Under the pieces are notes generated by a model. The model was not told the DNA's origin. It ran no database searches and worked only from the letters and a program-made list of their open reading frames with translations. The position numbers and the translations under genes were made by a program. From contig CALMTC010000011.1 in the NCBI GenBank assembly GCA_937872535.1, positions 62,001-126,000 of the forward strand: a stretch of DNA of 64,000 nt, written 5' to 3'. Shown here piece by piece: positions 1-64,000 of the stretch (positions within the stretch are counted from its first letter, which is position 1; every line of letters begins with the position of its first letter). This DNA comes from an uncultured bacterium. GTDB taxonomy: Bacteria; Patescibacteriota; Gracilibacteria; Absconditabacterales; Absconditicoccaceae.

Positions 1-2232
1 TCCTTTATCAGTGAAAAAGAAATGCAAAAGCTCAACTGTCACTGGGACATTAAGAAGAAGAATCATAAACATATTAACAAGCATCATAGCACCAAAACCT
101 TTAAATACATTAGTTCCCATAGAAAAAAGCAAGAAAGCTATCAAACCACTACTTAAATTACCATCTCTAATAGCAGACCAACTTCTCTGATATCCCAAAT
201 CAATAGCTTGTGAAAAAGTTTTTCCTGATTGTTTCTCTTCAAGAACTCTTTCAAAAATAAGAATATTTGCATCTACTGCCATACCCAAAGTAAGAATTAT
301 AGCTGCGATTCCACTAAGAGATAAAGCATAATCTGTAATTTTGACTACTGCAAACAAAACAATAACAAAGATCAAAAGAGTAAACAAACCAACAAGAGCT
401 TTCTTTAAACCATACATCAACCAGAGCATAAAGAAAATCAAAACAAATCCAACAGCACCAGCAATTAAAGCTCATTGAATAGCATATTCTCAAAGACTAG
501 GAGAAATTTTTTCCTCATTAGCAACAATTAATTTTACTGGCATCGCTCATTCATTGAGAGAAGTAATAAGTTCTTTAGCTGTTTCTACAGTAAAACCTCA
601 TTCAATTTGAGCTGTTCATCAACAAATTTTATCATTAATTTTTGGGGCAGTTTGTAAATTTCATCATACAAAAATAGCCATCTGCTTACCAATATTTTCA
701 GCTGTAATATTACAGAAAATTTCTTTTCCTTTATCATTAAAACTAATTTCTACAACTGGTCTACCAAGTTGAGATTGATTAATTGAAGCAAACTTAAAGA
801 AAGCTCCATTTAAAATCTCTGAAGTAGCGCTATCTTTAGCACTTACCCAGCTATTTTTATTTCTCACAAACACCTCTTCAAAAGAATAAAGTGTCTCAAA
901 TTGGATAGCATCCTGAAATTTTACATATTGAGGTTGAGAAACAGCATCAATAACTGCAATATCATAAAGTTTTTGGTCAGCTGCTTTTGCGGCACTTATT
1001 TTCAAAACATAATACCCATCAAACTGATCAAATAAATTAACACCAACTGAAAGTTTTTTATCTGCTCCAATATAACCCAAAATAGTTTGTTCATCTTGCC
1101 ATCACTGAACTACATTCAAAGAAGAATCTACAGAAACATTTTTTTCAAGACTTGCTTTCATTTCAAGAGCTTTTTGTTCTGCAAGAGCAAGATCTTGAGC
1201 AATTTCAGATTGATTTTTACCAATCATCTGAGGTTTTTGTATTTTATAGAGCTGTACATTATAAGCTTGTTGACCAGAAAAAATCAACCCATTATTATAA
1301 GTTAAACTTCTAGCACTTGGATTATAAAGATATTCTCAAACCTTTATAGAAGATTGTTGAGATTGAGAAGCATCTCTCACAGTAAGATTTTGAGCCAAAG
1401 CAGCATTTTTAAAGCGTTCCTTAGAAAGTGTAGTAACAGATTTCTTAGTCACTCAAAGAGATTTAACCACTAAGTATCCTTCAAGATTTTCAGTCACAGT
1501 AGCACCTGAAGCATCTACAGAAGAAACTTGATGATATAATCAAGCCAATACTCTATCTAAAACTTGACCAGATGAAAGATTTTGTAAAACAGTAAGATTT
1601 TTTGCGTAAATAGCTGGCAATTCAGAAAGAGTCACCTGAGAATAATTATTATAATAGACATCATCAGACCCTCTACCTTCAGTAAGAGACTGAAATTGCT
1701 GAGGATTTTTAGTCACTGAAACCAAAAAGTTATCAGCCAAAGATCTTCTCTTAGCCAAAAGCTCTGGAGTCGGTTCTTGCTCATTAGCAAGTTTAAATTC
1801 AAGCTCAACAGTTTTTCAAATAGTTTTTTTAGCCTCCTCTATGTCTTTAAGTCATCAAATTTCAACAATCACATAATCCTCACCATTTATATACTGGACA
1901 AAAGAATTATAATCGCTTACTCCAAGAGCAGAAATTCTAGAATCAATATTTTTCAAAATAATATCCAAAATTCTTTTTCTGACTTGATTATACTCAGTAA
2001 CATTCGAGTAAAGTTGTTTATATTCAGCAAAATCAGCTTTATAGCTAAATCTTACTCATCAAGAAACATCAAGACCTTTTCTAAAATAAGAGACACCATT
2101 ACTCGTCAAAGTAAAATAGCTCTTACCAGTGTCTGAATCAGTCTTTTTCCCGACAAAAAACACGATCAAGAAAGAAATAAAGAAAATTCAAAGAAGAATT
2201 AATTTCCTGTTTTTCTGCAAAAATAAACTCAT
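1..2232 (-). CDS. secD: Protein translocase subunit SecD (C-terminus cut by window edge)
   Basis: SecD is the membrane subunit that, with SecF, uses the proton gradient to help pull proteins through SecYEG. The reading frame is open for 744 codons when TGA is read as Gly, and runs off the left edge. An N-terminal membrane segment lies at about residues 6-24. A long periplasmic region follows. Near the C-terminal end there is the family pattern of a GG-rich P1 head (GGNLQTAP, GGFTVETAKEL, LNEGAMPVKL), then several membrane helices including GMAVDANILIFERV, the hallmark of SecD helices. The start ATG is at 2230-2232. The periplasmic part seems longer than in E. coli. SecF would be expected just beyond the left edge, but this cannot be seen. 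Confidence 0.93.
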
Positions 2233-2275
2233 TGTATACCCAGTTTAAAATAAGTAAAGAGTGATTAAGAACAAA

Positions 2276-2566
2276 CTATTTTTTTGATTTTTTATATAAC
2301 TTCAAAAAAAAGTACTGCAAATACATAAAAGGCAGAGAAAGCGTTTCATAAACATCACGCACAGTGCGTACGGTATCACTAAGCAGAAAATGTGCTCTCA
2401 AGATAAAAGCAATAGCCAATACCAAAAAGAAAAAGAAAAGAACAACACAAAAAGCTCAGCCAATAACCAACACATAGTGAGACACAAGCAAAACAGCTTC
2501 CATCAATGGTATGACTAGACAAATAAAAGGCCTCAAAAAAAGAGACACTGATGAAAATGTACTCAT
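2276..2566 (-). CDS. Small membrane protein, unknown function
   Basis: A 96-residue protein with two hydrophobic stretches (about residues 5-30 and 30-58, the second rich in Phe, Val and Leu), a short amphipathic segment, and a basic tail ending in a KKSKK pattern. One Gly is a TGA codon. It lies between the TPR-like gene and secD on the same strand, 57 nt after the former stop, so it is probably part of the same transcript. No family is recognised. No strong Shine-Dalgarno sequence precedes the ATG at 2564-2566, so the start is uncertain. Confidence 0.55.
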
Positions 2567-2623
2567 TACAGAGGGCTTTTCAAGTCTAAGTAAAGAAGAC
2601 AAATACAAAAAGAAAAGAAAAAA

Positions 2624-4204
2624 TTATTCAGAAATAGTACCCAAAGAAGACTGCTTTTGAATAAGATTTTGCTTAAAGCGTTGACTCTCAGAAAATCATT
2701 GACGTGTCTGGATTGCTTTTACATAATAATCTTTAGACTTTTGAAGTTGTCACATACGATAATAAATATCACCAACCACCTGATAAATATAAGATTGTGG
2801 ATTTTTGACTAAAAGAGCAAGCAAATCCTTAAGTGCATCATCAACTTTATTCTGAGCCAAACTGATACCAGCCTTCCCAAATCTACATAAACTAGGATTA
2901 TTGATAAATTGTTTATAACACTGTTGAAAATAATCAAGAATAAGTTGGCTATTCTTCTGAAAAAGAATATTTGATTTATTTTCAAAATAAGGAAGATAAA
3001 GCAATCTATAAAAGAAAAAATAATAATCTGACTCTTGCAAAAGAGAACTATTAGAAAATTGTTGAAAAATCGTCATCATATTTTTTTCATCACCAATGCG
3101 ATCATAAGACAAAAAAAGATATCTATAAATATCAGATTTAAACGATTCAAGTTGTAGCTGAGAAAGATAGATAATAGTCTCATTATATTTTCAAAGCCAA
3201 TAGTTACAAATACCAATCAAAAATCTATAAAAATCTTTCTGAGAAACATCCAAATCAACAAGTTTCTGAAAATACTCCAAAGAAACATCCCAATTATTCA
3301 TCAAAAAGTGAGAATAAGCTAAGATTTGATAAGGCAGAATATAATTTTCATGAGAAACCAATATTTTAGCTGAAACTTGCTGAGAAATAACATAATATCA
3401 ATGTTTAAAAGACACTAATCACATAAGTCATTGAAGATAATAAGCAGGATAATCAGATCTTTTTTGAACCATAGCAAAATAGCTTCTTACATCTTTTTGA
3501 AAATCGAGATAATTTTGAGAAGCAATTTGATCAATTTTTTTTTGAAAATCATCAATATTTAAAAGCAAAAGTGACAACAAAGCATCATAAAAAAGATAAT
3601 CGTCATTTTTTATGAGTAAATTATCCCTATAACTTTTCAGCATTTGTTTTATTTGCTCTATTTTTGTAGATCAAATACTCTGAAATTCAGAACTATTAAA
3701 ATAAACATACAAAACAACTAATGGTGAAAAAGATTTTTTTTCTGACGAATTCTTAAAACTCGAAGGATTAAAAACATCTTGGACATCAGAGATAAGCTGT
3801 AAAGCTTCATCAAATTGCAAATCATCAACAAGCCTTCCCACCAAGACCTCTAGCACTTCAAATTTTTGTGTTTTATCATAAAGTTGCTTCAGAAAATCGA
3901 TATCATAACGCTGTTCAAGAATCAAATCATTAGAATATTGAGATCTAAGAGAAACCACATCAATAGAAGAAATTTGACCACTACTAACATTAAGTCCTGA
4001 AAAAAGATCATAACCAGTAACAGCTTGATCAGATTGAGAAACACTAGTATCAAGACTTCCTGTATCAACAACAAGTAAAGTCTCAGTAGTTTTAGTAAAA
4101 AAAGAAAAAAAAGGTGACAAATTATCAATAAAAAAGAGCAAAAAAATCCAAAGAAGAAGAATCAATAATCATAAAAAGTATTTTATTTTTTTATAAGAAA
4201 ACAT
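2624..4204 (-). CDS. Membrane-anchored TPR-like repeat protein
   Basis: A 526-residue protein with one N-terminal membrane helix (about residues 8-28), then a long Ser/Asp/Gln-rich linker and an all-helical region from about residue 90 to the end. The helices contain recurring Tyr/Phe, Leu and Ala positions of tetratricopeptide type (for example YFQKLVDLDVSQKDFYRFLIG and the next pair). The likely role is a protein-protein scaffold on the membrane, but no partner can be named from sequence. It is joined from three code-11 fragments by TGA-Gly codons. The start ATG at 4202-4204 lies 20 nt after the stop of the DUF177 gene, suggesting co-transcription down to secD. Confidence 0.7.
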
Positions 4205-4224
4205 ACAGTTAGCTAAAACATAAA

Positions 4225-4710
4225 TTAAAAAGGATGGGAAATATGAGAGGAAAGTTCTAAATAATCATCACTTTCTTGCTTATCGACAATCTTTTCACAA
4301 TCACTACACAAAAAGACAAGCGGTTTTTTGAGTTCAAATGCTTGATAAATCTGATCAGACAAATCCACAATCATTCAATGACTATTGATTGGCATCACAT
4401 CATTTTCTCTATCCACTTCTGAAAAATCTAAAGTATAGCGCATTTCATAATTCTCTACAAAAACTTTTCTAAAATATTTTTTTCCACAACGATCACATTT
4501 TTCTTCAAAAGAAGCTTCCATTTTCTGTAAAACAACAACAATCTCACGATCATTAAGAGATTGCAAAAAAACACTTCCAGAAAATCAATTTGCGTCTAAG
4601 TTATCATAATCTGAAAGAAATTTCTTTTCAAAAGAAATAACATCTTGTCATCAAGATTGATGAAGAAGATCAGCCACTTTTATAACTCGATTAAAATCTT
4701 TAAATATCAT
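4225..4710 (-). CDS. YceD/DUF177 family protein
   Basis: A 161-residue protein of the DUF177 (YceD) family, linked in other bacteria to 23S rRNA accumulation and usually found next to rpmF. Two CxxC pairs are visible: CDRCGKKY at about residues 73-80 and CSDC at about 139-142. They flank the typical beta-rich core (RYTLDFSEVD). Here the gene is not next to rpmF, which is at 30972. Four in-frame TGA codons are needed (GG at residues 20-21, NGF, and HGM). It is the first gene of the leftward cluster and faces tilS across a 62-nt divergent gap. Confidence 0.72.
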
Positions 4711-4772
4711 TGTATAGCAAAAAAAAATAGATAGATTGTCTATAATTATTAAATCATTATTTGCAAGACACC

Positions 4773-6017
4773 ATGAAAACAAATCGAGAAAAATATACTT
4801 CTTGAAATAAAAATTTAAATTCTGCAAAAATACTCACCAAATCAAAGACAGTAATAGTATGAGTATCTGGTTGACCAGATAGTATGGTAACAGCCCATCG
4901 AGTTATCAATTTTTATCAAAAAAGTTCTCCAAAAGCTAAAATCATCATAGCCCACTTTAATCACAATCAAAGAAAAGAAGCCGCATCAGAAGAACAATGG
5001 ATCAAAAAACAGTTTATAAAACAAGAAATCGAAATCGGGCATCATCAAAAAAACAAATCTACAGAAGAAGAATTAAGAAATGCAAGACATCAATTTTTTG
5101 AAAAAATAGCAAAAAAACACAAAAGTAAAATACTTTTTTTGTGACACAATCTAACAGATCGCATTGAAACATCTCTTTTAAATATGGCTCGTGGTTGCGA
5201 ACAAGATTGATTTATCAACATGAAAACAATAGACGAAAAAGAAAACTTAGTAATAATAAGACCATTGCTTCACCTTACTAAAAAAGAGATTATAGCAATT
5301 GCCAAAAAAGAAAAAATAAAATTTCTCATAGATAAAAGTAATTTTTCCATAAAAACTTCAAAAAGAAATTATATAAGAAATAAAATTTTTCCTCTGCTTG
5401 AAAAAATATCAAACAAATCAAAATCATGAAGAGAAAACATATATGAAAGTTTTTCAAAAATCTATGATCTCTATGAAAAGAAAAAAATTAAAAGAAATTT
5501 ACCCAAAAAACGAACAGAATATAAAATTTTCACGCCATGAATAGATTGTCAATGTCGACAACGAAGTTGACAAAACTTGACACCCAAAGACATAGCCGAA
5601 ACCATCAAGCGATTCCATCCAGAAAAAAATCGTAGCCAAGCCTTCATCAAACAAACAGACAAGTTTTTAAATAGTATCAATACAAAGTGATTTACCAAAA
5701 TAGGAGATATTTTTTTCTTCAAATGACAAAAAAACTTTTTTATCTGCAAAACAAAAGAAATTTTTTGGGAAAAAGAAATTGAAACCAAGAAAAAAATCAC
5801 TAGGCTCTGAGAGATAGAATTTTGAAACCAAAAGATTTCAATAACAGAATCTTTTCTATGAGCGACTCTCAGATTCCCCAAAAAATGAGATAAACGATGA
5901 AGCAAGACACTGGCAAAAATATTTATCAATAATAAAATACCAGTCTTCGAAAGATATTGAATACCTATAATAGAAAAAGACAAAGAAATTGTAAAAATAT
6001 TTTATCCCAAACACTAA
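4773..6017 (+). CDS. tilS: tRNA(Ile)-lysidine synthase TilS
   Basis: TilS attaches lysine to C34 of tRNA-Ile(CAU), changing its specificity from Met to Ile codons. The 414-residue protein has the N-type ATP pyrophosphatase loop SGGPDS at residues 32-37, with the first Gly of the VGVSGG stretch written as TGA. It also has the HFNHNQR motif and the GHNLTDRIET motif near residue 128, both typical of TilS. The C-terminal part is Lys-rich and ends with the short beta-rich TilS C-domain (GDKRGSKTLAKIF, a version of the RxGGE/KK segment). It needs about 14 TGA-Gly codons. The next gene starts 9 nt downstream. Confidence 0.93.
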
Positions 6018-6026
6018 AAGTAATAA

Positions 6027-6572
6027 ATGAATCGACAAGAAATAATAAATGAAATAACATCACAAGGACTAATAATGCGAACACAAATTCAACCAGAAAT
6101 AATAATTTTTTATAATGAACATCAATGGTTGCCATATTTTTGAGTTTATCTCGTTGTCATAATTTTATTACACAAATTTAATACAAACCTTTCTCAAAAC
6201 AAACAAAAAATCATACAATCATTTATTTATGAAACAGATCGCCTTCTCTATCAGTACGCCAAAGCCATTCACGAATGAAAAAATCAGATTCATGATTTCA
6301 AATGAGCAATAGAAATACTTTTTGAGAATAAACAACAACTTTTCAAAGAAAAAAATAAGAATTATCTAAACTACTATAATTTATTTGAAAAAGATGCTCG
6401 CTATCTTGGTGAATTAATTGGAAAACCAGTTGCATCAGAGGATTATTTTATGTGAATGAAAAAGTCAGGAGATTTTCTGAGAAGATCAGGAAGACTTCAA
6501 GCCACAATCACAGCCTTTCTAACAGTCTGAACTCTCTGATTTTATCGACCATTTGCCCCAAAAAACAACTAA
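6027..6572 (+). CDS. Membrane protein of unknown function
   Basis: A 181-residue protein starting 9 nt after tilS. A hydrophobic segment lies at about residues 36-50. A long helical region follows (about residues 60-135, rich in Lys, Gln, Tyr and Phe, able to form a coiled coil). A second hydrophobic segment (about 158-172) precedes the C-terminus. It resembles no family I can name. An overlapping +2 frame open from 6452 reads into the next gene, but its composition is unlike the neighbours and it is not called. Position in the tilS to PilT-like ATPase run suggests co-transcription. Confidence 0.6.
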
Positions 6573-6664
6573 AAAAACAATCAGCATTATTTTCTTCGAC
6601 AAAATTTGACAAATTTTTTTCAATAGTATATACTAGAGAAAATTTATTTAGTCAAAAAATCTCA

Positions 6665-7774
6665 ATGACTGAAGAAACAAACTGAAAAACAACGCCAAAT
6701 CCAAAAGAAAATAGTATTCTAGATATAGAAGCAATTTTGAAGTTAGCAGAAAATAATTCTGCAATTTCAGATATCCATATGGCTTGAGATGAAGCAATTG
6801 CATTTAGAATAAATGGCGACATAAAAAGATATGAAGAAGCCTGAAAGTTAAATTCTGAAGCTATAGAAATAATTTTACGCCAGCTCATGAAAGGCAATCC
6901 AAAATCATTTGATAAATTTATGGGAGATAAAGATTCAGATTTTTCTTTCATGGCAAAAAATGGAACCACCTATAGAGTAAATGCATATCTAAAACTAGGA
7001 AAAATTGGAATTGTAATGAGAAAAATCAATGACGAAGCCAAAAAACTTGAAGAAATAATGTTTTCAGATATCGCAGAAAGCATTAAGCAGAATATTCTTT
7101 CTCTTAAAAAAGGTTTATATCTGGTAACAGGACCAACCGGATCATGAAAATCAACCTCTATAGTATCAATGTTGGATTATATCAATGAAACAAGGCAAGA
7201 AAACATAATTACCATAGAAGATCCAATAGAATTCATATTCAAAGCAAAACAATCGCTCTTTAGTCAAAGAGAAGTAGGACACGACACTCGAAGTTTTAGT
7301 AACGCTCTCAGAGCAGCAATGCGTGAAGATCCAAATATTATATTCGTTTGAGAAATTCGCGACAGAGAAACAGCAGAGTCAGTGCTCAATCTATCAGAAA
7401 CAGGCCATCTAGTTTTTAGTACATTACACACTTCCTCAGCCGCTTCCACAGCGAGTAGATTCATCTCATTCTTTCCTCCAGAGATACAAGACAGTATAGC
7501 TGATAGACTAGCCGACGCTCTCATTTGAATTCAGTCTCAGTTTCTGACCAAGACAAGCGATCAGTCAAAAAGGTTAGCGCTCTTTGAGTTACTCATAAAC
7601 ACCACAGCGATCAAAAACACAATCAGAAAAAAAGATTTTAATCAAATCGATTCAATCATCTTTACAGGAGAAAGTTATGGAATGATAACTCTAGGACAAT
7701 ATGCAAAAAGACTTATAGAAAAATGAATCATTACAGAAGAATCAGTAGCTCGAGTCTTTAATCAAAAAAAATAA
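6665..7774 (+). CDS. PilT/GspE-type secretion ATPase
   Basis: A 369-residue hexameric ATPase of the type II/IV secretion superfamily, closest in form to PilT (short, with no long N-terminal domain). Visible motifs are SDIHM at about residue 36, Walker A GPTGSGKS at 156-163 (the second Gly in GSGK is TGA, 7145-7147), the Asp box in ITIEDPIEF, Walker B-like NIIFVGEIRD, and the His box [10 protein letters not shown]. PilT powers pilus retraction; related ATPases power assembly. About a third of its glycines are TGA. It precedes two pilin-like genes, supporting a role in a pilus or secretion machine. Which direction it drives cannot be decided from sequence. Confidence 0.9.
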
Positions 7775-7777
7775 AAA

Positions 7778-7975
7778 ATGACAGAACAAATAAGCTCATG
7801 ATCCTCTCACTGAAAAAGACATATGAGTCGACGGGAAATCAAAAAACTGCAAGAAAATTTGAAAAAAAATTATGAAAGACTAATTCCATTAAAAAAACAA
7901 GCAGAAAAAAAACATAAAGAAGAAGAAAAAAAAGCAGAAGATTTACTGATTTCGCACTTAGCAAACAATAAATAA
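7778..7975 (+). CDS. Small charged coiled-coil protein
   Basis: A 65-residue protein starting 3 nt after the ATPase stop. Its N-terminus is SSGSSHGKRHMSRRE with two TGA-Gly codons. The rest is a Lys/Glu-rich helix (about residues 22-58) likely to form a coiled coil. No family is recognised. The very tight spacing argues that it is a real, co-translated member of the ATPase operon. Confidence 0.55.
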
Positions 7976-8010
7976 TAAAAAATATTTACTCCGTCACAAT
8001 AAAAAAAACA

Positions 8011-8415
8011 ATGAATCCACTTATTACTAAACACTTATCAAAAGATCTACGACAATTAGCTACAACATTCACCATTTCTGAAACATTTATAGAAAAAATG
8101 CCAGAAATGATCGAACTCATTTTAAGATCAAAATCTCTAGAAAAAGCAGAAGAAAAACAGAGTTGGTTCAATCTTTTACCTCTTATGGCTCCAGAACAAG
8201 TTGAAAAATTGAAAGACATTCTCACAAGAGAAAAAATAAAACTAGAAGAAATTGAAAAAAAATATGAACAAAAAAAATTAGACATTAAAAAGAAATATCT
8301 GATGAAATGGCAATCAATGGGTTACATTAAAAAAATCAGTGAAATGAAAGCAAAAGAACAAGCAAGCAACGAAAAAGAACACGAAGAAGCAGATAACTTA
8401 TTAGCTTCAATCTAA
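8011..8415 (+). CDS. Helical coiled-coil protein, unknown function
   Basis: A 134-residue protein that is helical throughout. Residues about 70-110 are a strong Lys/Glu coiled coil (EEIEKKYEQKKLDIKKKY). There is no signal peptide or membrane segment. It has almost no glycine, so TGA use gives no information. It lies between the ATPase and the pilin-like gene on the same strand. A role as a cytoplasmic accessory protein of the machine is inference from position only. Confidence 0.6.
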   Translation: MNPLITKHLSKDLRQLATTFTISETFIEKMPEMIELILRSKSLEKAEEKQSWFNLLPLMAPEQVEKLKDILTREKIKLEEIEKKYEQKKLDIKKKYLMKWQSMGYIKKISEMKAKEQASNEKEHEEADNLLASI

Positions 8416-8450
8416 AAAACATTTGATATCTATCACTATAATCTATGTGG

Positions 8451-9053
8451 ATGAAAAAAATAAAAAAATATTGTTGATGGTTTCATACTTACAAACACTA
8501 CATCTTAGTTTTCTCAGCAATCTTGGCAACAGGACTTGTTTTTACATCAAAACAAATATTTGCTGCAGATCTTCTAGAAAGAGCCTTTCGTCAATCAAAA
8601 CAATACGACCAAGTTATAAATCTAGGTAACAATAAAAATGCAGTAGGTAACGAGCTTTTCCAAGCATGAACAAACATTTGATGAGTAAATCAGAATTTAT
8701 GACAAGGATGTTTCGTAAATGGAACTCTCGTAGAAGGATATTCTACTCAGGAAGACTGTGCCGCGATAGGAGGAGATATGAATATTTCAGTTCTCAATAT
8801 TTCAACACAAGATCCACTTTATGTCAGAATTACTAAATTCATACTGAGACTAACAATAATCTTAGCAATCACAATGGTACTTTTCAACGGTGTAAAATAT
8901 GTAGCTTCAGCAGGCAATGACGGAAAAGCAGGCGAAGCAAGAAAAGCACTTATAAATATAGGAATTGGTATTCTCATAGCTATGTTTTCACTAGCTATCG
9001 TATATTTCATTTCATCAATCACATCAGGAACATTACTCAATATTTTAGGATAA
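8451..9053 (+). CDS. TrbC/VirB2-like pilin with N-terminal extension
   Basis: A 200-residue exported protein. A signal-like hydrophobic segment lies at about residues 17-40, ending in an A-A site. A Cys-containing mature region (CFVNG, DCAAIGG) follows. At the C-terminus are two membrane helices split by the loop ASAGNDGKAGEARK, the pattern of VirB2/TrbC pilins (type IV secretion system pilin family, PF18895). VirB2-type pilins polymerise into the secretion pilus. The first ORF half is only visible if TGA is Gly. The start ATG at 8451 follows the TGTGG stretch; an upstream in-frame start is not needed. It is paralogous to the genes at 9132 and 33523. Confidence 0.8.
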
Positions 9054-9131
9054 AAATTCACAAAATTTCTCTTTGAACTCAAAAAATTTTTTCTTACTAT
9101 CAAAATGTAATTTTACTGATCTTCAAATATC

Positions 9132-9509
9132 ATGAAAAATATAAAAAAATTTCTCATTCTGATTACTTCTCTCATAAGCTCATTTTCTACAGTAGCAACA
9201 ACTCAAGGTCTCACAATAGAAGTACCACCAGCAGATTATCAAGATATAGTAAGCCCTTGATCTCAAAAAATTCAATCACAAAAAGATCAACTTATAGAGC
9301 TTATCCAAGCAATCAACTTTTATCTCCGATTTTCAATTGGTTCAATAGCAATGGGAGTTTTGCTCTACGGTTGATATACTTTGATAACCGCACAGTGAAA
9401 TGAGTGAAAAGTAACCCAAGCCACCAACATTTTCATTTCAAGCTGAATAGGAATCTGAATAGCAGTATTCTCATATGTGGCAGTTAGAGTTATTGTTAAT
9501 CTCTTTTAA
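9132..9509 (+). CDS. TrbC/VirB2-like pilin
   Basis: A 125-residue pilin-like protein. It has a signal peptide (about residues 1-24, cleavage probably after VATT or nearby), a short polar region, a first membrane helix (about 57-75), the loop TAQGNEGKVTQATN, and a second helix to the C-terminus. The G-N-x-G-K-x-x-x-A loop is the same as in the pilins at 8451 and 33523. Seven of its glycines are TGA, so it is invisible to a standard-code gene finder. It follows the longer pilin by 78 nt. Confidence 0.82.
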
Positions 9510-9599
9510 GTAAAAAATTCATCATTGGAAATAGAATAAAATCTGCCTTTCGAAGGGAGAAAAATCATCTCCAACCTTACTTATCAAGCACACACGAAA

Positions 9600-10673
9600 A
9601 TGAGCAAAAAATTTTTGGTTCTTACTGCATCTTTTTGAAGCTGACACAACAGTGCTGCCCGTGCAATTTGCAACCAGCTAACAAAAAATAATTACAACTA
9701 CGAAATCTACGACATGGTAGATTTTTTTTGATGAGAAAATGGTAAAAAAATCCAGACATTACAACTTTTTATGGCAGAGAAAATACCACTCAGTCGATCA
9801 TCAGCATTTTTTCTCAGCGATCAAGAAATGATAATAGAAACCCTTCAAAAACTAAATCCCTTTCAAAATCACCAAAAATTTGAAGAAATAATGAAAAAAT
9901 TCAATCCAAATCACATTATTATTGTACATCCATTTCGACTAACTTTGCTTGAAAAATATTGAGAAAAAAATCCCAAAACTTTCAGCATCGGCACTGTCAT
10001 CACAGACTCCCAAAATATTCATTCATCTCGGCATATTCACAACGAAATTGTTGATTTCTATTTCCTCATAGATCAAAAAACCCAACAAATATTTCATAAA
10101 AAATTTAATCATCTGCAAAAAAACACAATTTGTTCTTTTTTCCCACTCGAAAAAAATTTTTTTCACAACAAAACAAATAAAAAAATACATAAGATAAGTC
10201 TTCTTCTCACTGGTTTATCACTAAATTTCACCAAAAAATTATTAGAAAATTTTCAATCAGAAAAATATAAAGTTTTAATTATCAAAGGAAGAAATGATCT
10301 AGATTTCATAAGATTAAAATCTGAATTTCAGCAGAATAAAAAATTTTCATTTGAAGAATTTGTACCAATAGCCAAAGAGCTAAAAAACATAGATTGTATG
10401 ATAGGAAAAGCCTGAGGAGCTCTGATGTCAGAATGCATTGCAAATGATGTCCCATTGGTAGTACCACAATTTATTCCAGGTCAAGAAAAATGAAATGTTG
10501 ATAGTATAACAAAAAACAAAATAGGAATATACGAAAAAAATCCAAAAAAAATTCTAGAATATATTAAAAATTGTGATCTCTGAAAAGTCCAAAAAAATTG
10601 CCAAAAAATCAAAAAGAAAAACAGCTGCGAAATAATAATCAAAAAAATGATAGAAAAAACTAGCCTTGAATAA
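9600..10673 (+). CDS. MurG/MGDG-synthase-type glycosyltransferase
   Basis: A 357-residue glycosyltransferase of the GT28/GT-B type. The N-terminus has LTASFGSGHNSAARAI (residues about 8-23), the GSGH nucleotide/acceptor loop of the monogalactosyldiacylglycerol synthase family. The C-terminal half has GKAGGALMSECIANDVPLVVP, the UDP-sugar-binding pattern shared with MurG, followed by a Q-rich segment (PGQEKGNVD). It would transfer a sugar from a UDP-sugar to a lipid. Whether the acceptor is diacylglycerol or lipid I cannot be told. It ends 14 nt inside the convergent gatA gene. Confidence 0.82.
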
Positions 10674-12078
10674 AATCTTCAAGAACTTTAGCCACCGTAA
10701 ACATATTGTCCTCACGGCGATAACCAGCCATGATATGAAGCCCTACAGGAATTTTTTTACCATCAATGTCGACAGGGTTGACAGGAATAGACATAGCTGG
10801 AATTCCAGTAAGATTTGGAGGGATAGTATAAATATCAGCCAAATACATACTAACAGGATTATCAGATTTTTCTCCAAACTTCCAAGGTAATACAGGAGAA
10901 GTTGGTCAAATTATCACATCATACTCAGCAAAAATATCATCAAAAGCCTCTCTCAGAGCCTGTCTATAGTGACTAGCTTTCAAAAAGTGTGATTCATAGT
11001 TTTCACTACTCAAAACATAAGTTCCAGTCAAAATTCTCCTTTTAGCCTCATCTCAGAATCCAGCCGATCTGACAGATTGCATATACTGCTGGACTCATTG
11101 CGTATCAGAAAAAGACTGCTGCAGACCAAATCTAATCCCATCAAATCTAGAAAGATTGGTACTCACTTCAGCTGGCATCACGATATAATAAGCAGAAACA
11201 CAATGACGAACAAGATCACAATCTACAAATTCCACAATAGCACCAGCCTTTTTTAAAAGTTCAACTGCTTCATCAAAGCTTTTTTTCACCAAAGGATCTA
11301 CTTCACCATCAAAAAATTGTTTAATGATTGCTATTTTAGTTCATTGTAAATTTTTTTTCTGTAAAGCATCATATCGACCTTGTTTGTCATCACTCTCAAA
11401 ACTTGTCGAGTCATGAGAATCAAAATGACTGATACTATCAAGCAACAAAACAGCATCTTCGACAGATTTGGTAAAAGTTCCAATCTGATCAAGAGAACTT
11501 CCCATAGCCTGAACACCATATCTAGAAACTCTACCATATGTTGGCTTTACACCGACCAATCCACAAAAAGAAGCAGGCTGACGAACACTACCACCAGTAT
11601 CGCTTCACAAAGCAGCTAAAGCCATTCAGCCGGCAACACTAGCAGCACTACCACCAGAAGATCAGCCAGGCACTCTCTGAAAATCATGAGGATTACGAGT
11701 TACACCAAAAGCTGAAGATTCAGTGCTTGAACCCATAGCAAATTCGTCCATATTTCCAGCTCCAATAATAGCAGCACCATTTTTCATCAGCCACTCAGCA
11801 CAACTAGCGCTATAAGGAGCTATATAATCACCTGTCACACGAGATCAACAAGTCGATATAAACCCTTTCACTAGAATATTATCCTTGACCACAATAGGAG
11901 CAGCAGCCAATGGTCAGTTTGAAATTTCTTTTATCTGCTCATCACTCAGCTCGTACTCTCTCACCATAGCAAAAATGTCACTATTGAGTGATTTATTTTT
12001 TTCACGAAGTTCACGATAAAAAACCACAGGATCAAGCTCTCCAGATCTTACTTTATGGATATACTCTTTCAAATTCAT
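10660..12078 (-). CDS. gatA: Aspartyl/glutamyl-tRNA amidotransferase subunit A
   Basis: GatA is the glutaminase subunit of GatCAB, which converts Glu-tRNA(Gln) or Asp-tRNA(Asn) to the amidated form. The 472-residue protein has the amidase catalytic triad with family spacing: Lys65 (VVKDN), cis-Ser140 (GGSSGGS, 138-144) and nucleophile Ser164 ([11 protein letters not shown]). The second Gly of GGSSGGS is TGA, strong evidence for recoding. The ATG at 12076-12078 gives the usual family length. GatB and GatC are not in the window; the short gene upstream is not GatC. It converges on and overlaps the glycosyltransferase by 14 nt. Confidence 0.96.
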
Positions 12079-12104
12079 TACCCCAAAAATCAATAGTAAA
12101 ATTT

Positions 12105-12416
12105 CTACTCTTCAATCAACTGTTGAAGAACTTCTTCAAGCGATCCAGATTCACTATCAGCAGAAGCATCTTGGACACCTTCCTCACCAGTCATCACATC
12201 GCCATCAAGCATCTCATCTCACTGAGCTTGATTAGGATCAATCGCATTGCTTCCAGAAGCCAAACGAGCTTGATTCATATCGATAATCATCTCTTCACCA
12301 GACAAAACCTCTCCTGTCCCGAGATATGAAGCATCTTGACTATTTCGATACCAATATCTCACGACAAAAAAACTAATCATCAATAATAAAATCAAAAAAA
12401 GAATTCTTTTCAACAT
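12105..12416 (-). CDS. Membrane-anchored acidic protein, unknown function
   Basis: A 103-residue protein with one N-terminal membrane helix (about residues 4-22), a short basic stretch RYWYRN, then a Gly/Ser/Glu/Asp-rich acidic tail (about residues 25-103) with no aromatic core. This suggests an extracytoplasmic disordered tail. It precedes gatA by 26 nt on the same strand. GatC was considered because of position and size, but the membrane helix and lack of GatC motifs speak against it. Confidence 0.6.
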
Positions 12417-12501
12417 TTTTATTTTGGAAAAAATTAAAATCCTGCCTCACTTATATAATTTTCCCATCTCATTTCCAATCCTTCTGAAAAAAATATTTTC
12501 A

Positions 12502-12529
12502 TTTACATCTCTCCCCTTTTTAGTACAAT
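12502..12529 (+). promoter_or_regulatory. Candidate sigma-70-type promoter for the metallophosphoesterase gene
   Basis: TTTACA (12502-12507) and TACAAT (12524-12529) are separated by 16 nt. The predicted transcript would start near 12536, just before the inverted-repeat segment at 12545-12606, and lead into the gene at 12652. Prediction from spacing only. Confidence 0.4.
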
Positions 12530-12544
12530 CACAACTAAAAATCA

Positions 12545-12606
12545 GTCCCTGAGTTTATCAACCGAGATTGGTTGCCTGGCTCTCGGTCCCTGAGCCTGTC
12601 GAAGGG
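12545..12606. repeat. Intergenic direct/inverted repeat unit
   Basis: GTCCCTGAG occurs at 12545-12553 and again at 12586-12594. Between them, ACCGAGA (12561-12567) can pair with TCTCGGT (12581-12587), and CAACC with GGTTG inside it. The second copy runs into TGAGCCTGTCGAAGGGCC, where GGCCCT-type arms (with one bulge) flank an 11-nt loop. The segment is more GC-rich than its surroundings. The TCGACAGGCTCAGGGACC element is a familiar-looking short intergenic repeat in many environmental genomes; that likeness is from memory, not a search. Confidence 0.5.
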
Positions 12607-12651
12607 CCATACTTAAGTAAAAATATTTTATTCCTGCGAAAAACCTAAAAT

Positions 12652-13899
12652 ATGCTACTGATCTGAGATATCCACATCAATACCAAGATGAAACACACCA
12701 TCTTGGAAGAACTGAAAAAAACCATCAATTGACGACCAGAAGAAAAAAATATTATTTTTGGAGGAGATTTTGTATACCATTTTAGCTATGACAGAGCCGC
12801 ACTACTAGAGTTTTTTATGTACTGCATCGACCTTTTCAAGCAATGAAAGACTGTTTATCTCCTAGCTGGGAATCACGATCGACTGAGTCAGCATTTTGTC
12901 TACGAGGAAGCCAAACAGTCATTTGACATTCTCAATCAAAACTCAGAAAATCAGATTTTTTTCATTACAAAACCTCGAGCCACGAGCATCGAAGGCCAGG
13001 AGATTTTGTTTTTGCCATTCACCATCCACGAGTCCGACATCACTAGTTTTTCTCCGGAACTAGCTCAGAATCTCGACACACGAGCCAATCTTTCAGTTAC
13101 CATCGAAACTCTCAAGTCTTCAGAAAACAAAAACGAGCAATTCAGTGGTCATCTCAATGAACTTATCGCCCGACATAGTCAAAAAGCAAAGAATCTTCTA
13201 GTTATTCACCATTACTACATAGCAAATCAGCAATTCCCAGGAATTCAATCAAAATTTTCTTTCAAAGATAAAGCAATTTCTGCTGATTTTCTAGATCACA
13301 AAAATCTAAAATTTATTTCTGGCCATCTACACAGAGCATTCACATACAAGAATTATCTCTGTCTATGAAGTTTTTGGTCGACCACTCCATGAGAAATAAA
13401 TGAGCTGAAGCGAGTCTGTCAGTTTTCACCAGAAAAAGAACTTTTGACACTTCAGGAAATTTGCCTCAATCCATACATCACAGTCAATGCAATTAATGAA
13501 AAAATTAATGAAAAAATAGTGGAAGAAACACGAAAAAATATAAAAAATTCTCATATTCAAGACATCAAAAAATCAGACCAACGAAATAGTACCATAGTAA
13601 CAAAAGATTATCCAGATCGAGAAAAAATCTCTCTTATCACTTATAACGATCAAGATATTTCGACCAGTTCTTCAGATCTGATTGAAGAAAGTTTTCTCAG
13701 CAAAATAAAAGAACTAAAAATAAAGAAAAAAAACTTAGAACAAGTAAATAATCTCTTAGAACAACTCAACACTCAGACCAAAGATTTTCACTCAAATCGA
13801 GCCGACTGGAAAAAAATACTTACAGAATTTATAATGTCAAGATATCCTAATAATTATTCTCAATATGAGACAATTCTCAAAGAACTAGAAATCATATAA
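12652..13899 (+). CDS. Metallophosphoesterase (calcineurin-like, SbcD/Mre11-like fold)
   Basis: A 415-residue protein whose first 250 residues carry all the metal-binding motifs of the calcineurin-like family in order: GDIHIN (residues 5-10), GGDFV (about 39-43), GNHD (about 70-73), HHYY (about 190) and GHLH (about 225-228). The early part looks like SbcD-type nucleases. The C-terminal third is a Lys/Glu/Asn-rich coiled coil (about residues 330-380) with no known domain. No SbcC partner is next to it, so a DNA-repair role is only a suggestion. Confidence 0.85.
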
Positions 13900-13979
13900 T
13901 TTGCAAATTTCAATATTGGTGGTATACTTTATGCGACTCTCAAAAAGTGTCACCTTTATCGAAAAATATAGCGATCACT

Positions 13980-16748
13980 ATGATTTCAAGCTCAAAAACA
14001 AATCTAAAAATTTTTTTTTCTGGTTTTTTCTCCAGAGAACAATTTTTGAATATAAAATTCTTAGCAAAAATAATCGGAGGTTCCCTGCTTATCACCATAC
14101 TTTTCTGATGATTTGATTATTTTTTCGACACAACACGATTTTTAGAAGCAGTACATGCTCAGTCTGGAAGCACTCCACCACCAGAAACATCGACAGCTCA
14201 GACCATAGCAGAAATACTAGATGTGGTTCTAAAATTTGTTTATATGCTCATGTGGCCGCTTCTAGCCATAGCTGGAAAATCAATGGACAATTCACTTATT
14301 TATTGATCTATTTTTCATCTCGATGTTTCATTACGACAAATTCGAAATGTCACCAAAAATTTTGCCAATTTTACACTGGGTTTTATAGTTCTTTACAATG
14401 TAATCAAAGGTTACTTCAGCTTCAATAGTTTTTCACCAACAGATATTCTCAAAAAAACTCTCATAGCCTGAGTGCTTATTCAGCTCAGCTGGTTCTTAGT
14501 AGGAGCAGTAATTGATCTTGCCACTATTGCGACTTTCAGCATCTGAGGCCTACCTCTCGTAGTAGCCAATCAGACACCAGTTTGAAATGAGCCTATCATT
14601 TCACCAGTAGTTTATAGTAATTTTTCAGCCAGCAAAAAAGACAAATCTGGACAGGAAGACACAGTAATATACTACCGCTATAGCAATATAAACATCCTGC
14701 CATGTCTCGTTACAGGGAACAAACTAGTAGGATGAGAAGAAACCATAAAACAATTATCCTGAATCTACCAAGGTCGTCTCCCAGCATGACAAGAATTTAG
14801 CAAAACAATATGTATCATGAGCTGGACACCGCTATGGATGGGCGATCCATGAGAAATGAACACAGGAAATTATAATAAGCGAAAACAAAAAGGAAATGAA
14901 GAATTAAAAATATTGAGAGATACAAAATGATGATTGACAATGTGATCTCTTTTAGAAGATTCAAAATCTTATGTCTGACCTTTTTTCACGCTCTATACTT
15001 CCATCTTGAACATGTGATCAATAAATGTTGCATCATCAAATGGAGACGCAGTTCACTACAGTATTGATTTTTTAATTAAAGCCATTGTTGGTCTATGACT
15101 CATTCTTCCACTTTTCGTACTAGCTATTTGAATGTTAGTCAGAATTGGAGTTTTATGGTTAGTCATAGCATTCTCACCATTTCTTATCATCAAACGAGTT
15201 TTTTGACGAAAAATTTTAGGAAATCGTGAAGAAGATAGTAGCCCCGATAGCATCATATCACTTATTTTCTTACCAGTATATGCAGCTTTTGCAATCAGTA
15301 TAGCTCTTATCTTTCTAAGCACTATCCAGACAGCAACAAATACAACACTGCTCGGAAATATAGATTCAGAAAACGGATCACCAATTGAACAGACACTAGG
15401 AATCAAAAAAACCACATGAGGACCAAGAGAAAACTGCTATATAGAAAAAACAATAAAAAGTGAAATATGCATGGAAACAAATGACTCTCGAACAGGATTA
15501 GATATTTATTTCGACTTTTTATCTCGAATTGTAGTCAATTTATTTGCCATGTGACTAATGCGAACGGTAGTATTCGCTGTTCTCAAAAGTTCAAAAGTGA
15601 CAGCCTGACTTGCAGACTCAATCAGCTCACTAGGAAAGTGAATCATCGAAAAATCACCGATTATTCCAGTTGGTTGATGATTAAGTCTCAGTTGATTGCA
15701 AGAACTTCCTTCAAGAGCTCAGAATACCATAACCGAAAAACTCAACACTACAGATCGTAAAGCTACAGACGACTTTTTAAAAAATCTATGACTAAAAGAA
15801 GACGAAGAATCTGCAAGCAAAACAGCTCCATCTCAAGTAGAAAAAGCCTACACCGACAAAGCTAGCGAAATCATAAGATGAAATGAAAGCAATCTAGTAA
15901 ATCACATCACAAACACAACAAATAATTTAGCGACAAATTGAGGAAGATGAAGTTTGACTAGTACACCAACAGACATAACAGGAATTTTGACTAATCTAGA
16001 AGAAATTTTAACAAAAGCATGATGAAATGAGGCGGAAAAAAATTCAGCTCTCAAAGGGATAATCTCTTTGATAGATAAATTTAAATCAGCAAAAACAAGC
16101 GATACTGAAAAAGAAAGAATCAGAAGAACTTTTAGAGATTTCTTTACAAATGAAAATAATAGCTTATCGAATAAAAAACTCGCATTTGAAGCAATCGATG
16201 ACGCAACACTAAAAACGCAAATTAGCTGAGACTTAGAATGAAAAAACATAAGAGAATGAAACACAAATTATGAAATAGTAACGATAAACAATAAACTAGA
16301 AACAAAAGAAGTTTTTTGAACAGGTGTGGTTTTAAACAGAGAAACAATAGATGCTACACAAACAGCAGTCAATAATAAATCTATAACAGAAAAAAACGCA
16401 ATCACACAATCAACAATAGAGGGAATAACAGATCAAAACATTAAAACAGAATATATAAAAGCTCTCATTTCACCATCTCAAAAATCAGGAGCAATAGAAA
16501 AAAAATTAGAAGCAACAGACATAGAAAGAATAAATAGCACAAATATCAATCGTATCTCTCCAGCTCAAATAAGAGACTTACCAATAAATTTATTAAATAC
16601 GCTTCTTAACAAGGAAAATCTCCTAGCGGCTCTTTCTCCAGCTCAAATACTAGCGATACCGAGAAACTACAATACACTCACTCAAGGGCAAAAAAATAGT
16701 TTATGAGATAAACAACGTCTCTTTGACAACCAAACAGATAAACTATAA
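13980..16748 (+). CDS. VirB6/TrbL-like multi-pass membrane protein, copy 1
   Basis: A 922-residue protein. After a basic N-terminus and one hydrophobic segment there are several membrane helices (roughly residues 30-50, 75-100, 120-145, 160-190, then 365-440 and 520-545). A soluble, helical, Ser/Thr/Asn/Lys-rich C-terminal region of about 340 residues follows. The helical core contains LIAGVLIQLSWFLVGAVIDLATIAT, matched almost residue for residue in the next gene. VirB6/TrbL proteins form the inner-membrane channel of type IV secretion systems; topology and pilin neighbours support that, but no diagnostic motif exists. It is full of TGA-Gly codons. The start was placed at 13980, the first ATG in this frame. 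Confidence 0.68.
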
Positions 16749-16775
16749 ATAAAAAATTCACTTCAAAATCACAAA

Positions 16776-18734
16776 ATGACAAAAAAACACTTCAAAATTT
16801 TTATTCTGCTCTCTGTAATAGTCACTCTCTTCCGAGATGGATGATTCTTTTGAAGTTGAGTTTTTGCTCAGACCACTACAGCCACAGAATCTCAGCAAAA
16901 AATAATAGAATTTATCGACATTATCCTAAAGCTTTTTTCTCGATGACGGGTTATCTTAGCATCTTTAGCTGGAAAAATGATGAGCAATGATCTTGTCTAT
17001 TGAAGTGCATTTAGATTCGATGTTTTTCTCTGGACACTACGAAACATCACCAAAAACATTGCAAATTTTGCAATCTGATTCTTGCTATTATATCATGTTT
17101 TAAACTCATTTATCAATCCATGAAGCTGACCAGCCGAGCTAAAGAAAAAAATCCCACAGCTCTTCATTGCATGAGTTCTGATACAGATAAGTTGGTTTTT
17201 AGTAGCAGCTATGATAGATTTATCAACAATTGCCACAGCAGCTGTCTGATCGTTCCCTCAGGTCGTACTCAATGGAGAAAATTGAGCTCAGCTAAAAAAC
17301 GAAATCAACAAACAAATGTCAAAAATACCAAAAAAAATGACACGAAATTATAACAAAGACAATCCAAATAAAACAGAAATAAAAACTTCACAAGAAACAA
17401 TAGCATTTGAAGATGGAGAAAGTGCATTTGATCTGATTATACCAAAGGCAGACTACATAGCTGGACCACTAATCTACCTCTGAGTAAGCATTTTCAGATT
17501 TCAACATTTTAGTTTTCTTTCACCAGATCAAGTTTTCTCATCAAGCGTTCTCATCAGCATGATGATAAAATTAGCTCTATCTCTCATTTTTATGATACCT
17601 TTACTATGACTTTTTATCTTTAATGTCGTCAGAGTTTTTGCACTACGAGTCCTCATAGCCTTCTCACCGATTATAGTACTATTCTATGCCATCGACAATA
17701 AATCAAAATCCTTACCAGATCGATTCTCTCGATGAGAATTAATTTCTCTCATATTTCAGCCAGTCATCAGTGTTGGAATTTTAAGTATTATTTTGATCAT
17801 CATAACAGGTATGACTTCAGTCATTAACAACAATACTTGATCCAGCCGAGATCGAGACGGAGTCAGATTTTCAAATGAACCAAAAGGAACAACGACAATC
17901 GACATAGGTCCTTCAGAAGAAAAAAGTATCTTCAAAGGCACAATCGAAGGAGATATTTTTACAGAAAGTGGAAGTTCATTATGACTTGTTGCAGATCTCA
18001 TTGTAATGTTTTTTACTGGATTTCTTTTATGGATGCTTTCAGCTCTTACATTCAAGATGGGCTGATCGATAGCATGATCCGTCGCATCAAAAGTCACAAA
18101 ACCACTAGAAGAACTCGGAGAAACAGCAGCCAGAAGTGTACCTATCATACCAGGTTGACTTTCACTCAATGCAGCTGAAAGATTACAGTCTGAATACTGA
18201 TGAAGAAACAGTAAAATTCTGCGTGACATATCAACAACAAGCAATGAAACAGTCAACGATATAATAGAAGAATTAAGATGATCTTTATGACTAGAAAAAG
18301 ATTTATTGACCGTAAGTGAGGAATCTATCATTAAAAAAAATCTGAATAATTTAATAGCTCAGCCAACAAATCGAAAAGAAGGAACAAAAAATGTTCTCAG
18401 TACGCTTCTCAAAGATGGGAACATAGAAGATCTTTTCAACAATCCTAAAACATTTAATCTCATCTATAAAGAACGAGCCACAGCAATCGCAAACAATACC
18501 GAAGGAGAAAGGTGGCTGATGAATCAGTTATGACCTACAGAATTCAACGAGTTATTTTCAGTCACAGATGGTAAACGTAAAGCTGCAAAAGAAGCTGACT
18601 ATTTCCTAGATCAAGGAAGATGAACGAATTTTTGAAATCTCATCGAACAATTAAAAAATAATCCAGAAAACACATTAAAAGCAACAAATAAAATCACAAA
18701 CATAAAAATATTATCAAGACCAACAAATTCATAA
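16776..18734 (+). CDS. VirB6/TrbL-like multi-pass membrane protein, copy 2
   Basis: A 652-residue paralogue of the preceding protein, starting 27 nt after its stop. It has a signal-like N-terminus ending in VFAQ, then the shared core: LRNITKNIANFAIGF, IAGVLIQISWFLVAAMIDLSTIAT and a second helix group with RVLIAFSPIIVLFYAID. The C-terminal region (about residues 465-652) is soluble, helical and shorter than in copy 1, and the two C-terminal regions do not look alike. Shared core with different tails suggests duplication followed by tail divergence. Function is inferred as for copy 1. A 191-codon antisense frame at 17756-18331 is a shadow. Confidence 0.68.
16794..16808 (+). repeat. Exact copy of dispersed 15-mer AAAATTTTTATTCTG
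   Basis: This 15-mer occurs exactly at 16794-16808, 26675-26689 and 37871-37885 on the plus strand and at 47186-47200 on the minus strand, with near copies elsewhere (see finding). Here it falls in codons 7-11 of the second VirB6-like gene. Confidence 0.5.
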
Positions 18735-18874
18735 ATTACAACCATAAAAAAATTTCTATTCTGAAAACTACCTATTTTTAGTGCATATTTTTCGAGAAGA
18801 AATCAGAAAATAAACTTTTCAGCCATAAAAATTTGATCAGTATAGTTTTTCAGTAAATAAAAATATTTTTAGAC

Positions 18875-18902
18875 TTGACTTCAAAAAACTTTTTTATATC
18901 TT
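18875..18902 (+). promoter_or_regulatory. Candidate promoter of the rplJ-nusB block
   Basis: TTGACT at 18875-18880 is followed after 16 nt by TATCTT (18897-18902). It stands just before the L10 leader and about 155 nt before rplJ. The -35 is close to consensus and the -10 is weak. Confidence 0.5.
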
Positions 18903-18922
18903 ATCGAAGATTACTGAAAATC

Positions 18923-18983
18923 GTTACCGATGACAGTAGGTACCTGAAAAGGTTTAATAATTACACCTACCGAGGCTTCATAT
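18923..18983 (+). ncRNA. L10 ribosomal protein leader (RF00557-like)
   Basis: The segment contains the conserved L10-leader signature GTTACCGATGACAGTAGGT, then a short linker, then ACACCTACCGAGGC. GTAGGT (18936-18941) pairs with ACCTAC (18965-18970). In other bacteria this structure binds the L10(L12)4 complex and shuts down rplJL expression when the proteins are in excess. It lies 75 nt upstream of rplJ, the position expected of the regulator. Confidence 0.82.
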
Positions 18984-19007
18984 CTATCATTTTTTGGTCG
19001 TAATGAA

Positions 19008-19036
19008 ATCCTCGTAAAGGGGGATTATTTTGTTTT
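19008..19036 (+). terminator. Candidate attenuator hairpin between L10 leader and rplJ
   Basis: ATCCTC (19008-19013) can pair with GGGGAT (19020-19025) around a 6-nt loop, followed by TATTTTGTTTTTAA. This could be the terminator arm of L10-leader control. The T-tract is interrupted by a G and the ribosome binding site of rplJ lies just downstream, so it might instead act on translation. Confidence 0.4.
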
Positions 19037-19057
19037 TAATTCGAATAAGCTTTCCAG

Positions 19058-19564
19058 ATGGCAATTACAAAAGCAAAAAAAGTCGATCTTATAGCAAACT
19101 ATAAAGACGATCTCAATGCTTCTAAAAATGTCGTAATCCTCAAGCAATTTGGTATTCCAGTAAACACAATGAATGCCATCAGAAAAGAGGTAAAAGCGAC
19201 AGGAAGCAAAATCACAGTAGTAAGAAAAAAACTACTTCACAAAACAGTTTCTCAGACAGATCTTCAAGAAGTTGAACTTCCAGAACTAGATGGTTCTGTA
19301 GTAGCAATCTTCAACAAAGAAAATGAGTATGCTGCTCTCAAGATTATTGCAAAACACCTCAAAGCATTCAAAAAAGCTGATGCTCCTTACAAGTTTGAAT
19401 ATGTTGGAGGATGGTTTGAAAAATCTCGAAAAAATGGTGAATTTGTAAAAGAACTTGCTGATCTGCCTACAAAGGAAGAATTGATCGGGAAATTACTTTA
19501 CATGTTGAAGTATCCTGTTCAAGCTTTGACAAGTACATTGGATCAAGTTTCAAAAAAGAAATAA
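19058..19564 (+). CDS. rplJ: 50S ribosomal protein L10 (uL10)
   Basis: A 168-residue protein with the L10 pattern: N-terminal rRNA-binding domain (KKVDLIANYKDDL, then VVILKQFGIPVNTMNAIRKE), a central region, and a C-terminal helix that recruits L12 dimers (YMLKYPVQALTSTLDQVSKKK). It forms the base of the ribosomal stalk and autoregulates the operon through the upstream leader. It has no TGA codon although it contains several glycines, unlike most genes in the window. rplL follows after about 75 nt. Confidence 0.95.
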   Translation: MAITKAKKVDLIANYKDDLNASKNVVILKQFGIPVNTMNAIRKEVKATGSKITVVRKKLLHKTVSQTDLQEVELPELDGSVVAIFNKENEYAALKIIAKHLKAFKKADAPYKFEYVGGWFEKSRKNGEFVKELADLPTKEELIGKLLYMLKYPVQALTSTLDQVSKKK

Positions 19565-19639
19565 ATCTAATTGGTTCTGTCCTCAAGTATTGGGTTAAAA
19601 ATTCTCACTATACATTTTAAATTATTTATGCTGAAAACA

Positions 19640-20020
19640 ATGGAATTATCAACAAATGTAAAAAAAGTATTTGATCTTGTTAAAGAACTTAGCGCTATAG
19701 AAATCAATGAACTCGTAAAAGGTCTTGAAGAAGAATTTGGTGTATCTGCTGCAGCTAGCATGGTAGTAGCAGGTGGTGCAGCAGGTGGTGAAGAAGCTGG
19801 TGCTTCAAAAGACACAGCTAATGTAGAACTTACAGAAGCTGGTCAAGGTAAAATTGCTGTTATCAAAGTTGTAAAAGAACTTTTGGATATCGATCTTAAA
19901 GCTGCTAAAGAACTAGTTGAAAAAGCTCCAGTAGTAATCAAAGAAAATGTTAAAAATGATGAAGCTGAAGTTATGAAAACTAAAATCGAAGAAGCAGGTG
20001 CGAAAGTTACATTGAAATAA
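19640..20020 (+). CDS. rplL: 50S ribosomal protein L7/L12 (bL12)
   Basis: A 126-residue stalk protein: N-terminal dimerisation domain (VFDLVKELSAIEINELVKGLEEEFGV), an Ala/Gly hinge, and the C-terminal factor-binding domain with KIAVIKVVKELLDIDLKAAKELVE and KIEEAGAKVTLK. It recruits elongation and release factors to the ribosome. I chose ATG 19640 (MELSTN), which matches the usual L12 start. The frame stays open upstream to 19571, with an alternative ATG at 19628, but those residues are not family-like. It contains no TGA codon despite many glycines. Confidence 0.95.
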   Translation: MELSTNVKKVFDLVKELSAIEINELVKGLEEEFGVSAAASMVVAGGAAGGEEAGASKDTANVELTEAGQGKIAVIKVVKELLDIDLKAAKELVEKAPVVIKENVKNDEAEVMKTKIEEAGAKVTLK

Positions 20021-20047
20021 TTGGCTTTTACTGAATAATACAAGGGA

Positions 20048-20710
20048 ATGACTCTCACAACAGAAAATATTGTCCTAGCAAAGTGTCATGTTGGAAATCT
20101 CAAAAAAGAGACTAATCCAAAAACAAGAAGATATTGGTTAGATACTCAAGAAAATATGGTCATCATCAATCCTGATGCGATCAAAGAACAACTTGAAAAT
20201 GCTCGCAAAAAATTCGAAGAAGCAAAAGCTCAAAAAAAAGAGATTTTGATTATTTGTGAAAGTCCTCTTTACGCGGAAGAAATTGCAGCACTATCAACAA
20301 AAAAAGGTGTTCACTATATGAATCAAAAAATTCCTTCTGGTTTTTTAACAAACTTCGATACGCTTATCTCTAGAATTAAAGCTATGAATGAACTAAAATC
20401 ATTTATAGAGTCTGATTCTTTTGCTAGTCTTACAAAAAAAGAACAGCTTACGACAAAGAGAAAACTCAAAAAAATTGAGGAAGTATATGGTGGTGTAAAA
20501 AATCTAAGAAAAAGTCCTGATCTCATCATAGTAATCGACGGTAAATCTATGGTAAAATTTGTAGATGAAGTAAGTAAGACTCGCAAAGATTCTATTGTGC
20601 TTGCTTCAACAAATTTTGACAGATGGATTCCTGAAGAAAATCTTGTAGTAACTAATGTCTACAGCTTTTCTGCACTCGATTTTTCTATCAAATATATCTT
20701 GAATAGCTAA
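20048..20710 (+). CDS. rpsB: 30S ribosomal protein S2 (uS2)
   Basis: A 220-residue S2, on the short side for the family. The recognisable order is KCHVGNLKKETNPKTRRYW (a diverged form of the HxGH...NPKM start), MVIINPDAIKEQL, IPSGFLTNFDTLISRIKAMNEL (from GGxLTN), TKKEQLTTKRKLKKIEEVYGGVKNLRKSPDLIIVID, and a C-terminal STNFD. S2 binds near the 30S neck and S1. The gene starts 27 nt after rplL with an AAGGG stretch before the ATG. Placing rpsB between rplL and rpoB is unusual. It has no TGA codon. Confidence 0.93.
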   Translation: MTLTTENIVLAKCHVGNLKKETNPKTRRYWLDTQENMVIINPDAIKEQLENARKKFEEAKAQKKEILIICESPLYAEEIAALSTKKGVHYMNQKIPSGFLTNFDTLISRIKAMNELKSFIESDSFASLTKKEQLTTKRKLKKIEEVYGGVKNLRKSPDLIIVIDGKSMVKFVDEVSKTRKDSIVLASTNFDRWIPEENLVVTNVYSFSALDFSIKYILNS

Positions 20711-20712
20711 TC

Positions 20713-21165
20713 ATGTCTGAAAATACAAAAGAGATAGAACAACTCATAAATCAAAACTATGTTCCGAGCTCTATGGAAAGAAAGAGAACAGTTTTGATGT
20801 ATGTGCTCTTTGGTATTATAATGTCGTTATCAAAAAAATATGTCTCCACATATGAAAAGTTTCATCTTAAACAAGCAATAGGTCGACGAGTCAGTTTCAT
20901 GATAATACTTACTGCATCTGTAGTACTATTTTTCATAAAATACTTAAATCTAATTCCTATCATTGTTCTACTTCCTCTCATGATCGTGCTTGGAATCTTC
21001 GTGAAACAAGCTCGAAATGGTGAATATACACTCGAAAATAACAAAATTTTACTGCCAATATTCGGGTGACTCGGATGACGAGTTCTTGATATTTTTGAAG
21101 TAGAAATGACAATATCAGATTGACAAATTGATTCGTCTGAACAAAAGACTCCTCCAGCTCAATAA
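20713..21165 (+). CDS. Small membrane protein (DUF4870/Tic20-like in outline)
   Basis: A 150-residue protein with three or four hydrophobic segments (about residues 28-42, 62-78, 80-97 and 108-120) and a polar tail. The segment YEKFHLKQAIGRR resembles the FHxxQA turn of DUF4870/Tic20-type proteins, a weak likeness. It starts 2 nt after the rpsB stop, so it is translated from the ribosomal protein transcript. Three TGA-Gly codons lie in the tail (FGGLGGR and DGQ), two of which would have ended it early under the standard code. Confidence 0.6.
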
Positions 21166-21195
21166 AATAATTTATATTTCTTCCAGAATTGTGTG

Positions 21196-21999
21196 ATGAA
21201 TATCGATCTTCTCAAACAACTAAGAGAACTTACAAATGCTCCTCTCAAAGACTGTAAAGACGCTTTAACTGAATCAAACGGAGATCTCACAAGAGCTCAA
21301 GAAATTCTAAGAGAAAAGTGAGCTTTACACGCAGCCAAAAAAGCTGACAGAGAGACAAATGAAGGTGTAGTAAGATTCAAAAAAAGTGGAAACGGAAAAA
21401 TTTTATGAATAAAAATAGTCTGTGAAACTGATTTTGTAGCCAAAAATGATACATTTCAACAGATAGTCGAAGATGCTATAAATATCTTAGACACAAGCAC
21501 AAATGATGTAAACTCAATAAATGAATTAGATAGTTCAATTTTCGAAAAAATCGATAAATTGATTAAAGATAATATCGTTAAATTAGGGGAAAGCATAAAA
21601 TGTGTGGACACTTATGTCAAAAAAGCTGATGGAACGGTTTACAATCATCCTGGAGACAAAATAGCATCTGCTATCTTTTTCAAAACAACAAATACTCAAG
21701 CTGATAGTATAGCTAAAGACATCTGTCTTCAAATCGCGGCTATGAATCCTGAATATCTTTCAGTAGAGCAAGTACCAGTTGAAAAAATAAACGAACTCAA
21801 AGCTAAATTTATGGAAGAAATGGCTTGATCTGGAAAACCACAAGAAATCATCAACAATATAATTCAAGGAAAACTCAATAAAGAACTATCAGAATATGTT
21901 CTTACAGAGCAATCTTACATTAGAGACGAAGCAAAAAAAGTGAAAGAAATTATTCCTCAAGATATTGAGCTCATTTCATTCGTAAGATTTGCAATATAA
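21196..21999 (+). CDS. tsf: Elongation factor Ts
   Basis: EF-Ts recycles EF-Tu by exchanging GDP for GTP. The 267-residue protein begins with the UBA-like N-terminal domain ([20 protein letters not shown]) and has the core signature [14 protein letters not shown], then KIASAIFF and the second subdomain ending in [15 protein letters not shown] codons fill Gly positions in [11 protein letters not shown], the conserved G of the family, and in ILGIKI and AGSGK. It lies with rpsB in the usual partnership but separated by the small membrane protein. Confidence 0.96.
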
Positions 22000-22033
22000 G
22001 CCACCTCTTTATTTAATGATAAATGGTCAAACC

Positions 22034-22393
22034 ATGAATAAATATGAACTCGTTATCGTATGTAATGCCTCGCTTACAAAAGCAGAACATGCAGATGTTA
22101 CAAAACAAGTAGAAGAAGTATTTCAAAGCAATATTTTAGACAAAGATGATCTCGGTGTAATGCAATTAGCATATAAGAACACAAAAGAAAAAAGTGCTCA
22201 CATCGTTTCATATCATCTTCAGTGCAGTCCAGAAGAAGTAGAAACCAAGAAAAAAGGACTTATCTACATCAAATGAATTTCTAAATTTGTTATTTTCAGC
22301 ATGACTAACAAACAAAAGTTTTTCAAATTTGCTGAACTAGAAAAGACATATCAAGAAAAATTCGCAGAATCTTTCCAGCCTAAGAAAATATAA
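22034..22393 (+). CDS. rpsF: 30S ribosomal protein S6 (bS6)
   Basis: A 119-residue S6: MNKYELVIVCNASLTKAE, then a DDLGVMQLAYKNTKEKSAHIVSYHLQC segment matching the family G.k.LAY.I....G.Y. stretch, ending in helices. S6 binds with S18 to the 30S platform; rpsR follows directly. One TGA-Gly lies after YIK. The frame extends upstream to 21989, overlapping tsf, but MNKYEL at 22034 is the family-like start. Confidence 0.9.
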
Positions 22394-22424
22394 TCCATTT
22401 TAATCACATTAAATAATCGAAAGT

Positions 22425-22628
22425 ATGAAGAAAAAAAATATCTTTCAAGATGCTGAAAATCTACAATACATCAATCGAAAAGCAGTAAGTCTCTTGAAAA
22501 ATTTCGTAACTAGATTTGGAGAAATCAAACCTCGTAAATATACAGGAAATACAGTAAAAATCCAAAAAAAAGTTAAGAATGAAATAATCAGAGCAAGAGA
22601 AATTGGAGTACTTCCTTATACTAAATAA
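22425..22628 (+). CDS. rpsR: 30S ribosomal protein S18 (bS18)
   Basis: A 67-residue S18 with the core INRKAVSLLKNFVTRFGEIKPRK and RAREIGVLPYT, which match the family Y.d...L..f......I..rr.tg.....Q..l..aI.RAR..glLPy. S18 forms a heterodimer with S6 on the 30S platform. It lacks the N-terminal zinc-type Cys set. The usual ssb between rpsF and rpsR is absent. Confidence 0.95.
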   Translation: MKKKNIFQDAENLQYINRKAVSLLKNFVTRFGEIKPRKYTGNTVKIQKKVKNEIIRAREIGVLPYTK

Positions 22629-22670
22629 TCATATTATTAATTTTTGTTTATTTGTTAAATAATTTAGAAA

Positions 22671-22829
22671 ATGGCTAGTAAGTTAAGAAGAATTAGAAAA
22701 TATAAACGATTAAAAAGATTGAGAACTCACGGTTTCCGCTCTAGAATGGAAACAAAAGATGGTAGAAATGTTCTAGCGAAAAGAAGAGCAAAAGGAAGAC
22801 ATCAGCTCACAGTACAAAGAAAAAAATAA
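22671..22829 (+). CDS. rpmH: 50S ribosomal protein L34 (bL34)
   Basis: A 52-residue, very basic protein whose second half is clearly L34: [12 protein letters not shown], then [20 protein letters not shown]. The N-terminus ([16 protein letters not shown]) is longer and more basic than the usual KRTYQPS start. L34 is a small rRNA-binding protein of the large subunit. It normally sits near rnpA and the origin; here it lies between rpsR and rpoB. Confidence 0.92.
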
Positions 22830-22831
22830 GT

Positions 22832-22904
22832 AAGACTTTTTGATGAAACCGAAAGGCTAATCAAAAGTCTTTCTTTGGTACTATTTCGATTTAGTTCACC
22901 AAAG
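22832..22904 (+). promoter_or_regulatory. Two hairpins in the rpmH-rpoB leader
   Basis: AAGACTTTTTGAT (22832-22844) pairs with ATCAAAAGTCTT (22860-22871), one bulged T, enclosing CC-GAAA-GG, a GNRA tetraloop. A second hairpin pairs CTTTGGT (22873-22879) with ACCAAAG (22898-22904). No clear T-tract follows, so these may set stability, partial termination or rpoBC level rather than ending transcription. The 171-nt gap to rpoB holds no gene. Confidence 0.5.
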
Positions 22905-23000
22905 ATCATGATAGAAATCGTCAAAAAAATAACAATCTGATAATCAAACAAAAGGCAACAACAGTTGCTCAATTTTTAGATTTTACGAAATACAAAAATC

Positions 23001-26660
<3,660 letters not shown>

Positions 26661-26674
26661 AATAATTTTCAATA

Positions 26675-26689
26675 AAAATTTTTATTCTG
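26675..26689 (+). repeat. Exact copy of dispersed 15-mer AAAATTTTTATTCTG
   Basis: Lies in the 104-nt gap between rpoB and rpoC, and is followed by AAAAAAGAATAG, which can partly pair with it. See the finding on the dispersed motif. Confidence 0.5.
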
Positions 26690-26764
26690 AAAAAAGAATA
26701 GAAAAGTTCGAGAAAATAATTCAACACAAAGCAAGTTTCCTTTTACATATCTCTCAATAAAAGT

Positions 26765-30610
<3,846 letters not shown>

Positions 30611-30649
30611 AGTAAAGTACAAAAAATTTTATTCACTGCATTTCCCAAA

Positions 30650-30934
30650 ATGGCATTTAAAAAAGCTGCCTGATCAGCAAAAAATCTAAGAGATTCGAAA
30701 GCAAAATATAGATGAGTCAAACTATTTGGTTGACAAGTTACTAAAGCTGGGAATATCGTTCTCAAGCAAAAAGGTGACAAATACGAAGTTGGTAAAAATA
30801 CTTACAAAGGATCTGACTTCTCTATTCATGCAGCTGTTGATGGCATCGTATCATTCAAAAAGAAAAAAGTAATGAGATTTGATGGAAGAAAATATCTCAA
30901 AACTGTAGTTGAAGTGATACCTCAAACTGCTTAA
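30650..30934 (+). CDS. rpmA: 50S ribosomal protein L27 (bL27)
   Basis: A 94-residue L27: [45 protein letters not shown] matches the family AHKKAGGSSxNGRDSxxKRLGVKxFGGQ.V.aGnIivRQrGtk in order. L27 lies near the peptidyl transferase centre. Three of its conserved glycines are TGA. Its usual partner rplU is not next to it. There is no N-terminal extension for a processing protease. Confidence 0.93.
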
Positions 30935-30971
30935 TGAAATTCACTATTTTTATGTCTCGACCGATTAACCC

Positions 30972-31199
30972 ATGACACTCTCTCCGAAGAAAAAAACCTC
31001 GATCTATAAAAAACATAGAAGACACTCTGCTCGACAGACAATCAATCTAAAAAAATTGTCAAACAGATACAGACCATCAACTTGTAACAACTGTGGCAAA
31101 AGTAAATTAAGCCATCAAGTTTGTCCTCATTGTGGTTTTTATGCTGGAAAGCAAATCATTACTATCAAGTCAAAAACAAACAAAGTGGTTGAAGCTTAG
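30972..31199 (+). CDS. rpmF: 50S ribosomal protein L32 (bL32)
   Basis: A 75-residue L32 with an N-terminal basic part (SPKKKTSIYKKHRRHSARQT, from the family pk.k.sk.r...rr.) and a C4 zinc ribbon CNNCGKSKLSHQVCPHCGFYAGK. It ends in TAG. It is followed 26 nt later by an intrinsic terminator. Confidence 0.93.
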   Translation: MTLSPKKKTSIYKKHRRHSARQTINLKKLSNRYRPSTCNNCGKSKLSHQVCPHCGFYAGKQIITIKSKTNKVVEA

Positions 31200-31225
31200 A
31201 AAACCAGCTTGATAAAAGAGAAAAA

Positions 31226-31256
31226 AAAAGTATAGGTGTCAAAGCCTATGCTTTTT
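31226..31256 (+). terminator. Terminator or attenuator between rpmF and nusB
   Basis: AAAAAGTATAGG (31226-31237 region) pairs with CCTATGCTTTTT (31245-31256), one mismatch and an 8-nt loop, ending in a short T-run. It would end the long ribosomal/RNA polymerase transcript just before nusB. An alternative GTG start for nusB at 31236 falls inside the stem and is therefore unlikely. Confidence 0.6.
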
Positions 31257-31271
31257 ATAATAAATGAAAAA

Positions 31272-31832
31272 ATGTCAACGATCAAAGGAAGAATTAATGC
31301 AAGAAGAATTCTAGTCAGCTATTTTTACGATAAACTTTTTTATCAGCTTCTCGAAAAAAATACAAAAACATTAAATGACACAGTAGAAATTGAGAAAAAT
31401 CTAAAGATAATAGAAGAAGAAACTGCAAGAAATGAACTAGTACAAAAGATTAAAGAACTAGAAAAACAAGATCCAAAGCAATATATCCAGGAAATTATTG
31501 ATAATTTTTTTGAAAAATACAAAGAAAAAGATAATCAGATCGACTACAACTTTTTATTTAAAATAGGTGAATTATTCGACACTTATAAAGAAATAACCAG
31601 CCAAGAAGTAACTAAAAAAACAAACTCATTTGTATTTGAAGAGATGGATCTTGTAGACCAAGCCATTTTTATCCTCTGATTTACAGAACGAAAAACACAA
31701 GACACACCAAAAGAAGTTATCCTCAATGAAATGGTTGAGCTAGGAAAAGCATACTGAGATAGCTGATCTCCTAAGCTCATCAACGCCATCATGCACAAAA
31801 TTTTCGAAACAGCAAAAGACACAAGCAAATAA
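31272..31832 (+). CDS. nusB: Transcription antitermination factor NusB
   Basis: NusB binds BoxA RNA with S10 and supports antitermination on rRNA operons. The 186-residue protein has the family start (RINARRILVSYFYDKLF) and the C-terminal signature PKEVILNEMVELGKAYGDSGSPKLINAIMHKIFE, in which two Gly are TGA. A Lys/Glu-rich insertion of about 60 residues (roughly 45-95) makes it longer than usual. The ATG at 31272 was preferred because the upstream GTG at 31236 lies in a terminator stem. Its own terminator overlaps the stop codon. Confidence 0.9.
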
Positions 31833-31851
31833 GCCTGTGTCTTCTTTTTTT
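31816..31851 (+). terminator. Intrinsic terminator overlapping the nusB stop
   Basis: AAGACACA (31816-31823) pairs with TGTGTCTT (31836-31843), followed by CTTTTTTT. The 5' arm lies inside the last nusB codons and the TAA (31830-31832) is in the loop. Confidence 0.8.
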
Positions 31852-31962
31852 GAGGATTGGTGGTTAAGAATACAAAACCAAGATTTTCAAGATCATCTCA
31901 AGGACAATCAAGAACTCGCACCTCAAAATGGGTATACAGCTTTCTTGTAAAAGCCATAGATT

Positions 31963-31993
31963 TTAGCAAACTAATTGCTAATTTTTGTTTTTT
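31963..31993 (+). terminator. Second plus-strand terminator in the nusB-ogg gap
   Basis: TTAGCAA (31963-31969) pairs with TTGCTAA (31975-31981), loop of 5, then TTTTTGTTTTTTT. Only about 110 nt separate it from the nusB terminator, so it may serve a short plus-strand transcript, or catch read-through. The gap 31833-31977 holds no clear gene. Confidence 0.55.
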
Positions 31994-32781
31994 TGATTTT
32001 TAGTTTTTGTTTGCATCATCATAGTATCTGAATTATTTTTTTTGTCAAATTTTAAGGCAGAAAAATATATTTTTCGATATTCTAGCCAAAGTAAAGAATC
32101 CAAATGAAGAGGTGGCACAGCAAATTTCTCAGAAAAAGCCTGGAAATAAGCAATAATTTCTTTTTTAGTTGCCTTATTTTGTTCAAGAAACTGATAAATT
32201 TGTATCAAACGAGAATCAAGCGGTATAGGAATAGTCGAAGGGAAAGCCACAAAATCTCCAAAAACAATTCTAGCAGCATAGCCAAACATTTTTACAGCAA
32301 AAACAACCGTTTTCGCATCAAAAGGTTGTTTCATGACAGTCAAAAGTTCAAAATGAAAATCACCCATAAAATCATAGAAAAAGCGCATATCTCTATCAAA
32401 AAAATTTCAATTTTGAATAAATTTTTCTATTCTGCTAAGTTTCATGTTATACAAACGACAATTGTAGCGAGATTTTTTTAAGACACTTTCTCGCCATTTT
32501 TGATTGTGAGCTCCATATTCTAACAACAAAACAAAATCTTTTTCAACTAAATTCGCAAATTCTGCCCACCAAAGCGGTCAAGATCCTGCAATTTGATAAG
32601 AAACCAAAGCATTCTGAATCACTAAATACAAAAAAACCTGTCTCGTCAAATATACATCTCCAAATTCACTAGAAACAGCATATCGAGCTCTTTTTAAAGC
32701 CAAAAACTGTTCATCTTTCTCCTCCAAGTCAATAATCTGCTGAAAAGTATAAGCTGCAATAAATTCATGTAAAAATTTCAT
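31978..32781 (-). CDS. AGOG-type N-glycosylase/DNA lyase (8-oxoguanine repair)
   Basis: A 267-residue protein matching the archaeal GO glycosylase (AGOG) family in order: NALVSYQIAGSGPLWW (about residues 57-72), DAKTVVFAVKMFGYAAR (155-171), IPIPLDSRL (184-192), and VPPLHLDSLLWLEYR. Lys157 and Asp189 sit at the spacing of the catalytic Lys and Asp of Pyrobaculum AGOG (32 residues apart). The enzyme excises 8-oxoG and nicks the strand. One TGA-Gly occurs after IAGS. The stop is TAG. It follows tsaB by 22 nt and is probably co-transcribed. Confidence 0.82.
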
Positions 32782-32803
32782 TCCTGCTTTTTCAAAAGCT
32801 AAA

Positions 32804-33397
32804 CTATTGTTTCAAAGTTACAGTAGGTTCTATCATATAATCAGGAAAAATTTCATCAGCAAAATGAGCAGAAAATTGATCCAGAGCAAGCTTTTTTATC
32901 TGATTTCAAAACGAACAAACCAGCTGGTCATTTTCAAAGCCAAGATGTAGCATTTTTTGATAATCAGTCTCATAAATTTCATCAATAAAACAGTCAATAT
33001 CCTGCAAATCAAGATTATCAAAAACAACAGTCTGATAAGTAGATGCAGTAAAATCATAAAGCCACCATTGACGCTTTTGTCCGAGATAAATAAGTCACTG
33101 AGAAGGTAAAAAATCAGCCTTGAAAAAAGTGCGAAAAAAGTCTAGTTTAGAAACTGAGAAAAATTTAATTTTCCCAGGATATAAAAAGCCAAGAGAATTA
33201 AGAGCTAAGCATCAAACTCTCAAATGAGTAAATCAGCCAGGACCATTGAGTACGACGGCACGAGAAAATCAGTATTTTTGGTAAATTTGTAATAATAAAG
33301 TTGGAAAATGCGTTTCTACATTTTTATGTTCACAAAAAAACTGCTCTCATCAAGCAAAAACAACTATTTTATTGGTAGAAAGATTAACAAATATCAT
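32804..33397 (-). CDS. tsaB: tRNA t6A biosynthesis protein TsaB
   Basis: TsaB is the scaffold partner of TsaD in making t6A37 on ANN-decoding tRNAs. The 197-residue protein has the diagnostic NGPGGFTHLRVGCLALNSLGF (about residues 57-77), matching the VGPGSFTGLRIG motif of the YeaZ/TsaB actin-like fold. The N-terminus IFVNLSTNKIVVFAGGEQF corresponds to the first beta hairpin. Ten or so Gly are TGA; without recoding, no ORF over 60 codons is visible on this strand. It heads the tsaB-AGOG pair. Confidence 0.85.
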
Positions 33398-33522
33398 AAA
33401 TCACAAGAGTATCATATAAAAAACAAATCTAGCCTTTTTCTAGCCAGATTCAATAAAATTATGATTTTAAAAAATCTCCTTACTGCAGGAGATCTCAAAA
33501 AAAATAACCAGAATAAAAAAAT

Positions 33523-33894
33523 TTACATTCCTTTAGCCAAAAATTGAACAGCTCTCACAACAACATAACTAAAAGCTACCAAAACAAGACCAATTAAAGC
33601 ATATCTAATCCCCTGTTTTCACTGAGCAGCCTGTTTTTCATCACTTCCAGATAAAACATAAAGCAAACCAGAATAAATCAAAGCAAGCGTAACAATAGTT
33701 CAGATAAAAAAAGTAGCAGATAAAACTACATCTGAAACAAAGGTTTCAACAGTCGTATCCTGATTTTGTTTTCTAATACCAAGAGTTTCATAAATATTAA
33801 AACTACATTGTCAGTTAATAAGGTCTTTTTGAGAGCATTTAATTCACAAAGCACTTGAAGATGTTGTATTTTGAGCCAGAATTTCTTTATTCAT
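33523..33894 (-). CDS. TrbC/VirB2-like pilin, third copy
   Basis: A 123-residue protein with no classical signal peptide but two C-terminal membrane helices (about residues 58-80 and 93-117), split by the loop SGSDEKQAAQGKQG. This matches the pilins at 8451 and 9132 (SAGNDGKAGEARK and AQGNEGKVTQATN). Cys at about residues 20 and 30 could form a disulphide. It stands alone, 24 kb from the other pilin genes. Four or five TGA-Gly codons hide it from a standard gene finder. Confidence 0.72.
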
Positions 33895-33981
33895 TCTAAA
33901 AAGTAACAAAAATAAACAATAAAAGTGTAAATATTTTTCAAAAATTCACAATCAACAAGCTACAATAAAGAGAAAAAGAGA

Positions 33982-34010
33982 TTGACTTATAAAAAAAATA
34001 GCACTCTTAT
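33982..34010 (+). promoter_or_regulatory. Candidate promoter for the prenyl synthase gene
   Basis: TTGACT (33982-33987), 17 nt, then TCTTAT (34005-34010) followed by CG. The TCTTATC stretch also occurs at the matching place before rplJ (18899-18905) and before the sigma-like gene (35198-35204), so it may be part of the native promoter form. Confidence 0.35.
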
Positions 34011-34082
34011 CGTTTGAACATAAAAAGAAATTCATTATAAGAAGCTCACATCTTAATTCGTACATTTTTTATCAAAAAATAG

Positions 34083-35129
34083 ATGATGGATATCAAACAT
34101 TTCAAGAAAATTTTCGACCAAGAATTAAAAAAATATATCAGCGAAAAACTTAAAAAAAATCCCGTCATCAAAAAACGAACCAGTTTAAAAAATATCTTAG
34201 ATTACATCAAAGATTTTACTTTTTCTGGGTGAAAAAGAATCAGACCTTATCTTGTTTTTTTAACTTATAAAGCATTTGGAGGAAAACAGGATAATGAAAT
34301 TTTAAAAATCAGTATGGGCTATGAGCTATTACACACCATGGCACTAATTCACGACGACATCATGGACAAAGGAGAAAAAAGACATGGAGTTTTGACTTAT
34401 CACAAACACATTGCTTCTCTTTTAAAAGGACCTGAAGCGGAACATCACGGCATTTCACAAGCAATTTTAGTATGAGATCTCTTGTTTGCACGAGCATACG
34501 AATGTATCTTCAAAAAACATGAAAAAATTAAAAATAATAATCTGGCTGAACTCGCACAAAATAATTTTCAAACAATGGTAAATGAAGTTATTTTAGGACA
34601 AATTATCGATGTCGACATTATGTGTGGAAAAGAAATAGATAATGAAAAACTTGAAATCAAAAATCACTACAAAACTGGCTGATATACATTCGTAAGAACA
34701 ATGTTATCATGAGCATTATTAGCCTGAGTAGATCAAAAAACATTAAAAAAAATTAAAGAAATTTGAACAGAACTTGGTTTAGCATACCAGATAAGAGACG
34801 ACCTACTAGACATTTCAGCATCTCAATCAGACAAAACACTCTTTTCTGATGTGCAAGATGGTCAACAAACCTATTTTACAAATTTCATCATGGCCAATTG
34901 AACAAAAATGGAAAAGAATCTTCTCGAAAGTAAGATGAAAAAAAAGCTTTCCAGAAAAGAGATTGAAGAACTAAAAAAACTCTTTGAAAATTCATGAGCA
35001 ATAAAACACGGTAAAGAACTTATAGAAAAGCACCTAAAAAATGCAGAAGAAAAAATTAAAAAAATTAAAATTAAAGAAAAAAAGTATATAAATTTATTTT
35101 GAAAAATAATTTCTCTGCTCAGATCCTAA
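34083..35129 (+). CDS. Polyprenyl (geranylgeranyl/farnesyl-type) diphosphate synthase
   Basis: A trans-isoprenyl diphosphate synthase of 348 residues that condenses IPP with an allylic diphosphate. Motifs: SGGKRIRPYL (about residues 50-59), first Asp-rich motif in LIHDDIMDKGEKRHG (about 97-111, DDIMD), and the second in LAYQIRDDLLDI (DDLLD) followed by SASQSDKTLFSDV. The two small residues around the first motif suggest a medium or long product, but chain length cannot be assigned. Two consecutive ATGs are possible; the first was used. Confidence 0.9.
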
Positions 35130-35178
35130 ATAGAAAAAGCCATTATAAAAAAATCACAAATTAAAAGAGGAAAAAAAC

Positions 35179-35206
35179 TTGACATTACCAATGAAATTCT
35201 TATCAA
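35179..35206 (+). promoter_or_regulatory. Candidate promoter of the sigma-4/HARE gene
   Basis: TTGACA (35179-35184) is a perfect -35; TATCAA lies 16 nt downstream (35201-35206). The start codon is at 35264. Confidence 0.45.
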
Positions 35207-35263
35207 AGAGCCAAGGCTTATAGAGAGAAAAAAACATAAATTTATATCCACCTAATTCAGCAA

Positions 35264-36379
35264 ATGAACTTCAATATCAAAATGGATGACAAGAAAATTA
35301 AAGTCAATATTGAAAATTCAACTCTAAAAGATGTTCTCAAATACTGCAAACCTAAAGAACAATTAGTTCTTCTCAAAAAATTTGGTATTCTAACTGGTAA
35401 AGAAGTTCCTCTCCAAAGAATTGGAAAAGAATACAATCTTACTAGAGAAAGAGTAAGACAAATCGAAACTCAAGCTCTTATGAGATTTAGAAGACTTATC
35501 GTTGGCAATAGTACTTACCTGAAAGTAATTGAAGAAGCCAAAAAGATTCTTGATACTCATGGTGGTATTCTCCTTGAAGATCAACTCATTGCTAAACTTA
35601 TCAACAAACAGATATTCAGCTTCTCTTCAAAAGAAATCAAATTAATTTTAGTATCAGATTTCGATATTGCTTACCTAAAAAGAAACAAACTCATCAATAA
35701 AAGTTTCTATAAAGACCCTCTTTTCGAAGATCTTTTAACAAGTATGGTACTTTATGTAAAAGATTATTTCGAGAAAAAATGATGAAGTGAAGATCTTTAT
35801 GAATTCATCGACAAGATCAAATCACACTTTTCTTCAAAATACGAAAACATTGAATATCTAAAAAACATTTCATTCTACACTAATTTTTTCAACACAGTAA
35901 GAGGAATAAAAGTTTTTGACGGTAAAATTGGACTAGCAACCTTTACAGATGTCTATCCAAAAACAATAAAACTCAAGATCATATACACCTTGAGAAGGAT
36001 GAACAAACCAATGCATTTCCAAGAACTAGCAACAAAAATCATTGAACGATTCCCAACTAAAGCAGTAAAAGTAAACACAGTCCACAACGAACTCGTAAAA
36101 AACAATTCAATATTTGTAAATATGGGACTTGGTCTTTATGGACTAAAAGAACGAGGTTATCAAGGATGAATAGTACAAGAAATCATCGTTAGAATACTAA
36201 AAAAAGCTGGTAGACCAATGTCTGTAAAAGAAATTTCAAAAGAGCTCCTCAAAGAAAAAATGGTTAGTCCAAATACAGTTATTCTCAATCTTCAAAAATA
36301 CAAAGATCATTTCGAGAGATTGGAAAAAGGAATATATGGACTCAAAGAAAAAACACATCCAAAACGACAAAGCAAATAA
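35264..36379 (+). CDS. Sigma-70 region 4 protein fused to HARE-HTH domains
   Basis: A 371-residue protein. Residues about 20-75 are sigma-70 region 4: LKYCKPKEQLVLLKKFG, then IGKEYNLTRERVRQIETQALMRFRRL, the helix-turn-helix that reads -35 elements. No region 2 is present, so it is not a complete sigma factor. The C-terminal part has two HARE-HTH-like units (MHFQELATKIIERFPTKAVKVNTVHNEL...GLGLYGL and MSVKEISKELLKEKMVSPNTVILNL...GIYGL), the fold of the Gram-positive RNA polymerase delta subunit. It may dock on RNA polymerase and modulate initiation. It is monocistronic, with its own promoter and terminator. Confidence 0.8.
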
Positions 36380-36410
36380 TAGCATTGCAAAATCAGAAAA
36401 AATAACTATA

Positions 36411-36450
36411 AAACTCAGGTCTAAAGAAAATCAAGCCTGAGTTTTTTTAG
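36411..36450 (+). terminator. Intrinsic terminator after the sigma-4/HARE gene
   Basis: AAACTCAGG (36411-36419) pairs with CCTGAGTTT (36436-36444), followed by a run of T. Confidence 0.85.
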
Positions 36451-36451
36451 A

Positions 36452-36472
36452 CTCAAAAACATAGTTTTTGAG
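36452..36472. other. Perfect hairpin just upstream of tRNA-Leu
   Basis: CTCAAAAAC (36452-36460) pairs perfectly with GTTTTTGAG (36464-36472), with a 3-nt loop. It lies between the terminator and the tRNA 5' end. It could be a second terminator on the opposite strand or a structure in the tRNA precursor. Confidence 0.5.
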
Positions 36473-36484
36473 ACCATAAACAGA

Positions 36485-36567
36485 TGCCCAGGTGGTGGAA
36501 TTGGTATACACGTACGCTTGAGGTGCGTATGCCTTTGGCTTGAGGGTTCGAGTCCCTTCTTGGGCAT
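36485..36567 (+). tRNA. tRNA-Leu(GAG)
   Basis: A complete cloverleaf with a long variable arm: acceptor TGCCCAG pairs with TTGGGCA, anticodon stem TACGC/GCGTA and loop TTGAGGT with anticodon GAG at 36520-36522. The T arm contains GGTTCGAGTCC. The CCA end is not encoded. It reads CUU/CUC leucine codons. Confidence 0.95.
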
Positions 36568-36577
36568 TCTAAAAACT

Positions 36578-36605
36578 TACTCGCTATCGAAGCGGTATTT
36601 TTTTT
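36578..36605 (+). terminator. Terminator after tRNA-Leu
   Basis: TAC(T)CGCT (36578-36585, one bulged T) pairs with AGCGGTA (36591-36597), followed by eight T. Confidence 0.7.
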
Positions 36606-36644
36606 ATAAAAATTCTTATACTGGTAACTTCAAAAAAGCTACAA

Positions 36645-36672
36645 TTGAAAAATAAAGTAAAGTAAGTATACT
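36645..36672 (+). promoter_or_regulatory. Candidate rsmI promoter
   Basis: TTGAAA (36645-36650), 16 nt, TATACT (36667-36672); start codon at 36703. Confidence 0.5.
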
Positions 36673-36702
36673 GGAAGCAATTATTTTCAATCCGTCTATC
36701 TA

Positions 36703-37374
36703 ATGCTGCACATCATCCCGACTCCAATTGGAAACAGAGAAGATATTACACTCAGAGCTCTAAAGTTACTGAAAGAATGTGAAATTTTTTTATGTGAAGA
36801 CACGAGAACTTTCCAAAAACTGCTTTCAATGTATGATATTCCATCAAAAGGGAAAAAACTCTATGCTTTGACCTCATTTACATCGGAAGCTAGCCTTGAT
36901 TTTTACACCAAACTTATCAGTGAAAACGAAGTAGGTTTAGTCAGCGAGAATGGTACTCCATGACTTTCTGACCCAGGAAAAGAGCTTGTCAAACTGTGTC
37001 GACTTCACGATCTGAAATTCGAGGTTTTACCTTGAGCAAATGCCCTTATTCCAGCCATAGTAAGTTCCAATTTCGACACTAGTTCGTTCAGCTACCAAGG
37101 TTTTTTGCCAACGAAAAAAGGAAGACAAACAGCTCTCAAAAAGATTTTAGCATCAAGCGACCCTGTTTTCATCTACGAATCAGTCCACAGAATCGAAAAA
37201 CTACTCAACGAACTAGATATCCTCTGATTTAAAGGTAGACTTTTAATCATCAGAGAAATTTCTAAGATGTTTGAACAAAAAATCTTTGGTACCACCACAG
37301 AAATAGCAGAAATGATTAAATCAAAAAAATTTACCATCAAATGAGAATTTGTTGTGGGGATTATCAACGATTAG
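36703..37374 (+). CDS. rsmI: 16S rRNA 2'-O-methyltransferase RsmI
   Basis: RsmI methylates the ribose of C1402 in 16S rRNA using S-adenosylmethionine. The 223-residue protein starts with the family motif HIIPTPIGNREDITLRAL and has CEDTRTFQKLL, then GLVSENGTPGLSDPGKELVKLC, where a Gly of the TPG-SDPG motif is TGA, and LPGANALIPAIVSS. It ends GEFVVGI. The stop TAG (37372-37374) lies 14 nt inside the end of the convergent pseudouridine synthase gene. It has its own promoter. Confidence 0.94.
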
Positions 37375-38035
37375 AAAAAATTTTTCTTCTAAGACCAAAA
37401 CTCCACAAGTGCATAGCCATTTTTTGACCATCTTTAGACTTATTTTTTCCATAGAGCCCATCTCAAACAATTACAAATCCCAGACTAGCCAAATGAGTCC
37501 TAATTTGATGCCTAACTCATTTAGAAATCACGACACGAAGCGTTGATTGATTTTTTTCAGAATCATAATAAAGTTTTTCAATACAAGTCAAAGCTTCTTG
37601 AGCTTTTCACCTAACAGTTCCAATATCAGCAGAATTTTTGAGTACGACCATTTTTTCTTTCCCATCTTTATGATGAGCAATCGGCCAAGCGACCATCTTC
37701 AAACCATCAGGAAAATCACCATGAACATCAGCCAAATACAACTTCTCTAGTTCTCCAGTTTTTTGCAAAACCATAAATTCATCAGCTATTTCTCTCGTTT
37801 TAGCAAAATACAACAATCAAGCAGTCTCGTTATCAAGTCTATTCATCAATCAAAACTCATCTTCTTTTGAAAAATTTTTATTCTGGTTTTCAACAAATTC
37901 ATCACTTACACAGCAAGTTTTTTCTAAAAAAATCATATCCAAAAAACTTTTCTCTTTTCAAAAACTAGATGCTATTCAAGCTGGTTTTCGAAGATAAAAA
38001 AATTCAAAGTCTTCATAAAAAATTATTTTTTTCAT
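37361..38035 (-). CDS. RluA-family pseudouridine synthase
   Basis: A 224-residue protein that should isomerise uridine in rRNA or tRNA. The catalytic motif is NRLDNETAGLLYFAKT (about residues 64-79), the RLDxxTSG form with Asp as catalyst. Further downstream are KLYLADVHG and the C-terminal VRHQIRTHLASLGFVIVGDGLYG, matching the family H.R.QiR.H....G.pi.GD..Yg. No N-terminal S4 domain is present. It ends by overlapping rsmI, and its start overlaps the end of the lipoprotein gene by 13 nt, so the two are translationally coupled. Confidence 0.88.
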
Positions 38036-39138
38036 AGATAGTCCAAGGTAAGAGAATCAAAAAAATAAGTCTGTAATTTACGATTTTCTCAGCGTCCACA
38101 ACAAGGTTTATATTCAGATATGATAAGTTTCCCATCATCAAGTTCCACCGAAAAATCTAAAGAAAAATCATCATTAAATTTCTTTTTCATCAACTCAGTA
38201 AGAGAAATCAGCTTCAGATTTTGTGGTTGAAAAAAATACTCCTCACCATCTCAATCAAAAACACTATCTGTCCTAAGAATAAAAGCTCCTGATCTATAAA
38301 GCTTCAAAACAGGTTGCTGTCCATTTTGTCCAAGTTGTCCAACTATCAAACTTTGGGAGCTTTTAAGCCTATTTCACTGAGTATCTTTGACCATCAAAAC
38401 AGCCTCAGAAAAACTCAGATTTTGATCTCCAGTTTTCAAAACTTGGTAAATCAGCATACGACCACCGGGCAGTTCTAGAATTTGCTTATCCAGACTTCTA
38501 GGAAAAAAATATAAAAAATATGTATCAAAATCATCTCATTTTTCTAAAAAATATCCCACATCATTTTTTAAAAGTTTTTTTTCTGACGATTTTAAAATCA
38601 GTTCAGCAGCAGCTCAATGTCCATAAAGTTCTACAATTTTCTCGATTACCATACCATCACAACGATATCAGCGAACCAGATAAAGATTACTTCCCAGTTC
38701 AAATCAATTTCCAAAGCGTAGATCAAAAGAAAAATTCTCATCAGCTCAACTAAAAAATTCAATAGTTTTTAGAAGTTTCTTATTAGTAAAAGAAAAAAAA
38801 TCCAATCTCAAAATATCAGTTTCCACCAAACCAGTAAAAGAAAAAAAGCTTTCATAAACATCACGACTAGCCAGTCAGTTAAAAGAAGAAAGTTGAATTT
38901 TATCAGCATAATTATGTTTTTTGCAGCTAGATTTTTTTTCTTCAGCCTTTGGAAAAGAAGCGTAATAGTCAGAAAAAAAAGCCAAATCACGGATCACTAC
39001 AGCTTCCTTTCCAATAGTTTTATCTATTTCAGTCGAAGTAACTCAGCTCGAACATCCAGTCAACAATAGCAAAAAACAGAATAAAAAAACTTTGAAGAAT
39101 GCAGAATAAAATTTTTTAAGCATTTTTTTTAAAAACAT
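38023..39138 (-). CDS. Putative lipoprotein, unknown function
   Basis: A 371-residue protein with a signal peptide ending in the lipobox LLTGC (Cys about residue 31), so it should be lipid-anchored. The mature part is a mixed alpha/beta domain with many Phe and Tyr residues, an internal Cys-Lys-Lys-His stretch, and a CCGRGENRK segment near the end. No family is recognised. Under the standard code it would end at TGA in ATGA with the next gene. With TGA as Gly it runs three codons further, to TAA at 38023-38025. An ATG at 39121-39123 is an alternative start. Confidence 0.7.
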
Positions 39139-39146
39139 AGATTTAC

Positions 39147-40448
39147 TTAAGAAGCGATAAATTGCATAATTCCAACAATATGTTTGATTTTTTGATAGTC
39201 TATCAGAGTAAAATCTTCAGTAAACTCCTTGAGTCTTTTTTCATGCATTTTAGTTTTCGTGATCTGTCCACCAAGACCGAGTTCTCAGACAAAAACAAGA
39301 TGTCTATCGAGAATTTTATTTTTATATTGACTCAGAATTCCAGCAGCTATAGCCAAATCCAGACCAGAATCATGAAAACTAAATTCTCAGGGAATATTAA
39401 CATAGATATCAATTCCTCCCAGATCAAGTTTGAGATATTTTTCCAAAATAGCTACGATCAAATTAAGTCTCTGAGTATCAATTCCTATAGCACTTCTTTG
39501 AGGAAACTTAAATTTAGTTTTATTCAAAAGTACCTCCAAATGAACTACCACAGCTCTTCAATTATCGACTCCGACAGTAATAACACTTCAAGGAACAGTG
39601 CTCGTCACAGCATGTAAAATCCTCTCTTTAAGATCATAAACTGGCTTCAGGCCAAACAAACTCATCTCAAAAATCGCCACATCATCAGTGTGACCAAATC
39701 TATTTTTCATACATTTCAAAAGTCTATATTGTCCAAATCTATCACCTTCTAAATACATCACCACATCGACAATATGCTCCAAGTATTTTGGCCCAGCAAT
39801 CTCACCACCTTTGGTAACATGACCAACAATCAAACAAGCAACTCAGCTAGTTTTACAAAACTCAGAAAGTTTTTCAGCACAATACTTAACTTGATTTGGA
39901 CTACCAGCAGTCGAATCTTGTCCTACAGAATAAATAGTCTGAATCGAATCAATCACGATCATATCAAACTTTTTTTCTCTAGTTGTTTCAACAATATCCT
40001 CAAAATGAGTCGAATGAAAAACATCTAAATGAGCACTATCATTTTTATCAGCAGAAATTCTCTTAAATCTATCATAAACTTGAGTCACATTTTCTTCGCC
40101 AGAAAAATAACCAATACGACATCCACCTTGAATATGCTGAATAATTTGCAAAACAATAGTCGATTTACCAATACCAGGCTCACCTCCAAGCAAATAAACA
40201 CCACCGACTTTAATTCAATTCTGCAAGACTCTCTGTAATTCCTTATGCTGAAGATCAAAAAAACTATTTTTTGTATCTTGTCTTCCTGTTTCCAAGACAC
40301 TTCCTGTCGCTATTTCATGTTTTTTCAATTTCTTCCCAGTATCTTTATACTCATCAAAACTTCAAAACGCACTACAGTCAGGACATTTTCACAATTTAAC
40401 AGGAGTTCAATAACCACATTCTTTACACAAATACATCTTCAATTTCAT
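39147..40448 (-). CDS. radA: DNA repair protein RadA
   Basis: RadA is a RecA-like branch-migration helicase. The 433-residue protein has an N-terminal zinc finger (CKECGYGTPVKLGKCPDC), Walker A GEPGIGKST (about residues 96-104), the RadA-specific KNRFG motif (KNRFGHTDDVAIFEM, about 231), and the C-terminal Lon-like domain (LDLAIAAGILSQYKNK, VFVGELGLGGQI). Several zinc-finger and Lon-domain glycines are TGA. The start could be ATG 40446-40448 or the internal one at 40434-40436, which begins directly with MYLCKECG. Confidence 0.95.
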
Positions 40449-40564
40449 AAAAAAATTTAAATTCTGGTGGATACAAAAAGTTCTACTAAATTATAGCAGT
40501 CTGGAAACTAATTTCAATTTGCAAATAAAAGAAAAAAAATTAAAAAAATTAAAATTAAAAAAAT

Positions 40565-40663
40565 ATGAAAAAAATCATTGAATCGTTTTTTCTTGCTATT
40601 TCTAAAGCAAGAACCAATCCTGGATTTGGGATAGAAAAAACACTTATAAAAAGGAGACAATAA
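40565..40663 (+). CDS. Possible 32-residue peptide
   Basis: An ATG-to-TAA frame of 33 codons (MKKIIESFFLAISKARTNPG...) in the radA-antiporter gap. It is followed 6 nt after the stop by a strong terminator, which suggests a transcribed unit. The peptide is basic and amphipathic. Coding cannot be proved at this length. Confidence 0.3.
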   Translation: MKKIIESFFLAISKARTNPGFGIEKTLIKRRQ

Positions 40664-40668
40664 GAACA

Positions 40669-40694
40669 AAACACAGCGAATTGCTGTGTTTTTA
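40669..40694 (+). terminator. Intrinsic terminator upstream of the antiporter
   Basis: AAACACAGC (40669-40677) pairs with GCTGTGTTT (40683-40691), loop GAATT, then TTTA. It isolates the antiporter gene from upstream transcription. Confidence 0.8.
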
Positions 40695-40712
40695 TTATTT
40701 CTCAAAGAGATA

Positions 40713-40740
40713 TTGACTTTTTATTATTTTATACTATAAA
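40713..40740 (+). promoter_or_regulatory. Candidate antiporter promoter
   Basis: TTGACT (40713-40718), 16 nt, TATAAA (40735-40740), 18 nt before the start codon. Confidence 0.55.
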
Positions 40741-40758
40741 CAATAAAACAAAAAAGAA

Positions 40759-41985
40759 ATGAAAAAAATCGCAACCTTATCATTAATAGCATTTCCAAAA
40801 ATGCTATTTGCAAGCGGCGGAACTTCAGAATTACCTGAGGCTTTCATTACATTAGGATTTGTTCTACTCATCTTATTCTTAGGAGTAAGATATGGAAAAC
40901 AACCTGCAATTCTCGTGTCCATAGCAATTGGAATCGCGATTATAAGTTTACTTCCACATGAAGTAAGCAGCAAAATAAGCCACAATCCATTCTTATTTGC
41001 AATCGGCGAAATAGGGTTAGTTATGTTAATGTTTGTGAGCGGCCTAGAAGGAAACTTCCAAACCATCACAAAAAACCTAAAAAATGGTGGAAGCAATGCC
41101 ATCATTGGAATACTTTTAGTAGGATCAGCTGGTTATCTAGTAGCAAAATTACTGTTACCAGAAGCATCTGGATTGACTCACTTTGTCATAGCAGCAGCTC
41201 TGACACCAACAAGCGCAGGAATTCCAGCATCGATATTTAGTGGAAAAAATTCATTTAAAAATGAACAAACCACTACAATAGTCGGTGCAATAACCGACGA
41301 TATAATTGGCCTGATAATATTAACAGTAGTCAATGGACTATTAGCAGGTAAAACAGATCCAGGAAGCATAGCCATTTCTACTTTCACAGCAATTGCATTC
41401 ATCGTAATTGGAACGAGCATAGGACAGCTTGGGAAAAAACAGTTACAAAATCTTTTTGATGCAGCGAAAGCAGAAAGCTTAACATTAGCTCTAGTATTCT
41501 GTTTCATAGTAGCTGGTCTAGCATTCTTTGCTGGGTTAGCTCCGATGATCGGAGGTTATGTAGCAGGACTAATTCTGATAGACATTCAGATCAAAGATTC
41601 CCATGGAGAACCTGCAGAATTAGAACATACCTTAGCTGCTAAAACGGTTTGGATGTTACCAGCTTTCTTTGTTTTATTGGGCATGAAGCTAAATGTAGCA
41701 AACTTGACGGGGAATACGATACTATTCGGACTTGCATTGACAATTGCAACACTTATAGGAAAAGGTTTAACAGGTAAATTAACAGAGAAAATATCTGGAG
41801 GTACTATAAATGGGACCTTCATGACATTTTCAATGACATCTCGCGGTGAAGTAGCAGCCATCATGGCACTCTCAGCTGCAAATGCTGGTTTATTTGCCAG
41901 CAACATCGTAGAAGGATTTGTTCTCATGATCATCATGACATCAGTGATATGTGTCATAGGAACAAATAAACTTCTTAAAAATTGA
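40759..41985 (+). CDS. CPA2-type cation/proton antiporter, likely acquired, ending in TGA
   Basis: A 408-residue, about 12-helix transporter of the monovalent cation:proton antiporter family (CPA2, Kef/NapA-like). The helix-5-type motif is ITDDIIGLI, the Asp-Asp pair of electrogenic exchangers; earlier is GLVMLMFVSGLEGNF. It probably exchanges Na+ or K+ for H+. It contains roughly 45 glycines, none of them TGA, unlike all neighbours of this size. The frame closes at TGA (41983-41985), 7 nt before a terminator; if TGA is Gly it would run 67 codons further, to TAG at 42184. It has its own promoter and two flanking terminators. Confidence 0.85.
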   Translation: MKKIATLSLIAFPKMLFASGGTSELPEAFITLGFVLLILFLGVRYGKQPAILVSIAIGIAIISLLPHEVSSKISHNPFLFAIGEIGLVMLMFVSGLEGNFQTITKNLKNGGSNAIIGILLVGSAGYLVAKLLLPEASGLTHFVIAAALTPTSAGIPASIFSGKNSFKNEQTTTIVGAITDDIIGLIILTVVNGLLAGKTDPGSIAISTFTAIAFIVIGTSIGQLGKKQLQNLFDAAKAESLTLALVFCFIVAGLAFFAGLAPMIGGYVAGLILIDIQIKDSHGEPAELEHTLAAKTVWMLPAFFVLLGMKLNVANLTGNTILFGLALTIATLIGKGLTGKLTEKISGGTINGTFMTFSMTSRGEVAAIMALSAANAGLFASNIVEGFVLMIIMTSVICVIGTNKLLKN

Positions 41986-41992
41986 AAAATAC

Positions 41993-42018
41993 ACTCCAAG
42001 TTTATCTTGGAGTTTTTT
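41993..42018. terminator. Terminator between antiporter and mutY
   Basis: ACTCCAAG (41993-42000) pairs with CTTGGAGT (42006-42013), followed by TTTTTT. It begins 8 nt after the TGA that ends the antiporter under the standard code. Confidence 0.85.
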
Positions 42019-42019
42019 C

Positions 42020-42823
42020 TTACAAAAAAAGTTCACCATCCTCGAGTTTTACGATTTTTTCCTTGAGCATTTTCTCAATCACAGTATCAAATTTTTCATG
42101 AGGAAAAAGTTTTTTCACATCAGAAAGAGAAATTTTTTTCATCTTCAAAAGTTGCTTTACAATTCAGCTTCTCACCCATCTCGTAGAACCCAGAAATTTC
42201 GACTGCTTAGCTCAAAAGGTAACACCAGTTTTTTCAGCAGTTAAAACCAAAGCTCCATAGTCCATGAGAGCATTATGTCGATCACGAGATTGCCCTTTCG
42301 GTAAAATCAGAGAAGAAATTTTTTTTAAATATTCATGAGAAGATTGAGGATCGAGTGAAAACTCAACAGTCAAAACTCTCTTGATATTAACATCAATCAC
42401 TGGCACATCAGCATTAAAAGCAAAAGCCATGACAGCGTGAGCAGTATAATCTCCAATGCCAGGCAGTTTTAAAAGTCACTCCAGACTATCAGGAAACCTT
42501 CAATTCAGTTCAGAAACGATTTTTTCAGCAGCTTGCTGAAGACGCAAGCCCCTAGAATTATAGCCAAGTCCCGACCAAAGCCCAAGCAAAGTAGTTTTAT
42601 CAACCTGAGCAAGCTCAAAAACAGTGGGTAATTCACGCAAAAAACGCTCATAATAATTGATCACTCTAGAAACCTGAGTTTGTTGTAGCATCACTTCAGA
42701 AATCCAAATTTCATAAGGATTTTGTGTATTTCTCCACGGCAAATCTCTGCGATTTTTTTCATACCAACTCCACACTTTTTTCTGAAAATTTTTTATCTGG
42801 CTCTTTGACAAAGAAATAGTCAT
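42020..42823 (-). CDS. mutY: MutY-like adenine DNA glycosylase without the iron-sulphur cysteines
   Basis: MutY removes A mispaired with 8-oxoG. The 267-residue protein has RDLPWRNTQNPYEIWISEVMLQQTQV with the catalytic Glu, the HhH motif LPGIGDYTAHAVMAFAF, and the catalytic Asp in VIDVNIKRV. In normal MutY the segment after ALMDYGALV holds four Cys of a [4Fe-4S] cluster. Here it reads LTAEKTGVTFGAKQSKF with no Cys. The C-terminal NUDIX-like recognition domain is also missing; a short helical tail takes its place. Confidence 0.87.
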
Positions 42824-42866
42824 TAAAATGATGAAAAATAAAGTCGTTATTGATGAGAAAAAACGA

Positions 42867-43376
42867 CTATAATTTAGGAATTTTTATTTTCGATACCATC
42901 AAAAAAGAAATCACAAGAACAAAAAATAAAAGCAATCGTTCAAAACTACTAAACAAGAAAATAAGAATAGGAATAGCAATTCCATTAATAGTAATTGGCA
43001 AGCCTTCATAGCCTTTTTTTGCACCATATGATCAGTATGATTGAATTTTTTGAGCATTGAAACGAGCGAGTCTATAAGCCCCAGCTCCAACAAAAAACAG
43101 CAAAATAATGATCACAAAAAAACCTTGAGAACTATGAGCGTAAATCAACAAAGCTGGAGCGACTCAGAAACTAACCATATCAGCAAGAGAATCAAGTTGT
43201 TCACCTAGTTTGCTTTCTTGTCTCATAGTTCTAGCCACATAGCCATCAAAAAAATCCAGCACCATAGCAATAGGCAGCATAATCAAAGCATAAAACTCTG
43301 ACATATTTACAACAAGCAAAATTGCAAAGAATCAAACAAATAAATTAGCCATAGTAAGAAAAGTCGCCAAATTCAT
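42867..43376 (-). CDS. pssA: CDP-diacylglycerol-serine O-phosphatidyltransferase
   Basis: PssA makes phosphatidylserine from CDP-diacylglycerol and serine. The 169-residue membrane protein has the CDP-alcohol phosphatidyltransferase signature DFFDGYVAR...SKLGEQLDSLAD (about residues 44-68, DGxxAR...GxxxDxxxD), then RLARFN, as in the PssA subgroup. Five or so membrane helices follow. Downstream by position comes no further lipid gene, but psd lies 22 nt upstream on the same strand, so the two steps PS to PE are encoded together. Confidence 0.88.
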
Positions 43377-43398
43377 TATCTCAAAAAACAAAATAAAA

Positions 43399-44028
43399 TT
43401 ATTTTTTCACAGCAACAATACTTTCTCAATCAACAAGATGTTGTCAAACTTCGACACAAATAGACACACTATCATCAAAAACAATTGTAACTTGACTTCC
43501 CATCTTAATAAAACCTATCATATCTCATTTTTGATAAGAATGATGAGGAACGGCATACTGTACTATTCTCCTAGCCAAAAATCAAGCTATTTGCACAATT
43601 TTAAATCTAGTTCATCAGTTACTCTGAAAAAGCATCTGATTATGCTCATTTTGAAATGTAGCCTTCAAAGATCAAGCATCTACCACAGCGTTCAAGAACT
43701 TTCCAGCAACATATTTTGAGTCTAAAAGTTGAGAATGAGCAGGAGCTCTTTGACAATGAACATCAAGCACTGAGAGCATAATAGAAATAACAGAAACTTT
43801 TTTTCCTACATCTCAAACAAAAAGATCACAAACCTTTTTATTTTTTTTACATAGCTCAAAAAACTCATCATAAGAATGCGCGACAGCTATAACCTTACCA
43901 CTAGCTGGAGCCACGAAAAAACGATCATCAGAAAAAGGAAAACGAGCTGGTTGACGCAAAAAATAAAAACGATAAAAAAATCAGAAAAAAAAAACCAGAA
44001 AAAAAACAAAACATAAAACATAAAACAT
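43399..44028 (-). CDS. psd: Phosphatidylserine decarboxylase
   Basis: Psd converts phosphatidylserine to phosphatidylethanolamine using a pyruvoyl group made by self-cleavage. The 209-residue protein is the short (archaeal/type II) form: one N-terminal membrane segment, then FFVAPASGKVIAV, LSVLDVHCQRAPAHS (from the VHVNRAP motif), RRIVQYAV, and the cleavage site GFIKMGSQV, where the Ser after Gly becomes pyruvoyl. Several Gly are TGA. Three ATGs occur in the first 17 nt; the one at 44026-44028 gives the frame. It is followed by pssA. Confidence 0.86.
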
Positions 44029-44108
44029 AATCAAAATTCAAAATACTGATAAAATAAAATACTTGTATCATTTTTCTCAAAAAAAACAACAAAAAAACAG
44101 CTTTTGAA

Positions 44109-44137
44109 TTGGACAAAAAAGCAGAAAAAACTATACA
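44109..44137 (+). promoter_or_regulatory. Candidate promoter of the CarS-like gene
   Basis: TTGGAC (44109-44114), 17 nt, TATACA (44132-44137), 34 nt before the start codon. Confidence 0.55.
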
Positions 44138-44170
44138 GTAGAAGTAAATATTTTTTATGAAAATCTTACA

Positions 44171-44851
44171 ATGAAAATTTATCGACCCAAAAGCTACAAA
44201 AAAGCAATTCCACAATGAATTCACAGATACATCATCACACTTTTTTTTTGATATGCAATTTGATACGGGATAAAATGAATTCAATCAGGAGAATTTAATC
44301 TAATAAGCATTTGACAAGAACTTCAATGGATGATACTATTTCTTTTACCAGCGATGGTAGCAAATGCTTCACCAGTCATAGCCAGAAAACGAAAAACACG
44401 AACTACACCAGTTTATGAACCTATTTTTGGTAAAAACAAAACACGACGCGGGCTCATAGTTTGATTATGAAGTAGTTATATTACTTTCCGATTACTCATT
44501 TTACTATGATTCACGACATTGACAGATCTAGACAGCATCCTAAACCGAAGTTCTTTACCCAAAAGTCTACGAGAAATTCGCTATCAAATACGACCAATTC
44601 TAATCTGAATCGGAACAATTTGATGAGATATGATCGAATCAGCCATAAAAAGAAAAATCAAAATAGCGCCATGACAACCATTTATTCCTCGAGATCAGAC
44701 CGACTACATTCTGGGAATTTGCTTAATAACAAGTCGACTTTATGATCGATGAGCAAATCAAGTTATTTATCTTTGTCTTTTTGGTGGTTCTATAAGTTAC
44801 ATAGCCCATTTCACAGGCTATTTACTAAAAATGATCGACACCAAAAAATAA
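44171..44851 (+). CDS. CDP-archaeol synthase-like (CarS/DUF46) cytidylyltransferase
   Basis: A 226-residue multi-pass membrane protein matching the CarS family (PF01864): MVANASPVIARK (about residues 56-67), GKNKTRRGLIVG (about 82-93), then IGTIGGDMIESAIKRKIKIAPGQPF and PRDQTDYILGI. In archaea CarS activates the unsaturated archaeal phosphatidate with CTP. In bacteria related proteins may act on phosphatidate in place of CdsA. It faces psd-pssA across a 142-nt divergent gap. Eleven or more TGA-Gly codons are used, including one in the conserved GGD. Confidence 0.82.
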
Positions 44852-44860
44852 AAAAATCTC

Positions 44861-45490
44861 ATGAACACAAATCTTCAAACTAACATTGATAAAATTCTTT
44901 ATTCTGACTACTCCAAAGCAGAAAAATTTTCTCAGCTCAAAAATCTTTTCAGTGACAAAGAAATAATTTTTTCAGACTTCGACGACACCATCACACCAAA
45001 AAACACCATGTTTTTTGCCAAAATTCACTCTCTTAGACGATTTTTAAGACAAAAAAACGAAAAAATTTTCCCAGCAGTTTTACCAAAAATCGAAATCAAT
45101 TCAGAATTTTTAAAGCTCCGAAAAGAAAAAGATTTTTCATCTCCGATAGTTATCATTTCTCGTAACGATCATGAATTCATCAAATATTTTATCCAAAAAT
45201 CAAAAGATATTTTCGACAAACTCGGCATAGAAATAATCTGATGAATTGGGAATCAAATACGATATCCAAATTGAACTTTCTTCATGAAATCAGAAGAAAA
45301 ACGCAATATTATTCCAGATAAAAAATTTTTTATTTCCGACAAATATGAACGAAAAAATTATAAAAATTACGAACATTTTTTATCAGTCGACAAAGGAAAC
45401 AAAGATATTTCCTGAACAAAAGAATTTTTTTCAAAAGGTCGAAAATTTTTTCTCTTCATTATAAAATCAGCATTCAAAAAAACCAGATAG
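44861..45490 (+). CDS. HAD-superfamily protein
   Basis: A 209-residue protein with the haloacid-dehalogenase motif I FSDFDDTITPKNT (Asp nucleophile at about residue 39, DFDDT). Motif II-like IISRND follows at about 98 and a late segment holds ISDKYE (motif IV-like Asp). The probable activity is phosphate-ester hydrolysis; the substrate is unknown. It starts 9 nt after the CarS-like gene, so a role with lipid phosphates is possible but is only inference. Confidence 0.72.
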
Positions 45491-45550
45491 AAACTTGATT
45501 TTAGCTTCTTTTTTACTATAAAAATCATATTTTATAAAATTTTTTGTACA

Positions 45551-47176
45551 ATGTCAAAACAGATAGCAGAGTTTCTTTTCCCAGAAATCAAAAAAAACAT
45601 TGAAGATTATCAAAAAACATATCCAGCTCGCCCAGCGGGACAGATTGTTACTCGCTTCGCTCCGAGCCCGACAGGAGTTTTGCATATTGGTTGAGTCTAT
45701 TCAGCTCTTGTCGGAGAGCGTTTTGCTCATCAGCAAAATGGAAAGTTTTTTTTACGCATCGAAGATACCGATCAGAAAAGATTTGTAGAATGAGCAATAG
45801 ACAAGATAGTAAACGGCCTCAAGATTTTTGGAATCGAATTTAACGAGTGACCAATTGGACCAGATTTCAAAGAGATTGGAGAATATGGACCATATACCCA
45901 GTCTCACAGAAAAGAAATTTACCAGACTTTTGCCAAGAAACTCATCGAAGAAGGCAAAGCTTATCCTTGTTTTCTGACAGCTGAAGAAATTGAAGAAATT
46001 AAAAAAATACAGACAATAAGCAAAAAAATGCCATGAGTTTATTGAACTTATGCAAAATATCGTGAGATTTCTCTAGAAGAAATACAAAAAAATAGTACAG
46101 AAAATAAACCTTTCGTCATAAGATTAAAAAATCAAAACGACCCATCAGCCAAAGTTACTCTTCACGATCTTGTAAAAGGAGATCTAGTAATGCAAGATAA
46201 TTTTGTAGATGTGGTACTCCTAAAATCAGATGGCATACCAACCTATCATTTTGCACATCTCGTTGACGACCATCTTATGGGAACAACTCATGTAATCAGA
46301 GGAGAAGAATGGCTACCATCTCTTCCTCTTCACCAGCAACTTTTCAAGCTTTTCAATTTCAAATCTCCTCAGTACGCTCATACTTCAACAATTCTTAAGC
46401 TAGATAATGGCAACAAAAGAAAACTTTCAAAAAGAAAAGACCCAGAAGCAGATATTTTTTATTTCATCGAAAATGGCTACAGTATAGCTGGTCTCAAAGA
46501 GTACTTGATCAACATAGCTAACTCATCTTTTGAAGACCGAAGAGCCCAAAATCCAGAAAAAAAAGTTGAAGAATTCCAAGTAGTATTGGAAAAAATTAAT
46601 AAATCTGGAGCTCTTCTTGATATGCAAAAAATTGATTTTCTTTCTCAACAAGCTCTGTCTACTTTGTCTACTCCAGAACTTTTTGAACAAGGGAAAACAC
46701 GAGCTTCTCAGTTTGATAAAGAACTTTTCGAGCTAATGAAAAAATATCCAGACTATACAATCTCAGCACTGAATATCGAAAGATGATGAGAAAAAGATCC
46801 AAAAAGAATACACATTTTCTCAGATCTTAGAAAAAATTTAGCGTTCTTTTATGATGAACTTTTCGAGCAGACAGAGGAACCTACTCTCCCAGAAATTGAC
46901 TCCGAAACAATCAAAAATTTTCTCAACACATACATAAAAAATCTTAATCTGACTCAAACCAAAGAAGAACGATTTGAACAGCTGAAATCTATCTGACAAA
47001 ATCTCTGATTTGCTCTTACCAACCAAGATTTCAAAACAGGAAACTTCAAAGGTAAAATTGGTGATCTCGCTATGATTCTGAGAATCCTCCTTTGTCACTC
47101 ATCTCAGACTCCAGATCTTTTTGAAACCATGCAAGTAATGGGGACAGAAAGGGTTATCAAAAGATTAAGCATTTAA
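45551..47176 (+). CDS. gltX: Glutamyl-tRNA synthetase, probably non-discriminating
   Basis: A 541-residue class I synthetase. Signature [21 protein letters not shown] (about residues 36-56) contains the HIGH-type motif, with TGA for the second Gly. [10 protein letters not shown] follows; KLSKRKD (about residue 297) is the KMSKS motif. The anticodon-binding part is all helical. With gatA in the same window, this enzyme probably also charges tRNA-Gln with Glu for transamidation. leuS follows after 45 nt. Confidence 0.95.
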
Positions 47177-47185
47177 GAAATTTAC

Positions 47186-47200
47186 CAGAATAAAAATTTT
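47186..47200 (-). repeat. Exact copy of dispersed 15-mer, minus orientation
   Basis: CAGAATAAAAATTTT, the exact reverse complement of the motif at 16794, 26675 and 37871, in the short gltX-leuS gap, 22 nt before the leuS ATG. Confidence 0.5.
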
Positions 47201-47221
47201 TTAGTTTTTAAGTTTAGAAAA

Positions 47222-49516
<2,295 letters not shown>

Positions 49517-49549
49517 AAGCCAAAAAATTCAAAGTGCACTTAAAAAAAT

Positions 49550-49590
49550 CCCTCAGAACAAAAAAAATGTTCAATTGAGGGTATTTTTTT
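49550..49590 (+). terminator. Terminator after leuS
   Basis: CCCTCA (49550-49555) and the inner GAACA pair with TGTTC and TGAGGG (49576-49581), followed by TATTTTTTT. Confidence 0.85.
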
Positions 49591-49617
49591 GACAAAAAAT
49601 TGATTTATACATAGAAT
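49589..49617 (+). promoter_or_regulatory. Candidate promoter of the PKD-repeat gene
   Basis: TTGACA (49589-49594), 17 nt, TAGAAT (49612-49617). The -35 box grows directly out of the leuS terminator T-tract. Start codon at 49649. Confidence 0.6.
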
Positions 49618-49648
49618 AAAGAAAAGTTTATCCACAAAACAAAAAAGA

Positions 49649-52600
49649 ATGAAAAAAAGAATTATTCTGATAACAGTATTCATCTTGATGCAGTGATTTT
49701 CACGAGCTGCAATTCCGGTAGAATATAACGCAAATTATCAATTCCAAGCTAACTGGAGTAAAATTCTAGAAACATTAGTTCAATTAGAAGCTACCAGAAA
49801 AACTGGATGAGAAATACAACCAACAATTTTCTTACAACTGAATCTTGATTTTCAGAAAGTTTTCGAGTTTTTCCCACCAGAAACTTCATTCAAAACGACC
49901 TATCAGCAATGTCTTTCATCATCTCAAAACTTAGCAAGTTTACCAAATTTCAACGGAGCAAATTATAACCAGTTAGAAAATTTTTTCTCATATTGTTCTC
50001 AACCTCTTCAGTCAATAATCAACGAAATTTCAGCATCTTATACGGTCAGGCCAAAAGTAGTTGTAACACCAAAAGATTGACCTGCTCCTTTGAATGTCAC
50101 TTTCGATGCCAGATGAAGCATAGATCCGTCAAACGACACTATTCCTACCAATAATTTTTTCCGATACTATAGAGATATAAATGGCGAACAAAAAGTAATA
50201 GGAAGAGGAGCTATCGTAAATTACACTTTCGAACAAGAAGGAAATTATATAGTTCATCTCACAGCAAGAAGTGCAAATACTCAGCTGAAAGGAATTTTTG
50301 ATGGAGAAGTAAACTCTAGCGTCAATGTTTGACCTCAAGCAGCAGTAATCGCTGTCTATGTAAACGGAAAAAAACTAAGAGAAGACTTTCCAATCAAAAT
50401 AGGGACACAAGAAGCTAGAAAATGAGTACTCATAGACGGTTCACCAACTCAAGCAAAATGAGGAAGAAGAATTTTATCTCACATTCGAGAAATCACGGGT
50501 AAACAGTGATTTTCTATCACGCAAACAAACGACTGATCACCTACGTCTCTCAAAACCTCTCTTCCAAGCAACGGAGAATATAAGATTAAGTTAACAACAA
50601 AAGACAATGAAAATAATAGTATAAGTAAAACTTTTCAACTAGTAGTCTCTGATCCTGTAGCTCTCATCAAAAGCACTCCTGATGAATGAAACACATCCAC
50701 GACCTATATTTTTGATGGTGCTCAATCATACTCAGTCATATCAAACATCAGACTTTTCACTCGAGAAATTTATGATCCCAATGGAGTAAAATTAGATACA
50801 ATTCAATGAAAAAATATTAAAAGACAATTTAAAATTCCTGGTACTTACAAAGTAAATCTTACAGTAACAGATGAACAAAATCAAACAAATTTTGATCAAA
50901 TGACAGTTATCGTAGACTCATCTGAACCCATAGCCCAATTCAAAGTCACACCAACAAGTGCACGATTAGCTCCATCAGAATTTTTATTAGACGCCTCACC
51001 AAGTTCGGACATAGATGTCCTGAATCAAGCTGATGCTCTAAGCTACGAACGATCATTTTCAAATACAGAAAATGTCGAAATCAAAGAAAAAATAGATGAA
51101 TGAAAAAAAATCAGAGTAGCTTTCAATAAAAAAGGAAAATATCAAATAAAACTAACAGTAAGAGATAATTTCGGAAAAATAGCAGAAGTAGACAGAGAAA
51201 TAGAAGTAAAATCAACACTTAGACCTCAGATAATCATCACACCATTAGCCTCAAAATTAGGTAGACCAAAAGTTTTCGTAGCCAGAACAAACCAAACAAT
51301 TGTAAATTATGATCGAGATTTTTGAAACGGTCAAATCAGAAGAACTCAAGATCCAAAAATAATTATAAACTATGCAAAAGCTGGAGCTTATAAAGTAAAA
51401 CTGAAAGTATATGGACTAGACGAAGAAACCAATGAGCTTAACAAAACAGTATTTGTAGGAGAAGCAGACAAACCAATTGCATCATACGATGTCAAAAACA
51501 CACTTTGAGTCATATTAGAACCGAAAGAAATCTGTCAAGTCACTACAAACTGAATAACAACAGAAGAAAGCGCATTCCCAATAGCCAGATTAGAAAATAT
51601 TTTTATAGATGTAAATGATTCAGTAAATACACTTTGAGAAAAAGGAAATCTAAAATATTATTTTCAACCTAAAAATGAAGATATTTCTGCCACAAATTCA
51701 TTTAATTATAAATTTACTGATGTCGGTTGTCAGTATATAGATTACACCTTAGAAGACACAGCCATCAGCAAAACTGACAAAAAAAGAATCTGGTTCAAAG
51801 TAGACAATGCAAGACCTGAAATGGAAAATTTAACTCTGGTTTTCCCACAGTATGGAAACGAAATAGGTATCTGATTCAGCCAAACAAAGAAAAAAGATAT
51901 TTTTAAAATAGATTACGATCCTCTCATCGTAAAAGTAAATCTCGTAGGTGGAAAAGACCCAGATGGATTCATTTCTTACTACCAGCGATACTATTACAAT
52001 AAAGATGATCCAAATAGAAAATTAGAAATCAAAATCACCCCATCAAATTTACCATACGCTTATTTTTCTCTACCAAGAATACCTTGAGAGTTTATGTTTT
52101 GAGCACAAATCTTTGATAATGATGGATGAAATATCACATCAGAAGAAGTAATTTGAAAAGGACCAGTAGTATTTTTTCCACCAGACACGAAAAATATAGA
52201 TATTCCTCTCGTTACTCTAAAAGTATCACCAATCAATGTCAGAGTATGAGACGAAGTAATCTTTGAAGTAGAATCAAGAATCCTATCAAATAGATCAGAT
52301 TTCATATCAAACAGAACAATCAAATACGACTTTGATGGAGACTGAGAACGAGATGTAACCACAAAAAACGACAAAGTTAGCCACATTTATACCAAACCAG
52401 GAAAATATACACCAAGAGCTCAAGTTCTTTATAGAGGATACCCAGGAAGAGCAATTTGAGAAAACATCGATGTAAAAAATGCCCTGAGAGCTAGTTTTCT
52501 ATTCGACACTTTCGACAACAAAGTAATTATGAGAGATATTTCGATAGGAGACATAAAAGATAAAACAATTTGTTTTGACCTGAGATACTGTAAATCTAAT

Positions 52601-53815
52601 AACTTCTACAGCAAAGAAAATGAAACAGATTCATTCTTCCAGTACGATAAATACGGAAAAGTAGTAACCAAAGTAGACATTATAGACGAATTTGCAAATA
52701 CAGGTTCTTTTCAGCAAATTATTGATCTTCAAGCAGATGAAAATAAAAAAATTCTGCACATGATGGCAATTCCATGAGCATTGGAAACGGGAAACAACAT
52801 TATTATCAATGTCGGAAAAAATCTAAATAATGAAATCACAGCTTACATAATCTACAATTGAAGCTGAGACTGTTATATGGACAAAGACATCACTATCGAT
52901 TCAGACAGTGATGGAAATAAAGAACAAGATAGAGACATAGCTTGTAATGAACTAAGAAAAATACCATACTTGGCGCAGTTTGATGCAACTATCTGAAGAA
53001 TTTATTACAATGTAGACAAAAAACTTTTATCAAAAGAAGTGACAGTCAAATTCATAGATTTTGATATAGATTTACCAGAAAACACAAAAATACTTTACAC
53101 AGATCTCAGTAACTTAATAAACAGTTTAGATGCCAAAACAGAAAGCGAAAAATTCCTCAAAGATCAGCTTATTTTACTAAGAAATGGAATTTGAGACAAA
53201 GTGTCTACATCGTCTATCATTGTCAGCATTAGAGCAATTCTCGAGGAACAAAAGCCAAATCTCACACAAGATCAGCTTCAAAAATTAGAAACTATCTTAA
53301 ATACCCTTTCAGATAGTGCAACCAGTGCTGCGCTTTGATGAACTGTCTATGAAAATGCAAAAAATGGAATACTATTCTTATTCCCAGAAACACAAAAACC
53401 TGATATTAAAAAAATTTTTTCTCTGATTGAAAATACTACAGGCGACAATGAAAAAATCAAATGATATCTGGAAGAAATTCTTTCTATGACTAATGATGCA
53501 ATTCAAAAATGAGACTTAGAAGGAGAAGATTTCAACATAGTAAAAGGCTATGTTTGTGAAATTATCAATTACTACTGAATTCCTTCAGAATCATGTCCGG
53601 CACCAGACGATCTGACACAAAATATAGAAATAACAGATACAACAACTAGTACATCTTCTTGATGACGAGGTCTTCGATGACGATTACTATTTATTTTAGG
53701 AATTGCAATATGATGATTTGCCCTCCTCGTAATAGGATTTGCTATCAAAGCAAAGCTTCAAGAAAGCAATAACTCATCAAGTTGAGAATGAAATTCCGAA
53801 TCAAGCTCTGAATAA
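49649..53815 (+). CDS. Large PKD-repeat surface protein
   Basis: A 1388-residue exported protein: signal peptide (about residues 1-20, ending SRA), then several Ig-like PKD units, for example PLNVTFDARGS...YTFEQEGNYIVHLTARS, FKIPGTYKVNLTVTD, FNKKGKYQIKLTVRD and YDFDGDGERDVTTKNDKVSHIYTKPGKY (the YDFDGDG core). A helical stalk lies at about 1140-1310. A Thr/Ser/Gly stretch leads to a single membrane helix (about 1345-1370) and an acidic Ser-rich tail. PKD repeats usually mediate binding to polymers or other cells, so adhesion to a host or surface is plausible. It is monocistronic and rich in TGA-Gly. Confidence 0.82.
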
Positions 53816-53824
53816 ACATAAAAA

Positions 53825-53862
53825 AAATCCCACTATCTCGAAAAAAGATGGGGATTTTTTTA
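53825..53862. terminator. Terminator between the two convergent surface genes
   Basis: AATCCC (53825-53830) and ATCT pair with AGAT and GGGATT (53850-53855), followed by a T-run. It sits 10 nt after the PKD gene stop and 26 nt before the end of the convergent gene. Confidence 0.75.
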
Positions 53863-53887
53863 TCAAATAAAGCAGAAAATAAATTTT

Positions 53888-56800
53888 TTATTTAATGAGA
53901 GTATTAAGATAATTTCTCGTAGCTGGTCAAACTAATCATCTCAGTCAAGGATTATCCCATTTCTGCAAAATAGCATATTTAAGCTGAAAATTATACACAG
54001 CATCTTTCACATCCTTATCAAAAATTCAATCAAAAACTCACTGATAGAGCGATTCATTAGTCAAAATTCTCTGTAAAGTTATTACTCCTGATGATTGTTC
54101 ACCAAAATCAAAAGCTCTCGTAAAAGCAAATCACTGAGACGCTATTTTTGTTCCAGTAGTAGAAATAGTAGCACGATAAAGGTTTTCTAAATCAATTGGA
54201 CTACGATAAGAAAGCTCAGCAATAAATTTACCAGAAAGAACTTGAGCAATATCATCAACGAGTCATTTTCTATAGAGAGCATAACTACGAGCTTTTGTAT
54301 CAGAAATTGTATTCAAAAGAACAGAGACTTTTTGTAAAAAAACAACCTGATTATAAGAAGAACCTAACTTACCAAGATAGCTATTTATAGCCTTCCAAAA
54401 AGCAATATTTTTACTTTTCATAATTTTTCATCGATCAGATCTCAAACCATAAGCCGATTGAAAAAGTTTAGCCATTTCTCATCTCGTAATATAAGTAGAA
54501 TCACTAAGTTGATTAACAAGAGGCTGAAGAAATTCAGCATTTTTACCTCCCAAACGCATCACTCTAGCCAAAAAAGACAAAGCCTCAGTTTGTGTAATAA
54601 AATCATGTGGCTTCAAATAGGTTTTTCCAGACAAAATTTCATAACTATTATTCAAAATATTGTAGCGTTGAGCCAGATTTACATAGGAATAAAACCAATC
54701 TTCACGATTCACATCAGATAAAATAGTCGTTGGTTTCAATGTATCAAAAGGAATATCTCTGGCTAACATAAATGCTCTCATGAGAACCTTAATAAATTCA
54801 GCTTTTGTAGCAAAATCATCAATTCCAAACGGTCTAGCACTGATACCAGGTCTTCATTGAACGAGGCAATAAGCCAAAAGCGAATCAACAACTGATCCAT
54901 AAGCACTAGCTGCTGTATCAGTAAAAACAATATTTCCATAGTTTAAATCAGTAAATCTACACTCCTTTTTCATTTCTACATACCAACGAATTCTATCACC
55001 AAGAGCAAAAATAGGAGATAAATAACCAGTAGTTCCAACACCGATAAAACCAATATTTTTACCTGTCGAAGTAATATAAGTAGAATCACTAAAAGAAAAA
55101 CCAGTAAAATCAGCCACATCGACAAAAGAAAATATTTTACAAGTTGCACTACATCAGTCTCCATCTATATTATTTCCATCATCACACTGTTCTCTAGACT
55201 CTAAAATAGCATTACCACAAATTCCAAGTGCTTCAGACTTACAAATAGCGCTACATCCATCTCCATCACGCAAGTTTCCATCATCACACTCTTCACTACC
55301 CTGAAAAAAACCATCTCAACAAATAGCTTCCAATCCTCATCATCAAAAACTTTGAGAAGGAAAAATAACACCATCAGTTCAAATCAAAAATGTAGTAGAC
55401 AAACCACCAATTTTTAGAATACCTGTCGATATCTGTCCAGTATTCGTCGAACTAGTAAGACGGACTACCAAACTATCTCACTGAGAAACAATAGCAGGAC
55501 CAGCAGAAAATCACCCTCCATTAAGACTATACAAAATAGTTGTGGCACCAAGATCATTAAATCCGCTCAAAATAAGAACAACTGGTTTTGTAATCCCACC
55601 TATAGTAACAGAATTAGAGTCAATGGCAGTACCTGTAGCGACAGGAGTTTGACTAAAAAAAGTAAGAGAATCAGGAATCAAATCTTGATAATAGGGACTA
55701 ACTACTCAAACAGCATTACTAGAAGACGGCGCCAAAGGCACATAACTAGAACCATTATAAATAACAGATTGTACCTGAGTAGAAGCAGAATAATTTCATC
55801 AGACACTATAAGAAACATCAGCAAAACTAGGATTCCATCAAGCAAAAGCACCAACGGTACTACACGGTGAACTTAAAAATCACGGATTAATAACATCAGC
55901 ACAAGCAATTGAAGTTGCTGTAACAGAATAAGTAGGAGCTATCCATCAAAGTGACGATATCGCTAATTCGCTACCCAGTCCATTAACAAATCAGCCAATA
56001 AAATTAGCTCATCAATTACTATTACTAACAATCTGATCGTATCAGCTATTTTGAGCTCATCAGATATGAAAACCACCAAATCAGTTTCCAAAAGACGACA
56101 ATCTATGTAAATAGCTATTACTACCAGCCATCCAAAAACCAGTCCATCAGTTATTATAAGTGACCACATTATTATAAAGATTACCACCTATTTCGTCATA
56201 AATTCCAGCTTGAGCATTATTATAGCTCACGACATTATTAAAACTATTTTGCCCCTGTGTAAGAGAAAATATATGCAAACCATACTGAGCATTATTAAAA
56301 ATTTGCACATTATTAAAATAAGAATTAAGTGGATCCAAAAGATAAATTCAATTTTGTCAGTTATTATAAATTTGTGAATCTATAAGTCTCAAACTTCATC
56401 ATCAAGCCAAATGAAGTCAATTCAAGTTATTATTAAAAATTTGAGAAGAATGAAGAATTACCGGCGTATTTGATAAAAAAATTCAGTAATCGCTAGCATA
56501 TAAAGAGCTATTAAAGACAGAAACATTTGGAGAAGAAACTATAATAGCAGATGCTCCAGCAGCTTTTATTCTCAGATTATCAAAAATAACCTGCGAAGCA
56601 TTTACATCAAAAACATCCGTAGATCCAGAAAAATAGACCTGCCCAAGTCCGACAAAAACCACACAAGGATTAGAGACATTTAATGTAGTAGTCCACTGAT
56701 AAGTTCAGGACGAAAAATAGTAAACTGTATTTGCAGATACACTTCCAAGCACATTAGTTCAAGGCTGTAAAGTCACTTGATTAGCCAAAGTACAGCTATA

Positions 56801-56938
56801 AGCATTCCAACCACTCGTATAAACAGAAGTAGATCAAAAATAATAACTATTAAGATCCGCCAAAGTAGCTAAACTATTCCCTCCAAAACCCAAAAAAACA
56901 AAACAAATCAGTAATAAAATTTTTTTTCTCTGGTTCAT
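53888..56938 (-). CDS. Beta-helix surface protein with DUF4215 repeats and a C-terminal peptidoglycan-binding domain
   Basis: A 1016-residue secreted protein: signal peptide (about 1-25), right-handed beta-helix with NNxxxGIY rungs (about residues 120-290, for example [24 protein letters not shown]), and an Ig-like stretch. Next are two Cys-rich DUF4215 units ([16 protein letters not shown]...CSAIC and [16 protein letters not shown]...CSATC). SLH-like helical segments (about 620-800) follow, then a C-terminal peptidoglycan-binding fold ([37 protein letters not shown]...LVGPATRNYL). The last domain would hold it on the cell wall. Over forty Gly are TGA. Confidence 0.82.
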
Positions 56939-57072
56939 ATCAAAAAAACAAGAATAAAAATCATCTTTGATCTACTAAAATCATACAATAATGCAATCAC
57001 AAAGCACCTATTAAAAATAATTAAAAAAAAATGTAAAGGACTTGATTTTTTTAAAATTATCTATACAGAGGC

Positions 57073-57099
57073 GGTGTGTGAGAAATAAAAAAACACACC
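57073..57099 (+). promoter_or_regulatory. Hairpin just before the type IX-tailed gene
   Basis: GGTGTGT (57073-57079) pairs with ACACACC (57093-57099). The stem ends 8 nt before the ATG at 57108, so it could mask the ribosome binding region. A weak TTGATT/TATACA pair with a 14-nt spacer lies upstream at 57042-57067. Confidence 0.4.
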
Positions 57100-57107
57100 T
57101 AAATTAT

Positions 57108-58634
57108 ATGTATAAAAAATTAAAAAATTATTTGCTCTTTATCTTGTGTTTTTTGGTATTGTGTCAATCTCTGCTGGGACAAAACAAGCCAAAGAAAAAA
57201 AGTAGCCCTGCTGACTGGGGGTTGATGGCCGCATGGAATACATCCACTACGCCAACAGCAACAGATACAGCATGGTTTGGATCAACCTCTGGTCCTTGTT
57301 CACTTTATGTTTCTAGTGCAATCAGTACTTTGTTGATAGATAATCTCTATGGACAAAAAATTACTCTTTTGGACACAGTAAAATTAAAACTCCAAAAAGA
57401 TGTGATATGCAAAAGAAATGGCATTGTAACAATGGACTTTAAGAATGGAGAAATTGAGTTTTATGGTTCAGAAAATGCTGTGATCGACAACATCGCTCCA
57501 GTAATCAAAATTCGTAAGCTCAGAATCAACAAAAGCTCAGGAGCGACTGTTACCCTAATCAATCAGAGCGTACAATGTGACACTCTTATCCTAGATGGAG
57601 GAACTCTTCAGACCGGATCTTACAAGATCATAGTCGGAGATAGCACCTCTGGGAAACCTGGAGTCATCATTTCAAATGGTGGTTTCATGGAAGGCACTAT
57701 CTCACTCATCGTGACAACGAGTTCAGCAGCACAGGTAGCAATACCACTCGTACAAGCTGGACTCAAAAGAGAAATAAAACTGAATAACTTTAGCGGTTCA
57801 TTCGGACCGTCAAACAGAGGAAAATTAGAAATTTCCTTCGTAAACACTGCACCTGGGGACAATGGTCTTCCTCTAGTAGAAAACGGTAGAATTATGACCA
57901 CCGCATCTTCAGACGGGTTCTGGAGGATAACAAAAGTAGATGACATATTATCAGCTAGTTATGACATAAGCATAACTGCTGAAAACTTTAGCGGAATCTC
58001 AGATTTCGCGAACATAACGATACTAAAAAGATCTTCATCGATCGATCCTTGGACTGCGCAAGGAACACACGAAACTGGGACAGGGAGCAATTCATTACCC
58101 ACTGCTCATAGAACTAGTCTTACAGATTTCAGTGAGTTCGCGATTAGCCAAGGAAGTCCACCGACACCCCTACCGATTGAGCTCATCAAGTTCAAAGCTA
58201 TTGGAAAAAATCTAGTCTGGGAAATAAGCAACCCAGAAAAGATTAGTAGCTTTACAATAAGCCATTCCATCGATTTACTCAATTGGGAGCAAATAAGCGA
58301 AATTATTCCAAATTTAGCTTTTACATACTCTCAGACAGTAGATAAGAGTGGCTTCTACAGACTAAAAATCAATGAGATTGATGGTTCAGAAACTATTTCC
58401 ATACTAGAAATAGAAAAATCATCTTTCGATAAAACATCTACAGCTACCATCAAAGGAAAAACCCTAGATGTAAACTGTCCAGATGAAACAGAAATCATGA
58501 TTATGAGCTACTCAGGAGTTACACTCCTTGAGCAAAAAACACAAGGAAGCGCTTTATTCGATCTTTCTCACTTATCAACAGGGATTTACATCCTAAGAAT
58601 AGGAGAAGAAAAGAAAAAAATTTTCCTTGAATAG
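57108..58634 (+). CDS. Bacteroidota-like secreted protein with type IX sorting tail, likely acquired
   Basis: A 508-residue protein with a signal peptide (about 1-24, SLLGQ). A beta-rich region follows, starting near a WNTSTTPTATDTAWFG stretch with beta-helix-like rungs and a SSIDPWTAQGTHETGT segment. After PPTPLPIELIKFKAIGKN comes a C-terminal domain ending LSTGIYILRIGEEKKKIFLE, the pattern of the Por/type IX secretion sorting domain of Bacteroidota. Glycines use GGA, GGT and GGG; none is TGA. I chose ATG 57108; the frame is open upstream to 57042. It ends in TAG before a perfect terminator. Confidence 0.8.
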   Translation: MYKKLKNYLLFILCFLVLCQSLLGQNKPKKKSSPADWGLMAAWNTSTTPTATDTAWFGSTSGPCSLYVSSAISTLLIDNLYGQKITLLDTVKLKLQKDVICKRNGIVTMDFKNGEIEFYGSENAVIDNIAPVIKIRKLRINKSSGATVTLINQSVQCDTLILDGGTLQTGSYKIIVGDSTSGKPGVIISNGGFMEGTISLIVTTSSAAQVAIPLVQAGLKREIKLNNFSGSFGPSNRGKLEISFVNTAPGDNGLPLVENGRIMTTASSDGFWRITKVDDILSASYDISITAENFSGISDFANITILKRSSSIDPWTAQGTHETGTGSNSLPTAHRTSLTDFSEFAISQGSPPTPLPIELIKFKAIGKNLVWEISNPEKISSFTISHSIDLLNWEQISEIIPNLAFTYSQTVDKSGFYRLKINEIDGSETISILEIEKSSFDKTSTATIKGKTLDVNCPDETEIMIMSYSGVTLLEQKTQGSALFDLSHLSTGIYILRIGEEKKKIFLE

Positions 58635-58639
58635 ACTAC

Positions 58640-58667
58640 CCCCGTTCATAATGAACGGGGTTTTTTT
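58640..58667 (+). terminator. Perfect terminator after the type IX-tailed gene
   Basis: CCCCGTTCAT (58640-58649) pairs with ATGAACGGGG (58651-58660) around one base, then seven T. It is much more GC-rich than other terminators here. Confidence 0.9.
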
Positions 58668-58735
58668 ATTGAAAATTTTTCAAAAAAAATCCATCCACAG
58701 AAATGGACAGATTTTTTAAAGACTTATAATAGTTT

Positions 58736-60385
58736 TTACTTATTTTCAGATTCCAAAGCCTCGTTTATTCTAGTTGTGATCTCCCCACCGTAATAGTACT
58801 TCGCACCATCATAAAGAGCTAGTTTATCTTTGCCTTGTTCATGAGCATTAAAGAGATAAAGCCCAGCAGGTAATTGTGAAAGTTTATTCTTTTCAAAACC
58901 AGCAATTGGCTGTAATCGATCATGTCTTTTAGGGTTCTCTTTCAAAACTTCATTATGAGAAATTTCAAGAAAAGCCTGTCTCTGATCAATTTTACCACCA
59001 TTTTTATGAAAGATATGTTCATCAGCATCGACTGCTGTAGCCAATGACATTCCATTCTTTTTCATAATTTCTTTAGTTTCATTGAGCCCAACATGATTTT
59101 TCACATAGAAATACCTTAAATCAACCAAAACCTTACCATCTTTATCAATAATAAGCTGAGGATCTTTAGATTTTGCAATATATTTATTCTCTAAATCTGA
59201 TTTAAGAGTATAAAGAACAGAATAAGTTCAATCTGCATTCTTTTCTACCTCCGGAGTATCGGTTATATAAGGAGCTTCGTCAATTCCTTTCCCCACATAT
59301 CAATCTGGAAGAGATCTTCTTTTTGGAGTTTCTACAAAACCAGCAATTTCCTTCTGAGCATACTTTCTAAAATCATTGAGCGCTTTATAAGCTTCAGCCT
59401 TTTCCACATACTGACTTGCTCTCTGCTCATCCAATGTTTTAACCAAAAGATCAAACGCTTCTTTACCAATTTTCTTATCATTCAATTGATCTTTATATCC
59501 TTGCAAAACAGTAAGCAATTCTTGTCATTCACCATAATGTCTTTTCTGTCAAACATGTTCTCTATCAAGCAACTCCATAGACTCCTTGATTCTAGTCTCA
59601 AGCGGAATAGCCTCTGAAATAACTTCTTTTCCTTCATCTTTCTGAGTAGCAGTTTCCTGAGACGCAGACAATTCTTGAATCCTTTTTTCCCACCCCTTTA
59701 TCTGTTCATCAGTAGGATTTTCAGTAGTACTAATTTCATCAATCAAATCCTTATTAGCTTCTATAATTTTAGGAGACAAATTATAAAAGTCAGTAATCAG
59801 TTTCTCAGCCTTTTCTTTATTCTTGCCTTTTTCAATCACCGCCTCCCCTTGTTCCACTTTCTTTGGAGTAATAGCCTTCAAATCAGCAATAATCGAATCC
59901 ATAGTAATAGGACCAGCTATTCCATCCACACCATATCCTTTGAAATTAGCCTTCCCTCAATAAGTTACACCAAGCAGCTGATATTCCATGACAGCATCAA
60001 AAAAAGCTTTATCATAATCATCACTACAGTTATCACAAAGTTTAGCTAGATCTTTATAGAGAGGACCACTAGCCGTAGCTATAGTCTTCAAAGCCTTAAC
60101 AACTGTTTTAAGTCAAATTTCCACTTTCACAGAAAACTTTTCTTTCAAAATATTCTGAATCTCTATATTCTTAAGCTTATTTTGAACTTCAATCTGATCC
60201 TTATTGACACCATTAACTACTTCTATTTTCACTGAAGTAGCCTGTTCCTTAACAAGATCAAAAAGCGTCTTCTTATCTTTATCTATATTTTTTTTTCTAA
60301 ATTCCTCTACATTTTTACCGACTTCCTTAACATCATTAATAGTAATCTTCTCATCCTTATAAGGACTAAATATATCTCCAGGCAT
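58736..60385 (-). CDS. Unknown 549-residue protein with a peptidoglycan-binding-like segment
   Basis: No signal peptide or membrane segment is visible. The N-terminal third is helical and charged. Residues about 95-155 hold ALKTIATASGPLYKDL...LLGVTYGGKANFKGYGVDGIAGPITMDSIIADLK, whose GVDGIAGPITMDSI resembles the PG_binding_1 GxFGPxTxxA core. A Glu/Lys coiled-coil region (about 165-330) follows. The C-terminal 200 residues are mixed alpha/beta, with HNEVLKENPKRHDRLQPIAGF and a YDGAKYYYGGE tail. It uses AAG and GGT/GGG more than its neighbours but still has six TGA-Gly codons, so it is probably native. The function is unknown. Confidence 0.65.
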
Positions 60386-60469
60386 GGTTATAAAAAAAAG
60401 AATAAAATAATTTCTTTACAATTATATACAAAAAAATTCAATTTGTCAAAAAAATGAAAATAATTTTAT

Positions 60470-60506
60470 AAAATTACTATTCTGCATTCATCAGAATGAA
60501 AATTTT
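60470..60506. terminator. Hairpin between sugar transferase and 549-residue gene
   Basis: AAAATTACTATTCTG (60470-60484) faces CAGAATGAAAATTTT (60492-60506). ATTCTG/CAGAAT forms the upper stem with a 7-nt loop and AAAATT/AATTTT extends it. It may end sugar transferase transcription (minus strand). Both arms are variants of the dispersed 15-mer. Confidence 0.5.
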
Positions 60507-60522
60507 TTAGTGAAATATTTTT

Positions 60523-61887
60523 TTAATTACCTTTTGAAATTACTCCGATGGTAGCAAAAACAATATAAACATCGAGAAAAATTGATCGATTTTGAATATA
60601 ATAAAGATCCAGTCTAGCTTCATCATCAAAAGACAAGCTATCTCTACCAAAAATTTGAGCATAACTAGTAATACCAGGTTTAATACTAAGCAATCTCTTT
60701 TGCCAAGGTTGATAATGAGCTACTTCTTGGTCAAGATGAGGCCTCGGGCCAACCAAAGACATAGTACCAATAAAAACATTCCAAACCTGCGGCAATTCAT
60801 CAAGACTTCGTTTCCTCAGAAATCTTCATCGAGCCGGGATTCTAGGATCGTCTTTCATTTTAAATAAAGGTCAGCTTCTCTCATTTTGATCAATAAGATC
60901 TTTTTTCATTGATTCCGCATTTTTAATCATAGTACGAAACTTATACATTCGAAAAGGTTTTGATCATCTTCCGATTCTCTCCGAAACATAAAAAAGTGGA
61001 AATCAATCTTTAATAAAAATAAATAAAGCAATCAAGACATACAGCCAAGAAAAAAACACTAAGAAAAAACCACTCACAAAAATATCAGAAATTCTTTTAA
61101 TAACAATAGCTCGACCATCGAGAGTAGTAGCTTTATATTCCATAGCCATCACACCAGCAAAAGAAATATTTTGGTAAATGACATCGTCCAAGAAAAAACT
61201 CTCAGAAATATGATAAAAAGATTTCCCCATTAGCCTGACCTGATCAAAAAGATTTTGAAGTTGATGCTGAGTAAAAGTACCAACAACGACAAACACATCA
61301 AAATCTTTAGTAGGAAAAGATTCTGTCTCATCAAATATCCAAGTTTTATAAGAGTAAGAGCGATCTATAGAAATTTTTTCAAGTACTGCAGTCGCATCAT
61401 CTATATTTTTATAGCACAAAAGCACCTTAAAAGTATCTTTTTTTTCAAAAAATTTCTTAATCACTCCATACCAGGAATCAAAAATAGAAAGAAAAAGAAA
61501 ACAAAAAACAGCAGACCAAATAATAATAAATCTAGAAATTCCACCGACAAAAAGAAATCAATTTCAGTAAAATCACAAAAAAGTAATCAAAACAAACCAG
61601 ATAAAAAAAACCCTCAAGTAACGAGAAAAATATCAACTCACAGGAGCAAAAAGCTGATATAATCAAGACCAAGCAGCCACAATAACAAAAAGCAAACTAC
61701 TTAAAACCGCAAAAAGAAACATCTCGTCAAGATAAATAAGAGGAATTGGAAGTTGAACTGTAGGAATCAAATCAGTATAGGCACGGATCACATAAGCCAC
61801 AAAAAAAGAAAGAGCCAAAAGAGCTAAATGAAAAAATGGTCTCAAAAGACTCAATAGAACAACAGGATTATGAACTGATTTTTTCAT
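60523..61887 (-). CDS. Undecaprenyl-phosphate sugar phosphotransferase (WbaP/WcaJ type)
   Basis: A 454-residue polyprenyl-phosphate hexose-1-phosphate transferase that starts exopolysaccharide or glycan chains. Four or five N-terminal membrane helices lie within about residues 10-125, then a CoA-binding-like cytoplasmic domain. The catalytic C-terminal domain contains KPFRMYKFRTM, SLDELPQVWNVFIGTMSLVGPRPHLDQE (catalytic DE in DELPQ and the VGPRP motif), and LLSIKPGITSYAQIFGRDSLSF. It probably adds the first sugar of a surface glycan. No other glycan gene is adjacent. Confidence 0.92.
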
Positions 61888-61912
61888 TGCAAAGAAGAAA
61901 AGTTTGAATAAA

Positions 61913-62209
61913 ATGAATCAATTAAGATTTACTTCAACAAGAAACAAAATGCTCCTACTCATCACATATCCCAACAACCCAAGAGAATGCAAAAAAGCAA
62001 TAACAATACTCCTCAAATCATGAATCGTATCAGAAATACATAAACGAAACTATATGAAAAACTACCAACTTATCAACAAAAAAATAGAAGTACAACAAAA
62101 AATAGGATTACTAATAAAAATAGATGAAATCAACCTAAAAAAATTCAATGAAATAGCAAAAAAAATAAACCTCCCAAATGCAGAAAATCCAATTATTTTA
62201 GAAAAATAG
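61913..62209 (+). CDS. CutA-like small protein
   Basis: A 98-residue protein resembling CutA1 in order: MLLLITYPNNPRECKKAITILLKSGIVSEIHK (CutA ITTPNxxxAxxIAxxLxExxLAACVN), an internal helix pair, and a terminal NLPNAENPIILEK (the YEVPEIIALP segment). CutA forms trimers and is linked to divalent metal tolerance. Conservation is weak and the Trp and Cys of the family are missing. The ATG at 61949 would start at MLLLIT, which fits the family better than 61913. Confidence 0.55.
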
Positions 62210-62262
62210 ACATCAATCAATAATTTATAACAATAAAATTTTTTATTCTGGTTTTCCCAAAA

Positions 62263-63615
62263 ATGCGACAAAAAATAAATGAAGAAGCTGTCGAATTATG
62301 AAAATTTATAGTAAGTGCAATTATAGTAACGATAGCAATCTATTTCACATTCAAATATTTAGAGTCAACTCCAGTTCTTTTACTACAAATAGAAAATCTA
62401 TTAAAAACCCAAAGAATATTCGACATCAGTTTATGAGAATTAAGAAATAATCTTATTATAATTACTCTCATTATTCGGACTACTTTTTTCGTAAAAACAA
62501 GATGAGTTCAAATAAGTTGTATGATGGCTTTAGTCCTTTATGGTCTTCAAAAGTTTTTTTTCATCTCAGATCGAATAATTATAAGCCTCGTAGGTAGTTT
62601 TTTCATCATTGCACTACTTTCTTACATCAAAAATCGATTCACCAATCTTATTACTATCACAATAATTACAATAAATTGTATAGCAATCACAGCTTTCATA
62701 CTACCGACATACACAAAGATAGTAAAACCAGACCAGTTTTACAGATTGCAAAAAAATTTCATTACCACTTATTCGAATCTTTCACCAGAAGAATTAGCAG
62801 ATTCAGACGCTCAAATCATAATCACTCATTGAGAGAAAAAACAAGTTTTACAATTTTGACAAGAAAACAAAGGAGCTATAGAAGTTTTCTCATGAGACAA
62901 AATCCTATTCGCATCAAAAACTGGTCTCAAAGAAACATTTGCCCAAATCACTTTTCAAGATGGTTCATTTATACTGCTTACCCCGCAGACATCGGTCATT
63001 ATTTGATTTGAAATCCAGCCAGAAAAACTCAAAAATAGAACAATAGAAACCACACTAGAAAATGGAATCATCATCGTGAGCACATTAAGATCCAAAGCCA
63101 CTCCCATCGACACCAAAGTTTCTGAGGAAAAAATCAGCCTACAAGAAGGTCGAATTTCAAAAAAATCCAACACCATCCAATACAGTAAAAACCTAACAGG
63201 CAATGAACTCTCATGAAGTATTTTTCAAAATTTTCAATCTGGTTGGTCTATAGTGACATGAGAAAATAAGTCTCGAGATTATTCAAGCATTCTCTCTATC
63301 AAAAAATCATTTGAAAACAGCTATGACACATTCATAAAAACAGAATATTGACGATTTTTTTCAGACACCATGACATTAGAAGATATAATTGTAAGTAAAA
63401 TGATAATCTGATCAATCTATAAACCAGAGATATATATTTCTCAGCTTAAAGAATTTCAGAAATCAAAATATTTCCTACCAAAAATTGAAAAAGACAAAGG
63501 AAGAGAAGAAAATCCAGTAGTAAAATTAAATAATTACCTACTCAAAAAATATAATCTCTGATGACTGATTTCGTCTGAAGAAGAAAAAGAACGAGAAATT
63601 TACAAAATAAGATAA
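62263..63615 (+). CDS. Membrane protein with FecR-like extracytoplasmic region, unknown function
   Basis: A 450-residue protein with four N-terminal membrane helices (about residues 12-30, 65-82, 88-108 and 115-150). A soluble region follows (about 165-450), with short beta strands such as GEKKQVLQFG, AITFQDGSFILLTPQTSV and ISLQEGRI. The strand pattern with a FQDGSFILLTPQTSV stretch recalls the FecR-type DGS.v.LxP.t...v unit, a weak likeness. The C-terminal third is helical and charged. No clear neighbour partner. Confidence 0.6.
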
Positions 63616-63647
63616 TTTTCTATTGAAATGTCAATAAAAATAACTAT

Positions 63648-63791
63648 ATGAGCAAAACCCAAAACAAAGTAAAAGAAAAGAAAATCACAAAAAACAATAA
63701 AAGTCAATACAATCAACTTGAAAAAAAGATCAGAATGGTTAGACTGACAGAACCTTGGTCAAACAAATTCGATCTTTTCACCAAGGAATAA
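63648..63791 (+). CDS. Small basic protein
   Basis: A 47-residue Lys-rich peptide (MSKTQNKVKEKKITKNN...MVRLTEPWSNKFDLFTKE), ATG to TAA, between the membrane protein and tRNA-Ser. It has no TGA and no known family. The mix of basic helix and a W/F-containing end is not typical of a random frame, but a coding role is unproven. Confidence 0.4.
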   Translation: MSKTQNKVKEKKITKNNKSQYNQLEKKIRMVRLTEPWSNKFDLFTKE

Positions 63792-63816
63792 AATAATGCG
63801 GAGGGCAGATATAGCT

Positions 63817-63906
63817 GGAGAGATGGCAGAGTGGTTGAATGCGACTGTCTTGAAAACAGTTGTGCCTTTACGGGTACCGTGGGTTCGAATCCCTCTCTCT
63901 CCGCCA
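63817..63906 (+). tRNA. tRNA-Ser(UGA)
   Basis: A type II cloverleaf with long variable arm: acceptor GGAGAGA (63817-63823) pairs with TCTCTCC (63896-63902); anticodon stem ACTGT/ACAGT; loop CTTGAAA with anticodon TGA at 63851-63853; T arm GGTTCGAATCC. The CCA end is encoded (63904-63906). It reads UCA/UCN serine codons and has nothing to do with UGA recoding, which needs a tRNA-Gly(UCA) not seen here. Confidence 0.95.
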
Positions 63907-63925
63907 TTTATAACTTCTTTTTTCT

Positions 63926-64000
63926 ATGCCATTTACAAAAGCACAAAGAAATTTTACAAAAATTACATTTGCGTTAGTTATCTTATTTGTATTTGGATAC
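63926..64000 (+). CDS. Start of a gene cut by the right edge
   Basis: ATG at 63926, open for 25 codons to the edge: MPFTKAQRNFTKI then a hydrophobic stretch (about residues 14-24), likely an N-terminal membrane helix. Product unknown. Confidence 0.45.
   Translation, partial: MPFTKAQRNFTKITFALVILFVFGY

Follow-up and report, generated by a model that had tools for sequence, protein, structure and literature searches.

Reassignment of a codon is usually thought to pull along every gene of a genome. The T-DNA genes of Agrobacterium show another kind of mismatch, in that they are carried by one organism and have expression signals that fit another. The genes described here are likewise found in one organism with signals that would suit another, but their units are scattered singly, and neither border sequences nor a transfer system is shown for them. 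The nearest published case found is that of the phages of Gracilibacteria and Absconditabacteria, which are described there as code-11-compatible, with genes free of in-frame TGA, and whose genes are proposed to be legible in both codes (Liu et al., 2023; PMC10746230). Like the genes considered here, these are TGA-free genes tied to bacteria in which UGA encodes glycine. In the same study (PMC10746230) the TGA stops of the phages are closely backed by other stops and the prophages use code 25, whereas our genes are chromosomal, many of them are syntenic across genera and several of their UGA stops have no back-up before the terminator. No such gene class was found in a search of the Gracilibacteria and Patescibacteria literature whose scope included few subscription papers or preprints, and the accessible parts of PMC6851277 and PMC11452946 do not mention one.

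The window analysed here is a stretch of 64,000 nucleotides from a draft genome of the Absconditicoccaceae (GCA_937872535.1, contig CALMTC010000011.1, positions 62,001 to 126,000), and it carries a gene for a cation:proton antiporter (Table 1). The genome has the features of code 25: TGA accounts for 36.5% of its glycine codons (2,974 of 8,137 in 312 genes called with table 25, each of at least 150 aa, in a 464-kb sample made up of the window and 20 stretches of 20 kb), a tRNA with a UCA anticodon is present and no RF2 was found. The 45 glycine codons of the antiporter gene are 24 GGA, 11 GGT, 5 GGC and 5 GGG, with no TGA, an outcome that has a chance of about 1e-9 at the genome rate if codons are assumed to be independent. 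Among 158 genes with at least 20 glycines, two others lack TGA: a gene of the window with a type IX secretion system (T9SS) tail, called at 57042-58634 (0/39), and a GGT-biased protein of 1,176 aa (0/108). A preliminary description of the locus had put the antiporter at about 45 glycines with none encoded by TGA and native genes at roughly one-third TGA, and both figures hold on counting. It had also taken the TGA for the natural C-terminus, and the ends of homologous proteins, which fall within a few residues of that position, bear this out; the next in-frame stop and its 67-codon distance were placed correctly as well, and the extension contains a second in-frame TGA. The gene thus shows neither mark of a code-25 gene, having no TGA glycine and no TAA or TAG stop. 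These observations support the view that the standard code is the one in which it is written, with the TGA as its natural end. The terminator was found with the stem and T-run that had been described, although the gap behind the TGA is 7 nt and not 8. As a 40-nt RNA it folds with −14 kcal/mol (z −4.73, none of 200 shuffles being equally good), and on the minus strand the hairpin is also terminator-like and would serve the convergent mutY-like gene. The promoter-like site does not appear in the list from a generic sigma-70 scan. A mis-join at the locus is unlikely, to judge by the sequence, because both flanking genes are code-25 genes with TGA codons of their own (Table 1).

Table 1. Features of the antiporter locus and of the second standard-code unit of the window (positions are those of the window).
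Feature	Coordinates	Strand	Remarks
Gene with RadA-like domains, upstream neighbour	39147..40448	-	Name inferred; code 25, 9 TGA codons
Promoter-like site of antiporter, TTGACT-N16-TATAAA	40713..40740	+	TTGACTT...TA type, as in other TGA-free units of the genome
A-rich leader of antiporter	40739..40758	+	16/20 A; no Shine-Dalgarno
CPA2/NapA-type cation:proton antiporter gene	40759..41985	+	408 aa; ATG at 40759, TGA stop at 41983-41985
Read-through stretch if UGA is glycine	41983..42018	+	Roughly 12 codons (GKIHSKFILEFF) up to the predicted 3' end, without TAA or TAG in frame
Intrinsic terminator, ACTCCAAG-5-CTTGGAGT and T-run	41993..42018	+	Stem 41993-42013; 7 nt past the TGA
mutY-like gene, convergent neighbour	42020..42823	-	HhH-GPD domain; code 25, 4 TGA codons
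First in-frame code-25 stop, TAG	42184..42186	+	67 codons past the TGA, downstream of the terminator and within the antisense strand of the mutY-like gene
Second standard-code unit in the window	57042..58668	+	TTGATT site; gene 57108-58634; terminator to 58668

How UGA is read in this cell was judged from the release factors, tRNAs and rescue systems. With the prfB model none of 49 family genomes passed the cut-off for RF2, and 10 of 14 controls passed it. Matches below the cut-off occur in 46 of the 49 genomes and are presumably RF1; completeness is 65-88% in the three that gave no match at all. A PAT motif, which we take to identify RF1, is present in the only full release factor encoded here, and a short protein that combines an RF domain, GGQ and a basic tail is presumably ArfB-like. 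The UCA-anticodon tRNA is 74 nt long (called as SeC by ARAGORN), and a tmRNA is present, with the tag ANSNLRLAAFNHAYAA. Because RF2 was detected in none of the 49 family genomes while controls were positive, UGA should not terminate in this cell and the antiporter message should be non-stop, so that the suggestion in the preliminary description that UGA might still terminate here finds no support, and its other proposal, a natural non-stop message, is the likely outcome. Since no RF2 was found and the UCA-anticodon tRNA, the tmRNA and the ArfB-like protein are all encoded, such a message would likely be met by rescue. Translation in the cell would add about 12 residues, the protein ending in ...KNGKIHSKFILEFF where a stop at the TGA would give ...NKLLKN, run to the 3' end of the message and be resolved by tmRNA or by the ArfB-like protein.

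The protein itself has a full-length PF00999 Na_H_Exchanger domain (E 2.2e-33, residues 35-403), and it matches an antiporter in the PDB (E 7.2e-18). D180-D181 and K335 are invariant in four aligned sequences, and we take the Asp-Asp pair and the Lys to be the transport residues, a role known from NapA. It shares superfamily, full length and these residues with the CPA2/NapA-type Na+/H+ antiporters (PF00999, TIGR00932), but it scores under the cut-off of TIGR00932, the NCBIfam model of the CPA2 subfamily (69.5 against 238.3 bits), and the closest relative found over the full length is 31% identical. It would therefore be a distant member of the superfamily, outside the TIGR00932 model.

With its TTGACTTTT...TATA promoter, A-rich leader, standard-code reading frame and terminator, the antiporter gene resembles a class of units found in its own and related genomes, many of which carry T9SS tails of Bacteroidota type. 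The gene of the second unit in the window encodes 508 aa with no TGA, ends in TAG and has a T9SS C-terminal sorting domain, the match to which is weak (23.4 bits against a cut-off of 27); its three plasmid matches are T9SS proteins of Hymenobacter and Flammeovirga. The tail domain (PF18962) was matched in 31 of 49 family genomes by 79 genes, all of which were inspected and some of which, including the window's own, lie below the Pfam cut-off; at E 1e-6 it was found in 32 of 192 genomes of the taxonomic class at large, 21 of them in this family. TGA-free genes make up 67 of the 79 (61 in the main set and 6 more), and the other 12 are seven TGA-bearing genes with a C-terminal tail, one cut by a contig end (L212) and four doubtful cases with a non-terminal domain. 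In the standard-code reading TGA is absent from all 3,210 glycine codons of the 61 genes, which come from 26 genomes; as this reading excludes TGA by nature, the frames were reread from TAA/TAG to TAA/TAG, when 55 proved to be without TGA and 4 to contain none ahead of the stop codon itself, the status of L171 and L188, with TGA only upstream of the start taken, being less certain. Four of the 61 genes reach a contig edge. Their stops are TAA in 46, TAG in 11 and TGA in 4, the last being L142 and L159 in the antiporter's own genome, L172 in G002 and L176 in G012. TGA-ended units also occur at L070, L071 and L074 of the own genome, where 19 units, chosen by their standard-code frames, end in TGA (6), TAA (9) or TAG (4). 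No in-frame TAA or TAG precedes the T-run of the terminator in L142, L172, L176, L070, L074 or the antiporter; L159 has TAG 8 codons past its TGA and the L071 unit has TAA immediately after it. A perfect-stem hairpin with a T-run was detected automatically behind 13 of the 19 units, and imperfect ones were seen by eye behind five of the other six. The class mates of the antiporter share with known T9SS cargo proteins (PF18962) the C-terminal sorting domain and signal-peptide-like N-termini, which the antiporter itself lacks, but they reside in code-25 Patescibacteria; the T9SS translocon protein SprA gave no match in the 49 family genomes and none in any control either.

The promoters and leaders of these units were compared with those of genes that use TGA. 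TTGACT stands about 16 nt ahead of a TA-rich box in five of the six tail genes of the own genome and in the antiporter gene, and the window's tail gene has TTGATT in its place. TTGACTT...TA was then sought upstream of all genes of the 464-kb sample and was found at 13: the antiporter gene, one tail gene, nine without TGA glycine in a standard-code frame (two of which, L070 and L074, qualify only if TGA is a stop) and two code-25 genes (L058, 10/15 TGA; L069, 4/21). A looser box adds a third code-25 gene (L056 11067, 8/31), and in genes led by TTGACA 222 of 607 glycine codons are TGA. A Pfam scan of seven of the nine gave one leucine-rich-repeat protein and six proteins without a match. The 20-nt leaders contain on average 13.4 A in TGA-free TTGACTT genes (n = 28), 8.2 in TTGACA genes (n = 48) and 8.2 in TGA-using TTGACTT genes (n = 6; 12 in L058, 13 in L069); the leader of one class member, L066, is not A-rich (5/20), and five TGA-using tail genes have 4-8 A if the first Met is the start. 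In 52 TGA-free tail-gene leaders A peaks at −14 (0.79), at −13 to −11 (0.67) and at −6 (0.77), and the leaders of 448 code-25 genes, taken from the first ATG, are T-rich from −20 to −12. According to PMC6847099, A is over-represented at −14 to −11 in leaders of Flavobacterium johnsoniae, and A at −3, −6, −12 and −13 are positive determinants in this species; the tail-gene leaders show the same adenine pattern at −14 to −11 and −6. An A-rich leader alone is a weak marker of the class: of the sample genes with at least 13 A in the leader 13 of 28 are TGA-free or have TGA only at the end, as are 15 of 274 with at most 10, and the pooled TGA share of those 28 genes is 0.29. The −7 promoter element of Bacteroidota (TAnnTTTG) was found in 3 of 52 tail genes, the same as in shuffled sequences. 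A difference in Shine-Dalgarno sequences was considered and dropped, these being present in 3% of 264 and 3% of 214 code-25 genes, 9% of 54 tail genes and 2-3% of shuffled sequences.

For how long TGA has been kept out of these genes can be seen where tail genes are syntenic. Members of the set of 61 were compared wherever their loci share at least one orthologous code-25 neighbour, which gave 40 pairs, not independent of each other, at 22 loci spread over six genera; tail genes that contain TGA formed no part of this comparison and were compared separately. In the 1,310 glycine columns common to these pairs one GGN codon is exchanged for another in 856 and for TGA in none, and in 118 pairs of neighbouring genes GGN is exchanged for TGA in 596 of 1,871 columns and TGA stands in both genes in 314. 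At none of the 22 loci does TGA occur anywhere in the whole code-25 frame. The dN/dS ratio is 0.13-0.43 in 10 of 12 tested pairs (dS 1.4-5.5), the other two being saturated in dS. Several species of genus g13 have a TGA-free cassette of three genes beside what we take, from the gene sequences, to be a ribosomal cluster, and the two cassette genes that were not detected by domain have no TGA in 269 and 98 glycine codons. Identities in the g13 cassette and in other genes are not correlated (r = 0.07), so that the descent of tail genes rests on synteny; a tree comparison carries too little signal. Since 856 of the 1,310 columns changed synonymously and none to TGA, the exclusion in the comparable tail genes is old and maintained. 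It is not universal. The seven TGA-using genes with a C-terminal tail range from 3/30 to 22/66, with intermediates at 3/30, 5/41 and 8/41, and the contig-cut L212 has 5/13. L202 in G036, with TGA at 16 of 40 glycine codons, a weak tail match (E 3.2e-4) and a 5' end cut by the contig, adjoins ribosomal-cluster neighbours that also accompany the TGA-free tail genes at eleven other loci (L139, L141, L146, L149, L152, L155, L161, L162, L174, L179 and L187), to whose tail genes it has no detectable sequence similarity. In one lineage, then, the tail gene at this locus is written in code 25, which means either that exclusion of TGA can break down or that another gene took the place of the original.

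We hold with moderate confidence that the antiporter and the class are kept legible to standard-code ribosomes, perhaps those of a Bacteroidota host. The antiporter would be a self-contained standard-code unit in a genome where UGA is glycine, with the UGA at 41983 as its true stop, and the class has a common build of own promoter, A-rich leader, a reading frame in which UGA is never a sense codon, one of the three stops, terminator and often a T9SS tail. The standard-code state of its comparable members has been kept through long descent, which suggests that standard-code ribosomes have to be able to read these genes, with selection as the probable cause and a Bacteroidota partner as the most plausible owner of the ribosomes. 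The antiporter gene matches the class in coding, leader, promoter, terminator and stop, and it lacks both a tail and an orthologue at the locus; it may have had the same history as the class, as a long-term resident, or it may have arrived lately.

A distinct, if minority, possibility is that import alone explains the locus, a standard-code gene having arrived recently with its promoter and terminator and kept an unrepaired TGA stop, while its class mates would be other arrivals and the intermediates genes that are adapting. The preliminary description had likewise proposed a recent gain from a standard-code donor; the standard-code writing stands, but no donor was found, and the step from zero TGA to recent arrival was abandoned because it fails in general, the 40 syntenic pairs being TGA-free at high synonymous divergence. 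The search for a donor clade that it recommended returned no close homologue, identity staying at or below about 36% in 98 relatives, 379 genomes of the phylum, genome_contigs, viral contigs, plasmids, phages and the PDB. The genome_contigs collection, through which alone Bacteroidota genomes were covered, was scanned twice, with a single-sequence pattern, which gave nothing, and with poor patterns derived automatically from an alignment of two rows, which gave one Patescibacteria relative at 29%. In the sister genomes of the data no relative of the antiporter is at the same locus, and the mutY loci of 29 other genomes gave no RadA-like match within flanks of up to 1.5 kb, so that the neighbourhood itself is not conserved. 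Import is favoured by the single match, at 26%, in the 48 other genomes of the family, by the atypical codon usage of the antiporter gene (2nd percentile), by the intermediate tail genes and the TGA-bearing one at a locus that is TGA-free in relatives, by the Bacteroidota-like tails and leaders and by the 39 of 61 tail genes that have no syntenic partner in the sample. It is harder to reconcile with the other 22, which lie in shared neighbourhoods across species and genera with high synonymous divergence and no TGA in any common column, or with promoters that are not of the Bacteroidota kind.

The antiporter and the class might be kept for translation inside a Bacteroidota partner, to which they would be delivered as mRNA or DNA. 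We consider this unlikely. The bacteria, which are probably episymbiotic, would transcribe the genes from a promoter of home type, and the leader signal, the genetic code, the stops and the type IX sorting tails would be of the kind that the partner uses. A profile search for VirD4-type transfer machinery (PF02534) gave no match in this genome and matches in 18 of 49 family genomes, two of them strong, and no means by which nucleic acid, DNA or RNA, could enter a partner was found. Were the genes read in a partner, UGA would be a normal stop there and the non-stop state at home would silence the product.

That a native code-25 gene had its TAA or TAG stop mutated to TGA, with C-terminal extension or non-stop decay as the result and the lack of TGA due to chance or constraint, is highly improbable: TAA to TGA needs one base change and the key residues of the antiporter are intact, but zero TGA in 45 codons is hardly to be expected at the genome rate, and other TGA-free genes (L142, L159, L172, L176 and the units in L070, L071 and L074) end in TGA too. 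We give even less credence to high expression, under which a slow UGA codon would be avoided and zero TGA would reflect codon optimization. The most biased genes do avoid TGA (the 1,176-aa protein with 0/108 and a presumably EF-Tu-like gene with 1/39), and there is a weak overall correlation (r = −0.21, n = 215), but the codon score lies at percentile 3 for the antiporter gene and 29-77 for the tail genes of its genome, against 97-100 for the reference genes that define the score, and GGC and GGG make up 24% of GGN in tail genes against 8-12% in four ribosome-linked genes of g13. High expression was rejected as the cause on this lack of codon bias, and it cannot account for UGA stops. Secretion as such was rejected as the reason because a glycine-rich gene with a signal-like N-terminus (L138), in the same genomes as the g13 cassette, uses TGA freely (54/151). 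The least credible explanation, pieces of Bacteroidota DNA assembled or binned into a draft genome of 23 contigs with a contamination estimate of 4%, is contradicted by units that sit between code-25 genes on long contigs, by TGA-free tail genes in the single-contig genome G026 and by the 40 syntenic pairs with their code-25 neighbours.

A set of chromosomal genes with its own type of leader thus seems to have long stayed exempt from the new code, and to use UGA as a stop although the cell should be unable to terminate at that codon. The genes would be either a record of the passage and repair of genes between recoded and standard-code bacteria or genes that are read in another cell, and the search for TGA-free genes offers a simple way of listing the class in any code-25 genome.

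The TGA-free units of standard-code type, which carry their own TTGACT-type promoter, A-rich leader and terminator, include further genes, among those in the table below. The UPF0182 protein of genome G014, whose gene adjoins a TGA-free gene with a type IX secretion sorting domain (tail gene), is a further membrane-type member, and both leucine-rich-repeat proteins come from one genome, that of the window. The small frame (MKKIIESFFLAISKARTNPGFGIEKTLIKRRQ) just upstream of the CPA2-type antiporter, to which the terminator at 40668–40692 belongs, is perhaps another small unit of this class. TGA avoidance in the 1,176-aa protein, where the GGT/GGA bias is strong, is due to expression and differs in cause from that of the class.

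Features outside the antiporter gene
Feature	Location	Strand	Details
1,176-aa protein, signal-like start	L061 767–4297		0/108 Gly codons TGA
32-codon frame	window 40565–40692		A-rich leader, TAA stop
UPF0182 protein, 1,009 aa	L140 6180–9206 (G014)		0/57 Gly TGA; TTGACTT promoter
Leucine-rich-repeat protein	L062 4713–5378	(-)	TGA-free, TTGACTT-led; Pfam
Leucine-rich-repeat protein	L067 about 5226–6197	(-)	TGA-free, TTGACTT-led; by eye
tmRNA	L018		tag ANSNLRLAAFNHAYAA
ArfB-like protein	L017 1486–1893

Tail genes with TGA do occur: at the ribosomal-cluster locus, genome G036 (L202, G036:C48) has a tail-type gene with TGA where the tail genes of its relatives are TGA-free, and the same genome is the source of three of the seven tail genes that carry TGA. 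The tmRNA and the ArfB-like protein co-occur in a genome, that of the window, in which RF2 was not detected. Ordinary code-25 genes of the family genomes have no Shine-Dalgarno sequence and are T-rich at positions −20 to −12 (T 0.42–0.51), a leader that is possibly a native initiation signal.

Follow-up and report, generated by a model that had tools for sequence, protein, structure and literature searches.

Described systems and their relation to the locus

The closest described counterparts of the gene studied here are the type A cargo proteins of the type IX secretion system (T9SS) of Bacteroidota, which carry the sorting tail described by the models TIGR04183 and PF18962. A second related case are phages of Gracilibacteria/Absconditabacteria whose genes lack in-frame TGA inside a code-25 setting, for which the authors infer a benefit of staying readable in standard-code hosts, i.e. 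a wider host range (PMC10746230). As a third, more distant analogy, the host-addressed genes of Agrobacterium are carried by one organism but written with the expression signals of another. The gene at 57108-58634 (+) shares with the T9SS cargo proteins a predicted signal peptide with Gln at +1, a large beta-rich body, a PLPIEL-type domain and a C-terminal match to the sorting tail, but it is encoded in a code-25 CPR genome with no detectable GldM or SprA, lacks the YPNP motif at the start of the tail domain and scores below the Pfam cut-off. In contrast to the code-11-compatible phages, the genes described here are chromosomal single genes or small operons next to native genes, some syntenic between species, no phage genes were seen around the conserved ones, and no phage record matched the window protein. 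In contrast to the Agrobacterium case, no transfer is shown and the promoters are of the carrier's own type. In the literature searched, no paper joining Gracilibacteria with type IX secretion or Absconditabacteria with C-terminal sorting was found, and chromosomal, syntenic genes of this TGA-free kind were not found described.

The gene and its surroundings

The window, i.e. the whole stretch of 64,000 nucleotides analysed (contig CALMTC010000011.1 of assembly GCA_937872535.1, positions 62,001 to 126,000), lies on a 227-kb code-25 contig of an Absconditicoccaceae genome, in which TGA is read as glycine. The ORF at 57108-58634 (+) encodes 508 amino acids with an ATG start and a TAG stop and is open in both codes. 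A profile search of the tail with TIGR04183 gave 24.7 bits compared to a cut-off of 23 (E 1.7e-5, profile positions 19-64 of 72), whereas PF18962 gave 23.4 bits (E 7.5e-5), which is below its cut-off of 27. A profile built only from the other tails of the family also found the tail (22.4 bits, residues 459-504, 58482-58619). The predicted fold of the tail had a pLDDT of about 90-95, and the tails of NucA (8glk), mirolase (8qb1) and gingipain (5hfs) were among the structural hits, however none with E <= 0.001 and with a model that was built on an alignment of other tails. A prediction of the whole protein from the single sequence was not usable (pLDDT 40), although it placed a helix at residues 2-23. 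This coincides with the predicted signal peptide at residues 1-24 (57108-57179), which was recognised by inspection only from its basic start, its hydrophobic core and the Gln at the presumed +1 position (SLLG/QNK), the Bacteroidota style; 40 of 56 family tail proteins with a signal peptide showed [AGSC]Q there. The body (residues 135-433, 57510-58406) is homologous to large Bacteroidota proteins with 31-37% identity and E-values down to 3e-35 in a sample of 395 Bacteroidota genomes. The PLPIEL domain at 58167-58415, which often precedes the sorting tail in Bacteroidota, is shared with a tail gene on another contig of the genome (loci L002/L003, 33% identity over 333-499) and with loci L079/L092.

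None of the approximately 34 glycines of the gene is encoded by TGA, while the other genes of the window comprise 457 TGA and 792 other Gly codons, i.e. TGA supplies about 37% of glycines. The neighbour at 53888-56938 (-), a native-code secreted beta-helix/DUF4215/peptidoglycan-binding protein, holds 42 TGA and 68 other Gly codons, showing that secreted natives do use TGA. The neighbour at 58736-60385 (-) is a native-code gene without family match (31 Gly, 6 TGA). Upstream of the gene, a weak promoter-like pair TTGATT/TATACA with a 14-nt spacer can be read at 57042-57067 (+), which is uncertain since it lies below the scan threshold. The 5' leader contains a stem-loop GGTGTGT(GAGAAATAAAAAA)ACACACC at 57073-57099 (+), followed by an AT-rich stretch before the ATG. 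All six tail genes of the genome have such a short leader stem-loop, but these stems were not significantly stronger than in natives (p=0.08). Downstream, an intrinsic terminator CCCCGTTCATAATGAACGGGG+T7 with a 9-bp stem and a 3-nt loop is located at 58640-58667 (+). It is real and the only strong one at 50-64 kb, though the number of terminator-like sites there is near chance (8 found, 6.7 expected).

Altogether, the observation made in the first-pass annotation, a secreted protein with a Bacteroidota-type sorting tail and without TGA-Gly in a CPR-like genome, with a terminator of its own and a stop codon working in either code, was confirmed. Only the claimed higher use of GGG and TGG is not distinctive, since the gene has 7 GGG and 7 TGG compared to 5 and 10 in one neighbour and 7 and 1 in the other.

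Occurrence of sorting tails in the family

The gene is not alone. In the same genome (1.25 Mb, 98.8% complete), six tails over the TIGR04183 cut-off were found on six code-25 contigs, each flanked by TGA-rich genes. In the GTDB family, 29 of 49 genomes have tails over cut-off, with about 70 tail genes in total, among them 17 of the 26 good genomes and two single-contig genomes of 1.04 and 1.18 Mb. Elsewhere in the phylum this holds true for 8 of 379 genomes. Since one member is labelled candidate division SR1, this is the recoded SR1/Gracilibacteria lineage.

GldM was found in none of the 49 family genomes, but over cut-off in 13 of 14 Bacteroidota controls. SprA_N was likewise not found, in a search without positive control, and full-length SprA is absent from the genome of the window gene. 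Of the 49 genomes, 46 showed exactly one class-I release factor, always far under the prfB cut-off, and that of the window genome bears the PAT motif, which is typical of RF1. Therefore, TGA should not stop translation here. Nonetheless, four tail genes have a TGA exactly where the tail ends, with the next stop 7 to 57 codons on. Two of these belong to the genome of the window (L011:8629-10056 and L014:9110-9898) and would be read through under code 25 by 57 and 7 further residues, respectively.

Codon use, synteny and start-site leaders

Over all extracted tail ORFs, 3,234 Gly codons are GGN and 60 are TGA, compared to 6,899 and 2,952 in the flanks. Most of the 60 lie in five or six proteins that use TGA throughout (L092, L100, L096, L084:8993-9622, L048 and L060) and that, where inspected, mostly have T-rich leaders like natives, as if domesticated. 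An opposite example is a tail gene with dockerin and HYR domains (L085:1586-5008), which holds 76 Gly and no TGA although its flanking Gly codons are 85% TGA; its dockerin stretch recalls Saprospiraceae proteins. In four loci (L080, L087, L065, L056, 5' of the tail gene), operons of two or three TGA-free secreted Ig-like proteins were seen, in which only the last gene bears the sorting tail.

Several tail genes occupy the same place in related species. Family A, in the genus here termed g13, follows a TGA-rich YadA-head/beta-roll-like gene, family B lies beside uS12 and other ribosomal-type genes in g13 and in one genome of genus g15, and further sets occur in g15, g18 and g19. Within these sets the tail proteins are 28-69% identical and hold 158, 572, 133, 94 and 126 Gly codons (1,083 in total) without one TGA, while the flanks use TGA for 18-63% of Gly. 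Four-fold codons differ in 53-76% of shared sites in tails and their operon partners and in 32-71% in flanks, so that silent sites have turned over; since they are saturated, this does not date the genes. Residence, and co-descent with the flanks, rests on synteny and on upstream regions that are homologous between species and include a native-type promoter (family A and the g15 set). The tree of family B tails places the genomes G031 and G024 outside the other g13 species, as flank genes do, while the flank tree is otherwise poorly resolved. The closest relatives of family B are SR1/Patescibacteria members of this lineage (47-67%), whereas the best Bacteroidota found in a partial search reached about 31% over most of its length. 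Family A showed only local domain matches to an Ig-like stretch in the 395 Bacteroidota. Apart from Gly, the codon use of tail genes is native-like (r=0.85 compared to a native median of 0.88).

A sigma-70-type pair (TTGAC-N16-TATAAT) with at least 9 of 12 matches, usually with a 16-nt spacer, was found for 45% of tail genes compared to 10% in shuffles, and for 39% of natives compared to 13%. The Bacteroidota element TAnnTTTG was at chance (9% compared to 12%). In contrast to the promoters, the leaders of tail genes are A-rich and Bacteroidota-like, with A at -6 in 35 of 44 tails compared to 115 of 328 natives (p 3e-8), although the native profile is approximate because native starts were taken as the first ATG. 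Adenines at -3, -6, -12 and -13 promote initiation in Flavobacterium (PMC6847099). However, the leaders of a rough Bacteroidota comparison set were less A-rich (A at -6 50%) than those of the tail genes, and other TGA-free genes share the A-rich leader.

ALTERNATIVES tested

High expression does not explain the lack of TGA, since EF-G uses TGA for 40 of 59 Gly and ATP synthase beta for 32 of 47 in the same lineages, and uS12 uses TGA as well. A switching of the code by RF2 was rejected, since no RF2 was found. For a phage or plasmid origin of the window gene, no phage match and only weak Hymenobacter/Flammeovirga plasmid matches (25%) were obtained, while a scan of viral contigs with family B gave nine weak relatives.

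The first-pass annotation interpreted the gene as a whole transcription unit transferred from a Bacteroidota host or neighbour, and this interpretation is only partly supported. The Bacteroidota character of the protein holds, as described above. However, the gene is one of six in its genome and thus not an isolated event, and the transfer of a whole transcription unit is not shown, since tail genes across the family carry the recipient's own promoter type, even though none was scored for the window gene itself. Furthermore, the absence of TGA is not simply a mark of recency, since syntenic, strongly diverged tail genes also lack TGA.

Interpretation

The reading that we favour, tentatively, is that the gene belongs to a class of Bacteroidota-derived T9SS cargo genes which this code-25 lineage keeps readable in the standard code. 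The computation itself establishes the sorting tails in 29 of 49 family genomes, the lack of detectable GldM/SprA and of RF2, the lack of TGA in the great majority of tail genes even where they are syntenic and strongly diverged, the native-type promoters on about half of them and the Bacteroidota-like A-rich leaders. From this it is only inferred that selection removes TGA because the message or gene is also used where TGA means stop, most simply in a Bacteroidota host cell, and it remains a hypothesis, without expression, protein or host evidence, that such a host makes the product or at least exports it by its Sec and T9SS, using and cleaving the tail. This would be the most economical account of TGA exclusion, leader, Gln+1 signal peptide, sorting tail and missing machinery. 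The co-variation of Absconditabacteria with Bacteroidetes in mats (PMC8406219) and the frequent transfer from Bacteroidota to Patescibacteria (PMC12455944) fit such a partner. On the other hand, the native-type promoters argue against transcription in the host, so that translation there would need transfer of mRNA, or of DNA with another promoter. In addition, the tail-bearing proteins that use TGA-Gly indicate that some tails are made in the cell itself.

Almost as possible is a recent horizontal transfer only, in which the window gene and most tail genes would have been taken up lately from Bacteroidota partners, the lack of TGA, the A-rich leader, the signal peptide and the tail would be donor features not yet eroded, and the proteins would be exported by Sec or be useless. 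For the window gene alone, a singleton, this remains equally possible. Among 58 relatives no full-length match was found, but only a C-terminal match (genome G009) and a weak N-terminal one (G026), only the C-terminal part matches convincingly in its own family, and the fetched loci showed no synteny of its neighbours. However, no close donor homologue was found either, the best reaching 37% in the partial sample of 395 Bacteroidota. A census of two genomes showed a bimodal TGA content with a sharp class of zero-TGA genes, which holds tail genes and also metabolic genes. By sequence look, these include sporadic nucleotide-synthesis genes with A-rich leaders (purA, purB, purC, prs and pyrE/pyrF-like; L136, L137, L144, L154, L118), of which purB occurs in only 4 of 49 genomes, without synteny and once broken, and looks like a plain recent import. 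The ends of two tail genes in TGA, a code-11 stop, and an array of nine tRNA genes (L013:36-1971), a typical insertion site, directly upstream of a tail gene (2089-3654) also fit this view. Nonetheless, the syntenic tail families in four genera, some with homologous promoters, are not explained that way, two families are closer within the lineage than to any Bacteroidota found, and the non-Gly codon use is already native-like.

It is unlikely that the proteins are made and used by the CPR cell itself, exported by Sec, with the tail as an ordinary Ig-like domain or wall anchor and TGA avoided for an internal reason, for example because the genes must be translated when the TGA-reading tRNA-Gly is scarce (a stage-specific code filter). 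The native-type promoters, the native-code tail proteins and the pairing of the family A tail gene with a native-code YadA-head-like adhesin gene, which suggests a shared surface role, speak for it. However, genes ending in TGA would be read through, other secreted surface proteins and highly expressed genes use TGA freely, and the Bacteroidota-like leader is not explained. A chimeric assembly or contaminating Bacteroidota contigs can be dismissed for the main cases, despite the fragmentation and up to 7% contamination of some family genomes and two hits in genome G064 (L102, L106) with TGA-poor, phage-like surroundings, since the window gene lies inside the 227-kb code-25 contig, all six tail genes of its genome are flanked by TGA-rich genes, and tails occur in single-contig genomes and in synteny across species.

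In its furthest form, which we consider doubtful, the hypothesis would mean that a code-25 CPR bacterium keeps a set of chromosomal genes addressed to its Bacteroidota host, transcribed from its own promoters but with coding text, start-site context, signal peptide and sorting tail suited to the host's ribosome, Sec and T9SS, so that the host makes and displays the surface proteins of the parasite. Even under plain transfer, a family with sorting tails in most genomes but no detectable secretion machinery, as judged from GldM and SprA, is a puzzle unreported in the literature searched. If selection really keeps a gene class readable in a code that its own cell no longer uses, this is a genomic fingerprint of gene products working in another organism. 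It would point to Bacteroidota as hosts of a lineage whose hosts are largely unknown, and would offer a simple screen, for TGA-free genes with A-rich leaders in recoded genomes, for the molecules at the contact between parasite and host.
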